This document shows positions 1 to 52,905 of a stretch of DNA of 52,905 bases, piece after piece. Under the pieces are notes generated by a model. That model made no database searches and was not told the DNA's origin. It saw nothing but the letters and a program-made list of their open reading frames with translations. The stretch is from Marinomonas sp. SBI8L (GTDB lineage: Bacteria; Pseudomonadota; Gammaproteobacteria; Pseudomonadales; Marinomonadaceae): the NCBI RefSeq assembly GCF_001624705.1, contig NZ_JSEO01000023.1, positions 1-52,905 on the forward strand, in the 5' to 3' direction. The stretch's first letter is position 1; the number at the start of each line of letters is the position of its first letter. Both the position numbers and the translations under genes were made by a program.

Positions 1-717
1 CCTGATAGTGGCTACATGGTGCGAGATCAAAAACCTAAAGGCTTTTTCTATCTCGATCACCGTACTGTTGATAGTAAAGTCAACATCATCACGGATGTGC
101 ATGTTACATCGGGAAATGTACATGATGCGCGCCCTTATATGGCAAGATTAAAACGACAGGAGGATCGGTTTGGTTTTGATGTGCAAGCCGTTGGACTCGA
201 TGCAGGCTATAACACAGCAGCGCTATGCAAGCAGCTGGAAGATAAAGGGATCTTCCCTGCGATCGCTTATCGCCGCTTAAATCATAAAGCAGGCATGTTC
301 TATAAAAAGGATTATCAATACGATCCTGACACGAATACCTATCAATGCCCACAGGGCCAATCTCTTATCTATAAAACAACGACAAGAGAAGGGTATCGCC
401 ATTATCAATCTAACTCGGCGGAATGTGTCGCATGCCCAACGCTGAAGCAGTGTACGAAGAACGCGAAATATGTCAAAACAATCACACGTCATCTCTGGCA
501 AGACAGCAAAGAGAGAGCGAATTTAAAACGTCTGAGTGAACGCGGTAAGAGAATTTATAAACGACGAAAAGAAACAGTAGAACGCAGTTTTGCCGATGCA
601 AAAGAGCTGCATGGTTATCGTTATGCACGCTTCAGGGGTCAGCCTAAGGTCCAAGCTCAAGCATTAATGACAGCCGCAGCGCAAAACATAAAGAAAATAG
701 CCATGCTAACGGGCTAG
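1..717 (+). CDS. IS1182-family transposase, C-terminal part (cut by window edge)
   Basis: The frame is open to base 1, so the gene starts before the window; the ATG at 16 is internal. The protein has the IS1182 DDE look: a GFFYLDHRTVD stretch, the second acidic site in AVGLDAGYNT, a cysteine-rich middle (CPQGQ, CVACPTLKQC) that may bind zinc, and the last glutamate in ETVERSFADAKELHGYRYA. It ends at the TAG of 715-717. The transposase would catalyse movement of its own element. Nothing after the catalytic Glu looks damaged, so the copy may be intact if the missing 5' half is. Confidence 0.88.
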   Translation, partial: PDSGYMVRDQKPKGFFYLDHRTVDSKVNIITDVHVTSGNVHDARPYMARLKRQEDRFGFDVQAVGLDAGYNTAALCKQLEDKGIFPAIAYRRLNHKAGMFYKKDYQYDPDTNTYQCPQGQSLIYKTTTREGYRHYQSNSAECVACPTLKQCTKNAKYVKTITRHLWQDSKERANLKRLSERGKRIYKRRKETVERSFADAKELHGYRYARFRGQPKVQAQALMTAAAQNIKKIAMLTG

Positions 718-839
718 AAAGAGAAAAGACTTGATAATGACCATGACGGCATCATTTTGCGTTTTATAAGCGTAATAGAAAGGCAAGTAAGTACATTAAA
801 AGGGAAATAATTTAAATAGAGAGAAAAGGTTTCAAAATA

Positions 840-868
840 ACAAACCCCAGATTTTAACTGGGGTTTGT
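840..868. repeat. Perfect 11-bp hairpin at the IS end
   Basis: ACAAACCCCAG (840-850) pairs with CTGGGGTTTGT (858-868) over a 7-nt loop. There is no T-run after it. It lies in the non-coding tail of the IS1182-like element and may be a transcription block or a subterminal recognition structure. Confidence 0.7.
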
Positions 869-880
869 CACTAATCTGAA

Positions 881-908
881 CGCCCATTATTTAATGGGCG
901 TTTTTTTT
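881..908 (+). terminator. Rho-independent terminator
   Basis: CGCCCATTA (881-889) pairs perfectly with TAATGGGCG (892-900) and eight T follow (901-908). It would stop transcription leaving the transposase before the convergent cytochrome gene. It may also be the palindromic target that the IS entered. Confidence 0.85.
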
Positions 909-927
909 ATGTATCAAGAAAGATTAG

Positions 928-1704
928 TTAATTAGTATGAGACTCAGGAAGTTTAAGCTTCTGAATATAAGCACCTAAATGTCGCCTATCTTTTTCATTC
1001 AGTTTTTGACTAATCATTTGCATAGGATTATCAAATAAATTGTCCGTCGTACGCTTACCCTTGCTATAGCTTTCTAGGGTCATACGAACATACCTAGCAT
1101 GTTGCCCTGTTAATTTAGGCGCTTTATCTAAACCAATAATTCGACCTTCACCATAAACCCCATGGCAGTTTTGACAGGCCTCTATCCCTCGTTTTTCATC
1201 CCCTTTTAAATATAAAATTGCGCCTAGCTTAGCCCATGCATCATCTTCTTTTTGAGTATGTCTTAGGGGGTCCAAACTCACATCAATCGCTTGAGATGTT
1301 CCAATAGATTGACCGGCATAATAATGCGCAATAGATTGCAACTCATCATCTGTATACTGATTGAGAGAGCCTTTCATTTCATTGGTAACTCGATAGCCAG
1401 ATTTAAAATTAATGAGCTGATCATAAAGGTAACTCATATCCTGACCGGCTAAGTTAGGTACTTGCTTTAAGCTTGTTTCAGAAATGGCAGGATGGCCAGT
1501 TAATCCATGGCATTGTACACAAGTCACCCCATTCACATCCTTACGTTGAATTAAGCTTATAGGGCTCTGCTTTTTAAGCTCTCCTGCAAGTTCTTCTTGC
1601 TCTGGCATAGGCTCAGTATTGGCATTTGCATTAAACACCAAACTGTAAAATAAAATTACTACCGCCCTATTAAATCGATTATCTAACTCAAATAGTTTCT
1701 TCAT
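928..1704 (-). CDS. Exported diheme cytochrome c (cytochrome c4-like)
   Basis: 258 aa with an N-terminal hydrophobic segment (about residues 13-28) ending in ANA, a plausible signal peptidase site, so it is likely periplasmic. There are two heme-attachment sites, CVQCH (about residues 62-66) and CQNCH (about 177-181). Each is followed some 60-70 residues later by Met-containing stretches (NEMKGSLNQY and NPMQMISQKL) that could give the distal iron ligand. Two class I cytochrome domains in tandem are typical of cytochrome c4 electron carriers feeding terminal oxidases or denitrification enzymes. It stands alone, convergent to the transposase, so the partner is unknown. Confidence 0.85.
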   Translation of the reverse strand: MKKLFELDNRFNRAVVILFYSLVFNANANTEPMPEQEELAGELKKQSPISLIQRKDVNGVTCVQCHGLTGHPAISETSLKQVPNLAGQDMSYLYDQLINFKSGYRVTNEMKGSLNQYTDDELQSIAHYYAGQSIGTSQAIDVSLDPLRHTQKEDDAWAKLGAILYLKGDEKRGIEACQNCHGVYGEGRIIGLDKAPKLTGQHARYVRMTLESYSKGKRTTDNLFDNPMQMISQKLNEKDRRHLGAYIQKLKLPESHTN

Positions 1705-1963
1705 TGAAGTTTACCTATCCTTTCTCAAACACAAACATGCGTTGATCTAATCCCTATCCTCATCACCTAAAGTAAGAACATGACGTGTCATTTATCAATC
1801 TATACAAGCTTTTTTAGTTATTCAAAGTATTAAATGTAGGAGATAGAGATATGCAAACTTAAGTCAATAAAGTGTCAGGTAATTCACTGGACAAAAATTT
1901 AATATTCACTTAAGACTCAAAATTTAGACTGTCTCCATTGATTAATAAGAGAGGAACTCAGGC

Positions 1964-2842
1964 ATGTCTAAATTTTCAAAAATGTCATCAGCAGAAGTGA
2001 TGGCCCTAGTTAGAACAATTGGCAATAAAGAAACTGATAAGAAACTTCAAGCAGGAGATTATTTAGCTGAACTCTTTTTACCTCGACCCTTTAAATTTGC
2101 GTTAAACCTCTCACCTGTGAGAAAGATATTAAAATCCATCTACGCAAAAAAAATCCCTGGCGGCTTTCCCTATATAGTCGCAAAATCTCGCGCCATCGAC
2201 GATCTGTTAGAAGAATCGTTATCACAAGGCAATATTCAACAACTCGTGTTTTTAGGTGCAGGCTATGATACTCGAGCATATCGCTATAAAGAGCACCTAA
2301 CGAGAACTCGTATTTTCGAAATTGATCACCCAGAGATACTAGAGAGGAAAAAGGCACTTATCGATAAGCGCCAATTAAACCTTGATAACCTAGTCTATTG
2401 CGCTGCAAATTTTGAAGATGGAAAAGATGAATTCACAAGCCAGTGGCTGCAAGATCAAGGCATTAAAACTGATGTCAAAACCCTATTTATTATTGACGGT
2501 GTTTCGTATTTTATTTCACCAGATGCATTTGATAATGTTGTTGAAGTCATTACTCAGTTTAAAACTGGCTCAGAATTAATTTTTGACTATGCCTATCACG
2601 AAATTTTAGAAAACAAAACTTATCGTGGTAGTGAAGAATTTAAAGCATCCTTAAAACGTATGGGAGAACCTGTTGTTAATGGTATTAAGGAAAACGAAAT
2701 CAGTGCCTATCTCAAACGTTTTAACCTTAAACTGCTTAACCTCTTTCGCCCCCATGACTTGGAAAAAAGCTACCTCACAGGATCAAATGGACACACCACC
2801 AAGCCCTATGGCTTTTTAGATATAGTGCGTGTAAAAGTGTAA
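1964..2842 (+). CDS. Class I SAM-dependent methyltransferase, LCM/TIGR00027 type
   Basis: 292 aa. The N-terminal third is a helical cap; the SAM-binding loop is FLGAGYDTRAYR (about residues 96-107), followed by FEIDHPEILERKK, the acidic end of strand 2. This pattern is that of the leucine carboxyl methyltransferase-like family, often labelled O-methyltransferase in polyketide loci. The substrate cannot be read from sequence. AGAGAGGA sits about 10 nt before the ATG at 1964. It is monocistronic and followed by a hairpin at 2864-2891. Confidence 0.85.
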   Translation: MSKFSKMSSAEVMALVRTIGNKETDKKLQAGDYLAELFLPRPFKFALNLSPVRKILKSIYAKKIPGGFPYIVAKSRAIDDLLEESLSQGNIQQLVFLGAGYDTRAYRYKEHLTRTRIFEIDHPEILERKKALIDKRQLNLDNLVYCAANFEDGKDEFTSQWLQDQGIKTDVKTLFIIDGVSYFISPDAFDNVVEVITQFKTGSELIFDYAYHEILENKTYRGSEEFKASLKRMGEPVVNGIKENEISAYLKRFNLKLLNLFRPHDLEKSYLTGSNGHTTKPYGFLDIVRVKV

Positions 2843-2860
2843 TCAGAGCCTATTTTTTAC

Positions 2861-2897
2861 AAAGGAGTGAGCTTCCATGGATGCTCACTCCCCTTTT
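2861..2897 (+). terminator. Hairpin terminator after the methyltransferase
   Basis: GGAGTGAGC (2864-2872) pairs with GCTCACTCC (2883-2891), and the flanking AAA and TTTT extend the stem. The loop holds the small palindrome TCCATGGA. The T-run is only four bases, so the terminator is moderate. Confidence 0.6.
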
Positions 2898-3108
2898 GCG
2901 GCTACGCTTAAAACAGCTAATTTAATCTATAAAATAACTAGACTTAAGTAGAATTAACCTTCTTTATCTAACCAGTTTTTCTTCTTTTTACCATCAATAA
3001 CTAATACTGGTTCGAATATCACTTTCTATAAGATGAAAATCTTTGACTATAATGAGAAGAGGTCTATACCCAAATTATCATTTTGTTAAAAATTTTAAGG
3101 AGGATGAA

Positions 3109-3360
3109 ATGTCGATTAAATTACTTGCGAAGAAAACTGCAACAAATCTAATGGCAGAGTTTGAAAAGGACATGAATCAAGCTGAGCTCACTAAACACAT
3201 AGAGGAGTTACTGGTAGAAGTTGTCAATATGACAAAAACTGAATGTGATCCTATTAAGCTTTCATGCTGTCAGTCAGACCAAGATATAGCCCATAAAATG
3301 GCACATGAGATAAGACACCAAGAAGACATAGTCATGGCTAACCTCATGGGTTTAAGATGA
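3109..3360 (+). CDS. Small protein of unknown function (83 aa)
   Basis: An in-frame ATG exists at 3049 and a leftmost start at 3043, but the ATG at 3109 follows a near-perfect ribosome site (AAGGAGG, 3097-3103), so it is the better start. The product begins MSIKLLAKKTATNLM and is mostly helical and charged. It has no signal peptide or membrane segment and carries an adjacent Cys-Cys in KLSCCQSDQD. I do not recognise the family. It is monocistronic, and a symmetric hairpin (3404-3438) separates it from the convergent EF-hand gene. Confidence 0.7.
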   Translation: MSIKLLAKKTATNLMAEFEKDMNQAELTKHIEELLVEVVNMTKTECDPIKLSCCQSDQDIAHKMAHEIRHQEDIVMANLMGLR

Positions 3361-3403
3361 TAGCATTTCTAATATTAGCTAGGTACTAGCTCAAAAAGTT
3401 AAG

Positions 3404-3438
3404 AAGGTAAAAACCTGATTTACAAAGGTTTTTACCTT
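3404..3438. terminator. 13-bp perfect hairpin between convergent genes
   Basis: AAGGTAAAAACCT (3404-3416) pairs fully with AGGTTTTTACCTT (3426-3438) over a 9-nt loop. It sits between the 83-aa gene and the EF-hand gene and probably serves both. No long T-run follows on either side. Confidence 0.65.
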
Positions 3439-3451
3439 TGAGACTTACAAG

Positions 3452-3703
3452 TTAGTACAAACGTTTTAATTGTTTTTTTGCATCCTTAATGCTGATAAAA
3501 CCATCTTTGTCTGAATCCGCTTTTTTGAAGTACTTCTCTTTACCACCCGCTTTTTTAAACTCATGAAGATTAATCTGATTATCACCATCAAGATCAAGTT
3601 CTTTGACTTTATCTAACCCCTTTTTAGCTGACTTAAGATCAAAGGCAACCGCCGAACTCACACAAAACACCAAAGCAATAAAAACCACAAAAGAACGCAT
3701 CAT
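3452..3703 (-). CDS. Small exported EF-hand calcium-binding protein
   Basis: 83 aa with a Sec signal peptide (hydrophobic residues 4-20, AVA cleavage site). The mature part is two EF-hand loops: DLDGDNQINLHEF (about residues 38-50) and DSDKDGFISIKD (about 63-74), each with acidic residues at the coordinating positions 1, 3, 5 and 12. It is therefore a minimal periplasmic calcium-binding protein, whether sensor or buffer. The rest is lysine-rich. It is a single gene with no neighbour suggesting a partner. Confidence 0.85.
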   Translation of the reverse strand: MMRSFVVFIALVFCVSSAVAFDLKSAKKGLDKVKELDLDGDNQINLHEFKKAGGKEKYFKKADSDKDGFISIKDAKKQLKRLY

Positions 3704-4222
3704 AATTTCAGCCTAAAATTGAGAAACCCGATAAAATATATAAACCAATTAGTTTTAAAACAGCATATCACTGTTAAGGAATCTAGAAGCTTTTATCACA
3801 TTCTGAGGCAGAAAGGTTCATTCTCAGCTTCTATAAGCAAGATGATAGGAGAAATACGTTAAATCTACTATTACTAATATAAGCAAGGAAACAAAAAATT
3901 TCCTAGTGTAAGTTTAACTATAATCACGTTCACTTCTGTACTTGCTAATAAACCCTCTTGCTATATCATTACGCCCTTTTTGGGGAAACTATACTGAATC
4001 CCCCCTTCACACTCACTGAAAACGACGTATGAGCCATATCGCCCATCTCTTTATTGACTTTAAATTTAGTCAGTGCGATTTTTATATTAAATGATCATTT
4101 AATTAAACAACCATTCAATAAAAAAACAAATAAAATTCAATCAGTTGCTTAGGATGAAGTCATTTTCTTCTTGATTAGTGTAAGCACTGAGTAACCAAGT
4201 TTCTTAACTGCTAGGAGTGTTT
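3704..4222. other. Intergenic region, 519 bp, no gene seen
   Basis: AT-rich spacer between the divergent EF-hand gene and the BCCT-like gene. It should hold both promoters. No convincing coding frame, tRNA or long repeat was found; there are several overlapping TTAATTAA/ATTTAAT-type stretches around 4085-4135. Confidence 0.6.
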
Positions 4223-5380
4223 ATGAACACCTTATTGAGTGCAGGTATTATTTTTACTCTGCTCGCAATCGTATTTTGTCTCTATCGTTGGGGTAATTTG
4301 AAATGTGTTGGGGTCACCCCAGTCAAAACCTTTACCTTTATCGCGATTTTGTTCACATCTGGTCTAGATGTTGGGCTTATCATGTTCCCGCTTACTGAGT
4401 TCGCAGGTTATGCAGATCATACAGCTAGCCCTGAATATGCCTTTAGTAACCCACTCGCAATCGAATTTGCCTATTGGGGCTTTCTTATTTGGGGCTTCTA
4501 CTTTTTAACTAGCTTCTACTTTTGCGTGATTGAACCAAAGGTTGGCTTTTTTGAAATTCCTTTTGTGAAGCTAATCAATAACATTGTCATTATTGGAACC
4601 TGTGCCTTCACAGCTTACCTTCTATTATCTAACCTACCTTGGTACCTACCAGAGCTAAGCGAAGAAGGCAGTATTGTGACTACCTTTTATGTCATAGTAT
4701 TTGTCGTTATTATTGCAGCTATTTTCTCAAGCACGGATATCAAGTATGTTAGAATTTTGAGCTTGGCTTCCACTTGGCTCTTCCTAGCTCTGATTGCTGT
4801 CATGTGGTCACTTGCTGCTATGGGTCCAAACGAAATGCTTGATGCCGCCAACCTAATTGGTAACTATTTCGTTAATATTCATAAATTTGTCCTACCTATT
4901 AATGATTACCACGAGTTTTATCTTTTCTGGTGGTTTGCTTGGAGCATCATGATTGGGCAGTTTACATCACGTTTTGTCGGTGGTTTGCGCACATGGCAAG
5001 TACTAGCCGCTTTGCTTATCTTCCCATCTATTCCACTTGCTACATGGTTTAGCGTACTCTTCTTCTACCATGAGAATGGCTTAGACAGTTCTGGTTTTGT
5101 TGGCATATCTATGGTTATTGTTGGTATCACTTTTGTGATTAACTCACTAGACTCGCTTATACGTTTATATAGCGACAATCTAAAACTCACACCCAAACGT
5201 CTAGGTAAAGTGCCTTATATCCTAGGTAACCTAGTCGCATTGTGTGCCCTAACTATGTTATTCAAACTGGATTTCTTACAAATCCAATGGGTAGGTGCAC
5301 TCGTTATCCTGCTTTATTTTGCTTGCTTTGGCTTTATTATGCTGAAGAAACGTAAAGAGGTATTAGCTATCAAAGGCTAA
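4223..5380 (+). CDS. Short, divergent BCCT-family-like transporter
   Basis: 385 aa from the ATG at 4223, which has AGGAG 5-9 nt upstream; a GTG at 4217 is less likely because it overlaps that site. About 11 hydrophobic segments fill the protein. TSGLDVGLIMFPLTEF resembles the glycine-rich segment of betaine/carnitine/choline transporters, AYWGFLIWGFYF their Trp-rich helix, and FWWFAWSIMIGQFTSRFVGG the family signature region, with SLDSLIRLYS at the place of the TSADS motif. Usual members are 500-650 aa, so this one lacks the long termini. The substrate is unknown; a compatible solute or quaternary amine would fit the family. Confidence 0.7.
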   Translation: MNTLLSAGIIFTLLAIVFCLYRWGNLKCVGVTPVKTFTFIAILFTSGLDVGLIMFPLTEFAGYADHTASPEYAFSNPLAIEFAYWGFLIWGFYFLTSFYFCVIEPKVGFFEIPFVKLINNIVIIGTCAFTAYLLLSNLPWYLPELSEEGSIVTTFYVIVFVVIIAAIFSSTDIKYVRILSLASTWLFLALIAVMWSLAAMGPNEMLDAANLIGNYFVNIHKFVLPINDYHEFYLFWWFAWSIMIGQFTSRFVGGLRTWQVLAALLIFPSIPLATWFSVLFFYHENGLDSSGFVGISMVIVGITFVINSLDSLIRLYSDNLKLTPKRLGKVPYILGNLVALCALTMLFKLDFLQIQWVGALVILLYFACFGFIMLKKRKEVLAIKG

Positions 5381-5403
5381 TCCAAAAACTCTTGCTAAAG
5401 TTG

Positions 5404-5434
5404 AAAAGCCGCTTTATTTCAAAGCGGCTTTTTT
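5404..5434 (+). terminator. Rho-independent terminator
   Basis: AAAAGCCGCTTT (5404-5415) pairs with AAAGCGGCTTTT over a 5-nt loop and ends in six T. It lies directly after the BCCT-like gene. Confidence 0.88.
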
Positions 5435-5535
5435 ATTACTCTAATAAAAAAGAAAAACAAATACTTCCTTAAACATAAGCTTAATGCCTCAAGTTTTCTT
5501 GATTAGGCTAGAATAAGTTATCAAGGAACCTAAAT

Positions 5536-7818
5536 ATGAGCGATAAAAACAAAACAAAAACACAATTGCTTGATGAAATAGCCAGTTTACAAGAGGAGTT
5601 ATCCTTATTAAATCAGACTAAAAAAGCCCAGTCTGAAGAGCTATTTAAGAGTGAGGAAAGGTTCGCCCTAGCAATGCGTGGTGCCAGTGATGGTCTATGG
5701 GATTGGGATTTAATCACTGACAAAGTCTATTACTCTCCCCGCTGGAAATCCATGCTAGGGTATGAAGAGCATGAGTTGGGTAGTTCACTCGATACTTGGG
5801 CAAGCTTAGTGCACCCAGAAGAAAAAGAAACTATATTAGAATCAGTCCAAAATTACCTCTCCAATAAGACAGACGCATTTGAAGTAGAAATGCGCATGCG
5901 CCACAAAACTGGCAGCTATATTTATATCCGCTCAAGAGCATTTAAAGTCATAAATGAGCAGAAACAAACTACTGTTCGCCTCATTGGCACACATGTGGAT
6001 ATAACTAAACGAAAAAAAGCCGAACTCTTCAGCAAAAGAAGTACCAAAATTTTAGCCATGATAGCAAAGGGAAATGCGGCCTCTGAGATTTATGATGAAA
6101 TCGCTTATATGTATGAAGAAAGGCACCCTGGTATGCGCTGCTGCATGCTGATATTAGAAAAGGATAAACTACTCTACGGTGGAGCCCCTAGCCTACCTAA
6201 AGCCTATTGTGAAGCAATAAATGGCTCAACGATTGGTCCAAATGTCGGATCATGCGGTACAGCAAGCTATACAGGCGAGCGAGTTCTAAGTGAGGATATT
6301 GCTACAGACCCTAGATGGGCCAGTGTGAAGCACATCGCTTTACCATATGGACTCAGATCTTGCTGGTCGGAGCCAGTAAAAGATGCCTCTGGAAGAATCT
6401 TAGGCGCCTTTGGTATGTACTATAACTACCCCGGCCTACCTAATGACGAAGAGCTAGATGATCTTATCTCAGCGGTAAGACTGGTTAGTATTATCATGGA
6501 TAGAGAGAACAATCTAAAACGTATTAAAGAATTAGCTTATACCGATGAACTTACAGGCCTTTCAAGTCGCGCCCAACTCTATATCAGCCTTGAAAAATTG
6601 ATTAAAGAATCAGAAAGAAACAAACGCTCTTTCAATCTTATCTACTTAGATCTTGATAACTTTAAGCAAGTAAACGATAGCCTAGGACATGATGAAGGCG
6701 ATAATTTACTCAAGATAATTGCCTCAAGACTTACAAATCTAGAAAGCGATATTAAATTAGCTGCACGCCTAGGTGGTGATGAGTTTTGCATTATTGCCCA
6801 TGACAACAAAGACAAGAAAAGCCAAGTTATTGAACTAGCCAAACTTTGTTTAAAAACCATATCCAAACCTGTCATTTTATCCGGCAGAAAATTCATTCCT
6901 ACGTGTAGCCTTGGCATTGCTAGGTATCCAATCGATGGCAATAATCTCACCAGCCTATTAAAAGCCGCAGACACTGCTCTCTACTCAGCAAAAGAGCAAG
7001 GTAAAAACGGTTACGCCTTTTATAAAATCGAGCTTACCCAAAAGGCCGAATATAGATTTAAAATGGAGCAACACTTAAGAGAGGCAATTGAGCACGAACA
7101 ACTAACTTTGGTTTATCAGTGTCAAGTTGCTATTGAGAATCGCGAAGTTGTTGGTGTTGAGGCGCTTGCAAGGTGGCATCATCCTTTATTAGGCGATGTT
7201 TCACCGAATGACTTTATTCCCATTGCAGAACGTATAGGAATGATTAAACCTCTAACTCATTGGGTATTAAAACAAGCTGCGAAACAAGCGGTGATCTGGA
7301 AAAAGCAAGGCATTAACCTACCCCGTATTGCCGTCAACATTTCTCCTAATCACTTCTTAGAGTCAGACTTTGTTAGCTTGATAGAAGACACCTTACAAGC
7401 AACAGAATTAGATGCAAAATGCTTAAAATTAGAAGTTACAGAAAGTGCAGTACAAATAAATAGAGCTAATCTAGACACTTTCAATCGATTAAAAGAGATT
7501 GGTGTCTTGATAGCAATCGATGACTTTGGCACAGGTTACTCTTCATTTGCATCACTAAAACACCTCCATGTGGATGTTTTGAAAATAGATAAATACTTCA
7601 TCAACGACCTATTAACCAACGTTAAAGCCAGACACCTATACTCCTCCATGATAGAGATGGGACAAAAGTTAGGGTATGAAATTATTGCAGAAGGAGTAGA
7701 GGATCAAGCTCAGTTAGCATTACTTACTGAGCTTGGCTGTGACACAGTTCAAGGTTTTATCTTTAGCCGCCCAAAAGATGCCAAGGAAACCCAAAAATGC
7801 TTAAGCAAGTTATCTTAA
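5536..7818 (+). CDS. PAS-GAF-GGDEF-EAL c-di-GMP signalling protein
   Basis: 760 aa, soluble. A short coiled coil (about 5-35) leads to a PAS domain (about 37-155, with GLWDWDL and the closing GTHVDITKRK), a GAF domain (about 170-325), a GGDEF domain and an EAL domain. The cyclase motif is intact (GGDEF, 413-417), and the product-inhibition RxxD motif expected five residues before it is absent. The phosphodiesterase motif EAL is intact (542-544), as is IDDFGTGYSS. Both activities are therefore possible; in many such hybrids one dominates. AAGGAA precedes the ATG. The 3' end almost meets convergent prpF. Confidence 0.92.
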   Translation: MSDKNKTKTQLLDEIASLQEELSLLNQTKKAQSEELFKSEERFALAMRGASDGLWDWDLITDKVYYSPRWKSMLGYEEHELGSSLDTWASLVHPEEKETILESVQNYLSNKTDAFEVEMRMRHKTGSYIYIRSRAFKVINEQKQTTVRLIGTHVDITKRKKAELFSKRSTKILAMIAKGNAASEIYDEIAYMYEERHPGMRCCMLILEKDKLLYGGAPSLPKAYCEAINGSTIGPNVGSCGTASYTGERVLSEDIATDPRWASVKHIALPYGLRSCWSEPVKDASGRILGAFGMYYNYPGLPNDEELDDLISAVRLVSIIMDRENNLKRIKELAYTDELTGLSSRAQLYISLEKLIKESERNKRSFNLIYLDLDNFKQVNDSLGHDEGDNLLKIIASRLTNLESDIKLAARLGGDEFCIIAHDNKDKKSQVIELAKLCLKTISKPVILSGRKFIPTCSLGIARYPIDGNNLTSLLKAADTALYSAKEQGKNGYAFYKIELTQKAEYRFKMEQHLREAIEHEQLTLVYQCQVAIENREVVGVEALARWHHPLLGDVSPNDFIPIAERIGMIKPLTHWVLKQAAKQAVIWKKQGINLPRIAVNISPNHFLESDFVSLIEDTLQATELDAKCLKLEVTESAVQINRANLDTFNRLKEIGVLIAIDDFGTGYSSFASLKHLHVDVLKIDKYFINDLLTNVKARHLYSSMIEMGQKLGYEIIAEGVEDQAQLALLTELGCDTVQGFIFSRPKDAKETQKCLSKLS

Positions 7819-7851
7819 TAGACCTGCTTAGAGATATTGTAATAAACCTAG

Positions 7852-9030
7852 TTAGAAAGCATCCTGAGGAACACGAACCCAACCTTCCATCAAGACTCTA
7901 GCACTTCGACTCATAATCGCACGATCAACAGACCACTCACCCTCTGTCTCACTGGCTTTGGCTCCAACACGCAATGTGCCTGAAGGATGGCCAAAGGTCA
8001 CAGATTGCCTTTCATTGCCACCAGCTGCGAGATTAACTAAGGTACCCGGAATTGCAGCAGCGGTTCCAATTGCAACGGCCGCTGTACCCATCATGGCATG
8101 GTGTAATTTCCCCATAGATAAGGCCCTGACACAGACATCAATATCTTTCGCACTTACATTTGAGCCACTTGAAGCCTGATAATCTTTAGCCGGTGCAACA
8201 AAAGCAACCTTAGGAGTATGTTGACGCTGCTCAGCTTCATCAATTGATTGAATCAATCCCATTTTTAGCGCCCCATGCGCACGAATAGATTCAAACTTAG
8301 CTAATGCTTTTGCATCACCATTGATTGCATCTTGAAGCTCAGTGCCTGTATAACCAAGCTCAACTGCATTTAAGAAAATGGTTGGAATACCCGCATTGAT
8401 TAAAGTTGCCTGAAATGACCCATAGTCAGCAACATCAAGCTGATCTACCAACTGACCAGTGGGAAACATGGCTCCCTCACCGTCGGCAGGGTCAACAAAT
8501 TCCACTTCGACTTCCGCCGCAGGGAAAGTCACGCCATCAAGCTCGAAGTCACCAGTTTCTTGTACCTCACCATTGGTCATAGGAACATGAGCAACAATGG
8601 TTTTTTCGATATTCGCTTGCCAGATATTAATGGTAGCTAAGCCATTTTCAGGTAATTTATCCGCATCGACTAAGCCATTAGAAATCGCAAAAGCCCCAAC
8701 CGCAGCCGTTAAATTGCCACAGTTACCACTCCAATCTACAAAGGCTTTATCAATCGCTACTTGGCCAAATAAATAGTTCACATCATGATCGGCTTTGTCA
8801 GATTTAGAAATGATAACTGTTTTACTTGTGCTTGAGGTTGCACCACCCATACCATCCGTCTGTTTACCATATGGATCAGGGCTACCTATCACACGAAGCA
8901 ATAAATCATCCCTCACTTTACCCGGAACACGTGCGGCTTCGGGTAAGTCTTCTAAACTAAAAAATACGCCTTTACTTGTACCACCGCGCATATAAGTCGC
9001 AGGAATTTTAACTTGTGGTAAATGTGCCAT
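7852..9030 (-). CDS. prpF: 2-methylaconitate cis-trans isomerase PrpF
   Basis: 392 aa, full length for PrpF. Family features are the N-terminal PATYMRGGTSKGVFF, the DPYGKQTDGMGGATSSTSK stretch, the central CGNLTAAVGAFA with a cysteine at the expected acid/base site, and GHPSGTLRV near the end. With AcnD it replaces PrpD: AcnD makes a 2-methylaconitate isomer, and PrpF converts it to the form hydrated to methylisocitrate. It is the last gene of the prp operon, 118 bp after acnD, and its end lies 33 bp from a convergent gene with no terminator visible between. Confidence 0.95.
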   Translation of the reverse strand: MAHLPQVKIPATYMRGGTSKGVFFSLEDLPEAARVPGKVRDDLLLRVIGSPDPYGKQTDGMGGATSSTSKTVIISKSDKADHDVNYLFGQVAIDKAFVDWSGNCGNLTAAVGAFAISNGLVDADKLPENGLATINIWQANIEKTIVAHVPMTNGEVQETGDFELDGVTFPAAEVEVEFVDPADGEGAMFPTGQLVDQLDVADYGSFQATLINAGIPTIFLNAVELGYTGTELQDAINGDAKALAKFESIRAHGALKMGLIQSIDEAEQRQHTPKVAFVAPAKDYQASSGSNVSAKDIDVCVRALSMGKLHHAMMGTAAVAIGTAAAIPGTLVNLAAGGNERQSVTFGHPSGTLRVGAKASETEGEWSVDRAIMSRSARVLMEGWVRVPQDAF

Positions 9031-9079
9031 ACCAAGTTACCTCTATTGGGCATGCTTTAATCAAAGCAATAAAAAGGGC

Positions 9080-9126
9080 GAGTGGGACCCACAAGAAAAT
9101 AGGCAGAAAAGCTGCGAGCCCCACTC
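9080..9126 (-). repeat. Inverted repeat between acnD and prpF
   Basis: GAGTGGG (9080-9086) can pair with CCCACTC (9120-9126) around a 33-nt loop. The left arm also forms a tight alternative, GTGGGACCCAC (9082-9092). It could stabilise or partly attenuate the message between the two cistrons. The evidence is structural only. Confidence 0.4.
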
Positions 9127-9148
9127 ATAAACTTAAACAAAAGTGCAA

Positions 9149-11752
9149 TTAAGCATTATTGGCTAAAAAGTCTTGTGCGAAACGCTGTAATACACCACCA
9201 GCTTCATATACAGAAACTTCTTCTGCCGTATCAAGACGACACGTAACAGGAACCTCTACACGTTCGCCATTTTTACGTTCAATAATCAGAGTTAATGTCG
9301 CACCTGGCGTTCTATCACCAATAACATCATAGGTTTCTGTGCCATCAATTTGGTAAGTATGGCGATTCTCACCTGCTTTAAACTCAAGCGGTAATACACC
9401 CATACCAACTAGGTTTGTTCTATGAATACGCTCAAAGCCTTCCGCCACAATCACCTCAACACCAGCCAGACGAACACCTTTAGCTGCCCAGTCGCGAGAA
9501 GAACCTTGCCCGTAATCTGCGCCAGCAACAATAATCAAAGGTTGTTTACGGTCCATATAGGTTTCAATCGCTTCCCACATGCGACTTTCTTGACCTTCAG
9601 GCTCAATACGCGCTAATGAACCCTGCTTAATCTCACCTTGTTCATCAAGGCACATTTCATTAAGCAGTTTAGGGTTAGCAAAAGTCGCTCTTTGCGCCGT
9701 TAAGTGGTCACCACGGTGAGTAGCGTAAGAGTTAAAGTCTTCTTCTGGTAAACCCATTTTGTCTAAATAAGCCCCAGCGGCACTGTTAAGCATAATGGCA
9801 TTAGAAGGAGACAAGTGGTCTGTGGTGATATTGTCACCCAGTACCGCTAATGGACGCATACCTTTCATGGTTCGCTCACCAGCAAGTGCGCCTTCCCAAT
9901 AAGGTGGTCTACGAATATAGGTACTCTGTGGGCGCCAGTCATAGAGAGGACTTGGTGCTCTATCAATTGCTCCAAGGTCAAACATAGGAATATAAATTTG
10001 TTTGAACTGCTCAGGCTTCACGGCTTTAGCAACGATTTCATCTATCTCTTCGTCACTTGGCCAAATATCTTTCAGGCTAATATCATTACCATCTTGATCT
10101 TGTCCTAGAATGTCTTTTTCAATATCAAAGCGCATTGTTCCTGCAATAGCATAAGCCACAACCAAAGGCGGAGAGGCAAGGAAAGCCTGTTTAGCATAAG
10201 GGTGGATTCGACCATCAAAGTTTCGGTTACCTGATAACACGGCTGTTGCATATAAATCTCTGTCAATTACTTCCTGTTGAATCTTAGGATCAAGTGCACC
10301 ACTCATGCCGTTACAAGTCGTACAAGCGTACGCCACGATACCAAAACCTAATTTTTCAAGCTCAGGTAGCAAACCAGCTTCTTCTAGATACAGTTTTGCA
10401 ACTTTAGAACCGGGAGCAAAAGAGGTTTTCACCCAAGGCTTTCGAATCAAGCCAAGCTCATTGGCTTTCTTAGCCACAAGAGCCGCAGCAACAACGTTAC
10501 GAGGGTTTGAAGTATTAGTACAAGACGTAATTGCCGCGATAATGACAGCACCATCAGGCATTTGCCCATCAGCCTCTTGTGCTTTAGCCGCATCAAGCCC
10601 TACTGCAATCCCACGTGACTCTAATTCTGTGGTTGGTAAACGACGATGAGGGTTAGATGGACCAGCCATATTGCGGCACACACTAGAAAGGTCAAACTCA
10701 AGTACTCTTTCATATTGAGCTTCAACAAGATCATCTGCCCAAAGGCCAGTTTGTTTTGCATATTCTTCGACTAAAGCTACTTGCTCTGGTTCACGTCCTG
10801 TAAGTTTAAGGTAATCAATCGTTTGTTCATCGATATAGAACATACCAGCAGAAGCACCAAACTCAGGTGTCATATTAGAGATAGTGGCACGATCACCTAT
10901 GGTTAACTTACTGGCACCTTCACCGAAGAATTCTAAGTAAGAGGACACAACCTTTTCGTTACGAAGGAACTCAGTAATTGCCAAAACAATGTCGGTAGCC
11001 GTAATACCAGGCTGGCGCTTCCCAACTAATTTCACCCCAATGATATTAGGTAAACGCATCATAGAAGGACGGCCTAACATAACGGTTTCGGCCTCTAAAC
11101 CACCCACACCGATAGCGATAACACCAAGAGCATCAACATGGGGTGTGTGACTATCAGTTCCTACACAAGTATCAGGGAAAGCAACCCCATCTCTCGCCTG
11201 AATCACTGGAGACATTTTTTCTAGGTTGATCTGGTGCATGATGCCATTACCCGCTGGAATCACATCAACATTTTCAAAGGCTGTTTTTGTCCATTCGATA
11301 AAATGGAATCTATCTTCATTACGTCTGTCTTCAATTGCCCTATTCTTCTCGAAGGCATCTTTATCAAAGCCAGGTGCCTCAACAGCTAAAGAGTGGTCAA
11401 CGATTAACTGAGTCGGTACAACTGGATTGACCTTAGCAGGGTCACCACCTTGATCAGCAATCGCATCACGCAGACCGGCTAAATCAACTAATGCGGTTTG
11501 TCCAAGAATGTCATGACAAACAACACGAGCTGGGAACCAAGGAAAATCTAAGTCTCTTTTACGCTCAATAATTTGAGTCAGAGCTGCTGTTAAGTTTTCA
11601 GGCTCACAACGTCGCACCAGATTTTCTGCTAACACTCTTGAAGTGTAAGGCAAGGTTGCATAAGCCCCTGGTTTAATAGCTTCCACCGCTGCTCGGGTGT
11701 CAAAAAAGTCTAGGCCTGTACTAGCCAAAGGTTTGCGATATAAAGTATTCAT
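9149..11752 (-). CDS. acnD: Fe/S-dependent 2-methylisocitrate dehydratase AcnD
   Basis: 867 aa, the length of AcnD and shorter than housekeeping AcnA/AcnB. Aconitase landmarks are present: GVGGLEAETVMLGRP, the first cluster cysteine in TSCTNTSNP, two more in CTTCNGMSG, and the swivel-domain GADYGQGSSRDWAAKG. It dehydrates 2-methylcitrate in the propionate pathway, working with PrpF. It lies third in the operon after gntR-prpB-prpC. A 203-bp gap with a hairpin separates it from prpC. Confidence 0.95.
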   Translation of the reverse strand: MNTLYRKPLASTGLDFFDTRAAVEAIKPGAYATLPYTSRVLAENLVRRCEPENLTAALTQIIERKRDLDFPWFPARVVCHDILGQTALVDLAGLRDAIADQGGDPAKVNPVVPTQLIVDHSLAVEAPGFDKDAFEKNRAIEDRRNEDRFHFIEWTKTAFENVDVIPAGNGIMHQINLEKMSPVIQARDGVAFPDTCVGTDSHTPHVDALGVIAIGVGGLEAETVMLGRPSMMRLPNIIGVKLVGKRQPGITATDIVLAITEFLRNEKVVSSYLEFFGEGASKLTIGDRATISNMTPEFGASAGMFYIDEQTIDYLKLTGREPEQVALVEEYAKQTGLWADDLVEAQYERVLEFDLSSVCRNMAGPSNPHRRLPTTELESRGIAVGLDAAKAQEADGQMPDGAVIIAAITSCTNTSNPRNVVAAALVAKKANELGLIRKPWVKTSFAPGSKVAKLYLEEAGLLPELEKLGFGIVAYACTTCNGMSGALDPKIQQEVIDRDLYATAVLSGNRNFDGRIHPYAKQAFLASPPLVVAYAIAGTMRFDIEKDILGQDQDGNDISLKDIWPSDEEIDEIVAKAVKPEQFKQIYIPMFDLGAIDRAPSPLYDWRPQSTYIRRPPYWEGALAGERTMKGMRPLAVLGDNITTDHLSPSNAIMLNSAAGAYLDKMGLPEEDFNSYATHRGDHLTAQRATFANPKLLNEMCLDEQGEIKQGSLARIEPEGQESRMWEAIETYMDRKQPLIIVAGADYGQGSSRDWAAKGVRLAGVEVIVAEGFERIHRTNLVGMGVLPLEFKAGENRHTYQIDGTETYDVIGDRTPGATLTLIIERKNGERVEVPVTCRLDTAEEVSVYEAGGVLQRFAQDFLANNA

Positions 11753-11916
11753 AATAGCTATCCAGCAGTATCAAGAGACAAACAGTTAATAAAAACGCCC
11801 ATCTGAATAAAAGTTTAAGCGGTATTCAAGGCGACAAAACACTCTAAAAAAAGCTTTAGTAAGCGCTTTTTAGACATGCTTTATTGCGCATCAATAAATA
11901 AGGATCGGACAAATCA

Positions 11917-11948
11917 GGTGAGGCCGAGTTTTAATACTCAGCCTCACC
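11917..11948 (-). repeat. Hairpin between prpC and acnD
   Basis: GGTGAGGC (11917-11924) pairs with GCCTCACC (11941-11948), and the stem continues after one mismatch through GAGT/ACTC. It lies 8 bp after the prpC stop codon. No T-run follows on the minus strand, so it is more likely an mRNA end-protecting or partial attenuation structure than a full terminator. Confidence 0.6.
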
Positions 11949-11955
11949 AAGTCAA

Positions 11956-13080
11956 TTAACGTTCGCCAATCGGTTTAACAGTACGAGGTTCAGAACCTGT
12001 ATAGTCAGCGCTTGGTCGAATAATACGGTTATTCGCTCTTTGCTCCATTACATGGGCAGCCCAGCCAGTTAGACGTGAGCACACAAAGATTGGCGTAAAG
12101 AGCTTTGTTGGAATACCCATAAAATGATAAGCCGATGCATGGAAGAAATCAGCATTACAAAATAGCTTTTTGGTGTCCCACATAAACTCTTCACAAGCCA
12201 CTGAAATGTCGTATAAAGAAGTATCACCATTCTCATGAGCCAGCTTCTCAGACCATTTTTTGATGATGACATTACGAGGATCTGAGGTGCTATATATCGC
12301 ATGACCAAACCCCATGATTTTCTCTTTACGTTCAAGCATGCCCGCCATTTGCACCTTGGCATCTTCTGGCGAAGAAAACTTCTCTATCATATCCATTGCC
12401 GCTTCATTGGCACCACCGTGCAGAGGGCCACGTAATGAACCAATCGCACCTGTGACACAAGAATACATATCAGACAAGGTAGAGGCACAAACACGCGCGG
12501 TGAATGTAGACGCATTAAATTCATGCTCAGCATAAAGAATTAAGGACACATCCATTACACGGCGATGCTGATCAGAAGGGGTTTTGCCACTCATGAGTTT
12601 AAGTAAATGACCACCAATAGAATCTTCATCTGTATTACAGTCAATCTCGACACCCTCATGAGAGAAACGGTACCAGTAACACATGATGGCAGGGAAAGCG
12701 CCAAGAAGGCGATTCGCCGCTTTGTCTTGATCATTAAAATCAACTTCTGGCTCAAGGTTACCCAAGAATGAAGCACCGGTACGCATCACATCCATTGGAT
12801 GCGCATCAGCCGGAATACGTTGTAAGACTTCTTTTAACGCCTGAGGTAAATCACGCATTCCTCTTAACTGAGTTTTATAGGTATCAAGCTGAGCTCGATT
12901 AGGTAATTCACCGTTAAAAAGCAAATAGGCGACTTCTTCAAAGCTAGCGTTATCCGCAAGATCTGACACATCATAACCACAATAGGTTAAGCCACTGCCC
13001 GATTTACCAACGGTGCAAAGGGCTGTTTCGCCCGCACTTTGTCCGCGAAGTCCCGCACCTGTTAATTTTTTAGCTGTCAT
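11956..13080 (-). CDS. prpC: 2-methylcitrate synthase PrpC
   Basis: 374 aa, a citrate-synthase fold at the shorter PrpC length. Motifs include GLRGQSAGETALCTVG at the N-terminus, GSLRGPLHGGANEAAMDM and GFGHAIYSTSDPRN with the catalytic histidines, and a C-terminal RPSADYTG. It condenses propionyl-CoA with oxaloacetate to 2-methylcitrate. The position between prpB and acnD separates it from the housekeeping citrate synthase. Confidence 0.95.
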   Translation of the reverse strand: MTAKKLTGAGLRGQSAGETALCTVGKSGSGLTYCGYDVSDLADNASFEEVAYLLFNGELPNRAQLDTYKTQLRGMRDLPQALKEVLQRIPADAHPMDVMRTGASFLGNLEPEVDFNDQDKAANRLLGAFPAIMCYWYRFSHEGVEIDCNTDEDSIGGHLLKLMSGKTPSDQHRRVMDVSLILYAEHEFNASTFTARVCASTLSDMYSCVTGAIGSLRGPLHGGANEAAMDMIEKFSSPEDAKVQMAGMLERKEKIMGFGHAIYSTSDPRNVIIKKWSEKLAHENGDTSLYDISVACEEFMWDTKKLFCNADFFHASAYHFMGIPTKLFTPIFVCSRLTGWAAHVMEQRANNRIIRPSADYTGSEPRTVKPIGER

Positions 13081-13208
13081 AATTACACCTTTTCCTATAG
13101 CAAAGCCCTTTGAGACAATCCTTTATAGGCCATCTCGATAAAGACAGACCTACCAAAAGACAATGCTGATAATTTGATTTACGTTTTTGTTATTCTTTAA
13201 CCATCAAG

Positions 13209-14114
13209 TTATTTGTTCTTACCTTGAGAAAATAGCTGATCAAGCTTTTGCTCATATTCGTGGTAACCAAGATAATCATACAGTTCCATGCGGGTTTGCA
13301 TGTTATCAATCGCTGCTTTTTGATCGCCGTCAGCTAACAGGGTTTGATAAACATTTTCAGCCGCTTTATTCATGGCTCTAAAAGCAGAAAGAGGATAAAG
13401 CACCATAGCAGCACCCCACTCACCTAGCTCTTTCTTGTTCCATAGCTCAGTCTGACCAAATTCAGTAATATTAGCCAAAATAGGCACATCTAAGGCTTCA
13501 GAGAATGCTCGGTAATGCTCTTCTGTCTTCACCGCTTCAGCGAAAATGCCATCAGCACCAGCAGCAACGTAAGCTTTTGCTCTTGCAATTGCGGCTTCTA
13601 ATCCTTCTTGAGCGAAAGAGTCAGTACGCGCCATGATGAAAAAATCAGGATCGATACGAGCATCGACAGCTGCTTTGATTCTGTCAGTCATTTCTTCAAC
13701 AGAAACGATTTCTTTATTCGGTCTGTGACCACAACGTTTTTGCGCCACTTGATCTTCAATATGAACTGCAGCAGCACCTGCCTTTTCCATATCACGAATA
13801 GTTTTAGCTATGTTAAATGCGCCACCCCAACCCGTATCAATATCCACTAATAAAGGTAGACTTGAAGCAGACGTAATACGCTGAACATCAACGATGACAT
13901 CGTTAAGTGATGTCATACCCAAATCAGGCAAACCGTAAGAGGCATTCGCCACGCCGCCACCAGATAAGTAAATTGCTTGATGACCTAACTGTTCTGCCAT
14001 CATGGCGCAGTACGCATTGATGGTTCCGACAATTTGCAGTGGCGCGTTATTTTTAAGGGCTAATCGAAACTTAGCACCAGGTGATAACCTTGTTTGTGAC
14101 GAATCTTGCGACAT
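13209..14114 (-). CDS. prpB: Methylisocitrate lyase PrpB
   Basis: 301 aa. It has the isocitrate lyase/PEP mutase signature: DIDTGWGG with metal-binding acidic residues and [11 protein letters not shown] with the catalytic cysteine in KRCGH. It cleaves 2-methylisocitrate to pyruvate and succinate, the last step of the cycle. AAGGGGACA precedes the ATG. The gene starts 24 bp after the GntR gene ends, so the two are co-transcribed. A 128-bp gap leads to prpC. Confidence 0.95.
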
Positions 14115-14138
14115 GATATGTGTCCCCTTACCTATTGA

Positions 14139-14831
14139 TTATTGGTTGAGCTTATTTTGCTCAGCGATTTTGTTTTCGATATTTTTGCGAGAAGCCGCAA
14201 TGTGACGACGCATAAGAAGCTCAGCAAGCTCTCCGTCTCTATCACTTATGGCTTCGATAATTCTGGAGTGTTCAGAAAAAGCACGGCTCGCCCTTGGGCT
14301 ATTCATGCCAAATTGGCAACGATACATACGGACAAGGTGATACAGCTGTCCGCAAATAAGATTAATAAGTTGAGCGTTGTGACTACCTAAAATCACTTTA
14401 TAGTGAAAATCTAAATCACCCTTTTCTTGGTAATAAGCGACACCATCTTGTAAATCCTGCGCGGTAGAATGTTGTGACAACATGGCCTTCATGTCGACAA
14501 TTTCTTCATCCGTCATATTTTCAGCGGCTTGACGACAGGCCATACCTTCTAAAGCCTCACGAGTAATATAAAGCTCTAATAAACCTTTAATGCTGCACTC
14601 AACAACACGAGAGCCTACATTTGGCTTGCGTTCAACAAGGTGGCATTTTTCTAGGCGATTCAAGGCTTCACGCAAGGTAGAGCGGCTTACTTGATATTGT
14701 TTAGCTAACTCAGGCTCACTGATTTTACTACCAGCTAAAATGTCGCCCTCAACAATAGCATGCTGAATCTGCTCAAAGACTTTGTCTGCAGTAGTGACTG
14801 CTAAGGTTTTTGTTGGATTATCAAGAGGCAT
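14139..14831 (-). CDS. GntR/FadR-type regulator of the prp operon
   Basis: 230 aa from the ATG at 14831. The N-terminal winged helix-turn-helix (SEPELAKQYQVSRSTLREALNRL) is followed by an all-helical FCD ligand domain (LYITREALEGMACRQAAEN onward). The frame also opens at a TTG 60 bp upstream (14891), but that TTG is part of a TTGACA promoter box, so the ATG is preferred although no good ribosome site precedes it. As first gene of gntR-prpBC-acnD-prpF it probably senses methylcitrate or a related acid and represses its own operon through the palindromes around the promoter. Confidence 0.9.
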   Translation of the reverse strand: MPLDNPTKTLAVTTADKVFEQIQHAIVEGDILAGSKISEPELAKQYQVSRSTLREALNRLEKCHLVERKPNVGSRVVECSIKGLLELYITREALEGMACRQAAENMTDEEIVDMKAMLSQHSTAQDLQDGVAYYQEKGDLDFHYKVILGSHNAQLINLICGQLYHLVRMYRCQFGMNSPRASRAFSEHSRIIEAISDRDGELAELLMRRHIAASRKNIENKIAEQNKLNQ

Positions 14832-14834
14832 AAC

Positions 14835-14846
14835 ATTGTCTACAAT
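14835..14846. promoter_or_regulatory. Second GntR operator between promoter and gntR start
   Basis: ATTGTCTACAAT is an inverted repeat ATTGT-N2-ACAAT that shares the core of the 14905 palindrome. It lies in the predicted 5' leader just before the ATG, a usual place for an autorepressor to block initiation or elongation. Confidence 0.7.
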
Positions 14847-14863
14847 TTGTTTGATTAATGAGC

Positions 14864-14891
14864 ATACTAAAGAAAATTCAGCATATGTCAA
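14864..14891 (-). promoter_or_regulatory. Likely sigma-70 promoter of the gntR-prp operon
   Basis: On the minus strand TTGACA (14891-14886) is a perfect -35 box, followed after 16 nt by TAGTAT (14869-14864), a 4/6 match to the -10 box. Start of transcription would fall near 14857, about 25 nt before the ATG at 14831. Operator-like palindromes flank it on both sides. Confidence 0.65.
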
Positions 14892-14904
14892 TCCTACTCA
14901 AAGC

Positions 14905-14920
14905 TAATTGTCGACAATTA
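14905..14920. promoter_or_regulatory. Palindromic GntR operator upstream of the -35 box
   Basis: TAATTGTCGACAATTA is a perfect 16-bp palindrome with the TTGT-N2-ACAA core seen in operators of FadR/VanR-type GntR proteins. It ends 13 bp before the TTGACA box and faces both the prp operon and the divergent alcohol dehydrogenase gene. Confidence 0.75.
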
Positions 14921-15195
14921 TAGTTCGATATCTGTTCAATTGAGGAAAAGAATCTAATTATTTGGCTAATTGTCTTACACTTTAATAGCTCTTCACCTAA
15001 AACCCACTTACTTTAATCAAATTGTCTTCGCACCTTTTAACGCTTCTTATAGCGCTCAGTTATCAAGTTGGTTAAACACGCTATTTCGGATAGAATCAAA
15101 AAAATGTTGTAAAATGAAAACATTAAAGTAAAAAAGAAAGAAAATCGCTAAAAAAGAACACAAAAACAATCACTAATGAAAATTAAAGGTGAGAC
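14921..15195. other. Divergent regulatory region, rest of the prp/ADH intergenic space
   Basis: The space between gntR and the dehydrogenase holds two further AATTGTC half-sites near 14968 and 15020 besides the two full palindromes. No small gene is evident. The last 90 bp before the dehydrogenase are very A-rich. Confidence 0.5.
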
Positions 15196-16455
15196 ATGAC
15201 AGCTTTATTAAAGAGTTTTGAATTTGCTCAGTGGCCAAAAATTCACTATGGCGAAGGTATTAGTCAGAACTTAAAAACAGAATTAAGCGATTTAGACACT
15301 GTGTTATGGGTAACAGGCGGTAAAAGCGGTAACTATTCTTCTTATTTTAAGCTTTTCATCGAGCTCTCTGGTATTGAAATAGAAGCGGATCATATTGTCC
15401 AGATTGGCGCTGAACCAAGCCCTTGTGATATCGATGCCATCACTCGCCGTTTCCAAAACACCCAACATCAAACTCAGATTACTAAAGTCATTGCGATAGG
15501 TGGCGGTTCAGTACTCGATGCAGGGAAAGCCCTAGCTGCCATGTTAATGACAAAACACAGCTTATTAGATTATTTAGAAGGGGTCGGTAAAGGTTTACCT
15601 CTGCCAGATCAGATTCTTCCTTTCATTGCGATACCAACAACCTCTGGTACAGGCAGTGAAATGACCTCAAATGCCGTTTTTAGTCAGGTAGGAAACAAAG
15701 GTTTTAAAAAATCCATCCGACATGACAAGTTAATCCCAACAGAGATTTGGCTTGATTCACGCCTAACTATGTCCTGTCCTCCTCTTCAGACGGCTTGCTG
15801 TGGATTAGATGCCTTTACACAATTACTCGAAGCCTATCTCTCAACTAAAAGCAGCCTGATTACAGACACACTCGCTGAAAAAGGGCTTGAACTTATTATT
15901 AAAAACCTCATTCCAGCCTGCACAAATAAAGCTGATGATCCTGATGTAAGAGGCGAGCTTGCCTTAGCGGCTATGCTATCTGGCAGCTGCTTAGCCAATG
16001 CAGGCCTTGGTATAGTGCATGGTATCGCAGGCCCTATGGGAGGGTTTTACGAGATACCCCATGGTGTTGCTTGTGCAGGTCTTATTGCTGAAGCTAACCA
16101 AGCGACTCTGAATGCTTTGATCAAGGAAAGCAGTTCAAACAAGAGTGCTGAAATCTCTTCACAAGCAAGGACGAGTGCCATTTTTAAGATGGCAAAAATT
16201 GGTCGTCTCTGCGCTCAAGAAAGAGACCTATTAGGCGGTACCTTATCTGACGGTGACTTATCAGAATTGGACTACTGTCAGATATTAGTAGACACTCTGT
16301 TTGCTTGGCAAAAAGCGCTTAATATCCCTAAATTTCGCAAATATGGTTTGAATACAGATGAGCTTGACGCTTTAGTGAAGGCATCTAGCAATCGCAATAA
16401 CCCAGTAGTATTAAGCCAAACAGAGATTAAAGCACTCATTACAGCGTGTATTTGA
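15196..16455 (+). CDS. Iron-containing alcohol dehydrogenase family protein
   Basis: 419 aa with AAAGGTGAG before the ATG. The nucleotide site is IGGGSVLDAGKA (about 101-112), and the family signature TTSGTGSEMT is at 148-157. Metal ligands seen are Asp205 (CGLDAFTQ), His275 (VHGIAGP) and His289 (PHGVA); the second usual ligand, His in DALTH, is Gln209 here. Several Fe-ADH subfamilies carry this Gln, so it is not necessarily inactive. The gene is divergent from the prp operon and shares its operator region, so a role in alcohols or aldehydes linked to propionate is possible but inferred. Confidence 0.88.
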   Translation: MTALLKSFEFAQWPKIHYGEGISQNLKTELSDLDTVLWVTGGKSGNYSSYFKLFIELSGIEIEADHIVQIGAEPSPCDIDAITRRFQNTQHQTQITKVIAIGGGSVLDAGKALAAMLMTKHSLLDYLEGVGKGLPLPDQILPFIAIPTTSGTGSEMTSNAVFSQVGNKGFKKSIRHDKLIPTEIWLDSRLTMSCPPLQTACCGLDAFTQLLEAYLSTKSSLITDTLAEKGLELIIKNLIPACTNKADDPDVRGELALAAMLSGSCLANAGLGIVHGIAGPMGGFYEIPHGVACAGLIAEANQATLNALIKESSSNKSAEISSQARTSAIFKMAKIGRLCAQERDLLGGTLSDGDLSELDYCQILVDTLFAWQKALNIPKFRKYGLNTDELDALVKASSNRNNPVVLSQTEIKALITACI

Positions 16456-16486
16456 AGCTAGATTTAGGAATTTACAAGAAACAAAG

Positions 16487-16512
16487 AATAGGTCGCTTTA
16501 TAGCGACCTATT
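16487..16512. terminator. 11-bp perfect hairpin between convergent genes
   Basis: AATAGGTCGCT (16487-16497) pairs with AGCGACCTATT (16502-16512) over a TTAT loop. It lies between the dehydrogenase and the HD-GYP gene. The terminal AA/TT pairs give little T-run. Confidence 0.7.
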
Positions 16513-16522
16513 CGAGACTCAA

Positions 16523-17782
16523 TTAAGCTTTATCAGTGTGATCAAAGTAATAATTAACACGCATTCTTGGATTTAAGTAGGAAAACACTTCTTCAGATAA
16601 CTGGCTAGGGTGAATCGCTTTTACTATCTTAAGATCTTCATTTTCGTCCAAATCTAAAATAACAGCCTCATCTTTAGGAACATGCGGGTCATAAATCAGG
16701 ACATTTGGTGCAAGTAGTTTATTCAGATTGACTGAGATAACCAAAGCACATTGGCCGCTATCTAGCTCAACCACGGTACCTGGCGGGTAAATCCCCAATA
16801 ACTTAACCAAAAGACTAAGCGAATCTTCTTCGTACTTTGCCTTATCCACTTTAAATTGATGTGCCAAAGCAGCAAAAGGCGTTTTCGCATTTTTAATATT
16901 AATAGGATGACACAAGCTATCGTAGTTATTTACCACAGATAAAATATGTGAAAGCGGATCAAGCTCCTTACCCTCTAAGCCCAAAGGATGGCCGCTACCA
17001 TCATAAAACTCATGGTGCTGCTCTATCAGTTTAAGCGCCCTATCATCAAAGTTAGATGAGGTAACCAGCAATTCAATACTGTATTTAGGATGTAGTTTTA
17101 AAAAATTACTTTCAGCCGCATTTAACGGCTCTGTTTTTCGCAATATTTGAGCAGGTATCTTAAGTTTACCAACATCATGAAAAAGACCAGCAAGCCCTAA
17201 CAAGGTTAAATCTTCCTTGCCTAGACCCTTTTTCTTACCCAATAGCATAGCCAGAACAGACACATTTAACGCATGATAATAAAGACCTTCATCTTCTTTA
17301 CTCTCATTCATCAAATGTAAGACAGCATCACCCTTATTAAGTAGGTGGTCTGTAATTTCATCAATTAATTCAGTTGCTTGATCAACAGACTGCGCAGGTT
17401 TGTTACGCATATCTCGCATGATATTACGTACATGGTTCATAGAGTTCTGAAAACATTTTTCAGTACGGCCTAAATCTGATTTAAATGATTTAAGTTTTTG
17501 CATACGCTCTTCTTTAATCAGCGTAAGCTCGTCTTTTAACTCTTCAACCTCAGCTTCGTCTTGGGTATCTTCTACCAACTCCGACATGGGAATAGGTTTA
17601 GCATCACTTTTACTTGGAACAGCCATAACATGGCGCACTCCAAGGCTTTTAATAATCTTAATCTGATCATCTGTTTTAATCTTAAAGTGATTAAGAACAA
17701 ACGGGTGCTGAAACCACTTTAAAGGCAGTTGCACATATATACCTGGCTGTAACTGCTCAACCGCTACCTTAACGCCCTTCAT
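16523..17782 (-). CDS. HD-GYP domain c-di-GMP phosphodiesterase with DUF3391
   Basis: 419 aa, soluble. The N-terminal about 125 residues match the DUF3391 pattern (VEQLQPGIYVQLPLKWFQHPF), with a coiled coil at about 75-105. The HD-GYP domain follows: the metal pair His202-Asp203 in LFHDVGKLKIP, HHE at 256-258, and GSGHPLG, where the usual GYP reads GHP. Most metal-site residues are kept, so hydrolysis of c-di-GMP is likely. It is monocistronic, next to the binding-protein/diguanylate-cyclase pair but facing away from it. Confidence 0.9.
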   Translation of the reverse strand: MKGVKVAVEQLQPGIYVQLPLKWFQHPFVLNHFKIKTDDQIKIIKSLGVRHVMAVPSKSDAKPIPMSELVEDTQDEAEVEELKDELTLIKEERMQKLKSFKSDLGRTEKCFQNSMNHVRNIMRDMRNKPAQSVDQATELIDEITDHLLNKGDAVLHLMNESKEDEGLYYHALNVSVLAMLLGKKKGLGKEDLTLLGLAGLFHDVGKLKIPAQILRKTEPLNAAESNFLKLHPKYSIELLVTSSNFDDRALKLIEQHHEFYDGSGHPLGLEGKELDPLSHILSVVNNYDSLCHPINIKNAKTPFAALAHQFKVDKAKYEEDSLSLLVKLLGIYPPGTVVELDSGQCALVISVNLNKLLAPNVLIYDPHVPKDEAVILDLDENEDLKIVKAIHPSQLSEEVFSYLNPRMRVNYYFDHTDKA

Positions 17783-18278
17783 AAAATATCATTACACCTT
17801 AAAAAAAATTTACACTGGCTAACTTATTATATGCAAAACACTTGTTCTCAAAACTAGAATACATCAAACAACTGCAAGTATTTTTATAGTTAAGCTCAGT
17901 TTTATAACCTAAGTTTAACATTCTCTAATGAGAAAACCATAAAGCATTTACTCTAATCAATCCTATCTAGGCTTTCTTAAATAAACCTTAATTATCGAAA
18001 GCTTAGACTAATACCCCCTTATAAAATGAGACTTAACAGGCTCAACAAAAGGCTTAAGGAAAGGTTTTGTTTTATCGAATCAACTCAACTAAAACCGTCA
18101 TTTTCAAGCCATCTAAAGTGATTAGGTTTCAAATTTTTACTAATTGGTAACAAATTTTGTAGACAGGAAACACTTACATAAAATAACATTGATGCGAGTA
18201 TAAATTAATGAACTAAACTGAATAAACACCTAATCCATAACTCTCAGCCCGAGTAGGTTGATAAGATGCTGGCCTTTT
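17783..18278. other. Intergenic region, about 500 bp, no gene seen
   Basis: AT-rich spacer between the divergent HD-GYP and binding-protein genes. It must carry both promoters. I found no tRNA, long repeat or convincing short coding frame. Confidence 0.55.
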
Positions 18279-19805
18279 ATGATTACAAGGAATTTAGTTA
18301 GCATAGCGGGAACAATATTAAATAAAACCTTATTTAATCGTTATTTATTTAATATATGTTTGGCATATTGTGCTGTTTTCTATTCTAGCGCACAGGCAGA
18401 AGGCCATGGCTTGCACCCATTCAAACTCACTGACATTCCAGATATAAGCAACAAAAAATCGATTACCCTAGTTGCTGAAGATGGCTTTTGGACTGAACAT
18501 CTCAAAAACGAACTACTGCCAAAATTTACCAAGCACACAGGGGTTTCTGTCAAACTGATTCCTATGTCCCTTGGGGACATGTATGAGACACAAACCAAAT
18601 CACTAATGCATGGCAAAGGCAAATACGACCTGCTTACCATGGAAGCGGGCTGGTCTAAAGAGTGGGCAACCCGAGGTCTGACAACACCCTTGCACAGGCT
18701 TGCTTCAAAGTATGACAACTCAGGCCTACATGGCATCGATGAGCACCTCTCATCTTTTTACCCTAATCTATTACAGATACTCTCTTATAAGGGTCAATCA
18801 CACTCTATTCCCTATAATAATTACACTATGGGTAACCATTACCGACAAGATTTATTTGAACACCCAGCAGAGCGTGCTGAATTTCAAAAAAGCTATGGTT
18901 ATGCCCTATCGCCACCCAAAAGCTTAAATAACTTAATTGATGTTGCGCGCTTTTTTACACGTTATAAAGGCGAGTTTTTAGCAGGAAAAATATTACAGCA
19001 TGACTTTTACGGCCTAACCCTAATGTCAGGTAATAAGCCTCATATTAACGATGAGTTTTCCTCCCTATTATGGGGATTAGGCGGAAGCTGGCTCACCCCT
19101 GAATATAATGACATGGGCGACATTGATCACTTTATAGTTAAAGCAAATAGTCAAACCGCCATAGAAGCAGCTAAGGCTTATTTAAACCTATTGGATTTTG
19201 CAGCACCAGCCGATGAAAGCTCCGCTTATTTAGAATCAGCGCAAGCGCTCGCCAATGACAGAGTGGCCATGTGGCCCTTTGCCTATAACAATCTCTGGTC
19301 AATTTCGGCACAAGTAGAAGAGAATATTCCTGGCGCTAAAATAGGTATTAGCTCCTCACCGCTTGGCAAACCTTATACAGGTGCTTACGCCCTAGCCGTT
19401 GCCTATGATAGCCAAAATCCAGAAGCCGCCTATTGGTTACTTAAATACATCACGTCTTTTGAAGGCCAACTTGCCTATGCCAAAGGGGGCGGTAATCCAT
19501 GCCGATTAGACGTCGCCCTTTTAGACGACTTTAACTCTGCTGAAATGTACCCTATCAGTGGTTCGTTTAGACAAAACCATAAAGACAATCTTGCTTGGAG
19601 TGATCAAATCTTAAGCCTTGGGCACTTCACTAGTACTGCCATGGGTAAAATTTACCCAGAACTTATGAGAACCGCCTATTTAATTAGAAGCAAACAACTT
19701 ACACCAAAAAATGCATTAAACCAGTTACAAGCTAAAATTTATGAATTGCAAAACTTACATGGTGAAATTGCCGCTTTTAATCAAGTAAGGATTGGGGATG
19801 ACTAG
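18279..19805 (+). CDS. Periplasmic sugar-type (family 1) solute-binding protein
   Basis: About 508 aa from the ATG at 18279; a TTG at 18258 is a possible alternative, and neither has a strong ribosome site. A signal segment ends near SSAQA. The rest reads as an extracellular solute-binding protein of the MalE-like class: DLLTMEAGWSKEWATRG, IPYNNYTMGNHYRQDLF, WGLGGSWL, ALANDRVAMWPFAYNN and SPLGKPYTGAYALAVAYDS. No permease or ATPase is nearby. Its stop overlaps the start of a membrane diguanylate cyclase, so it probably serves as a ligand receptor for signalling rather than import. Confidence 0.85.
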   Translation: MITRNLVSIAGTILNKTLFNRYLFNICLAYCAVFYSSAQAEGHGLHPFKLTDIPDISNKKSITLVAEDGFWTEHLKNELLPKFTKHTGVSVKLIPMSLGDMYETQTKSLMHGKGKYDLLTMEAGWSKEWATRGLTTPLHRLASKYDNSGLHGIDEHLSSFYPNLLQILSYKGQSHSIPYNNYTMGNHYRQDLFEHPAERAEFQKSYGYALSPPKSLNNLIDVARFFTRYKGEFLAGKILQHDFYGLTLMSGNKPHINDEFSSLLWGLGGSWLTPEYNDMGDIDHFIVKANSQTAIEAAKAYLNLLDFAAPADESSAYLESAQALANDRVAMWPFAYNNLWSISAQVEENIPGAKIGISSSPLGKPYTGAYALAVAYDSQNPEAAYWLLKYITSFEGQLAYAKGGGNPCRLDVALLDDFNSAEMYPISGSFRQNHKDNLAWSDQILSLGHFTSTAMGKIYPELMRTAYLIRSKQLTPKNALNQLQAKIYELQNLHGEIAAFNQVRIGDD

Positions 19806-21498
19806 CGTTAAACATTTAACCCTAAGAACAAAACTTATTTTAGCCTTTGGCTTGATTGCTAGCTTTTCAATCATCTCCTCTGGTGCTGCTGTCTATTTGT
19901 TTAAAGCCTATCAAGCCCAACTACTTAGCGTGTCACAAAGCCAAGGTGAGCCTCTAATAAGAAGCACAGACCACATAGAGAAACTAAGAACATTAAGCCT
20001 TCAGCTTGAAAGGATTAAGAGTGCGGATGGATTATCCCAACGTATTATCGCCTTAGAAGAAATAGAGCTTCAATGGAGCAGGCTATTAACCGATTTGGAA
20101 GCAACTAAAGCGCTCAATCCTGATTTATCTGAAATCTATACCTACAAACCAGAATCAATTAAACAGCTGTTAACTGCCATCCCTATCATGTCTCGTATCA
20201 TTGGCGAGCTTTATTACACCCAAGAGCAAAACGAGACTATCCATTACGATGTGCTAAAACGACAAGAGAGCATACTCGCCTTTTACAGGCTTGAGATCCA
20301 CTCTACGCGACAGCAAATCGCCGTTATCATGCAGGCAGAGAATAGCCGAAAGCTCAACTTACTCACTGACATAGAGCGCAGAATCAACAAACTCACAAGC
20401 CTGTTATTAGAAGGCTTATCAAGTAAACATAATCAAGAACTCTCCCGTCTTGCCCATAGGTCATTGATTGTCTTAAGAGAAATTGAACAACTTAACAATC
20501 TACTAGATCAAAATATACAAACAGCCACCGCTGCTTGGATTACTCAAGTAAAACCCTATGTAGCAAGTGTTGACTCAGTTTTTCAACAAAGAAAAAGGCA
20601 AATCAGACTTAAACGCATTTTAAACAGCCACATAGACCAACACGTCCTTAAAATAAACAAACTCGATAAGATCACTCACGACAGTGTTAAATTTCTAAAA
20701 AGTGAGATAGTTACCAATGCCTCGCAAATCACCCAAGATATCGCCCTTGCGAGTAAGCTATTAATCGCCCTGGCTATCGTCTGTTTAATTAGCGTATTTT
20801 TAATCGTTTGGTTATTCGTCGGTCGACATATAATTCGCCCTTTCATTGAAACTAGTCGCTCTATGCAGTTATTAGCAAAAGGCGAGACCCAGATATCCAT
20901 ACCCAAAAGTAGAGAAAAGGAAGTTAAGAAAATGCTTACTTCCTTAAAGGTATTGCAGAGATATGTTGCTAAAGTTAATGATCTTGCAGAAAAAGACAGC
21001 CTAACTAACATCTTTAATCGCCGCCACTTTGACAAGATACTAAGCCAAAGCCTAAGTGACAAAGAGTCTAATACGAGCATTAGCTTACTCATGTGTGATT
21101 TGGACCATTTTAAGCCTTACAACGACTATTATGGCCACCAGCAAGGGGATAATTGTCTTAAGTTTTTTGCTCAAATATTAGAAAGATTAAGCGATTGTGT
21201 CTCGGATCACGCTTGTCGTTATGGCGGTGAAGAATTTGCAATCATAATCCTCAACAAACCAAGCCATTATGCCGAGTCATTGGCACAATTAATTTGTAAC
21301 GAGACAAGCAAGGCGTTAATCCCACACAAGCAATCTAAATGTGCCGATGTGGTGACAGTCAGCGTAGGCGTTGCAACTATGCAAATAGATGAAATTAAAG
21401 ATGTGAACCATCTCATCTCCATTGCCGATAAAGCCTTGTATCAAGCTAAAAACAATGGCAGAAACTGCGTTTTAATTAATGAGAAGCGCTGCAGTTAA
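19798..21498 (+). CDS. Membrane diguanylate cyclase (periplasmic sensor-HAMP-GGDEF)
   Basis: 566 aa from the ATG at 19798, with GTAAGGA upstream; it overlaps the preceding binding-protein gene by 8 bp. One membrane helix (about 13-35), a long helical periplasmic region (to about 310), a second helix (LLIALAIVCLISVFLIVWLF), a HAMP-like linker and a C-terminal GGDEF domain follow. The motif is GGEEF (476-480), a functional variant; no RxxD inhibition site is seen just upstream. The helical sensor resembles TorS-type modules that read a periplasmic binding protein, so c-di-GMP synthesis may follow ligand binding by the upstream protein. Confidence 0.9.
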   Translation: MTSVKHLTLRTKLILAFGLIASFSIISSGAAVYLFKAYQAQLLSVSQSQGEPLIRSTDHIEKLRTLSLQLERIKSADGLSQRIIALEEIELQWSRLLTDLEATKALNPDLSEIYTYKPESIKQLLTAIPIMSRIIGELYYTQEQNETIHYDVLKRQESILAFYRLEIHSTRQQIAVIMQAENSRKLNLLTDIERRINKLTSLLLEGLSSKHNQELSRLAHRSLIVLREIEQLNNLLDQNIQTATAAWITQVKPYVASVDSVFQQRKRQIRLKRILNSHIDQHVLKINKLDKITHDSVKFLKSEIVTNASQITQDIALASKLLIALAIVCLISVFLIVWLFVGRHIIRPFIETSRSMQLLAKGETQISIPKSREKEVKKMLTSLKVLQRYVAKVNDLAEKDSLTNIFNRRHFDKILSQSLSDKESNTSISLLMCDLDHFKPYNDYYGHQQGDNCLKFFAQILERLSDCVSDHACRYGGEEFAIIILNKPSHYAESLAQLICNETSKALIPHKQSKCADVVTVSVGVATMQIDEIKDVNHLISIADKALYQAKNNGRNCVLINEKRCS

Positions 21499-21558
21499 GC
21501 CGCTACTTTTCCGTTTTACTACTTAGCGTTAAAACGCTATCAACGCCCTTATATACGG

Positions 21559-22890
21559 CTACTCAGAGTAATCAAGCTGAATTAGAACCTTAGTTCCCTG
21601 CCCTAACTCACTTTCAATATCAAACTGGCCAGCATGGGCCTGAACAATCAAATGACATAGATAAAGCCCAAGACCATAACCACCTGTTTTTCTCTGTCTA
21701 GCATCATCTACACGATAGAATGCTTGAGTAAGATGCGGAATATGCTCAGGCACAATGCCCTCTCCCTTGTCTTGCACATTCACTTGAATTACACCATCTA
21801 GCTTATTCAAGCTCACGGTAACAAGAGATTTAGAGTGCTGTAAGGCATTCATAATCAAATTTCTAAACAGCAACCTGATTCTTGCTGGGTCCAAAGACAT
21901 ACTCTTTATGTTATGAGTCTCAAAAATGATTCTGTCATCAAAATTTAGGTTCAGCTCTAAAATGAGCTCATTCAATAACTCATCTAGCTGGACTTTTTCT
22001 AGATTCAGCACCTTATGGTTTGTATTTAAACGTTCTGATTCTAAGATCTCATTGATAAGGTTTTCCATTTCCTGAATGTCACGGCGCAGACTCAATTGCT
22101 GTGGATCATGCTCAAGGAGTTCGGTAGCCAGCTTCATTCGCGTTAATGGGGTTCTTAGTTCATGACTAATTGCCAGTAACATTTGGCGTTTAGCCTGCAA
22201 CATTTTATCAATCTGTTGGGCCATGCTATTCATGACTTGCGTAAGGCTACCTAGTTCATCATCCCGCTTTATCTCCACTTGATGCGTTAAATTACCTTTG
22301 GCATATTCCAAACTCGCCGCTTGCAATGTCTTAATTGGTGCAAACAAACTTTTCGTTAAGCGGTAACTCAAATACAACACTACAGGAATAAGTAAAAACA
22401 CAAGGATGGCGCTGATGGGCATATTAAAGTCGACAAACTCACGCCTTTTACTGATATAGATAAAGCGCTTGTTATCACCTTCTCCCGCTAGAATACGCAC
22501 ATAATAATTACCGCGGGTTCTTGCAACACTGGCATTTTGCGTACTGCTTTCATCATATTTGAGCTCAATCAGCCTCGCCATATCATGCTTACTGCTTTTT
22601 GGCTCACTATGCCAAGTTTCATTTGGGCCAATAATGCTGATATTGAACATGAGATTCGTTGCAAGATCTTGCGCAACATCATAGTCAGAAGGGGTTCCAA
22701 TTCTACTTGCTAATAATTGGCCATAGTCGGCAAAGATATTTTCAAAGCCTTCCCAATTATCCTTGTTTTCATTGGCGATAAAATGAACTCCCGTCACCAT
22801 CAAAGAAAGTAGAATAAAACAGGTTGTTATAAAATTAATCAGCAGCCGCAACATTAAAGGCATACGATTAAGCCAATTAAGCACTATCAT
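21559..22890 (-). CDS. Sensor histidine kinase (RstB/CpxA-like)
   Basis: 443 aa: membrane helix about 13-35, periplasmic sensor about 38-155, second helix about 158-178, HAMP about 180-232, dimerisation box ISHELRTPLTRMKL with the phospho-acceptor His243, and an ATPase domain with NLIMNALQHSK, DKGEGIVPEH and GGYGLGLYL. It should phosphorylate the response regulator, whose stop overlaps its ATG by 4 bp (ATGA). The proximity of a Spy/CpxP-like lipoprotein suggests an envelope-stress input. Confidence 0.93.
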   Translation of the reverse strand: MIVLNWLNRMPLMLRLLINFITTCFILLSLMVTGVHFIANENKDNWEGFENIFADYGQLLASRIGTPSDYDVAQDLATNLMFNISIIGPNETWHSEPKSSKHDMARLIELKYDESSTQNASVARTRGNYYVRILAGEGDNKRFIYISKRREFVDFNMPISAILVFLLIPVVLYLSYRLTKSLFAPIKTLQAASLEYAKGNLTHQVEIKRDDELGSLTQVMNSMAQQIDKMLQAKRQMLLAISHELRTPLTRMKLATELLEHDPQQLSLRRDIQEMENLINEILESERLNTNHKVLNLEKVQLDELLNELILELNLNFDDRIIFETHNIKSMSLDPARIRLLFRNLIMNALQHSKSLVTVSLNKLDGVIQVNVQDKGEGIVPEHIPHLTQAFYRVDDARQRKTGGYGLGLYLCHLIVQAHAGQFDIESELGQGTKVLIQLDYSE

Positions 22891-23612
22891 ATTTCCTCAC
22901 CTACAAAACAATAACCCGCACCCCACACGGTTTTAATAAACTCAGTGCTTGTCTCATTGGTAGAAGATGAAGCATGTTTAAATTTTTGTCTTAAACGGCT
23001 AATAGCAATATCAACAGAACGGGAAAAGAGTTCGATCTCAACCCCTTTCAAGTGATTCAAAATATCATCTCGAGAAAATACCGTTTGCGGAGACTTAGCC
23101 ATTAATAACAACAAGCGATATTCAGTTGTAGTTAGCTCTAAAGCCTTACCAAATAAGCACACCTGCTGTCGCTCAAGGTTAATACTCAAGCCTTTAAACT
23201 CAATTAAGCCTTCAGAACTTTTGCTCCCCTTGCTGGACTGTGAATCAGTTTGTTTAACCGCTCGTCGAAGAATGGTTTGTAACCTAGCGACTAGCTCTCT
23301 TGGCTCAAAGGGTTTAGCAAGATAATCATCCGCTCCAATCTCCAGTCCAATGACCCTATCCATTACATCACCGCGAGCCGTTAGCATAATAATAGGAATA
23401 TCGCTCTGCTTGCGTATTTGTTTACACACCTCAAAGCCATCTTGTTCGGGCAGCATTACATCTAAAATGATGGCATCAGGCACGTCATTCTCAAGTGCCA
23501 CATAGCCTTTAGACGGACAATCCGCACTCACAAGCTGCATGTCATAACGAGCAAGATATTGCTCAAGCAAATCGGCCAACGAATCATCGTCATCGATTAA
23601 AAGGATCTTCAC
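22887..23612 (-). CDS. OmpR-family response regulator
   Basis: 241 aa, starting at a GTG (23612) after AAGGTGG. The receiver domain has the acidic pocket IDDDD, phospho-acceptor Asp51 (IILDVMLPEQDGF) and the switch Lys in LAKPFEPRE; an OmpR winged helix follows (LTTEYRLLLLMAKSPQTVFSR, SVDIAISRLRQK, IKTVWGAGYCF). It lies first in an operon with the kinase and is divergent from the Spy/CpxP-like gene, a likely target, as cpxRA is from cpxP. Confidence 0.94.
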   Translation of the reverse strand: MKILLIDDDDSLADLLEQYLARYDMQLVSADCPSKGYVALENDVPDAIILDVMLPEQDGFEVCKQIRKQSDIPIIMLTARGDVMDRVIGLEIGADDYLAKPFEPRELVARLQTILRRAVKQTDSQSSKGSKSSEGLIEFKGLSINLERQQVCLFGKALELTTTEYRLLLLMAKSPQTVFSRDDILNHLKGVEIELFSRSVDIAISRLRQKFKHASSSTNETSTEFIKTVWGAGYCFVGEEI

Positions 23613-23784
23613 AGTAAACCACCTTAATACAGAGATTCCGCTCAGATTATAGGATTAAAAACCTAAGTGATACGTCAATTTGCATGAATGTTACAGATTG
23701 ATACAACTGGATACCTCCATGAAAAGTTTCAAAAAAATAAGTCTCTAATATGGTAATCAATCATATAAACCCAAGGAGATAAGC

Positions 23785-24222
23785 ATGAAACTCTTTAACA
23801 AAAAGCACCTTAAAAAGTTACTCGTAGGATCACTGACTCTTTCATTATTTCTTGGCTTAACAGGCTGTAATCGCTCTCCTGAAGAAAGAGCGGATAAGTT
23901 TGCAGAAAAAGTCAGTGACAAGTTGGAGTTAAACCAAGCACAAGAAGCACTGTTAATCGATCTTAAAAACAATGCATTAGAAGCAAGTCTTGCGTTAAAA
24001 GCCAACAAGCAAACGATGCATTCAGATTTTGAAGATTTAATTAGTCTTAACAGCATTGATCAAGAACAAATGAATCAATTCGCCGATACTAATATTGAAC
24101 TGTTACATGCCAGTATCAAATCTGTTGTACCTAGCTTTGTTGCCTTTCATGCGAGCCTAAATGAAGAGCAGAAGCAACAGGTGATCGACTTCATTAGTAA
24201 GCACAAAAAAGACCGTGACTAA
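23785..24222 (+). CDS. Spy/CpxP-like lipoprotein
   Basis: 145 aa. The signal peptide ends in a lipobox, LGLTGC, with Cys28 as the lipid anchor. The mature protein is helical and charged, with FAEKVSDKLELNQAQEALL and a C-terminal SLNEEQKQQVIDFI that recall the LTxxQ motifs of Spy/CpxP chaperone-like proteins; those relatives are not usually lipidated. AAGGAG precedes the ATG. It is divergent from the two-component genes and may be induced by, or feed back on, that system. Confidence 0.75.
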   Translation: MKLFNKKHLKKLLVGSLTLSLFLGLTGCNRSPEERADKFAEKVSDKLELNQAQEALLIDLKNNALEASLALKANKQTMHSDFEDLISLNSIDQEQMNQFADTNIELLHASIKSVVPSFVAFHASLNEEQKQQVIDFISKHKKDRD

Positions 24223-24320
24223 CGCTAAATAAGCATGTTGCTAAAGACTTTAATCGTAACAAAGTGGAAAAACTGGCCCTATAGCATTTAGGGTTCAACT
24301 TACCTTTTTAGGAAGATGAT

Positions 24321-24515
24321 ATGAAAAGCATTAGACAGATTAATGATCAAATCAAGCAAGGATTAGAAGGCATAATTAGTCAGCAAAGGCAGCAACATTT
24401 ATATCATCAAACTAAATTACGAGAACAAGTTGTCTCTAAATACCTGCAGTTTAATGCCTGTTTATCAGAACAGGAAAGAAGGCAGATAAAGCAGTTTATT
24501 GAGCAAAATGCCTGA
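24321..24515 (+). CDS. Small 64-aa protein, C-terminal motif like the upstream lipoprotein
   Basis: 64 aa with AGGAAG before the ATG, 98 bp after the lipoprotein gene and on the same strand. It is helical and Gln-rich, with no signal peptide. Its end (FNACLSEQERRQIKQFIEQ) lines up with the end of the lipoprotein (FHASLNEEQKQQVIDFISK), pointing to a shared ancestry or a shared binding partner. The function is unknown; the lack of export would put it in the cytoplasm. Confidence 0.65.
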   Translation: MKSIRQINDQIKQGLEGIISQQRQQHLYHQTKLREQVVSKYLQFNACLSEQERRQIKQFIEQNA

Positions 24516-24564
24516 TCTATGGTGTCTGCCCGATTTATAAACGCGGCTCTTTCCACTTGTATAA

Positions 24565-24600
24565 AAAAGGCCAATACAAAATTACCTGTATTGGCCTTTT
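24565..24600. terminator. Bidirectional terminator
   Basis: AAAAGGCCAATAC (24565-24577) pairs perfectly with GTATTGGCCTTTT (24588-24600). With A and T runs on both sides it can serve the 64-aa gene and the convergent DUF945 gene. Confidence 0.85.
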
Positions 24601-24632
24601 CAATTAATTTAGAAAATCATGCTTAACAAAGA

Positions 24633-26030
24633 TTAGAAAGGTAAAGGAACTTGGTTGTTATTTACCTTAAATACATTGTCTTTCAAGCTTAAACTTGCGC
24701 TATAGCCCTCATTATCAAGCACAATTAAACCTTGCATATTAATTGTCTGTAACAACATAGGCACTTGAGACTCAGCCAATTGCTCTAGCTGTGCTTGGCT
24801 CATCCCTTGAGTTTGTGGGTTCGATGCCAATTGCGACAACATAAACATCTTAGCCGCTAGCTCAACCACAGCCTTATCACCATAAATCTGACCATCTACC
24901 AAGGAGTGAGATAACCAGAATTGAGGGTCATTCAAATCATTTGGTAAAGCCGTAATACCTTTTAAACTCGCATTAAGATGTGAGTTAAAAGAACCTTCAG
25001 GAATTATTCCCTTCAAATGAGTAATATTAAACTCAGGCTCTGCAATCAATAATGGCAACAAACTTTCATTCAATATTTCCATCATTTCAATTGGCGTAGT
25101 ATCCGCATTAAAGCTGGCTGTGTGCTTCATCATATCTTGATATTTAAGGAAGAAATCTTCACTTAAATGCTTCAACGATAGACCAAGCTCAAGTTCAGAT
25201 CCTTCAAAATCATTTGTTTTGATAGTGTCTATTCCGTAAACCATCTCCACATCTAACGCTCTCGATGCTTCATCAATCAGGGTTTTACTTGTAATGTAGG
25301 CATTATCAATATCTAACACTTCATTCTTATAATTATGACGGAATGCGGTCTTGGCTAATGCCATTTTGAATTCAGAGTTATAAAAGCCTGAGCTAAAAAC
25401 ATCTTCAAAAGAGCCTTCCATTTCCATATCAACGGATAAATCATTCGAATCAAATACACCAATATCACTTGATGCATTAAAGCTTTTAGCATTGCCTTGA
25501 TAGTTAAATAACTCGTCTTTATAGCTACCTTGGCCTTGGTAGCCAGAGAAACTGAATTTAGTTGTAGAATCCTCATGAGACGTAAAAGCCACAATCTCAT
25601 CTTGGTACACACCATTTAATAAAAAGTCATTCTGGCCTTTTATCTGATAAAAAGGCTTGTCTTCTGGCCAGACGACACCTTCTCTAAGCTCATCAGCAGC
25701 AACCTTCACTTGCCAATTTAATAAACCTAATGCGAAACCATCATCAGTCAAAATAGGGCCATGAGAAGTAGTCAAATCAAGGTCTGTAATGAGTAACTCG
25801 CCTTGGTAATCAGGGCTAGTTGCAGAAATATCATAAGAAATAGACAGCTTACTTTGAGAACTAAACCAACCCATATTTTGCTCAAGAATTTCTAACTTGT
25901 AGCCAGGTATCTCATTGATTGCAGCAATAGATTCATTTAATTGCTCCTCTACTTTAGTACCCACAACTTTAGGTGTAATTAGAGCGCCTAGAATAACGAC
26001 AGAGGCAGTAATAGGAATCGCTTTATTCAT
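24633..26030 (-). CDS. DUF945 (YdgA-like) protein
   Basis: 465 aa. An N-terminal hydrophobic segment (about 5-22) is followed by the family opening: KVEEQLNESIAAINEIPGYKLEILEQNMGWFSSQSK. The long remainder is beta-rich and of the kind found in the inner-membrane-anchored periplasmic DUF945 proteins, whose role is not settled. It ends FKVNNNQVPLPF. It is a single gene, bounded by a strong terminator downstream. Confidence 0.82.
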   Translation of the reverse strand: MNKAIPITASVVILGALITPKVVGTKVEEQLNESIAAINEIPGYKLEILEQNMGWFSSQSKLSISYDISATSPDYQGELLITDLDLTTSHGPILTDDGFALGLLNWQVKVAADELREGVVWPEDKPFYQIKGQNDFLLNGVYQDEIVAFTSHEDSTTKFSFSGYQGQGSYKDELFNYQGNAKSFNASSDIGVFDSNDLSVDMEMEGSFEDVFSSGFYNSEFKMALAKTAFRHNYKNEVLDIDNAYITSKTLIDEASRALDVEMVYGIDTIKTNDFEGSELELGLSLKHLSEDFFLKYQDMMKHTASFNADTTPIEMMEILNESLLPLLIAEPEFNITHLKGIIPEGSFNSHLNASLKGITALPNDLNDPQFWLSHSLVDGQIYGDKAVVELAAKMFMLSQLASNPQTQGMSQAQLEQLAESQVPMLLQTINMQGLIVLDNEGYSASLSLKDNVFKVNNNQVPLPF

Positions 26031-26124
26031 ATCATAAGTCCATATATTAGTAATCGCTGTACTTTACTTCAAACAATAATAATTATCAGTAACTAGCGAA
26101 AAATAAGCTAAAACCAAATATGCT

Positions 26125-26742
26125 TTATCCCGCTTGTTTAGCCTGTATTAATGCTTCTTTTATTTTTGCCTCATGGTTTTCACGCCATATAGCTAACCCC
26201 ATTTGCGCTTCTTTATTTGCTTTTTCAAACGCCTTGTCATAGGCGGCCTTTAAGTTATCCTGCGGTAAGACTGCAATACCCTCAATATCAGCCACTATCA
26301 TGTCCCCTGTTTTTACCTTAACGCCACCACAAGCAATGGGCTGAGCAGGCTCAAAATAAACAGATTTAGCACCTGGTACTGGGAAAACACCTCTGGCATA
26401 AACCGGAAACTGCATCTGGATGATCTCACCCAGATCACGAATAACACCATCAATAATAAAGCCTTTAATGCCACGCTCCTTGGCAACCGCACACACATTA
26501 CCACCTGCCACAGCAGCAAGATCATCAACCCCATCCACCACGATAATGCTACCCTTCGGCGCTTCATATATCGCTGCATGTAACATCAAATTATCGCCAG
26601 AAGCTAACTGCACCGTATAAGCAGGCCCATAAATCGCTGGCATATTTGACCAAAGCGGCTTGATTTTATAATCCATAAAATGCTCACGCCCCAACACACT
26701 GCCATAGTCAGTCACAGCTAATTGATTAAAGTTAATTTCCAT
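26125..26742 (-). CDS. RraA/HMG-aldolase family protein
   Basis: 205 aa from the ATG at 26742, which has AAGGGG about 7 nt upstream; an in-frame start 81 bp further out adds an atypical tail. Features of the fold include GDNLMLHAAIYEAPKGSIIV, AGGNVCAVAKERGIKG and GVIRDLGEI with the Arg-Asp pair used by 4-hydroxy-4-methyl-2-oxoglutarate aldolase/oxaloacetate decarboxylase, and the closing VKVKTGDMIVADIEGIAVLP. Those residues favour an aldolase/decarboxylase over a pure RNase E regulator. It is monocistronic. Confidence 0.85.
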   Translation of the reverse strand: MEINFNQLAVTDYGSVLGREHFMDYKIKPLWSNMPAIYGPAYTVQLASGDNLMLHAAIYEAPKGSIIVVDGVDDLAAVAGGNVCAVAKERGIKGFIIDGVIRDLGEIIQMQFPVYARGVFPVPGAKSVYFEPAQPIACGGVKVKTGDMIVADIEGIAVLPQDNLKAAYDKAFEKANKEAQMGLAIWRENHEAKIKEALIQAKQAG

Positions 26743-27004
26743 ATATACCCCTTTTGAGTTGGCTGGCTTTTGCTTAATAAATTTAGGGAACAAAGGATAA
26801 AAGATATGAGAAGTGAAAGCCAAACTAGGGACTTCATAAGGTAAAATTTCCAGATAAATCTGAGGCTTTATTTGAAACTTGGTACTTTGATAGATCCGTT
26901 TTTTTTAACTGCCCTCACATGAGTTCATAACCAAGGCTCATTTCCAACTAGGTTAAGATTGTTCAAGTTATTAACAGTATCAAATTGCTTAGGCTGCTCA
27001 AATA

Positions 27005-27400
27005 TTATTTAAATAATTCTGAATTTAAACCATCTAGCCATATTGTCCTTGGCAAATTATTGTCGATTAGGCATATCTTATTTCCTATTTCAGTATCAAA
27101 CGGAAACACAACACAGCTTTCTTCAATTGATGTTGCCCATTCTGTAATATCGTACATACCTAACATTTGATAGTGTTTATTCAGAATGATGAGTCTAATA
27201 CTTGCCCGCTTAGCTTGCCCCCAAATTGAAGTATAGTTATAGGCAATATACTTATTTTTAAGCACTCCTAGCTTTTTAACTTCAACCTGTTCGTCAAACC
27301 TTAGATATTCTGAGATACCTTGTGCATTCTTAACGTCTTCAAGATCACTAGCACTAGATAGTGAGGAACAAAGCATTAAAGCCAAAAGTAAGAGTTTCAT
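27005..27400 (-). CDS. Exported protein of unknown function (131 aa)
   Basis: A short signal peptide (hydrophobic residues 2-12, cleavage near SSAS) precedes a mainly beta region with two cysteines, in EESCVVF and NKICLI, that could form a disulfide. I recognise no family. It is the first of a run of minus-strand exported proteins (27005-29046) separated by short gaps. Confidence 0.6.
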   Translation of the reverse strand: MKLLLLALMLCSSLSSASDLEDVKNAQGISEYLRFDEQVEVKKLGVLKNKYIAYNYTSIWGQAKRASIRLIILNKHYQMLGMYDITEWATSIEESCVVFPFDTEIGNKICLIDNNLPRTIWLDGLNSELFK

Positions 27401-27447
27401 ATGAATCCTATAGATTTAGCACGACCCCAACATTAAAAAAACTAACT

Positions 27448-28383
27448 TTAGTTATTTTTTGGTAATTTTAATAATTGATAGATCTCATATCTTCCAACAA
27501 TTTCTATCATGTCTTTGGTTACAGGGGTTTGTTTTGCACCTTTACCAAGTAAATAAGTAACAACCTCATAACTACTACCTGTTATGGCATAATCAAGCGC
27601 ATTCCCTCTATATTCTATTTTACTTGGATTGGCCCCTTGTTGAATCGACTTCTTGATTATCTCAAAATCATTATTTTGAGCAGCCAACCATAATTTTTCT
27701 TGAGGTGTTAAACCAGAGTAATCAATTTTATCATTCTGCTCACTTTGGTCATGCTTACTTGCAGTTTTAAGCCCTAGTTCTATCTTCGTATAATCAATCA
27801 CTTTGTAAGGTGGGATGTGAAGATTGAAAGTATCTAATTCACTGTAACCTGTATTCTTTAACACCCTCCCTGATGCGTCATACTCTGTTCTCTTACATAT
27901 ATCATAAAAAACAGCATGCTTATGCGTTGGTTTAGGTCTTGTATAAATAGCACAACTAGAGAAAGGAGAATGACCCAAAACGATCATGTAGTCTCTCAAC
28001 AGAGATCTATCTTGCTTCAACTCATATTGTTCTTGCGTATCCGATAACACTTTGTTCCAAACCGAGTCTAAAGTTGATGGACGAAAGTTTACTGCTTTTT
28101 TCCAATTTTTATTAAGCGGGTCAACAACATCACCGCCATAATTGTTAAAAAGGTAATTTAGATCCTTAGCTGTTCGCCTATATATAAGAACTACTCTGCC
28201 TAATGCATTTACCTCTAGTATCTCACCCGGTTTAATATCCTTTAAATCTATAGAGACGGTTTGATTGATCTTTTTTAGCTCTTTCTCAAAATAAGACTCT
28301 GGAAAATTATCAGCGTTAGCAAGAGATGAGGTTAAGAATAAAAATATGAAAATCTTTTGGACGAGCTTCAATGATGACTCCAT
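27448..28383 (-). CDS. Exported protein with C-terminal ankyrin repeats
   Basis: 311 aa. A signal peptide (hydrophobic about 11-23, cleavage near SLANA) leads to an unrecognised region with three cysteines (about residues 118-170). The last about 90 residues are ankyrin-like: LTPQEKLWLAAQNNDFEIIKKSIQQGANPSK, then GNALDYAITGSSYEVVTYLLGKGA. It is probably a periplasmic scaffold or inhibitor. No ribosome site is clear at the start. It lies 47 bp upstream of the 131-aa exported gene. Confidence 0.65.
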   Translation of the reverse strand: MESSLKLVQKIFIFLFLTSSLANADNFPESYFEKELKKINQTVSIDLKDIKPGEILEVNALGRVVLIYRRTAKDLNYLFNNYGGDVVDPLNKNWKKAVNFRPSTLDSVWNKVLSDTQEQYELKQDRSLLRDYMIVLGHSPFSSCAIYTRPKPTHKHAVFYDICKRTEYDASGRVLKNTGYSELDTFNLHIPPYKVIDYTKIELGLKTASKHDQSEQNDKIDYSGLTPQEKLWLAAQNNDFEIIKKSIQQGANPSKIEYRGNALDYAITGSSYEVVTYLLGKGAKQTPVTKDMIEIVGRYEIYQLLKLPKNN

Positions 28384-28474
28384 TACATTTATATAGTGCA
28401 GTTTGTTAGGTGCTTTCAGCTAAGTGAAGCGATTAGTTTTCTGCATAACATAATAAGCAGGGTTACCGCCCTCT

Positions 28475-28732
28475 TTACTGAGCGCACTTTACACTAGCAG
28501 ATAAAACCTCTTTCCAAGCAGAATCTGAGTCAAAGTGTTCAATCAGACCGCTTGTCTTACCTTGATCCGTAAATGCTCTAATACCATGTTGAACCATATA
28601 ATTCGGATAATAGACTGGCGCCCCTAAATTAATAAGGCTCCTGCAAACCTCATTATTATCAGAGATGATTCTATTAAGCTCTGCTTGCAGCTTTTCCATC
28701 ACATCTTGTTGTTGAGATGAAAACACGTTCAT
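28475..28732 (-). CDS. C-terminal part of a probably frameshifted exported protein
   Basis: 85 aa with no signal peptide: FSSQQQDVMEKLQAELNRI, then GAPVYYPNYMVQHGIRAFT and a C-terminal AWKEVLSASVKC. Its ATG overlaps the TGA of the upstream frame (ATGA). One missing C in the junction CTTGTTTTCGTATG would join both parts as ...ILVF-R-MNVFSS... in one 190-aa exported protein, which makes better sense than a cytosolic partner. Translation by coupling remains possible. Confidence 0.55.
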   Translation of the reverse strand: MNVFSSQQQDVMEKLQAELNRIISDNNEVCRSLINLGAPVYYPNYMVQHGIRAFTDQGKTSGLIEHFDSDSAWKEVLSASVKCAQ

Positions 28733-29046
28733 ACGAAAACAAGAATTGCTTGGTGCGCAGTGTTATCGGAAACACGCTTAGCATCAAAAAGGCCATAAGA
28801 CATACCTGCAAAATATAACTCCGCAGCATTCTTGTAATCATGATTGACCAAGCAAGTATTTATACCTGTAAATATATCAACTGGATTCTGTTGATTAGTA
28901 AGTTCATTTACCTTAATACATCCAGCTGGATTTGGGGATTCTAGATTCCCCTTAGATTCATAATTGGTAACGTTAGCTTGTGCCGAAATGTTGCAAACAG
29001 TCAACAAGATTGAAACGGCTATACTAGATATTATTTTTACCTTCAT
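28729..29046 (-). CDS. N-terminal part of a probably frameshifted exported protein
   Basis: 105 aa with AAGGGAA before the ATG, a signal peptide cleaved near SAQA, then ESPNPAGCIKVNELTN, NTCLVNHDYKNAAELYFAG and YGLFDAKRVSDNTAHQAILVF, after which the frame runs into TGA. The helix-turn-helix style of the middle looks like a tetratricopeptide-type or Sel1-like unit. The text continues smoothly in the -1 frame (see 28475-28732). Confidence 0.6.
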   Translation of the reverse strand: MKVKIISSIAVSILLTVCNISAQANVTNYESKGNLESPNPAGCIKVNELTNQQNPVDIFTGINTCLVNHDYKNAAELYFAGMSYGLFDAKRVSDNTAHQAILVFV

Positions 29047-29387
29047 ATTTTAAAATTCCCTTTTAAGTCTTACTTACAAGTGCACAAACTCTGTATTTAA
29101 TTAAAAAGGTAAGTACTTTTCACCTGTTAATGTCTTTCTAGCTAAACCTACCTGCACGATATTTCATTTCCTGCTTTGCTTGTCATGGAAGGCTATTTTT
29201 ACATTCTTCTTATAACTAATTGATTCTAATTATTTAAAAATTTAACACAACGACGACGCGTACTTATTTTTAACTCATTCCCAAATAAAAAAATCCCAGC
29301 CTAGGCTGGGATAAAATCATTAAACTTAAAAAACCTTACTCTTTAAACTGACAGCACCAAGTTATGGCTTCAGCTTAAAGCTTCAAC
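29047..29387. other. Intergenic region with one terminator, no gene seen
   Basis: 341 bp between the exported-protein run and the amino-acid-binding protein. It holds the terminator at 29287-29312 and presumably the promoter of the 29046 gene. No coding frame stands out. Confidence 0.6.
29287..29312 (-). terminator. Rho-independent terminator of the binding-protein gene
   Basis: ATCCCAGCCTAGGCTGGGAT is a perfect 20-bp palindrome (29293-29312). On the minus strand it runs into seven T (29293-29287), the right arrangement for a gene ending at 29388. Confidence 0.85.
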
Positions 29388-30146
29388 CTAGTAAATTGAA
29401 AATGGAAAGTACTTGGCGTTGATCTTGGCGTAAGTGCCATCTTCAACAATTTGCTCGATAGCCTTGTTGAAACCTTCTCTCAGTTCATCATTACCTTTAC
29501 GAACAACGATGGCGATCTTGTCATCTTTAGCAAAGGCTTCACCTTTAAACTCAAAGTCTTGCCCACCTTCTGATTTTAACCAGTCATAGGTCGGTAACTC
29601 ATCAGACAAAGCACCATCTAAACGCCCTGCTTGTAAGTCTAAATAAACATTATCGTTATTGCCGTAAAGCTTGATATCAACCACATCAGACAAATAATCT
29701 TCTAAGTATTTAGCGGCGATGGTCGACCTTTGTGCACCAATGGTTTTGCCTTTAAGGGCACTTCTTGCGGTATCAAAGTCTTTGTTTTTTGCCGCCATAA
29801 AACGCAGACCACCAGAATAGATAGGATAAGTGAAGTCTACTTGCTTCATACGCTCTTCAGTTATTGAGATACTGGCTGAGATAGCATCGTATTTTTTCAC
29901 TTTTAAGCCAGGAATCAGACCATCAAAGTCTAATGTGACTATGTCACACTCTTTGTTCATTTTGATACATAGGGCTTTGGCGATATCCACATCAAATCCT
30001 TGTGGCTCACCATTCGCATCAATAAAATTAAAAGGTGCCCATGCCCCTTCTGTTGCTATGGTAATTTTATCTGCCGCCTGTGCCACGCTGCCAAGAGAGG
30101 CGATAGAAACTGACAAAGCAAGCATGAGTGTTTTAGTTATTTTCAT
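29388..30146 (-). CDS. Periplasmic amino-acid-binding protein (Lys/Arg/Orn/His type)
   Basis: 252 aa with a Sec signal peptide (cleavage at AQAAD). The mature protein is a type 3 solute-binding protein: IATEGAWAPFNFIDANGEPQGFDVDIAKALC, DFDGLIPGLKVKKYDAISASISITEER and the ligand-carboxylate Arg in TEERMKQVDFT. The pattern is nearest HisJ/ArgT-type proteins for basic amino acids. No permease is adjacent. It sits 135 bp downstream of the aminotransferase on the same strand, so it may belong to the catabolic unit controlled from 32.5 kb. Confidence 0.88.
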   Translation of the reverse strand: MKITKTLMLALSVSIASLGSVAQAADKITIATEGAWAPFNFIDANGEPQGFDVDIAKALCIKMNKECDIVTLDFDGLIPGLKVKKYDAISASISITEERMKQVDFTYPIYSGGLRFMAAKNKDFDTARSALKGKTIGAQRSTIAAKYLEDYLSDVVDIKLYGNNDNVYLDLQAGRLDGALSDELPTYDWLKSEGGQDFEFKGEAFAKDDKIAIVVRKGNDELREGFNKAIEQIVEDGTYAKINAKYFPFSIY

Positions 30147-30281
30147 GGTTTTATCCTATCGTTTTGGTTGATTTTGACCGAGCGAAACCCGCCCCACAGC
30201 AGGTTAGGCTCAGTATCTTTTATTAGTAGTTATTAATTAAAATAAATAGTTGTGAGAAATAGCCGTGATTTATGACTTTAG

Positions 30282-31400
30282 TTAGATGCCTTTCAAAAAG
30301 TCACTAACCAGCTTTAAGCCCACTTTCATCACATCAGGATTATTAGCAAAACCAATACGGACATAACCTTCCATATCCATAGCACTGCCAGGGGTAAACA
30401 TAACGCCTTTGGCTTTTAGTAGGGAGACACAAAAATCTCTAGAGTTCATGTCGGTATCAAACTTGAGCAAGGTAGTCGTACCAGACTTTGGCTTGATGTA
30501 ACTCACCTTATCTTCCTCTTGAACCCAAGCATCTAGAAGGGCTAGGTTCTCGCGTGTCATTTGCTTACTTCTGTTAAGAATGGCGTCGCGATTCTCAAGC
30601 GCCATGCAAGCAAGATAGTCGTTAATCATGCCAACACTGATGGTGTTGTAATCACGGTGAATTGCCACCTGATGTATCACTTCTTCTGGTGCTACTATCC
30701 AACCCAAGCGTAATCCAGCGAGAGAGAAAGCCTTTGACATACTGCTAGTGCTGATGCCTTTTTCATAAAGATCGGCTATAGACGCGGTTGTGCCCTCGCC
30801 TTCTTGGTCTATCCCGCGGTATACCTCGTCACACAAAACATAAGCGCCGCAAGTACGGGCGATTTCAACGATTTTCGTTAGAAAGTCCGCATCCATTAAG
30901 GAACCAGTTGGGTTGTTGGGGTTATTCAGTACGATTAACTTGGTGTTCTCATTCACCAAGCTCTTTAGTTCTTCTAGGTCTGGTAAAAACGCATTGTCTT
31001 CACGCAGTTTTAGAATTTGAACATCCGCCCCATAGCTTTCAGGAATAGAATAATGCTGCTGGTAAGTGGGTAATACAGAGATGATTCTGTCACCTGGGCT
31101 AACGAGTGTTTCGTGTATCAATGCATTCGCACCAATCGCACCATGAGTCACTATGGTGTTTTGACGTGACTGCTTAGCATATAAAGACGCAATGTGATCC
31201 CTAAGTCGATCAGAACCTTCGATAGCGCCATAAGTAAGTTTCATGGCTAACATATCATCGGCAAAACTGTCTTTTTTGCCTGCCATGGTCACTAGTTGGT
31301 CTAATGTTAGGGACTCAACACAGGTTTCTGCTAGGTTATAGTCACAGTTATTTTCGTACTCATTCATCCATATTTCGACGCCAAACTCTCTGATTTTCAT
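30282..31400 (-). CDS. PLP-dependent aminotransferase, class I/II
   Basis: 372 aa; AGAGGA precedes the ATG. Fold type I features: LNNPNNPTGSL, LCDEVYRG with the Asp and Tyr that hold PLP, SMSKAFSLAGLRLGW with the PLP lysine, and the carboxylate-binding Arg in EGYVRIGFAN. The opening KIREFGVEIWMNEYE and AETCVESLTLDQL is shared with a branch that includes capreomycidine-synthase-like enzymes, so the reaction may be transamination or a beta-replacement/cyclisation. The neighbours (DauB-like enzyme and basic-amino-acid-binding protein) point to arginine- or ornithine-like substrates. Confidence 0.85.
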   Translation of the reverse strand: MKIREFGVEIWMNEYENNCDYNLAETCVESLTLDQLVTMAGKKDSFADDMLAMKLTYGAIEGSDRLRDHIASLYAKQSRQNTIVTHGAIGANALIHETLVSPGDRIISVLPTYQQHYSIPESYGADVQILKLREDNAFLPDLEELKSLVNENTKLIVLNNPNNPTGSLMDADFLTKIVEIARTCGAYVLCDEVYRGIDQEGEGTTASIADLYEKGISTSSMSKAFSLAGLRLGWIVAPEEVIHQVAIHRDYNTISVGMINDYLACMALENRDAILNRSKQMTRENLALLDAWVQEEDKVSYIKPKSGTTTLLKFDTDMNSRDFCVSLLKAKGVMFTPGSAMDMEGYVRIGFANNPDVMKVGLKLVSDFLKGI

Positions 31401-31463
31401 CTACTGTCCTCTTTACCTAAGGTAATACGTGTTTGTTATTGTGATTTTTAGGTTAAAAATTAA

Positions 31464-32450
31464 TTAAACTTGGCTGCTTTCTAATTGGGTCCAGATACCA
31501 TACGCCATAGCGATGTCTTCGAGCCCTAGGCCAATCGACCTAAAGAAAACAGGCTTTTGATAGCTAGGCTTTTCAATATCTTGGTTAACCAAGTCAGCAA
31601 GATCCCCCTTTACCTCTGCACTTGTCCAATTAGCTTGCTCACTCGCTAGTTTCATTTCACCGGCACTGGCTGGTGTGGTGGCTTTATAATCACAATAGAC
31701 ATCCATCTGGCTTAATGCACTTGGCGCAATCTCATGAGCATTAGCCACATTGGTACTAATAGAAGTGATCAGCACATCTTGTTTTGTCAGGTCTTGCATC
31801 TCAATTACAGGGGTTCCTGATGAGGTGCAAAGCATAATCACATCAGCACCTTGTATGCACGCGCTACTCGTTGAACTTATCTGGACTCTTTTGTCTATCG
31901 TCATTAGTTTGTCTTGAAGAGAAGCATCCTCCCCTAAACTTGGTGAGTAAACCGAAATGCTCTGCCACTCTCTTAAATTTAAGACATGTTTTAAATGGGC
32001 TTGGGCAACACTGCCGCAGCCAATAATGGCTAGATGTTTTGATTCTGCTTTTGCAAGTTGATCAACAGCCAAAGCGGTGGTACCAGCAGTACGTTCTAAG
32101 GTCAGTAAGCCTGAGTCACAACATAACAAAGGCTTGCCAGTGCGTGATGACATAAGCGTTGTCCAAGCGGTAATGATTGGCTTATCTGAGGTGACAAGAT
32201 ATGGCGACAACTTGGCTCCAAATACATCCGCACCTGCAACAGCCCCTTGATAGGTGATGAAATCCCCTTTATCTTCCGGCAAAAGTGTTAAAGATTGCGC
32301 GGGTTGTACTGCCTTATCTTGTGCAAGCGCTAAAAATAAATCACGCAAACATGCCGCAACATCAAGCCTATTTAAATAAGGTTTTAGTTCTGTTTCCGTT
32401 AAAAAAACCGGGGCAACATCATGATTAAACGCAGAAAGACTTGCTGACAT
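31464..32450 (-). CDS. Ornithine cyclodeaminase/mu-crystallin family enzyme
   Basis: 328 aa from the ATG at 32450 with AAGAGG upstream; a longer frame adds an 18-residue hydrophobic tail that does not fit the family. Seen are VFGAKLSPY with the active-site Lys, the Rossmann loop IIGCGSVAQAHLKH, and TSISTNVANAHEI. The family holds ornithine cyclodeaminase, imine reductases and DauB, the anabolic L-arginine dehydrogenase of the D-arginine route. A DauR-like regulator is divergent to it, which favours an imino/amino acid dehydrogenase role. It is 63 bp upstream of the aminotransferase in an operon. Confidence 0.85.
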   Translation of the reverse strand: MSASLSAFNHDVAPVFLTETELKPYLNRLDVAACLRDLFLALAQDKAVQPAQSLTLLPEDKGDFITYQGAVAGADVFGAKLSPYLVTSDKPIITAWTTLMSSRTGKPLLCCDSGLLTLERTAGTTALAVDQLAKAESKHLAIIGCGSVAQAHLKHVLNLREWQSISVYSPSLGEDASLQDKLMTIDKRVQISSTSSACIQGADVIMLCTSSGTPVIEMQDLTKQDVLITSISTNVANAHEIAPSALSQMDVYCDYKATTPASAGEMKLASEQANWTSAEVKGDLADLVNQDIEKPSYQKPVFFRSIGLGLEDIAMAYGIWTQLESSQV

Positions 32451-32762
32451 AAAAGACCTCTTAACCCATATGTAAAAAGCTATTTGATATACAATAAAGT
32501 CCACTGTAGACTTTTAGGTATTCTTCGTCAATCCTGTTTTTCTAACTATCTCAAGATTGATTAGCGTTAACGGGTTTGAGTTTTGGAAAATCTGCATACT
32601 TTCTTGAACAAGAGAATCTTAAAAATTGATTAATAAGCGCTACAGGAAGTACCTGGTTAAACAATGAAGAAGACAAGCAATAACAATTGCTTAAGATGAG
32701 AAGGCTTTACACTAGAAAGCGACAGTCGGTATGATTGTGAGGTAATTTAAAAAAGAGTTTTT
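32451..32762. other. Divergent regulatory region of the amino-acid cluster
   Basis: 312 bp between the OCD-family gene and the DauR-like gene; both promoters must lie here. Apart from the inverted repeat at 32675-32692 nothing coding is seen. Confidence 0.55.
32675..32692. promoter_or_regulatory. Inverted repeat, candidate operator of the DauR-like protein
   Basis: AAGCAAT (32675-32681) and ATTGCTT (32686-32692) form a 7-bp inverted repeat with a 4-bp spacer, 70 bp before the regulator ATG. It is the clearest dyad in the divergent region. Binding is inferred. Confidence 0.45.
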
Positions 32763-33398
32763 ATGATTAAAAATCAAGACAGTGACAACATTCTAATTCA
32801 ACGATACGGCAACCTTGCAGATGGCATAGTGCTTCTTTTTTCTGGTTATGTAGAAGTCGTTATCCATGATTTACGTACACAAACTGTGGTTTATATCGCC
32901 AATAATATTTCCAAACGAAATCTTGGAGATGACGCAGCGTTAGACGAAGTCGAGTTTGATGAAAGCGAGAATGTCATTGGGCCTTATGAAAAGCTCAATT
33001 GGGATGGCGTAAATATCCGTTCCACCAGCATAGTTTTAAGAGATGATGATAATCAGCAAATCGGCATGCTATGTATCAATATGAATATTGCCAGCTTTGA
33101 AGCAGCGAAAACCTTATTGGATACTTTTTTGTCTGGCGCTCAATTAGTACCCCAACCAGATAAGCTTTTTCACGATGATTGGCAAGAGAGAATCAATTCC
33201 TTTATTCATCACTGGTTGAACGAGAATAGATTAAATATGAATAGTCTAAGCCATAAACATAAACGAGCCTTAGTAGAAGCCCTGTATGATGAAGGTGCAT
33301 TCGAGGGGAAAAGCACGCAAAACTATGTTGCCAGTGTGCTCAATATGGGGCGTGCGACTGTGTTTAAATACTTAAGAGAAATTAAGCAGGGTAAATAA
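32763..33398 (+). CDS. YheO/DauR-like transcriptional regulator
   Basis: 211 aa. The N-terminal two thirds are a PAS-like YheO domain (GIVLLFSGYVEVVIHDLRTQTVVYIANN, then IGMLCINMNIASFE). The C-terminal HTH (KHKRALVEALYDEGAFEGKSTQNYVASVLNMGRATVFKYLREIK) is the DauR/YheO helix-turn-helix. DauR represses D-arginine catabolism in Pseudomonas until arginine appears. Here it is divergent from OCD-family, aminotransferase and binding-protein genes and is the likely local regulator. No strong ribosome site is visible. Confidence 0.9.
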   Translation: MIKNQDSDNILIQRYGNLADGIVLLFSGYVEVVIHDLRTQTVVYIANNISKRNLGDDAALDEVEFDESENVIGPYEKLNWDGVNIRSTSIVLRDDDNQQIGMLCINMNIASFEAAKTLLDTFLSGAQLVPQPDKLFHDDWQERINSFIHHWLNENRLNMNSLSHKHKRALVEALYDEGAFEGKSTQNYVASVLNMGRATVFKYLREIKQGK

Positions 33399-33418
33399 AG
33401 TAAAAATTTACCTCCACT

Positions 33419-33441
33419 CCCCTGACACACTTGATCAGGGG
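33419..33441. terminator. Weak hairpin between convergent genes
   Basis: CCCCTGA (33419-33425) pairs with TCAGGGG (33435-33441) over a 9-nt loop, without a T-run. It separates the regulator and the GGCT-like gene. Confidence 0.5.
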
Positions 33442-33473
33442 TGAAATAAGACTAAGAGCGTTAGCCAAGAAGG

Positions 33474-33803
33474 CTAAACTAAGAAAACATCCGTATCAGC
33501 CCAAACATAGACCCAAGCTCTTTGGCCAGATATCACGTCTTCTTTAACACGGATACAGTCATCAACAACCGAATAATCATCCGCCTTACACAACTCTGAA
33601 GGAGAAACTTCAAACAACATGCCTTCAACAACATCTGTTTCATCACCTGTATAGGTCAAACTTGCCTGCTGTAACCTAGCTTCGGTAGAGTTTGTTAGCA
33701 AATAGCCAACGAGCTTATCTTTTGTTCCGATTAACTCTCTACCAAAGGTGGCAACTTGTACTGAATCCTTTTGTAACGTGCCATATGAAAATATTTTTTC
33801 CAT
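33474..33803 (-). CDS. Gamma-glutamylcyclotransferase/AIG2-like protein lacking the usual Glu
   Basis: 109 aa. MEKIFSYGTLQKDSVQVATFGREL has the YGTL loop of the fold, and VEGMLFEVSPSELCKADDY the mid-domain. Related proteins read ADxYEV at the site of the catalytic glutamate; here Tyr77 is followed by Ser78 (DDYSVVDD). The protein is also shorter than the usual about 120-150 aa through loss of a loop after residue 45. It may be an inactive or repurposed member. Confidence 0.75.
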   Translation of the reverse strand: MEKIFSYGTLQKDSVQVATFGRELIGTKDKLVGYLLTNSTEARLQQASLTYTGDETDVVEGMLFEVSPSELCKADDYSVVDDCIRVKEDVISGQRAWVYVWADTDVFLV

Positions 33804-34418
33804 GACTCACCTAATTTATTTTGGATTATATGAAAACATTTTAACATAAAGATACATAACAAATTAGGCAGCCGAGTCCAAATTCACAGAAAATACACTT
33901 TTTTACTCACATAAAATCTTAATGGAATAAAAAAAATCAGTTTTCTTTAAGGTTTGTCAGGCCGGTGCCTATAAAGTCAAAGTTAAGTATCAATTTGCCA
34001 TATTTTCGCTTTCTTTTATGACAGTCACTATGTGATTTGGTTGCTTTTAGTTTAAAAAAATTACTTTTCAATTCTTCTTCTAAGCAAAAGTTTAATAAAG
34101 TTTTGTATCGCAAGCTTTTCTGCCGTACTTAAAACTGAATGGGATTTTGCATTAAAGTTCATTTCTTTTTTAGATTTTTAGAAACTCAAAACAGAAAACC
34201 TGACAACTCAATGCGATTAATCATAAAAGCATCCAAAAAATAAAAAATATGACATATATTGAAACGAAAAAGATCAATTAGCTTGCTTCAAAGCTGAATT
34301 AATAGAATAAAAAAGCCACGCTAAATAAATGATTTAGGGTGGCTTTTTGTGAAGTAGTAACATCAAACAAACAGTTTTATTAAGTATTGCCTAACAACTC
34401 TATTATTGAGCTTGATGA
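33804..34418. other. Intergenic region, about 615 bp, no gene seen
   Basis: Very AT-rich. It contains the terminator at 34311-34348 and otherwise no coding frame, tRNA or repeat that I can support. Its length is unusual for this window, so a small RNA is conceivable but unsupported. Confidence 0.5.
34311..34348 (-). terminator. Strong bidirectional-looking terminator
   Basis: AAAAGCCAC (34311-34319) pairs with GTGGCTTTT (34339-34347), and inside it CTAAAT pairs with ATTTAG. A- and T-runs flank both sides. It lies downstream of the tautomerase gene. Confidence 0.8.
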
Positions 34419-34793
34419 TTAAATAAGGTCACAGGCAGCTTGCCCGCCTCTTATGCCCCAATTTTCATACTGTACTTCACGTAGCAGTATTTCGACATGA
34501 TTTTTGGGAATGCCAAGCACGTCTAAATTAGTCACTATGTTTTGATAAAGTTCCCGCTTCATTTCAATACTGCGGCCAACAAAGGTATCTATGCTGATAT
34601 GCGTATGTAGCTCACCTTGGTCTAAATCAGGGTCAGGCTGATATCTATGAGGTTCGTGTACAATTAAACGTATGGTGCTATCAGAAGGCGAGATATTAAA
34701 AGCTGATTCCATAGCCTGATAAACCACTTTTATAATCTCACTTTCTAAAGCTTGACCATGATTTTTTCTCACCTCAATCACCACGCTTGGCAT
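34419..34793 (-). CDS. Tautomerase-family (4-OT/MIF fold) enzyme
   Basis: 124 aa starting Met-Pro, so Pro1 is free as catalytic base after Met removal. Each half repeats the beta-alpha-beta unit; FVGRSIEMKRELYQNIVTNLDVLGI and ENWGIRGGQAACD are typical of the longer fused-type tautomerases. The likely chemistry is keto-enol tautomerisation or dehalogenation; the substrate is unknown. It is a single gene, divergent from the pirin-like gene. Confidence 0.88.
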   Translation of the reverse strand: MPSVVIEVRKNHGQALESEIIKVVYQAMESAFNISPSDSTIRLIVHEPHRYQPDPDLDQGELHTHISIDTFVGRSIEMKRELYQNIVTNLDVLGIPKNHVEILLREVQYENWGIRGGQAACDLI

Positions 34794-34946
34794 AGTTTAT
34801 CCCTCTCTTAGCGGCGCTATCTTCTTTCAGCATATTAGTTATCAATAAAGCAACAATATGTTCTAAGTAACGATATATATCCAGCAATTAACAACAACTA
34901 TAGTTTGCTTATCGATTTAAACATTTAACCGTATGGGAAGATCAAT

Positions 34947-35621
34947 ATGCAAACTCTAAAGTACGATGATTTACCTCAAGGTGACTTTGCAGGCTTATTA
35001 GAGCGCCAATTTGTTACCGATCAAAAAGTATTTGGGGCACGTAAGCACCCTGCCGCGTTCAATGGTTTGGAGAACTTTGTTTACCTTGCTGATGCTAACT
35101 TTCAACCTAATGGCACAACAGGCATGCATGGCCATAAAGAAATAGACGTTATTTCTGTTATGGTCGATGGCAACATTAGTCACGCGGGTTCACTAGAACA
35201 TGGTCAGAGTTTAAGTGCAGGCATGTCGCAGGTACAAAGAGCGGGAGCCGAAGGTTTTCGTCATGATGAGATAAACCCTGACACTACTCCTAACCATATG
35301 ATTCAACTCTGGGTTCTACCTGATGAAGCAGGTGAACCAGCAGGCTATCAAGTGTTTGAACCTGTGATAGGTAAAAGAGTGCAAATATATGGTGGCGATA
35401 AATCACAAAAAGAGCGCTTTTATAGCCGAACTGCTATCGATGTTGCCAACCTTGAAGCGGGTCAAAGCTTGGAGCAAACGGGAAATGCCATGGTATTTCT
35501 TAGTAAAGGAGGCGGCGTAATCAATGGCCAAACCATTCAAGCAAGAACACTTGTTCGTGATGCTAGTATTCACTTTGTCGCTAATGCAGATTCGCAGGTA
35601 ATCATCATTTACCCAGCCTAA
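34947..35621 (+). CDS. Pirin-family bicupin protein
   Basis: 224 aa. The N-terminal cupin has the metal site GMHGHKEIDVIS plus HDEINPD; NHMIQLWVLPDE follows, and the second cupin lacks metal ligands. This is the YhaK/pirin architecture, with proposed quercetin dioxygenase or redox-sensing roles. GGGAAG lies upstream of the ATG. Its TAA stop codon sits in the loop of a 12-bp hairpin (35606-35633). Confidence 0.88.
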   Translation: MQTLKYDDLPQGDFAGLLERQFVTDQKVFGARKHPAAFNGLENFVYLADANFQPNGTTGMHGHKEIDVISVMVDGNISHAGSLEHGQSLSAGMSQVQRAGAEGFRHDEINPDTTPNHMIQLWVLPDEAGEPAGYQVFEPVIGKRVQIYGGDKSQKERFYSRTAIDVANLEAGQSLEQTGNAMVFLSKGGGVINGQTIQARTLVRDASIHFVANADSQVIIIYPA

Positions 35622-35633
35622 GCTGGGTAAATG
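35606..35633 (+). terminator. 12-bp perfect hairpin around the pirin stop codon
   Basis: CATTTACCCAGC (35606-35617) pairs with GCTGGGTAAATG (35622-35633). The 4-nt loop carries the stop codon TAA (35619-35621). There is no T-run; it may protect the mRNA end. Confidence 0.6.
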
Positions 35634-35693
35634 AATAAGGCTTTTAACTGAACAACCTGAAAATGAAGTTAAGCTTAATAAACCAGTGGCACA

Positions 35694-36773
35694 CTAAACC
35701 TCTAAGAAACGAGAAGCCAGATAAGCTTCTCTTTCTATCAGCTGAGTCTCTGCTTGCTCCTCTTCAATCTGCACTTTGCCAAACTTATTAGAAAGCGCAC
35801 CCACAAGGCGATCTGAGCTTTTTTGGTAAAAGTCGCACACCTGACATTTTTCTAACTGAGCGTAATCACCAATGGCAGTTTTGTTTCGCATATTGGCGTA
35901 ACTATCACTCATTAAAATATCACTGATTGGCGTATCTAAAAGGGAACCGTGCATCCAGGTGTCTGCTCCTTCTTCCATATGATGTACATTGCAACACATC
36001 TTCAAATTACCCTTATAATCTATGGATAAAGTGCGTCTTGGTAAGGAACAAATTCCTTGTCTGCTTACTTGTTTATCTGAGGCGATAATCCCCCCTCGAT
36101 TACTCAATTTTTGAGTTGATAAGAAAAGTACCCGCACTAGTACTTCTTCCCCTTGGTACTCAGTGTAATGGGAGAACTCAAGACGATTCTTAATTCTATT
36201 CTGATAGCGCTTAAAAGCACATCTCTCTATACCTAAACGATCAAACACCTTTGATTTATCTGGGTTTGCATCATAAATAGAAATGCGAATATGCCGAATC
36301 CCTACCCCGTAGAACTGCTCAAGAGAATAAAAGCCTTTTTTCTGGCTATGTATCATATCTCCATTGGTAAATAAGGTAAGTTTCGCCTTAGGAAAAGCCC
36401 TTCCAGCAAGGCGATATTTGTCCAGTATGCTTCTATCTTTTAAAGGCTCATTGTATTCATGTAGGCTCAAAGAAAAGGCTTTATGCTTAAAGATGGAAAG
36501 ATTAGACAGTATGCGAGAAAAGTGGCTATCAGTCACACTACTTGCCGTTAGCTTATCCGCAATGTCACTCGTTCCTACAGGGCAAGAAACACACTTACGG
36601 TTACAGACATTGGTTGTGCCAATCTCTATACAATCGACATCGTTAAGAACACTTTCTACTTGAGAGTGGTAAGAAATGGGATTCAGCTTGATTTGCCTTT
36701 CTTTGAGTTTCAAAGGCTTTGAAGGTGTTTGTGGTTTTAGTGTTTTTACTGGAGTATCTGCAAGCGGGCTCAT
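35694..36773 (-). CDS. Radical SAM protein with SPASM-like C-terminal cysteines
   Basis: 359 aa from the ATG at 36773, which has AAGGA 8-9 nt upstream; a TTG 24 bp earlier is weaker. The [4Fe-4S]-SAM motif is CNRKCVSC (Cys57, 61, 64). A second set of cysteines near the end (GICSLP, KMCCNVHH, KCQVCDFY) suggests auxiliary Fe-S clusters as in SPASM/twitch enzymes. LTLFTNGDMI and RISIYDANPD are radical SAM barrel strands. The role may be peptide or protein modification or nucleotide/cofactor work; no precursor peptide is evident nearby. Confidence 0.85.
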   Translation of the reverse strand: MSPLADTPVKTLKPQTPSKPLKLKERQIKLNPISYHSQVESVLNDVDCIEIGTTNVCNRKCVSCPVGTSDIADKLTASSVTDSHFSRILSNLSIFKHKAFSLSLHEYNEPLKDRSILDKYRLAGRAFPKAKLTLFTNGDMIHSQKKGFYSLEQFYGVGIRHIRISIYDANPDKSKVFDRLGIERCAFKRYQNRIKNRLEFSHYTEYQGEEVLVRVLFLSTQKLSNRGGIIASDKQVSRQGICSLPRRTLSIDYKGNLKMCCNVHHMEEGADTWMHGSLLDTPISDILMSDSYANMRNKTAIGDYAQLEKCQVCDFYQKSSDRLVGALSNKFGKVQIEEEQAETQLIEREAYLASRFLEV

Positions 36774-37097
36774 AATGACATCCTTGAAAAAATTCAATTA
36801 ATCTTCCGTTTAAAGACGTATTTATGCCGAGCTTAAAAAGGCGTACTAAGCACAACATAAAACGCTTACACCTAATAACAATTGAGTGCGCCTTCAGTAT
36901 AGAAGAAGAATATTGAATTGGAGTTCAAGGTCTTTTAAACATAAAAGTGTCTAACTGATAAAGCATAAAAGTGTCTAACTGATAAAGCATAAAAGCTTAG
37001 CAATGAAGCTAGTTAAAGCAGTGATCTTTGTAATTTTGGAATAAAAAAACGGCGCTAGTCTACACTTAATCATGAACATACATATGACGAAAAACTC
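36774..37097. other. Intergenic region with tandem repeat, no gene seen
   Basis: 324 bp between the divergent radical SAM and periplasmic binding-protein genes. It holds the 24-bp tandem repeat at 36941-36996. A five-codon frame at 37084 (ATGACG...TGA) overlaps the next ATG, probably by chance. Confidence 0.55.
36941..36996. repeat. 24-bp tandem repeat, 2.3 copies
   Basis: The unit (36941-36964, starting CATAAAAGTGTCTAACTG) is repeated exactly at 36965-36988 and again for its first 8 bases (36989-36996). It lies about 100-155 bp upstream of the binding-protein gene. Confidence 0.9.
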
Positions 37098-37898
37098 ATG
37101 ATAAAACATCTCTTATTTATTTTTCTTTTAGGTACAACCAGCTTACCCAACTTTGCTTCCACCACATTAAAGCTTGTTTCTTTAGAGTACCCTCCCTATA
37201 TCGAGGTAGTTGATAATCAAGTCACAGGCATTGCAGTAACTCTCATAGAAGAGGTATTTCAGTCAATAAATCAGCCTATTAGCATAGAGGTTTTACCTTG
37301 GGCGAGAGCGATAGCTTATGCTAAAAAAGGAAGAGCAGATGCCATTTTTACGGCGTTTAAGACCAAGGAGAGAGAAGTTTTTTTAGACTACAACCAAGGA
37401 GTATTATTTGACCAAAAAATAAGACTTGTTGTTCATAGTGATTATGCCAATTCATTAAGTAAAGTGGCTCAAACATCGCCAGATTATTCATCTTATCGGC
37501 TATGTATTGTAAACAAGGTGAGTTATGGCCCTCTCATAGATGAAGCCATTGAGAACCGTGAATTTAAACAGGTTCAGAGAACAATGAGTTCAGGATCTTG
37601 CGCCAAAATGCTAGAGGCTAAACGTATTCATATCTGGGTAAGTAATGAATTTGGTGCAAAAAATGATATCGCAAAATTAGGCTTTAACGAGTCACTCAGT
37701 CTACTCTCTCCTCCCATTCAAGTAACACCAAGTTATATTGCCTTTTCAAAAAAGAAAGACCACACACTATTAATTAAAGAGTTTGATAGAGTTTTAAAAC
37801 AACTTAAAGACAATGGCCGCTATCAAGAGATTGTCGATAGTTATTTTTTGAAAGTCCGTACTAAAGCAAACTCAACAGCTGATTTGATACAAAACTGA
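37098..37898 (+). CDS. Periplasmic solute-binding protein, family 3-like
   Basis: 266 aa. The signal peptide ends near NFAS. The rest is a short type II periplasmic binding fold: LKLVSLEYPPYIEVVDNQVTGIAV, EVLPWARAIAYAKKGRADAIFTAF and DNGRYQEIVDSYF. Such proteins without a transporter are common in marine gammaproteobacteria, and many may act in sensing. The EYPPY opening is that of the amino-acid-binding family, though the ligand Arg motif is weak. Its 3' end overlaps the convergent acetyltransferase by 58 bp. Confidence 0.8.
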   Translation: MIKHLLFIFLLGTTSLPNFASTTLKLVSLEYPPYIEVVDNQVTGIAVTLIEEVFQSINQPISIEVLPWARAIAYAKKGRADAIFTAFKTKEREVFLDYNQGVLFDQKIRLVVHSDYANSLSKVAQTSPDYSSYRLCIVNKVSYGPLIDEAIENREFKQVQRTMSSGSCAKMLEAKRIHIWVSNEFGAKNDIAKLGFNESLSLLSPPIQVTPSYIAFSKKKDHTLLIKEFDRVLKQLKDNGRYQEIVDSYFLKVRTKANSTADLIQN

Positions 37899-38452
37899 TT
37901 TAATAAGCATACCTCGGCATCTGCCCGGAGCGAGTTTGTCGCAAAAGCTGCATAAACTTCTCGAGGGCCACGCGTCTGTGTCTCGATCGTTTTGAAATGA
38001 GACATGCCTATCTTTTTTAGCACTGATACAGAGGCTAAATTTTTAGGTGCAACAAAGGCTAACATTCGGTCATGGCTAAGCGTGTCTAATCCATATGAGA
38101 TTTGCGCCTTGCCTATCTCAGTTGCATAGCCTTTACCCCAAGAATCTTTAGCAAATACAAACCCTATTTCGTAATCCTCTTCGCCAAAGACAGAACTTGC
38201 AATCAATCCACCAAAGCCAATAGTAACGCCCGTACTTTTTTCGATTATGACCCCTGCTTTTTTACCCGATGCTTCTAAATCAAAATTTTTTAAGAAGAAA
38301 GCCATGGCTTCTTCACGAGAAAGTACCTTAGCTTCAAAAGCATGTTGCATTACATCTGGGTCAGAAAAAGCCATTTGAAAGAGAAGTTCAAAATCTGACT
38401 CCGTGACAGATCTTAAAAAAAGACGCTCTGTGGTAAGAATATTCGTTGTCAT
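37841..38452 (-). CDS. RimJ/RimL-type GNAT N-acetyltransferase
   Basis: 203 aa. TTERLFLRSVTESDFELLFQMAFSDPDVM is the usual RimL-like opening, EIGFVFAKDSWGKGYATEIG holds the acetyl-CoA loop (xxGKGYA), and VLKKIGMSHFK the closing motif. The domain seems complete by about residue 170; the last about 33 residues (SLRADAEVCLL...) look unlike the family and partly run antisense through the 3' end of the convergent binding-protein gene, which suggests loss of an earlier stop codon. The substrate is unknown. Confidence 0.82.
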   Translation of the reverse strand: MTTNILTTERLFLRSVTESDFELLFQMAFSDPDVMQHAFEAKVLSREEAMAFFLKNFDLEASGKKAGVIIEKSTGVTIGFGGLIASSVFGEEDYEIGFVFAKDSWGKGYATEIGKAQISYGLDTLSHDRMLAFVAPKNLASVSVLKKIGMSHFKTIETQTRGPREVYAAFATNSLRADAEVCLLNQFCIKSAVEFALVRTFKK

Positions 38453-38530
38453 AAATACCTATTTAACCAGTGAAAGTTCATTATTCTATTCAATTAGTTA
38501 ACTATATAGGCATTCATATACCATTGATAC

Positions 38531-39538
38531 TTAGTTTTCTATAGATGCGAACACTCGCACATAGTAGTCAGAGATGAGGCTAATACCCGCTTTTTCTTGA
38601 GGAAAACTGAGATACAAAAAAGCCAATGCATCAGCAAGAGTCACCTGATGCAAATTATGACATTGCTTAAAAACCAGATGCTTAAGGCTTAGTTCAAAGA
38701 CTTCTTGGCTTTCGCTACTTTGGCTCATAGCAAAGAGCCCCTTATCTAATTCATCTTCTGGGTCATCTAACGGGTTAGTTGCTTGCTGATAAAGGTTTTT
38801 GGTCAATCCCACCAGCTGAGGTTCATTAAACTCAGCTTTAGATCGCATGATCCAAGCCAGTGTGATCAGGTTATGGCCAAAAAAGCTAGGCTGTTCTAAA
38901 CACGCATTTATCAAGACTTTAAAAGCAATGGGCCTTTCAGCTTCCAGCTCAATTTCTTGTTTTACTGAACCTATTTTTTGGCGTTTACCAGCGAAACTTG
39001 ATGTTACAAATTCCGTAAACCTATCCAAAAAGGGTTCGATCTGAGTAGCATCAAGTTGTGGGTAAAGTCGGTTAAATGCAAGTAAAATGGTCACATTGTG
39101 AGACAAGTATTCATTATGGCTTGCGGCCACTGATAGGTAATGAGCAAAGATAACGGCAAAACCTTTACTCTGATACCATTGTGACATCGCCTGATAAGCG
39201 GCTGGATAAATACCTAGATCCAGTACTTTAAAAATACGAAATTCTGAGAATTCAGGCGCACTCACTAGAGAAGCAAACTGACCTTTTACTTGTATTTCAC
39301 TTTCTGCAATTAAGTCTGATGTCCGCTGCCAAATATCTGGTTTTTCAATAGGCTCTTGTTTAAGTCTTTTTTCTCGCCCTTTCTGTGTAATAGTGGATTT
39401 TTTTTCCTGAGAAAGAGCGGAAGACGTTCGAAAAAACTCAGCTACATTCTGTGCTGCCAAAAAGGCTTTTAACCCATGTGGCTGATGAATACTGGCACAG
39501 GCATTAAGCTCTTTATTTAATAACTCAAGTTCTGTCAT
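38531..39538 (-). CDS. Conserved-looking helical protein of unknown function (335 aa)
   Basis: Almost all alpha-helical, cytoplasmic, with a basic patch (KGREKRLKQEP) near residue 55. SFFGHNLITLAWIMRSK and YPAAYQAMSQWYQSKGFAVIFAHYL may be core helices. Length and reading are coherent, so the gene is real, but I do not recognise the family. It lies 24 bp upstream of the broken YHYH gene on the same strand, so the two could be co-transcribed. Confidence 0.65.
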   Translation of the reverse strand: MTELELLNKELNACASIHQPHGLKAFLAAQNVAEFFRTSSALSQEKKSTITQKGREKRLKQEPIEKPDIWQRTSDLIAESEIQVKGQFASLVSAPEFSEFRIFKVLDLGIYPAAYQAMSQWYQSKGFAVIFAHYLSVAASHNEYLSHNVTILLAFNRLYPQLDATQIEPFLDRFTEFVTSSFAGKRQKIGSVKQEIELEAERPIAFKVLINACLEQPSFFGHNLITLAWIMRSKAEFNEPQLVGLTKNLYQQATNPLDDPEDELDKGLFAMSQSSESQEVFELSLKHLVFKQCHNLHQVTLADALAFLYLSFPQEKAGISLISDYYVRVFASIEN

Positions 39539-39562
39539 CTAATCATCCGTGATAAATTGTTT

Positions 39563-40363
39563 TTAACCTTGTCGCTGAAATCTCGGTTTATGCCCTACTC
39601 GATTACCACGCTCTGATTTTCGGACAAAATCGTCACTTGCTTCCCCCCATAAACAACGAGGAATAAAGGGATAGCTATTTGTTAGAAAGTAAACCGACTT
39701 ACCTTCAAGTTGCCCCATATTACACTCATCTAAGCCAAGTGCTGTGTTAAATTCATAATTTTCATTATAAGTACCATCAAAATCCCCACTTGGTATTTTA
39801 GTTGGACGCTGGCCTTGCTTTAACTCATAGCCAGATTGCACATTATCACCCACATAATGAATTTCGAATCCATCAGCGGCATAACCAATCTAACTAGATT
39901 GATGCTCTTGCTGCGCCTTAACTAAAGCCGTTGGTAAATTATGGTAATGATATGAGCCAAGCTTCCCAACATGAGCATTATTAGCATCTAGCCCTCTTTG
40001 TTTCGGCGCCCCCGCTAAATCAAAGCTCCAATTCTTATCACCATTACGGCCATGGCCACGAGGGCTATTCGGGTCGAAAAAGCCAGATGTATTAGGTTTA
40101 AACTGAATCCCATTAAGCGCAACGCCCATAGCTCCCTTGAGTTTTTTAGGCCATTTGCCTTTTACCGGGTGCGTTGTTATGCAAAGTATCAGCGTTAGTG
40201 CTTTTACTTGAGTACCATTTCTAAAAGGGCCTGCTGGATGGTCTGGCAAACTGTTGGTTGTAACGCAACGCTGGTCTGCAAAAGTTTCGATTGTTACCTG
40301 ATTATCAGCCATTGAAGCTTGGCTGTAAGCTAGCAAAATAAAAACAGAAAGCTTTTTGAGCAT
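39563..40363 (-). pseudogene. YHYH-domain exported protein interrupted by an in-frame TAG
   Basis: The N-terminal part (40363-39890, 157 aa) has a signal peptide (cleavage near ASMA), GVALNGIQF and GSYHYHNLP, the motif naming the YHYH family. It stops at TAG (39892-39890). The same frame continues with no break as IGYAADGFEIHYVGDN, SGYELKQGQRP, DFDGTYNENYEF and SYPFIPRCLWG, which is the rest of the family's domain, to the stop at 39563. The whole would be about 266 aa. A single nonsense change thus splits it; an internal GTG (39853) could make only a leaderless fragment. Confidence 0.8.
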
Positions 40364-40639
40364 AATAGATCCTTTATTATTAAAGCAATTTAAATCAATT
40401 AGTTATATTAATGAAACCCAACATTGAGCGCACTATATAAGCGTAGAGTGCCAGTTTATCTAACGATTAGACTCATATGGATTTAAGCTAATTAAGCTCA
40501 CTTTTAAAAAAGAAATTTCATCAATGTCAGATTATAAAGAATTGATGATTCATCACGTCATTCAGAAGAATAATTTACCTTATGAAAGCACTATGAAGCG
40601 TCTAAAATGACACTCTTGAATTGATTCTATGAATAAAGC

Positions 40640-41428
40640 CTAAGCTTGATGGGAATAAGCATAGCTAATAGAGCGAGCGATACACTCAAACCCATGTTTA
40701 GCGACAATTGGCTGGCTCATTTTAGAGGCATGAATACTCAAATACTTAAGCCCTTGGGCTTTAGCATCCTGAATACGTTTAGAGAGTAAAGCTGAGTAGA
40801 AACCTCTACCTCGATACTTTGCCAAAGTATTACCAGCCCAAATACTGCCAAAAGGGCTGTCAGGATGGCATATTAACCAGGCAGATGAAACGGGCTGATT
40901 ATCCTGATAAATCACATAAATACGTATTTGTTCTGGCGACTCTTGCTTAAGTCGCAACAAATGGGACTCTTGAGCAATACAGTCGCCACCCCAAACCTTC
41001 TTTTGAACTGAAATAGCATCTTTAATGCCTTTTTTATCATAAACCTCAATACAAATATCTTCAGGCTTTTCCATATGCTCACTCGTATCATTGAGCGTTA
41101 CATCATCAAGGTTCAACACCATCAAAGCGGTACTCTCTTCCGCTACAAAACCTTGTCGAATAAGGTTTTCACCCAATGAACTAGGTGCGTCCGTACTGAG
41201 AGTGTGCCATTTAAAGGGTACATTAAGTTGCTGATAAAACTTGATTTCAGCTTTTATTCTTTCCTCTAATGCTTCGACCTGAATATCAGAGTAAGAGATG
41301 CAGCTTCCTAAATCATAAGCTGAAACAAACTTCACTAGATCAGGAGTCTCCAACTTTTGACAACCCGCTAAGGTAAGCTCAATTCTTTCATACTGGTTAT
41401 ACGCCTTTAGAAGCTTGTTAGTACTCAA
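40640..41428 (-). CDS. GNAT-family N-acetyltransferase
   Basis: About 262 aa. The frame extends to a GTG at 41470, but a TTG at 41428 has AAGGAAA just upstream and starts the family-like STNKLLKAYNQYERI, so I prefer it. The N-terminal half (with NVPFKWHTLSTDAP) is a GNAT-like pseudo-repeat, and the C-terminal half holds the acetyl-CoA loop YRGRGFYSALLSKRIQDAKAQGLKYLSIHAS, then IVAKHGFECIA. The substrate is unknown. It is monocistronic. Confidence 0.78.
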   Translation of the reverse strand: MSTNKLLKAYNQYERIELTLAGCQKLETPDLVKFVSAYDLGSCISYSDIQVEALEERIKAEIKFYQQLNVPFKWHTLSTDAPSSLGENLIRQGFVAEESTALMVLNLDDVTLNDTSEHMEKPEDICIEVYDKKGIKDAISVQKKVWGGDCIAQESHLLRLKQESPEQIRIYVIYQDNQPVSSAWLICHPDSPFGSIWAGNTLAKYRGRGFYSALLSKRIQDAKAQGLKYLSIHASKMSQPIVAKHGFECIARSISYAYSHQA

Positions 41429-41572
41429 TGAGGTTTCCTTGAAAATGATCCAATTACTGAGAACAAGCACGTCTTATAAGTGCTTTTTTACAACTGTTTG
41501 TTAGATAAAAGCATTTTATACAAGAAGCATGAAAGAAGCTCAAACAAAGCATCAGTATTGGAGAGAAAGCCT

Positions 41573-41926
41573 TTAGTTTGGACAGACTTCCTTTCTTAAA
41601 GCCATATACTCTTTGTGCTTCTCGATATCTTTCGAGCATTGTAAAGCACCTTGCTGAAAGCCATGCTTATAGCATCCGCTTAGTAAGGCGACTGCGCCAC
41701 AATACTTCTTTCTAGAAGATTCAAGCAAACAAGCCCACACTTCTGTTTTTTCATCTTTGGTTAAACTAATGGACTCTGCTGTTGAGAGTTCATTCTCTCT
41801 CATTCCCGTCTCACGAAAAGAGAGATCGAAGAAGCGTCCATATTCAATAGAACCATCTATTGAAGAAACACCACAGCTACCTACATCCGTATTGATTAGC
41901 AATGTGATTGCAAATATCAAATTCAT
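41573..41926 (-). CDS. Small exported cysteine-rich protein of unknown function
   Basis: 117 aa with a short hydrophobic start (MNLIFAITLLI) likely to be a signal peptide. Six cysteines (VGSCGV, WACLL, KYCGA, SGCYK, LQCSK, EVCPN) point to disulfides in the periplasm. ALLSGCYKHGFQQGALQC looks like a helical-repeat unit. I do not recognise the family. The gap to the upstream split acetyltransferase gene is 46 bp. Confidence 0.6.
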   Translation of the reverse strand: MNLIFAITLLINTDVGSCGVSSIDGSIEYGRFFDLSFRETGMRENELSTAESISLTKDEKTEVWACLLESSRKKYCGAVALLSGCYKHGFQQGALQCSKDIEKHKEYMALRKEVCPN

Positions 41927-42184
41927 TTTATGCCTAATTCGTTTTTACGATAACTATTTCGCGGTTTTAACGTCAACTTAAATTCAGCGCCATCACGGTC
42001 GCTGTGTCAGGACAAAGTGACGAAAACTGATCGGTATTTTGAATAGCCAAAGGCACTTCGTTTCTTATTACTGGCGAGAAACCCAAAACTTTAAAGTAGT
42101 TTTCTGCGCTATTAGTAAGTAGATATAAGCTGGAAACACCTTGCTGATGTGCACTAGCTTGAAGATGTAGAACAATAGCTCTAG

Positions 42185-42456
42185 CTAGGGAACCTGCGAT
42201 TAAGTCACCTCTTCTCAGTCTTTTCAGAAAAAGTATCACACAAGGCGTTACTTTGACGTAATGTAGGTACCTTTCGAGAAGTGACAACACAGGATGATAC
42301 TTTTTTCTGAAAGACCCGAAGGGCGTGGTCTAAAAGCCCTATATCTATGTTGAGGACCTTATCAATAGAATAACTATTAAGTTACGCTCCTCGCCATATA
42401 TCTAGCGGCTTTTATCCTCACGCTGAGGCGGGAGGACTTATTCGCAGGTTCCCTAG
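42185..42456. mobile_element. 264-bp MITE with IS5-like ends and CTAG target duplication
   Basis: The element spans 42189-42452. Its ends are GGAACCTGCGATTAAGTC on the left and, read inward on the other strand, GGAACCTGCGAATAAGTC on the right: 17 of 18 match. CTAG flanks it at 42185-42188 and 42453-42456. It has no transposase. TIR style and the 4-bp CTAG duplication fit the IS5 family, which would have to mobilise it in trans. An inner inverted repeat (42224-42238 with 42295-42310) gives extra fold-back structure. Confidence 0.88.
42224..42310. repeat. Inner inverted repeat of the MITE
   Basis: TCAGAAAAAGTATCA (42224-42238) pairs with TGATACTTTTTTCTGA (42295-42310) with a single extra T, around a 56-nt loop. 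It is nested inside the terminal repeats. Confidence 0.75.
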
Positions 42457-42760
42457 ATCCTTTCCCCTATATTCTTGCTGTACCACTATCGAGCGAATTA
42501 ATGCCACACGCCCATAAATCTCAGTACCACCCACTGCAATAATCTTGTTATCTTCCCGACAAACAATGAAGTTTGAAAGATGTTTTTGACAATCTTCATA
42601 GGGTAAATCAGACTCTTGCAGTAACCTTTCAATCTCATTTAAGTCTTTAATTTCTGCTTTGCTAAATACCATTTTTTCATCCTTATAATCTGCTTTATTA
42701 GCGTCACTCTTTCACCAGATAATAGACGTTAACAGGCATTCTGTAAGGAAGTAGCAAGAT

Positions 42761-42813
42761 AAAAACGGCAACTTAAAAGCAACCTCTTTAGTAACGAGAA
42801 CCTTTAAGTTGCC
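42761..42813 (-). terminator. Terminator of the C-S lyase gene
   Basis: GGCAACTTAAAAG (42767-42779) pairs with CTTTAAGTTGCC (42802-42813) with one bulged base. On the minus strand a GTTTTT run follows. It lies 18 bp after the stop codon at 42831. Confidence 0.75.
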
Positions 42814-42830
42814 AATAAATAATTCACTAG

Positions 42831-44087
42831 TTAACAACAGCCAGAAATATTATCTTCTTTCGCTTCTTTTTTAGCCGGCTCAAATGTACCCATTGCGGCG
42901 ACAGCAGATTTAAGAAGTTCAAACGATTTAACTATGTTAAAGCGAGAGGTTGCTATGTTCATACGCATATACTGCGGGCTCTTAGCACCAAACCAAATCC
43001 CTGGGGTTAAACCCATTTTGGCTTGTTTGAAGACTAAAGATTTCAGTGTTTCTTCATCTAGACCAAGCCCTGAGAAATCAAACCAAACTTGATAAGTGCC
43101 CTCAGGTTTAAAGACCCGTATTTGGGGAATATTGTCCGCTATAAAGTCTTGTATCCAAACCTGCGTTTCTTCTAGATAAGCCAACATTTCATCTAACCAA
43201 GCAGCACCCTTTTCATAAGCTGCTATCGTAGCAAAACTTGTAAAGGCATTACCGTGATCGAGATACATACCACTGACTTCATGCTTAATTGTGCTAAGGA
43301 GTGATTGGTTATTCGTATATACATACCCATTTGAAATACTGTGCATGCCAAAAGTTTTAGCGGGTGAGCCAATCAGGGTAATAATATTCTCATAATCAAA
43401 GCTGGCTAAACTGATGAATTTGCTATCAAAAAATATAATGTCTGAATGTATTTCATCACTGATAATCAAAACCTGATGCCTTGCCGCAATTGCTACTAGC
43501 AGCTCAAGTTCAGCCTGAGACCAGACTCGCCCTGTTGGATTATGAGGATTGCAAAAGATTATGGCTTTAACATTTTCAGCTTGGATTTGGCGCTCGAACT
43601 GCTCAAAGTCAATTTGGTAGCCGTTACCATCTACATCACTCAGTTCATTTACATCATCAATAATAAGCTCGCTTTTAACCAGCCTACGATCTGCTTTATT
43701 AATTAAATTAGCAAACTGATGGTAGGCAGGTGTATGGATTAAGACAGCATCACCCGCTTGAGTGAACTGTCGGAGCAAGAGCGCGATACCAGAAAGTACA
43801 ACTGGTACTTGTACAAAGTTTTTCTCTGATAATTCAATATGATGACGTGTTGAATACCAATGACTAATAGCACTAAAGATCCCCTCTTCGTTAAACTCAT
43901 AGGCAAATACACCACGCTTAACTAATCGGTCAAGCTCTTGAGTGATGGGTTGAGCTACCTGAAAATCTATATCAGCAACCCAATAAGGGAAAATATCCGT
44001 CGTACCATAAAAGTTATTAAGCATCTCAGGCTTAGTTTTGATAAAAGTATTGTCGCCACGACTTAAAGTATTATCGAACTGACTCAT
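42831..44087 (-). CDS. MalY/PatB-like PLP aminotransferase (probable cystathionine beta-lyase)
   Basis: 418 aa. The MalY/PatB opening DIFPYWVADIDFQVAQPI is present, with FCNPHNPTGRVWS, ISDEIHSDI (PLP-binding Asp and the MalY-type EIHSD), GSPAKTFGMHS with the PLP lysine, and YMRMNIATSR with the carboxylate Arg. The family breaks C-S bonds in cystathionine or cysteine. The last about 20 residues form a charged tail ending SGCC, unusual for the family. The LysR gene lies 139 bp upstream on the same strand. Confidence 0.9.
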   Translation of the reverse strand: MSQFDNTLSRGDNTFIKTKPEMLNNFYGTTDIFPYWVADIDFQVAQPITQELDRLVKRGVFAYEFNEEGIFSAISHWYSTRHHIELSEKNFVQVPVVLSGIALLLRQFTQAGDAVLIHTPAYHQFANLINKADRRLVKSELIIDDVNELSDVDGNGYQIDFEQFERQIQAENVKAIIFCNPHNPTGRVWSQAELELLVAIAARHQVLIISDEIHSDIIFFDSKFISLASFDYENIITLIGSPAKTFGMHSISNGYVYTNNQSLLSTIKHEVSGMYLDHGNAFTSFATIAAYEKGAAWLDEMLAYLEETQVWIQDFIADNIPQIRVFKPEGTYQVWFDFSGLGLDEETLKSLVFKQAKMGLTPGIWFGAKSPQYMRMNIATSRFNIVKSFELLKSAVAAMGTFEPAKKEAKEDNISGCC

Positions 44088-44226
44088 AGGGTCTCCGTTT
44101 ATTGTTAAAGGTTGAATACCTAATAAGACGGAGCCGAAGAAAAAAAGACGACGTTAATGGTTATTTAGATGAAATTAATGCTCAATGGCGTTAATAACAC
44201 TATGTAAATTTGCCCTCTGTAAAAGC

Positions 44227-45138
44227 TCAATCCCCTTGAATGATCTTATCAAGCTGTACCAGTATCGCCCTCATCTGTTGGTTCATTGGCGTATTTGTTG
44301 AGAGACACAAACAGAGCTTTTCGCTTAAGCGTTTTTCTTTTAATGGATGAAAGCATAATTCGTTATTAGCAAGCTCTTTTGCCACATCAAACTGAGTTAA
44401 AAAAGTCACCCCACGACCTGCTATCACCCACTGTTTTAATACATTTACCGAGTTACTGGTGGCACACAAAGTATGGGCCTTTTTCTGTCGCATGATTTCG
44501 GCGTAAATTCTGGGTTGAAAAGACAACTCATCATCGGCTAAACAAAGCGGCCATTGTAAGCATTCAGCCAAAGGAACCGGGGTATTTGAAACTAGATTTG
44601 ACTCTGCAAGATTTAAACTTGGTGGATAAATAAGGCCAATTGGGCAATCAACATGGCTAAAAAGACGAACTTGGCGATTATCTTGTACATTAAACGCAAT
44701 AATGACATCTAACTCACCCGACTCCAATTGTGCTAATAAGGCATGAGTGTTTCCGACTTTAATATCCAATCTATATTGTCCAAAAATGTGGTCCAACCCT
44801 TGCTCAATTTCTTGAGGTAAGGTTTGGCTTAAACATTCCATAATTCCGAGTTTTAACACCACTAGACTTTCTTTATTAATGCGCTGCATTTCAAGTCGTA
44901 AGTGTTTATCTTGCTTGCGCCAAAATTCAGCCTTGTTCAGCAACTCGCGACCAGACTCAGTCACCTCGATACCCCGAGGTAAACGAATAATTAATTTAGA
45001 GCCATAGTCTTCCTCTAAAATACGCATTTGTCGGCTTAAAGCAGACGCAGAAATATTCAACTTATTGGCAGCTTTTCGCACAGACCCTTCGTTCGCTATT
45101 TCGATAAATGAAATCAGCTCTTTTGAAAATGCTGTAAT
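44227..45138 (-). CDS. LysR-family regulator, probably starting at ATT
   Basis: 303 aa if begun at ATT (45138). The frame from the first usual start (GTG, 45081) would lack helix 1 of the HTH. Upstream, in the same frame, TAFSKELISFIEIANEGS supplies the missing LysR N-terminus, and AAGGAG (45150-45145) sits 6 nt before the ATT. The rest is typical: RKAANKLNISASALSRQMRILEE, then a substrate domain to IIQGD. It lies upstream of the MalY-like gene, same direction, and may control it. Confidence 0.85.
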   Translation of the reverse strand: MTAFSKELISFIEIANEGSVRKAANKLNISASALSRQMRILEEDYGSKLIIRLPRGIEVTESGRELLNKAEFWRKQDKHLRLEMQRINKESLVVLKLGIMECLSQTLPQEIEQGLDHIFGQYRLDIKVGNTHALLAQLESGELDVIIAFNVQDNRQVRLFSHVDCPIGLIYPPSLNLAESNLVSNTPVPLAECLQWPLCLADDELSFQPRIYAEIMRQKKAHTLCATSNSVNVLKQWVIAGRGVTFLTQFDVAKELANNELCFHPLKEKRLSEKLCLCLSTNTPMNQQMRAILVQLDKIIQGD

Positions 45139-45144
45139 AATTAA

Positions 45145-45150
45145 CTCCTT
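45145..45150 (-). promoter_or_regulatory. Ribosome-binding site that decides the ATT start
   Basis: AAGGAG on the minus strand followed by TTAATT and then ATT (45138-45136). No ATG, GTG or TTG in the LysR frame lies at a suitable distance. Confidence 0.6.
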
Positions 45151-45339
45151 ACCAAAGCTGAAGCGTGCTAATTTTTAGAACGCATTTTACCAATCATTAT
45201 AGTTCTTAATAAGCTTTTCATAAAATAGAATGTCGCCTTCTCTCAGACCATTCCTCCTTAAGAAACGAGGCTCCCAGAAGAGAAAGAAAAGAATGGCTAA
45301 ATAGAAGCTAAACAGGCACACATTGAAAAAGGTAAAAAT

Positions 45340-45828
45340 ATGAATCAAGCAGAGCAAGATAACCATTGGCTTAAGCAAACACTAAACCTATCTCAAGCTT
45401 CAGTCGATGCAGGCAACCACCCTTTTGGCGCCTTATTGGTAATAGATAATAAACAAGTATTAAAGGCTGAGAACACAGTTAATACTTGTCACGATGCGAC
45501 TCGCCATGCTGAGATGAACCTTGTTAGCCAAGCGTGTCAAAACTTAAGCGAGAGCCAGCGTAAAGAGGCTGTACTCTATACCTCAACAGAGCCCTGTGCC
45601 ATGTGTGCTGGTGCCATTTATTGGTCTGGCATCAAGCAAGTCGTCTATGCTTGTAGCGGTAGTGAATTAAACGACATTGCTGGTAAAAGCTTAATTTGCC
45701 ATAGCGAAGACGTGTTTACAGGCGCGGTAAATCCACCAAGAGTCAGATCTACTCAATCACAATTACTCATTGAGCAAGCTTGTGAACAACATAAAAAATA
45801 TTGGATTGAAGACTGGTCATGTCTTTAG
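45340..45828 (+). CDS. Nucleoside/guanine deaminase-like protein (CMP/dCMP deaminase fold)
   Basis: 162 aa. Zinc site: His57-Ala-Glu59 (RHAEMNL) and Cys86/Cys89 in PCAMC, with HPFGALLV at the N-terminus. The order and the TSTEPCAMCAGAIYWSGI stretch are those of guanine deaminase and TadA-like deaminases; the single-copy TadA of a cell usually differs at its C-terminus, so a free base or nucleoside is the likelier substrate. It is monocistronic; the ATG has only a weak GGTAAA before it. Confidence 0.87.
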   Translation: MNQAEQDNHWLKQTLNLSQASVDAGNHPFGALLVIDNKQVLKAENTVNTCHDATRHAEMNLVSQACQNLSESQRKEAVLYTSTEPCAMCAGAIYWSGIKQVVYACSGSELNDIAGKSLICHSEDVFTGAVNPPRVRSTQSQLLIEQACEQHKKYWIEDWSCL

Positions 45829-46031
45829 GTTAAACACTCCAAAGACTAAGCGCTCAAAAGACTAACGACTTAAAGACACGTTATAAAGATATCAAGACTG
45901 TTACACATTTGCTTAATAGTTACACCAAATGCTGGCTTGTCAGACTTGATCGCCAGCCCGTTATTTGAGGATAATGAGTTCATCTTAAAACTTGGTTTCT
46001 TAAGCTAAAACCTTAAATTGAAGTACAGATT

Positions 46032-47210
46032 ATGAGTAGAACAAACACCTTAACCTTCGGTGCTATCGCACTTGCCTCAACCGCTTTAATTGCCTGTTCT
46101 ACTCAACCTCAAGACCCTGCATTTCAAGCGGCTAAAACGCTACCTAAGTATGATCAAACAAGTTTTTCTGACTATGTAGCAGATACTAAGCAGTGGTTAG
46201 AAACAAACCGGGTGTTTATGACTCAGGATAAAGAGTCTGAATTACTCGACGTTTTACCCAGAGAATACAAACCACAGCACCCTAATGGCCAAGGTGTACT
46301 GCTTGTGCACGGCTTGGGAGATACGCCCTACTCTTTTATTAACGTTGCCGAGCATTTAGCGAAGAAAGGCTACCTCGTACGTACTGTTTTGCTCTCTGGT
46401 CACGCCAGTAAAGTTGGGGACTTACAGCTTCCTTCGCTGGAAGATTGGCAAGGTATTGTTGATCATCACGCAAGGCTATTAAAAACGAATGTTGATTCTA
46501 TCTGGGTAGGTGGCTACTCCACGGGGGCAAACCTAGTGACCGATCTTGCCATCCAAGATGAGTCGATTAATGGCGTACTGCTTTTTTCTCCTGCATTCCA
46601 ACCAAACTCGTCTTCGGTAAAATATGCAGGGCTTGCTAGCTACTTTGTTACCTGGGCCGATCAAGACCCAGAAGATAACCCACTTAGGTATAATTCACTG
46701 CCCATGAGCGCAGCCGCTGTCTATTACGAAACTTCTGTCGAAGTGAGAGACCAGCTAGAAGACACCAAATATGAGAAGCCCGTTTTCATGTTAATGAGTG
46801 AAGGCGATAGAGTCATAGATACTCAATTTGCTATCGATGTTTTCACACAACAATTTAATAATCCGAATAGCCGCTTAATCTGGCAAGGAGAACAAGCATT
46901 AGCAGAGCCAAGGTCCACCACTTTATCGATGAGATTACCTGAACAGCGTATTTCAAACGGTTCGCACATGGGCTTACTTTTTGCCCCTAACAACCCAAAT
47001 TATGGCGTTCAAGGACAAAGCCGTATTTGCAGCAATGGTCAGACAGAAGAGCAAGAAGCTGCATGTATGAACGGGGATGATGTGTGGTTTTCAGCATGGG
47101 GGCACAGAGAAGATAACAAAAACCATGCCCGCCTAACCTACAACCCCTACTTCACAGAGTCCATGGCCTTGTTAGATCAAGTGATGGGAAGTGAAAGCAC
47201 TACAAAGTAA
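46032..47210 (+). CDS. Alpha/beta-hydrolase lipoprotein (lysophospholipase-like)
   Basis: 392 aa. Signal peptide with lipobox LIAC (Cys22 lipid anchor); the mature protein is presumably held at a membrane. The hydrolase core has the oxyanion loop VLLVHGLGDTPYSF, the nucleophile Ser in GGYSTGAN, a likely Asp in EGDRVID and His in NGSHMG. A Cys pair in the late insert (SRICSNGQTEEQEAACMNG) may form a disulfide. The substrate is probably an ester or lipid. It stands alone. Confidence 0.87.
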   Translation: MSRTNTLTFGAIALASTALIACSTQPQDPAFQAAKTLPKYDQTSFSDYVADTKQWLETNRVFMTQDKESELLDVLPREYKPQHPNGQGVLLVHGLGDTPYSFINVAEHLAKKGYLVRTVLLSGHASKVGDLQLPSLEDWQGIVDHHARLLKTNVDSIWVGGYSTGANLVTDLAIQDESINGVLLFSPAFQPNSSSVKYAGLASYFVTWADQDPEDNPLRYNSLPMSAAAVYYETSVEVRDQLEDTKYEKPVFMLMSEGDRVIDTQFAIDVFTQQFNNPNSRLIWQGEQALAEPRSTTLSMRLPEQRISNGSHMGLLFAPNNPNYGVQGQSRICSNGQTEEQEAACMNGDDVWFSAWGHREDNKNHARLTYNPYFTESMALLDQVMGSESTTK

Positions 47211-47225
47211 ATACTAGCCTGAGTT

Positions 47226-47250
47226 TGCTGACTTTGAAAGCGAGTCAGCA
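47226..47250. terminator. Short hairpin between convergent genes
   Basis: TGCTGACT (47226-47233) pairs with AGTCAGCA (47243-47250) over a 9-nt loop. No T-run; weak. Confidence 0.45.
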
Positions 47251-47296
47251 TCCGCTAATTAGCTAGAAAGCACCAGCCATATTTGTAATGATTTTA

Positions 47297-47704
47297 TCAG
47301 AGCCTATCAGCAGGATGATTCACCCCATCATAGGTTGGGATATCATCGATCATCAATGGGTTTATGCCTTCCAAGCAAGCGACATTAAAACCATATTGAG
47401 CTGGGTTTGATCGTCTCTGATGATGAGTATAAATACCGCAGTTAGCACAGAAATAATGCTTAGCTGTCTTGGTATTAAACTGATACAAGGTTAGAAGTTC
47501 TTGCCCTTTAATGATATGAATACCAGATAAAGGAATTGATGCCGCAACAGCTCCTCGCTTTCGACACAAAGAACAATCACAACGCCTTATATCAAAAAGG
47601 CCATCGGGCAAATCAAGTTCAAACTCGACAGAGCCACAATGACACGAGCCTTTATGCCTTTCTTGAATAGCAACACCACCAACACTTTTTAGATTAATAG
47701 TCAC
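47297..47704 (-). CDS. GFA-family (glutathione-dependent formaldehyde-activating-like) zinc protein
   Basis: 135 aa from a GTG with AAGGAG upstream. The cysteine pattern is that of the GFA/CENP-V fold: C21xC23 (GSCHCGSVEFEL), C42xC44xxC47 (RRCDCSLCRKRG) and C86xxC89 (YFCANCGIYTHH), binding two zinc ions. Family members bind or add glutathione to small aldehydes, though many have unknown substrates. It is a single gene. Confidence 0.9.
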   Translation of the reverse strand: MTINLKSVGGVAIQERHKGSCHCGSVEFELDLPDGLFDIRRCDCSLCRKRGAVAASIPLSGIHIIKGQELLTLYQFNTKTAKHYFCANCGIYTHHQRRSNPAQYGFNVACLEGINPLMIDDIPTYDGVNHPADRL

Positions 47705-47993
47705 ACTTAACTCCTTGTATGGTTATGCAGATTAAATACTAGCTGTAGGAGAGAATCTGATAAACACTTCAATCCAAATGGCATTTCCATTTTCTATATT
47801 AGTATCAAACCACTGCTCAATTCTGCTACTTAATTTAATAGCAACAACCTAACTGGTTCACAGACACTCTAGCTGAACAAAATACACTTTAGTTTTTATC
47901 GTGTTATTCACGATCTTTACCTAACATGCGCTAATGTCATGATATCATCCACGCCCGAACTCTCATTATCTAATCAGTTTAATTTGATAACTT

Positions 47994-48911
47994 ATGACTT
48001 TCTCCATGTTTAAGAATAAAACCGTACATTTTTCAGCACGTAAGAAAGGCGTATTGGCATCGATAATCGCGTCTTGTTTATTTGCCATGCTGCCCCTTTA
48101 TGTACAGTTTCAACCGAGCCTAACAGGAACCGCTTCTGAAGCGGGCCATTGGTTAACGGGTCAAAGAGTTTTGTGGAGCTCTGTCATTATGTTATTGGGA
48201 TTAGCCCTGGTTGGGCGAATCTCTAAATTATGGGAACAATTAAAGCAGTGGCGGTTGTGGCCGAGCTTTTTTCTTTCTGCCTGTTTGATTGCACCACAGT
48301 TTTGGATTTTTGTCTGGGCGCCATTACAAGGTGAAATACTTTCTGTGGCGTTAGGTTATTTTGCACTCCCTCTGACCTTGGTTGCCGTTGGCTATTTTGT
48401 GTATGGTGAACAATTAACCCGAGCACAATGGCTTGCATGCATGATTGCAGCTTCTGGTGTAATTTATGCCTATGTGATTGCTGATGGTATCTCGTGGATT
48501 GTATTAGTCATTGCATTAGGCTATCCATTGTACTTTATGAATCGCCGACGTTTCTCAATCGCCAGCGACATAGTATTTACCTTAGACAATCTCTTTATAT
48601 TGCCAATCGCACTGCTTGCCATGGTCTATTTACACCCTTTCAATGAATGGCCACACATTGAGCTTTGGTCTTGGGCTTATTTCCTAGGGTTAGGGCTAAT
48701 AGGCACTTTACCCATGCTTTTATTTTTATTCGCCTCACAAAAACTCCCGCTCAGCCTGTTCGGATTACTGACTTATATAGAACCCACATTGGTTTTTTGT
48801 CTTGGCCTAATACTGGGTGAACGTATCGAGCTAATCCAATGGCCAATCTATGGCGCGATTATGCTTGCCTTGTTATTAATTGCTATCGATAGAGATAAAC
48901 GAAATCGTTAG
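47994..48911 (+). CDS. rarD: EamA/RarD-type membrane transporter
   Basis: 305 aa, about ten hydrophobic helices in two EamA halves. KGVLASIIASCLFAMLPLYVQF, GHWLTGQRVLWSSVIMLLGLAL, GYFALPLTLVAVGYFVYGEQLTRAQWLA and SLFGLLTYIEPTLVFCLGLILGE are the RarD landmarks. It is a drug/metabolite-type exporter with unknown substrate. The ATG at 47994 has no strong ribosome site; an ATG two codons further is also possible. Confidence 0.87.
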   Translation: MTFSMFKNKTVHFSARKKGVLASIIASCLFAMLPLYVQFQPSLTGTASEAGHWLTGQRVLWSSVIMLLGLALVGRISKLWEQLKQWRLWPSFFLSACLIAPQFWIFVWAPLQGEILSVALGYFALPLTLVAVGYFVYGEQLTRAQWLACMIAASGVIYAYVIADGISWIVLVIALGYPLYFMNRRRFSIASDIVFTLDNLFILPIALLAMVYLHPFNEWPHIELWSWAYFLGLGLIGTLPMLLFLFASQKLPLSLFGLLTYIEPTLVFCLGLILGERIELIQWPIYGAIMLALLLIAIDRDKRNR

Positions 48912-49036
48912 TGGGCATGATGAGGGAGCGGCTAGATGAGTGTTATGGGTGGTAATTCGCAGACTGTTATAGATTGCTGCTACATAATAAGAAGGGAAAT
49001 AAAAATACAGTCTTATGAAAGCTTACTTAGCCGTGT

Positions 49037-49336
49037 TTAACTTTTTAATAGAAATCTACGTAAATCACGTTCTTGGCGCATAACATGAAGAATATAAACT
49101 TTGTCACTATTCACTTTATAGAATATACGACAAGGATTAACATTAACTTCACGGTAATTTAAGTTCGCTAGTTCCAGTGGTTTTTTACCTGATTCTGGAT
49201 GATTTTCTAATCTAGATATTTTATCAAATATTTTTTGAGTTAACTTCTTCGCAGCAGGGAAATTACTTAAAGCAATGTATTCCGCTATCTCATTTAAGTC
49301 ATCAAGGGCTGGTGATGTCCATATTACTTCAGCCAT
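49037..49336 (-). CDS. RelE/ParE-family toxin
   Basis: 99 aa. AEVIWTSPALDDLNEIAEYIA is the usual ParE opening, followed by LENHPESGKKP, NYREVNVNPCRIFYKVNSDKVYILHVMRQERDLR. Such toxins inhibit gyrase (ParE) or cut mRNA at the ribosome (RelE); ParE-type is likelier here by length and the late basic patch. It overlaps the upstream antitoxin by 13 bp, with which it forms an operon. Confidence 0.9.
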   Translation of the reverse strand: MAEVIWTSPALDDLNEIAEYIALSNFPAAKKLTQKIFDKISRLENHPESGKKPLELANLNYREVNVNPCRIFYKVNSDKVYILHVMRQERDLRRFLLKS

Positions 49337-49581
49337 TTACTCATTTTCTCTTTTGCTTCTTGATTTGATAAGGTTTCACCATTTTTAATTGCTTGCTCAC
49401 CTCGTGCAACACCTTCAAGAATTGCCATTCTTTGTTGCATAAACTCATAATCTTCCACATCAACTAAGTAAGCAGATGGTTGACCATGCTCAGTAATTAA
49501 TACAGGTTCTTTTGATTCATGTAAGTCAGCTAGAATTTTAGTCGCTTGCCGTTTAAGTGTTGTTACAAGTTCAACTTTCAT
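49324..49581 (-). CDS. Phd/YefM-family antitoxin
   Basis: 85 aa. MKVELVTTLKRQATKILADLHESKEPVLITEHGQPSAYLVDVEDYE is the Phd/YefM DNA-binding half, and the C-terminal MSKWLK tail would wrap the toxin. It neutralises the adjacent toxin and probably represses the operon through the repeats at 49609-49627. Confidence 0.9.
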   Translation of the reverse strand: MKVELVTTLKRQATKILADLHESKEPVLITEHGQPSAYLVDVEDYEFMQQRMAILEGVARGEQAIKNGETLSNQEAKEKMSKWLK

Positions 49582-49608
49582 AATAAAGCCTATAAAAATT
49601 CAAAATAT

Positions 49609-49627
49609 GTATCACAATAGTATCACA
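49609..49627 (-). promoter_or_regulatory. Direct repeat, likely antitoxin operator
   Basis: TGTGATAC occurs twice on the minus strand (49627-49620 and 49616-49609), 11 bp apart, one helical turn, about 28 bp before the antitoxin ATG. This arrangement fits two antitoxin dimers on one face of the DNA. Confidence 0.55.
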
Positions 49628-49698
49628 TTAGCTCAAGCTCACAAGGATATAGCTCCCTTCCAATAACCCTCTGTAAGAAGCTCAAAAAGTATTTTAAT

Positions 49699-49741
49699 TA
49701 AGACATATATGAATCGCATGAGTACGTCCATATATGTCTTA
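49699..49741. repeat. 13-bp perfect inverted repeat with 17-nt loop
   Basis: TAAGACATATATG (49699-49711) and CATATATGTCTTA (49729-49741). It lies between the toxin-antitoxin promoter and the end of the VOC gene. No T-run on either strand; it may be an mRNA end structure, a protein-binding site or a small mobile remnant. Confidence 0.7.
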
Positions 49742-49814
49742 TGAAAATTAACAAACCTAACCCTGTCTGATCTAACCAACAGATCTTTTCATTAGCTATT
49801 CGCTTTCTCTACAC

Positions 49815-50315
49815 TTAATTTGGTGAGTGCAAGCCCATTTTATTACCCTCTGAATCAAGGAAAATAGCGAAATACCCCATATCATCCGCATGGGCTGTTT
49901 TGGGAATGAGAATTTTACCGCTATTCTTTTCAACTCTATCAAGAATGGTTTGAAGGTTTTCGCCACCATTGAGATATATTGTCACACCATCTGTCGAAGG
50001 TCGTAAACCTTCTTCCTTCAAGATGACACCAGTAACCGCTTGCTCTTCATAGGGGAGTATGCCCATTTCCATTCCTGGCATTTCCACTTTCTCAATATTC
50101 ATGTCTAAAATGGCTTGATAGAATTCAATTGCTCGTGAAATATCTGTTGCTGGAATTTCGAAAATTGAAATATAAGTATTCATATCTGCTTCACTTTTAT
50201 TAATGTTTGTTCCGCTCTTTTGCCTTTCCATTTCAGCATCATCTGCACTAAAAGCAGAATAGCTAAATATACACATTGCTAAGGTCAGGCTAAGTCTAGT
50301 GATTACATTTCTCAT
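49815..50315 (-). CDS. VOC/glyoxalase-domain protein with N-terminal signal peptide
   Basis: 166 aa. Residues 1-23 look like a Sec signal (LSLTLAMCIFSYSAFSA), then a charged linker, then a VOC domain from about Met45: TYISIFEIPATDISRAIEFYQAILDMNIEK to MGYFAIFLDSEGNKMGLHSP. VOC proteins of this type (YdcJ/CHU-like) are normally cytoplasmic and begin at the Met45 equivalent, so export is unusual. Starting at the internal ATG (50183) would yield the cytoplasmic form, but its ribosome site is poor. Function unknown. Confidence 0.8.
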   Translation of the reverse strand: MRNVITRLSLTLAMCIFSYSAFSADDAEMERQKSGTNINKSEADMNTYISIFEIPATDISRAIEFYQAILDMNIEKVEMPGMEMGILPYEEQAVTGVILKEEGLRPSTDGVTIYLNGGENLQTILDRVEKNSGKILIPKTAHADDMGYFAIFLDSEGNKMGLHSPN

Positions 50316-50401
50316 ATGGCCTCGCAGCGACTAATTAAAATGTATAAACAAAACTAAACTTATGGAGGGAAACAGAATTGTAAAAATGCGACAGATTTAA
50401 A

Positions 50402-51217
50402 TTACTTATAAAAAGCGGAAGAGAGAGCCATATTTTCATTTCCTAAAAAGTCTTTTGGCGCGACACCAGTGAAGGCCTTAAAGTCTTTGATAAAATGCGC
50501 TTGGTCGTAGTAGTCATGTTGATATGCAATATGAGTAAGACTCTCCCCTTCTTCGTTAAGCAGCATCTTTAAAGCACTTTGTAAGCGAATCAATTTGCCT
50601 AATTGCTTCGGGCTCGCGCCAATTTGCTTTACGAACATTCTTTCAAGCTGTCTTCTTTTAGATAAATCTTCTTTAAGAATTTCACTAATGGAAGTGCCTC
50701 CCTTGGTTGCCAAAAGTGTTTCTACCGTTGTTTTAACGATACTGTTAACTCTCACCTGATCACTGAGTTTCTTCAGAAAAAATGATTCAATTATCTCGAT
50801 CCGCTGTTTTGTACCAGTAGCTTGAATGATGTCTTGCTCAAGTTGATCTGCGATATCTTCTTCAAATAAGGTATTTATTGGCGTCTCTTTATCTGCCAAT
50901 GTCCTGATAGGCGCAGTCACAAAGTTAGCAAAACCATAAGGGTAAAAACGAATGGCAAAGGTATTAACGTAACCAGTGGGTTCAATATAAAAAGGGTCAA
51001 TCGTTTGGCCCAGAACCATAGCGCGAGGCTGAATAATGAAATCATCTTCTGATGTATAGCGTTTTATATCATCACCAAGTATAAAAGCCATTTCAATTGT
51101 GCCATCAGGAATGATTCGCTGTCGTTGCGTCTCTTCCGTTTTAGGGACTTCCAAAGTCCAATAACAACTGATGAGCGATGCTAAATCCGGGTGGGGCTGA
51201 AAAGTCTGATAATCCAT
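50402..51217 (-). CDS. AraC-family regulator with DUF6597-type N-terminus
   Basis: 271 aa. YQTFQPHPDLASLISCYWTLEVP and IIPDGTIEMAFILGD form the N-terminal sensor typical of this branch; the C-terminal AraC HTH pair is ISEILKEDLSKRRQLERMFVKQIGASPKQLGKLIRLQSAL and ESLTHIAYQHDYYDQAHFIKDFKAFTGVAPKDFL. It is upstream of the VOC gene on the same strand (86 bp), so it may regulate or be co-transcribed with it. Confidence 0.88.
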   Translation of the reverse strand: MDYQTFQPHPDLASLISCYWTLEVPKTEETQRQRIIPDGTIEMAFILGDDIKRYTSEDDFIIQPRAMVLGQTIDPFYIEPTGYVNTFAIRFYPYGFANFVTAPIRTLADKETPINTLFEEDIADQLEQDIIQATGTKQRIEIIESFFLKKLSDQVRVNSIVKTTVETLLATKGGTSISEILKEDLSKRRQLERMFVKQIGASPKQLGKLIRLQSALKMLLNEEGESLTHIAYQHDYYDQAHFIKDFKAFTGVAPKDFLGNENMALSSAFYK

Positions 51218-51554
51218 AGTCTGGTTGTTTTTCCTAAGTGATACATTTCAGGTTTAAATTTAAAACTAATATATAAGATTTTATTGCTGGTAACATTTCC
51301 CCATCAAATTGGAATGGGTGTCTGTTTTAATTTCTTGGTCGAGATAAGGTTCTTGAAACCAAGTGGGAGATAAAGGCAGTTAAGTGCTGATCTCATCAAG
51401 GTCAGAAAACCAACAAAAAGCGTTTTCATAACAAGCCGAATATATGTCTAGTACGGCCCTTCATCGAGTTTGTGGTATTGGCAAAGGTCAAAAGCAGTTA
51501 ATAAGAAAATGACACAAACACTTAATATTCAGAATTAAAAAGTGGTTTGGGTAA
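51218..51554. other. Intergenic region, 337 bp, no gene seen
   Basis: Between the AraC gene and the first gene of the unknown trio. No coding frame or hairpin with a T-run is clear. The stretch 51320-51500 is less AT-rich than its surroundings. Confidence 0.5.
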
Positions 51555-51878
51555 CTATTGCCTTGACTGCACGGGAGCGTCCATATATATATCAATAGAA
51601 CTTTTTGATTTCTTTATTTTGTTACTAGCTTTTTTACATTTAACCTTTATCAACGTTAGTAAATTTTCCCACTCACCAACGGTATAGTTTGATACTTTTA
51701 AATCACCTAAGGCCTTAGTGTGACACCAATCACTCAATGCCTCTAGTGAAATTATTTTTAAAGACAAACTACCATCTATATAAGTGTTGTTTAACTTTGT
51801 TAATTCATCATACGCAATTGGTTGATTTGAAACTTTTAATTCTTCTAATAGTTTCTCAATGAGCTTTTCCAATGACAT
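51555..51878 (-). CDS. Small helical protein of unknown function (107 aa)
   Basis: MSLEKLIEKLLEELKVSN opens an acidic helix; the end is strongly basic (KVKCKKASNKIKKSKSS). There is no signal peptide and no recognised family. AAGGAG lies before the ATG. It follows the 147-aa gene by 42 bp on the same strand, the last of three small genes next to the IS110-like element. The separate acidic and basic ends suggest protein or nucleic-acid contact, which is only inference. Confidence 0.6.
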   Translation of the reverse strand: MSLEKLIEKLLEELKVSNQPIAYDELTKLNNTYIDGSLSLKIISLEALSDWCHTKALGDLKVSNYTVGEWENLLTLIKVKCKKASNKIKKSKSSIDIYMDAPVQSRQ

Positions 51879-51920
51879 ATTTTGTAATTCTCCTTGAGGC
51901 AGTCCGACTACCTTAACCTG

Positions 51921-52364
51921 TTAGGCTACATTTTCAATTGCCTGCCCAAAGATAGCAACAGTATCTTTCTTCCCATAAGCCGATAAGGCTTGATTGACGA
52001 TTACCCAGCTAACATCAAGTTTATGTGCGATATGATATTGATAGAGGTTATAAATAGAGTAATAAGCCATTTCCATATCATCAGTAAATGCTAAATCATT
52101 ATCTTGTAGTGCTGCGGCTGGCTCTTGATTGCGCTCCGCAACATTTAAGGTATCTATTCCGTTTTTAACAGCCTCAATTGCATCTTTAGGTAGAGAGTAA
52201 TCAATAGTCTGAATTGTGCCTGCTACAGATTCTTGATATTCACAAATTCCATTTTCACTGACGTAATCTAACCACAACCTGTATACCTTTATGCACAGTT
52301 CAACTTGGACAAGCTTTTGATCATCAAGAGTTAAATCAAAGTATTTTTTCGCTACTGGGTGCAT
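51921..52364 (-). CDS. Small acidic protein of unknown function (147 aa)
   Basis: All-helical and acidic, without signal peptide: DLTLDDQKLVQVELCIKVYRLWLDYV, DDMEMAYYSIYNLYQYHIA and a C-terminal QALSAYGKKDTVAIFGQAIE. Small acidic helical proteins like this are found among immunity proteins of polymorphic toxins, but no toxin is in view, so this is only a possibility. 53 bp separate it from the upstream gene. Confidence 0.6.
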   Translation of the reverse strand: MHPVAKKYFDLTLDDQKLVQVELCIKVYRLWLDYVSENGICEYQESVAGTIQTIDYSLPKDAIEAVKNGIDTLNVAERNQEPAAALQDNDLAFTDDMEMAYYSIYNLYQYHIAHKLDVSWVIVNQALSAYGKKDTVAIFGQAIENVA

Positions 52365-52417
52365 AAGAATCCTAACGCCTAGCTAAGAATTTAAATCGAG
52401 ACAGCCATTTTAAAATA

Positions 52418-52732
52418 TTAACAAATTTCAATACTTGTAAATTGGAAGCAGATATTGTCTTTATCAAAATCAGCAATTTTATTTAACTCATCAAACGGAT
52501 CTAGTGAAAGATAAGTTTGTTCACCAATATTCATCATTTTAACATGAGAAATATGCTTACTACCAAAGTCTTCATATATATTGAACTCAGTTAAACCATC
52601 TAACTTAAAATTTTGTTCGAGACCATTTTGATCAATCACTGTTATCATTGCTGAATGTAATAAACCATCCCAAGCATATTTAATTGAGATTTCAGTAATG
52701 ATTTTGTCTCTGAAATTCGATGGATTAACCAT
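52418..52732 (-). CDS. Small beta-rich protein of unknown function (104 aa)
   Basis: ITEISIKYAWDGLLHSAMITVIDQNG, LTEFNIYEDFG and ICFQFTSIEIC alternate in a beta-sheet pattern; no signal peptide. I do not recognise it, though the layout resembles small immunity-like or DUF proteins in toxin cassettes. It is the first of three same-strand genes; an IS110-like element begins about 50 bp upstream. The ribosome site is weak (GGGAAAAT). Confidence 0.55.
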   Translation of the reverse strand: MVNPSNFRDKIITEISIKYAWDGLLHSAMITVIDQNGLEQNFKLDGLTEFNIYEDFGSKHISHVKMMNIGEQTYLSLDPFDELNKIADFDKDNICFQFTSIEIC

Positions 52733-52779
52733 ATTTTCCCGTATAGCTAACGATTAACAAATTAGAGTGGGTGATGGTA

Positions 52780-52905
52780 TGGACGCTCCAAAGTAGCACC
52801 GGCGTCATAATGCGCCAAACTGTATGTGCTAACAACAGTTAATACTAAGGAGCGTCCACATGAATAAGATTAATACGATTGCCATTGATTTAGCAAAGAA
52901 TGTTT
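52780..52905 (+). mobile_element. 5' end of an IS110/IS1111-like insertion sequence
   Basis: TGGACGCTCC (52780-52789) and GGAGCGTCCA (52849-52858) form a 10-bp inverted repeat directly before the transposase gene. The left tip is not certain; it could lie some tens of bases to the left of 52780. The rest is outside the window. Confidence 0.65.
52860..52905 (+). CDS. IS110-family transposase, first 15 codons (cut by window edge)
   Basis: ATG at 52860 with AAGGAG upstream, then NKINTIAIDLAKNVF. The IDLAKN motif carries the first Asp of the DEDD (RuvC-like) active site of IS110/IS1111 transposases. No more of the gene is available. Confidence 0.8.
   Translation, partial: MNKINTIAIDLAKNV

Follow-up and report, generated by a model that had tools for sequence, protein, structure and literature searches.

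The 264-bp element found in the window (the whole stretch of 52,905 nucleotides of Marinomonas sp. SBI8L that was analyzed) carried an inner inverted repeat that belongs to a larger conserved structure, a two-armed fold of about 262 nt. The same interior was found between different end sequences, some with 4-bp duplications and some with TA flanks, and in most elements of the order one module was present in both arms, in opposite orientations. The best explanation, to which we give a probability of roughly two in three, is a non-autonomous element moved by several transposases and retained for an orientation-neutral fold of its DNA or RNA, a function that we infer.

The element in the window and the split ArsN2-like gene

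The element spanned positions 42189-42452 (numbering of the whole window) and was framed by CTAG at 42185-42188 and 42453-42456, as seen in the sequence and by repeat search. Its terminal repeats (GGAACCTGCGATTAAGTC / GGAACCTGCGAATAAGTC; 42189-42206, + strand, and 42435-42452, - strand) matched at 17 of 18 positions and were also recovered by the end pattern, the left one forming the outer part of stem P1. The MITE of 264 bp with a 4-bp CTAG duplication, as described in the initial annotation, was confirmed in the sequence, and its lack of a transposase was supported; the element was short, with terminal inverted repeats, a target duplication, no transposase gene and multiple genomic copies. 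Inside P1, stem P2 (42213-42218 with 42423-42428; repeat search and alignment) enclosed a left arm (42219-42314), in which stem P3 encloses stem P4 (42247-42254 / 42278-42285) and module M lies in + orientation, a central hairpin P5, CCC-GAA-GGG, near the element midpoint (42315-42323), and a right arm (42324-42422) with stems P6, P8 and P7 and module M in - orientation. The arms were placed by alignment, and the stem columns of P2, P3, P4 and the P6-P8 arms were mapped by hand. The inner inverted repeat (42218-42238 / 42295-42315, repeat search), singled out earlier as an unusual nested repeat, was present; that account was incomplete, the repeat being one arm of a conserved, covarying and roughly mirror-symmetric fold.

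Insertion of the element broke an ArsN2-like gene on the reverse strand, whose N-terminal piece lies at 42453-42672 and whose C-terminal piece lies at 41973-42188 (profile match and homologue alignment). The ORF 42672..42418 matched NF040501 (ArsN2) at model positions 2-67 with 63 bits and the ORF 42290..41973 at 64-132 with 79 bits, both under the cut-off of 125 bits when the pieces were scored separately and not joined; the two matches meet at model positions 64-67, in agreement with the host gene first proposed. An intact homologue of 164 aa from another Marinomonas genome aligned through residues 31-94 with the first piece, at 33% identity, and through residues 92-158 with the second, at 48%, and this alignment on both sides of the junction supports the suggested insertion at the acetyl-CoA loop. 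The 700 nt from 42672 to 41973, less 264 + 4, leave 432 nt or 144 codons including the stop, with the two frames in register, so that the ancestral frame of 144 codons, derived here arithmetically with the letters of the two pieces left unjoined, was borne out.

Homologues of the split gene were found in two of the 56 other genomes searched (G013, 46% identity, and G038, 45%), and a third match to the query, in G025, was a copy of the element itself, so that no empty copy of the insertion site was found among these 56 genomes. The clean join had been read as a sign of recent insertion; with the nearest other copy 96.2% identical (among the 40 own-genome copies listed) and no empty site found in those genomes, a recent date is at best weakly suggested. 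The surroundings of the broken gene included a second GNAT acetyltransferase-like gene (40640-41470; Acetyltransf_1, 23 bits) and, at 42831-45081, 45340-45828 and 47994-48911, a PatB-like C-S lyase (336 bits, cut-off 340), a LysR-type regulator, a TadA-like deaminase (73/150 bits) and a RarD transporter (160 bits, cut-off 130). The C-terminal part of an IS1182-family transposase (249 bits, cut-off 270) was located at the contig start (16-717).

Allowing up to three mismatches, the end pattern gave 152 matches in the own genome (77 forward, 75 reverse) and none when reversed, which argues that the element ends are not chance. At least 40 full-length matches were counted, comprising the window copy and 39 others of 84-96% identity, and family traces occupied at least 78 separate places, 40 of them with a full-length match; this lower bound was merged from DNA searches, end-pattern matches (100 of the 152 used) and genome listings. 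Other copies, to which the initial annotation had looked for confirmation, were thus abundant. Among the 40 own-genome copies listed, identity to the nearest copy had a median of 96.3% and reached 98% in three pairs; identical 4-bp flanks were displayed by 27 (16 TTAA, 10 CTAG, 1 CTAA), and at 29 no flanking ORF of at least 90 aa reached more than 10 bp into the element. A degenerate core pattern, which does not match the window copy's own variant, was found in 19 stretches of the GTDB collection, all 19 in Marinomonas records; this collection may lack records from the window's genome.

Several variants were observed. An own-genome subfamily (L039, L040, L042, L043, L046) measured 278 bp (286 with duplications) through a 15-bp insertion in the left-arm loop, and paired element ends only 56 and 89 bp apart (G000, C23:392854-392909 and C10:34229-34317) represented much smaller derivatives. 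At locus L077, two left ends (positions 478 and 504) lay 26 bp apart before one element.

Covariation and probable strand neutrality of the fold

Elements of other Marinomonas genomes had lengths near 262 and differed from the window copy in what looked like paired changes. Twenty-eight elements (14 own and 14 of other Marinomonas genomes) were aligned with MAFFT; over 60 hand-drawn pairs, 93.6% of 1679 cells paired, and double-sided changes occurred in 28 of the 60. This count was made without P2 and the outer P3, a block that MAFFT placed one column apart in the own copies. Doubly changed cells amounted to 197; shuffles gave 69.2, with none of 500 as high, and sliding the pairs gave 14-46. 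Further pair types were as high in 67 of 500 shuffles. Alignment A2 comprised 28 of 33 representatives, with L039, L040, L075, L097 and L115 omitted as length variants, and the 33 had been chosen without L077, L086, L089, L092, L095, L104 and L109. All-against-all column covariation mixed true pairs with apparent clade signal and was discarded as evidence.

Own-genome copies were deliberately omitted from alignment A4, and the 17 elements used to train covariance model R1 all came from other Marinomonas genomes. R1 found the window copy over model positions 1-262 with 207.5 bits on the + strand (E 2e-59) and 74.1 bits on the other. Model R2 was built from 29 elements (alignment A6), comprising 23 of the 35 order loci and six Marinomonas elements, two of them own, which makes R2 partly dependent on the window's genome; A6 omits 12 order loci (L168, L178-L187, L104), and the 35 include one Marinomonas locus (L163). 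In A6, 59 of 71 pairs were doubly changed; the 517 doubly changed cells compare with 142 after shuffling and 68-116 after sliding. In the class set the figures were 67 of 71 pairs and 1535 cells, compared with 439 after shuffling and 260-310 after sliding. Both alignments are model-fitted, and the class count covers both strands (57 rows for 29 loci). Across the family, the interior was better conserved than the ends. The window copy folded better than 200 of 200 shuffles on both strands, as DNA (z -7.3 and -9.1) and as RNA (z -7.6 and -8.7). Rfam gave no match at the gathering score for the window stretch and 19 of the 35 order loci, and three matches up to E 1; snR77 (24 of 50 bits), mir-5681 on L191 (37/88, E 1e-4) and mir-301 on L183 (25/56) were taken as chance.

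With fixed structures, the ratio of G·U to A·C was 58:50 in the order (A6), 46:65 in the class (one strand per locus) and 82:49 within Marinomonas, the last count including P2 and the outer P3 after a one-column block shift in 15 rows. G·U was thus little commoner than A·C, and neither strand's transcript appeared clearly favoured. As a control, RNAalifold on RNase P of the order (29 genomes; 29 of 30 loci, L253 omitted) gave 304:30 on its own strand and 208:123 on the other, about 10:1 and 1.7:1. The elements gave 224:137 and 226:168 on the two strands in the order and 145:115 and 173:96 in the class, or 1.3-1.8:1 on either strand, and so resembled, on both strands, an RNA read on the wrong strand. 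An RNA gene read from one strand was not favoured, since G·U was not enriched at order and class level and only mildly in excess in Marinomonas; taken together, the 82:49 within Marinomonas and the RNAalifold ratios leave a weak strand preference possible.

The left arm resembled the reverse complement of the right arm with z of at least 3 in 26 of the 35 order elements and below 3 in nine. Among five Marinomonas elements, 24, 19, 1, 6 and 151 of 200 shuffles were as high, the first value being that of the window copy, whose arm symmetry is not significant. The shared module, drawn from 51 non-Marinomonas elements, read about CaAGGCG - stem - AATG..CCTT - stem - CAACgCAG, with the unpaired inner-loop motifs AAGGC and AAC kept in both arms. 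Of the 29 class loci, L209 matched R2 on one strand and the other 28 on both, 57 matches in all, to be read with the caveat that hairpins are self-complementary.

Double changes could also be mutational rather than selected, as template switching at imperfect palindromes is generally understood to copy one arm onto the other; such a process would suit pairs that are nearly all Watson-Crick, with G·U not favoured at class level, but leaves unexplained both the loop motifs kept in the two arms and the length near 262, and we regard it as very improbable.

A perfect DnaA box, TTATNCACA, was observed in the right arm, on the 3' strand of P6, in 31 of 40 own elements. In a second element set (39 Marinomonas, one other) it was present in 34 of 40. 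Binding of DnaA as a general function was rejected, the box being found in none of the 35 order and 29 class elements and missing in the window copy, which has one mismatch in the 42410-42420 region. With dozens of copies in a genome, the box could titrate DnaA.

One interior, different ends and probably different transposases

Beyond Marinomonas, R1 found elements in 57 of 293 genomes and 31 of 118 genera of the order, eight of the 57 being Marinomonas. R2 extended the family to 118 of 369 genomes (94 of 272 genera) over the class and to 68 of 299 genomes (36 of 153 genera) over the phylum, 39 of these 68 labelled outside the class; the three draws overlap and are not additive, and at most the best 5 or 6 candidates per genome were scored. 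A control set of RNase P loci from the order, 98,222 bases in total, scored at most 7.3 bits. A full-length element (R2, 93.7 bits) was located on plasmid pAcX50f of Azotobacter chroococcum, for which blastn gave one 51-bp match; this came from the fourth element used against plasmids, the other three giving nothing. No match was obtained in phages or in E. coli genomes with one element as query, or in viral contigs with one exact pattern. Outside the class, matches of about 160 bp (G881 C64; G825 C112, C53 and C4; G807 C22; G878 C115) corresponded to a compact form of the fold.

Element length stayed near 262 across the order and class sets, and the flanks varied. The 35 order elements had identical 4-bp flanks in 16 cases, YTAR-like but different flanks in seven, symmetric TA in two and others in 10; the corresponding numbers for the 29 class elements were 4, 7, 6 and 12. 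IS5 elements duplicate 4-bp YTAR targets and IS630 elements TA. The TA-flanked group (L178, L180, L214-L218, L221) carried other end sequences, and its flanks presumably point to an IS630-type transposase. We know of no report of one covarying interior carried on different ends.

For the window copy, the evidence points to the IS5 family. In a genome from another family of the order (G042), IS5 elements of about 1.16 kb carried GGAACCTGCGAATAA at both ends, and one 19-bp end, GGAACCTGCGAATAAGTCC, was identical to the window element's right end. The three copies read were flanked by TTAG/TTAG (L267), CTAA/CTAA (L269) and TTAG/CTAG (L268), hence identically in two; this common end with 4-bp duplications upholds the IS5 link, earlier drawn from family knowledge. 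L267 encodes a transposase of 323 aa, and a related transposase from a Marinomonas genome (L139) matched the IS5-family model NF033581 with 353 bits against a cut-off of 140. Close ends were also found at two other Marinomonas IS loci (L143 and L146). A search with the first 55 aa of the G042 transposase gave hits in 28 of 57 genomes, the window's own not among them. The full-length IS with the same ends expected by the initial annotation therefore exists in G042, and none was found in the own genome by the IS5 N-terminus search; with the assembly in 69 contigs, this absence is not final. Own-genome DDE transposases (PF01609, PF05598) showed no matching ends in the loci read and were set aside as partners. 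PF01609 matches were also noted at four further genome places, two being no more than 200 bp from the end of a contig. The window copy would thus have been moved in trans by an IS5-family transposase making 4-bp YTAR duplications.

The existence of IS5 elements with the same ends would equally suit an ordinary MITE, namely an IS5 element that lost its middle and whose interior is passive. Against this, the interior shows covariation and is found again in many genera with differing ends, and R2 gave no match up to E 0.1 in the four IS5-bearing loci searched (L137, L138, L143, L146), which makes this origin hardly credible. Compared with the IS5 family, the window element shares an end and the duplication habit (TTAG and CTAA in G042 copies) but has no transposase gene, its interior was not found in the IS5 loci tested, and other members of its family carry other ends.

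Working form of the fold and its significance

Over the whole element, P1 and P2 pair the ends, followed by the two arms, with the small hairpin at the centre, and pairing is kept by double changes with no preference for G·U over A·C at order and class level. In the proposed mechanism, evolution would keep the interior rather than the ends, presumably because the fold works in either orientation. The working form may be single-stranded or extruded DNA, or transcripts from either strand; the fold would expose the module twice to a host factor and draw the ends together, and different transposases would then move the element.

The two working forms differ in how well they suit the central loop, which was R-N-A in 123 of the 134 elements in which the hairpin was found (of 144 elements, with L104 entering in two sets, 10 gave no hairpin). 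We take this triloop to be a DNA rather than an RNA type of motif and, since G·U was also not favoured at class level, we lean towards DNA over RNA from both strands. It is unlikely, on the same ground of the triloop, that the fold is an RNA working whichever strand is transcribed, i.e., a mobile mRNA module that softens insertions, for instance as a ribonuclease III substrate or a protein-binding RNA. That reading draws on the good RNA folding of both strands of the window copy and on the two flanking ORFs of at least 90 aa, which at 27 of the 40 own copies run the same way (16 in one orientation, 11 in the other), so that copies are likely transcribed either way. It also has a precedent in the Correia repeats, which ribonuclease III cuts in transcripts (PMC10969869).

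Returning to the non-autonomous element kept for its fold, structured bacterial MITEs offer likenesses by description alone: as described in PMC10969869, Correia/NEMIS, ERIC, BOX and Coxiella QMITE are short dispersed elements with stable stem-loops, as here, and QMITE2 has ends of 23-29 bp and a core of 113-145 bp. The R200 repeats of Pseudomonas fluorescens (320 bp, 47 copies in SBW25; PMC2718517) are likewise dispersed and from the same class, and were set beside the element by description and not by sequence. In REP/REPIN, IS608 and attC the recognised form is folding DNA (see also PMC6006769), whereas the element described here has 4-bp duplications and terminal repeats. No description of the element family was found in the open-access literature searched.

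More tentatively, and with some doubt, the family may represent a mobile folded-DNA module, roughly mirror-symmetric and of about 262 nt, that rides on unrelated transposases across Pseudomonadota and is retained through the binding partner of its two inverted modules, which would make the ends exchangeable and the interior the true unit of selection.

MITEs are usually viewed as conserved ends around passive filler. In this family a covarying two-armed fold takes the place of that filler and keeps to about 262 nt across many genera, and it is the ends that change. The covariance models now allow dispersed copies to be found, and it becomes testable whether a non-autonomous element is held together by nucleic-acid structure and not by its transposase.
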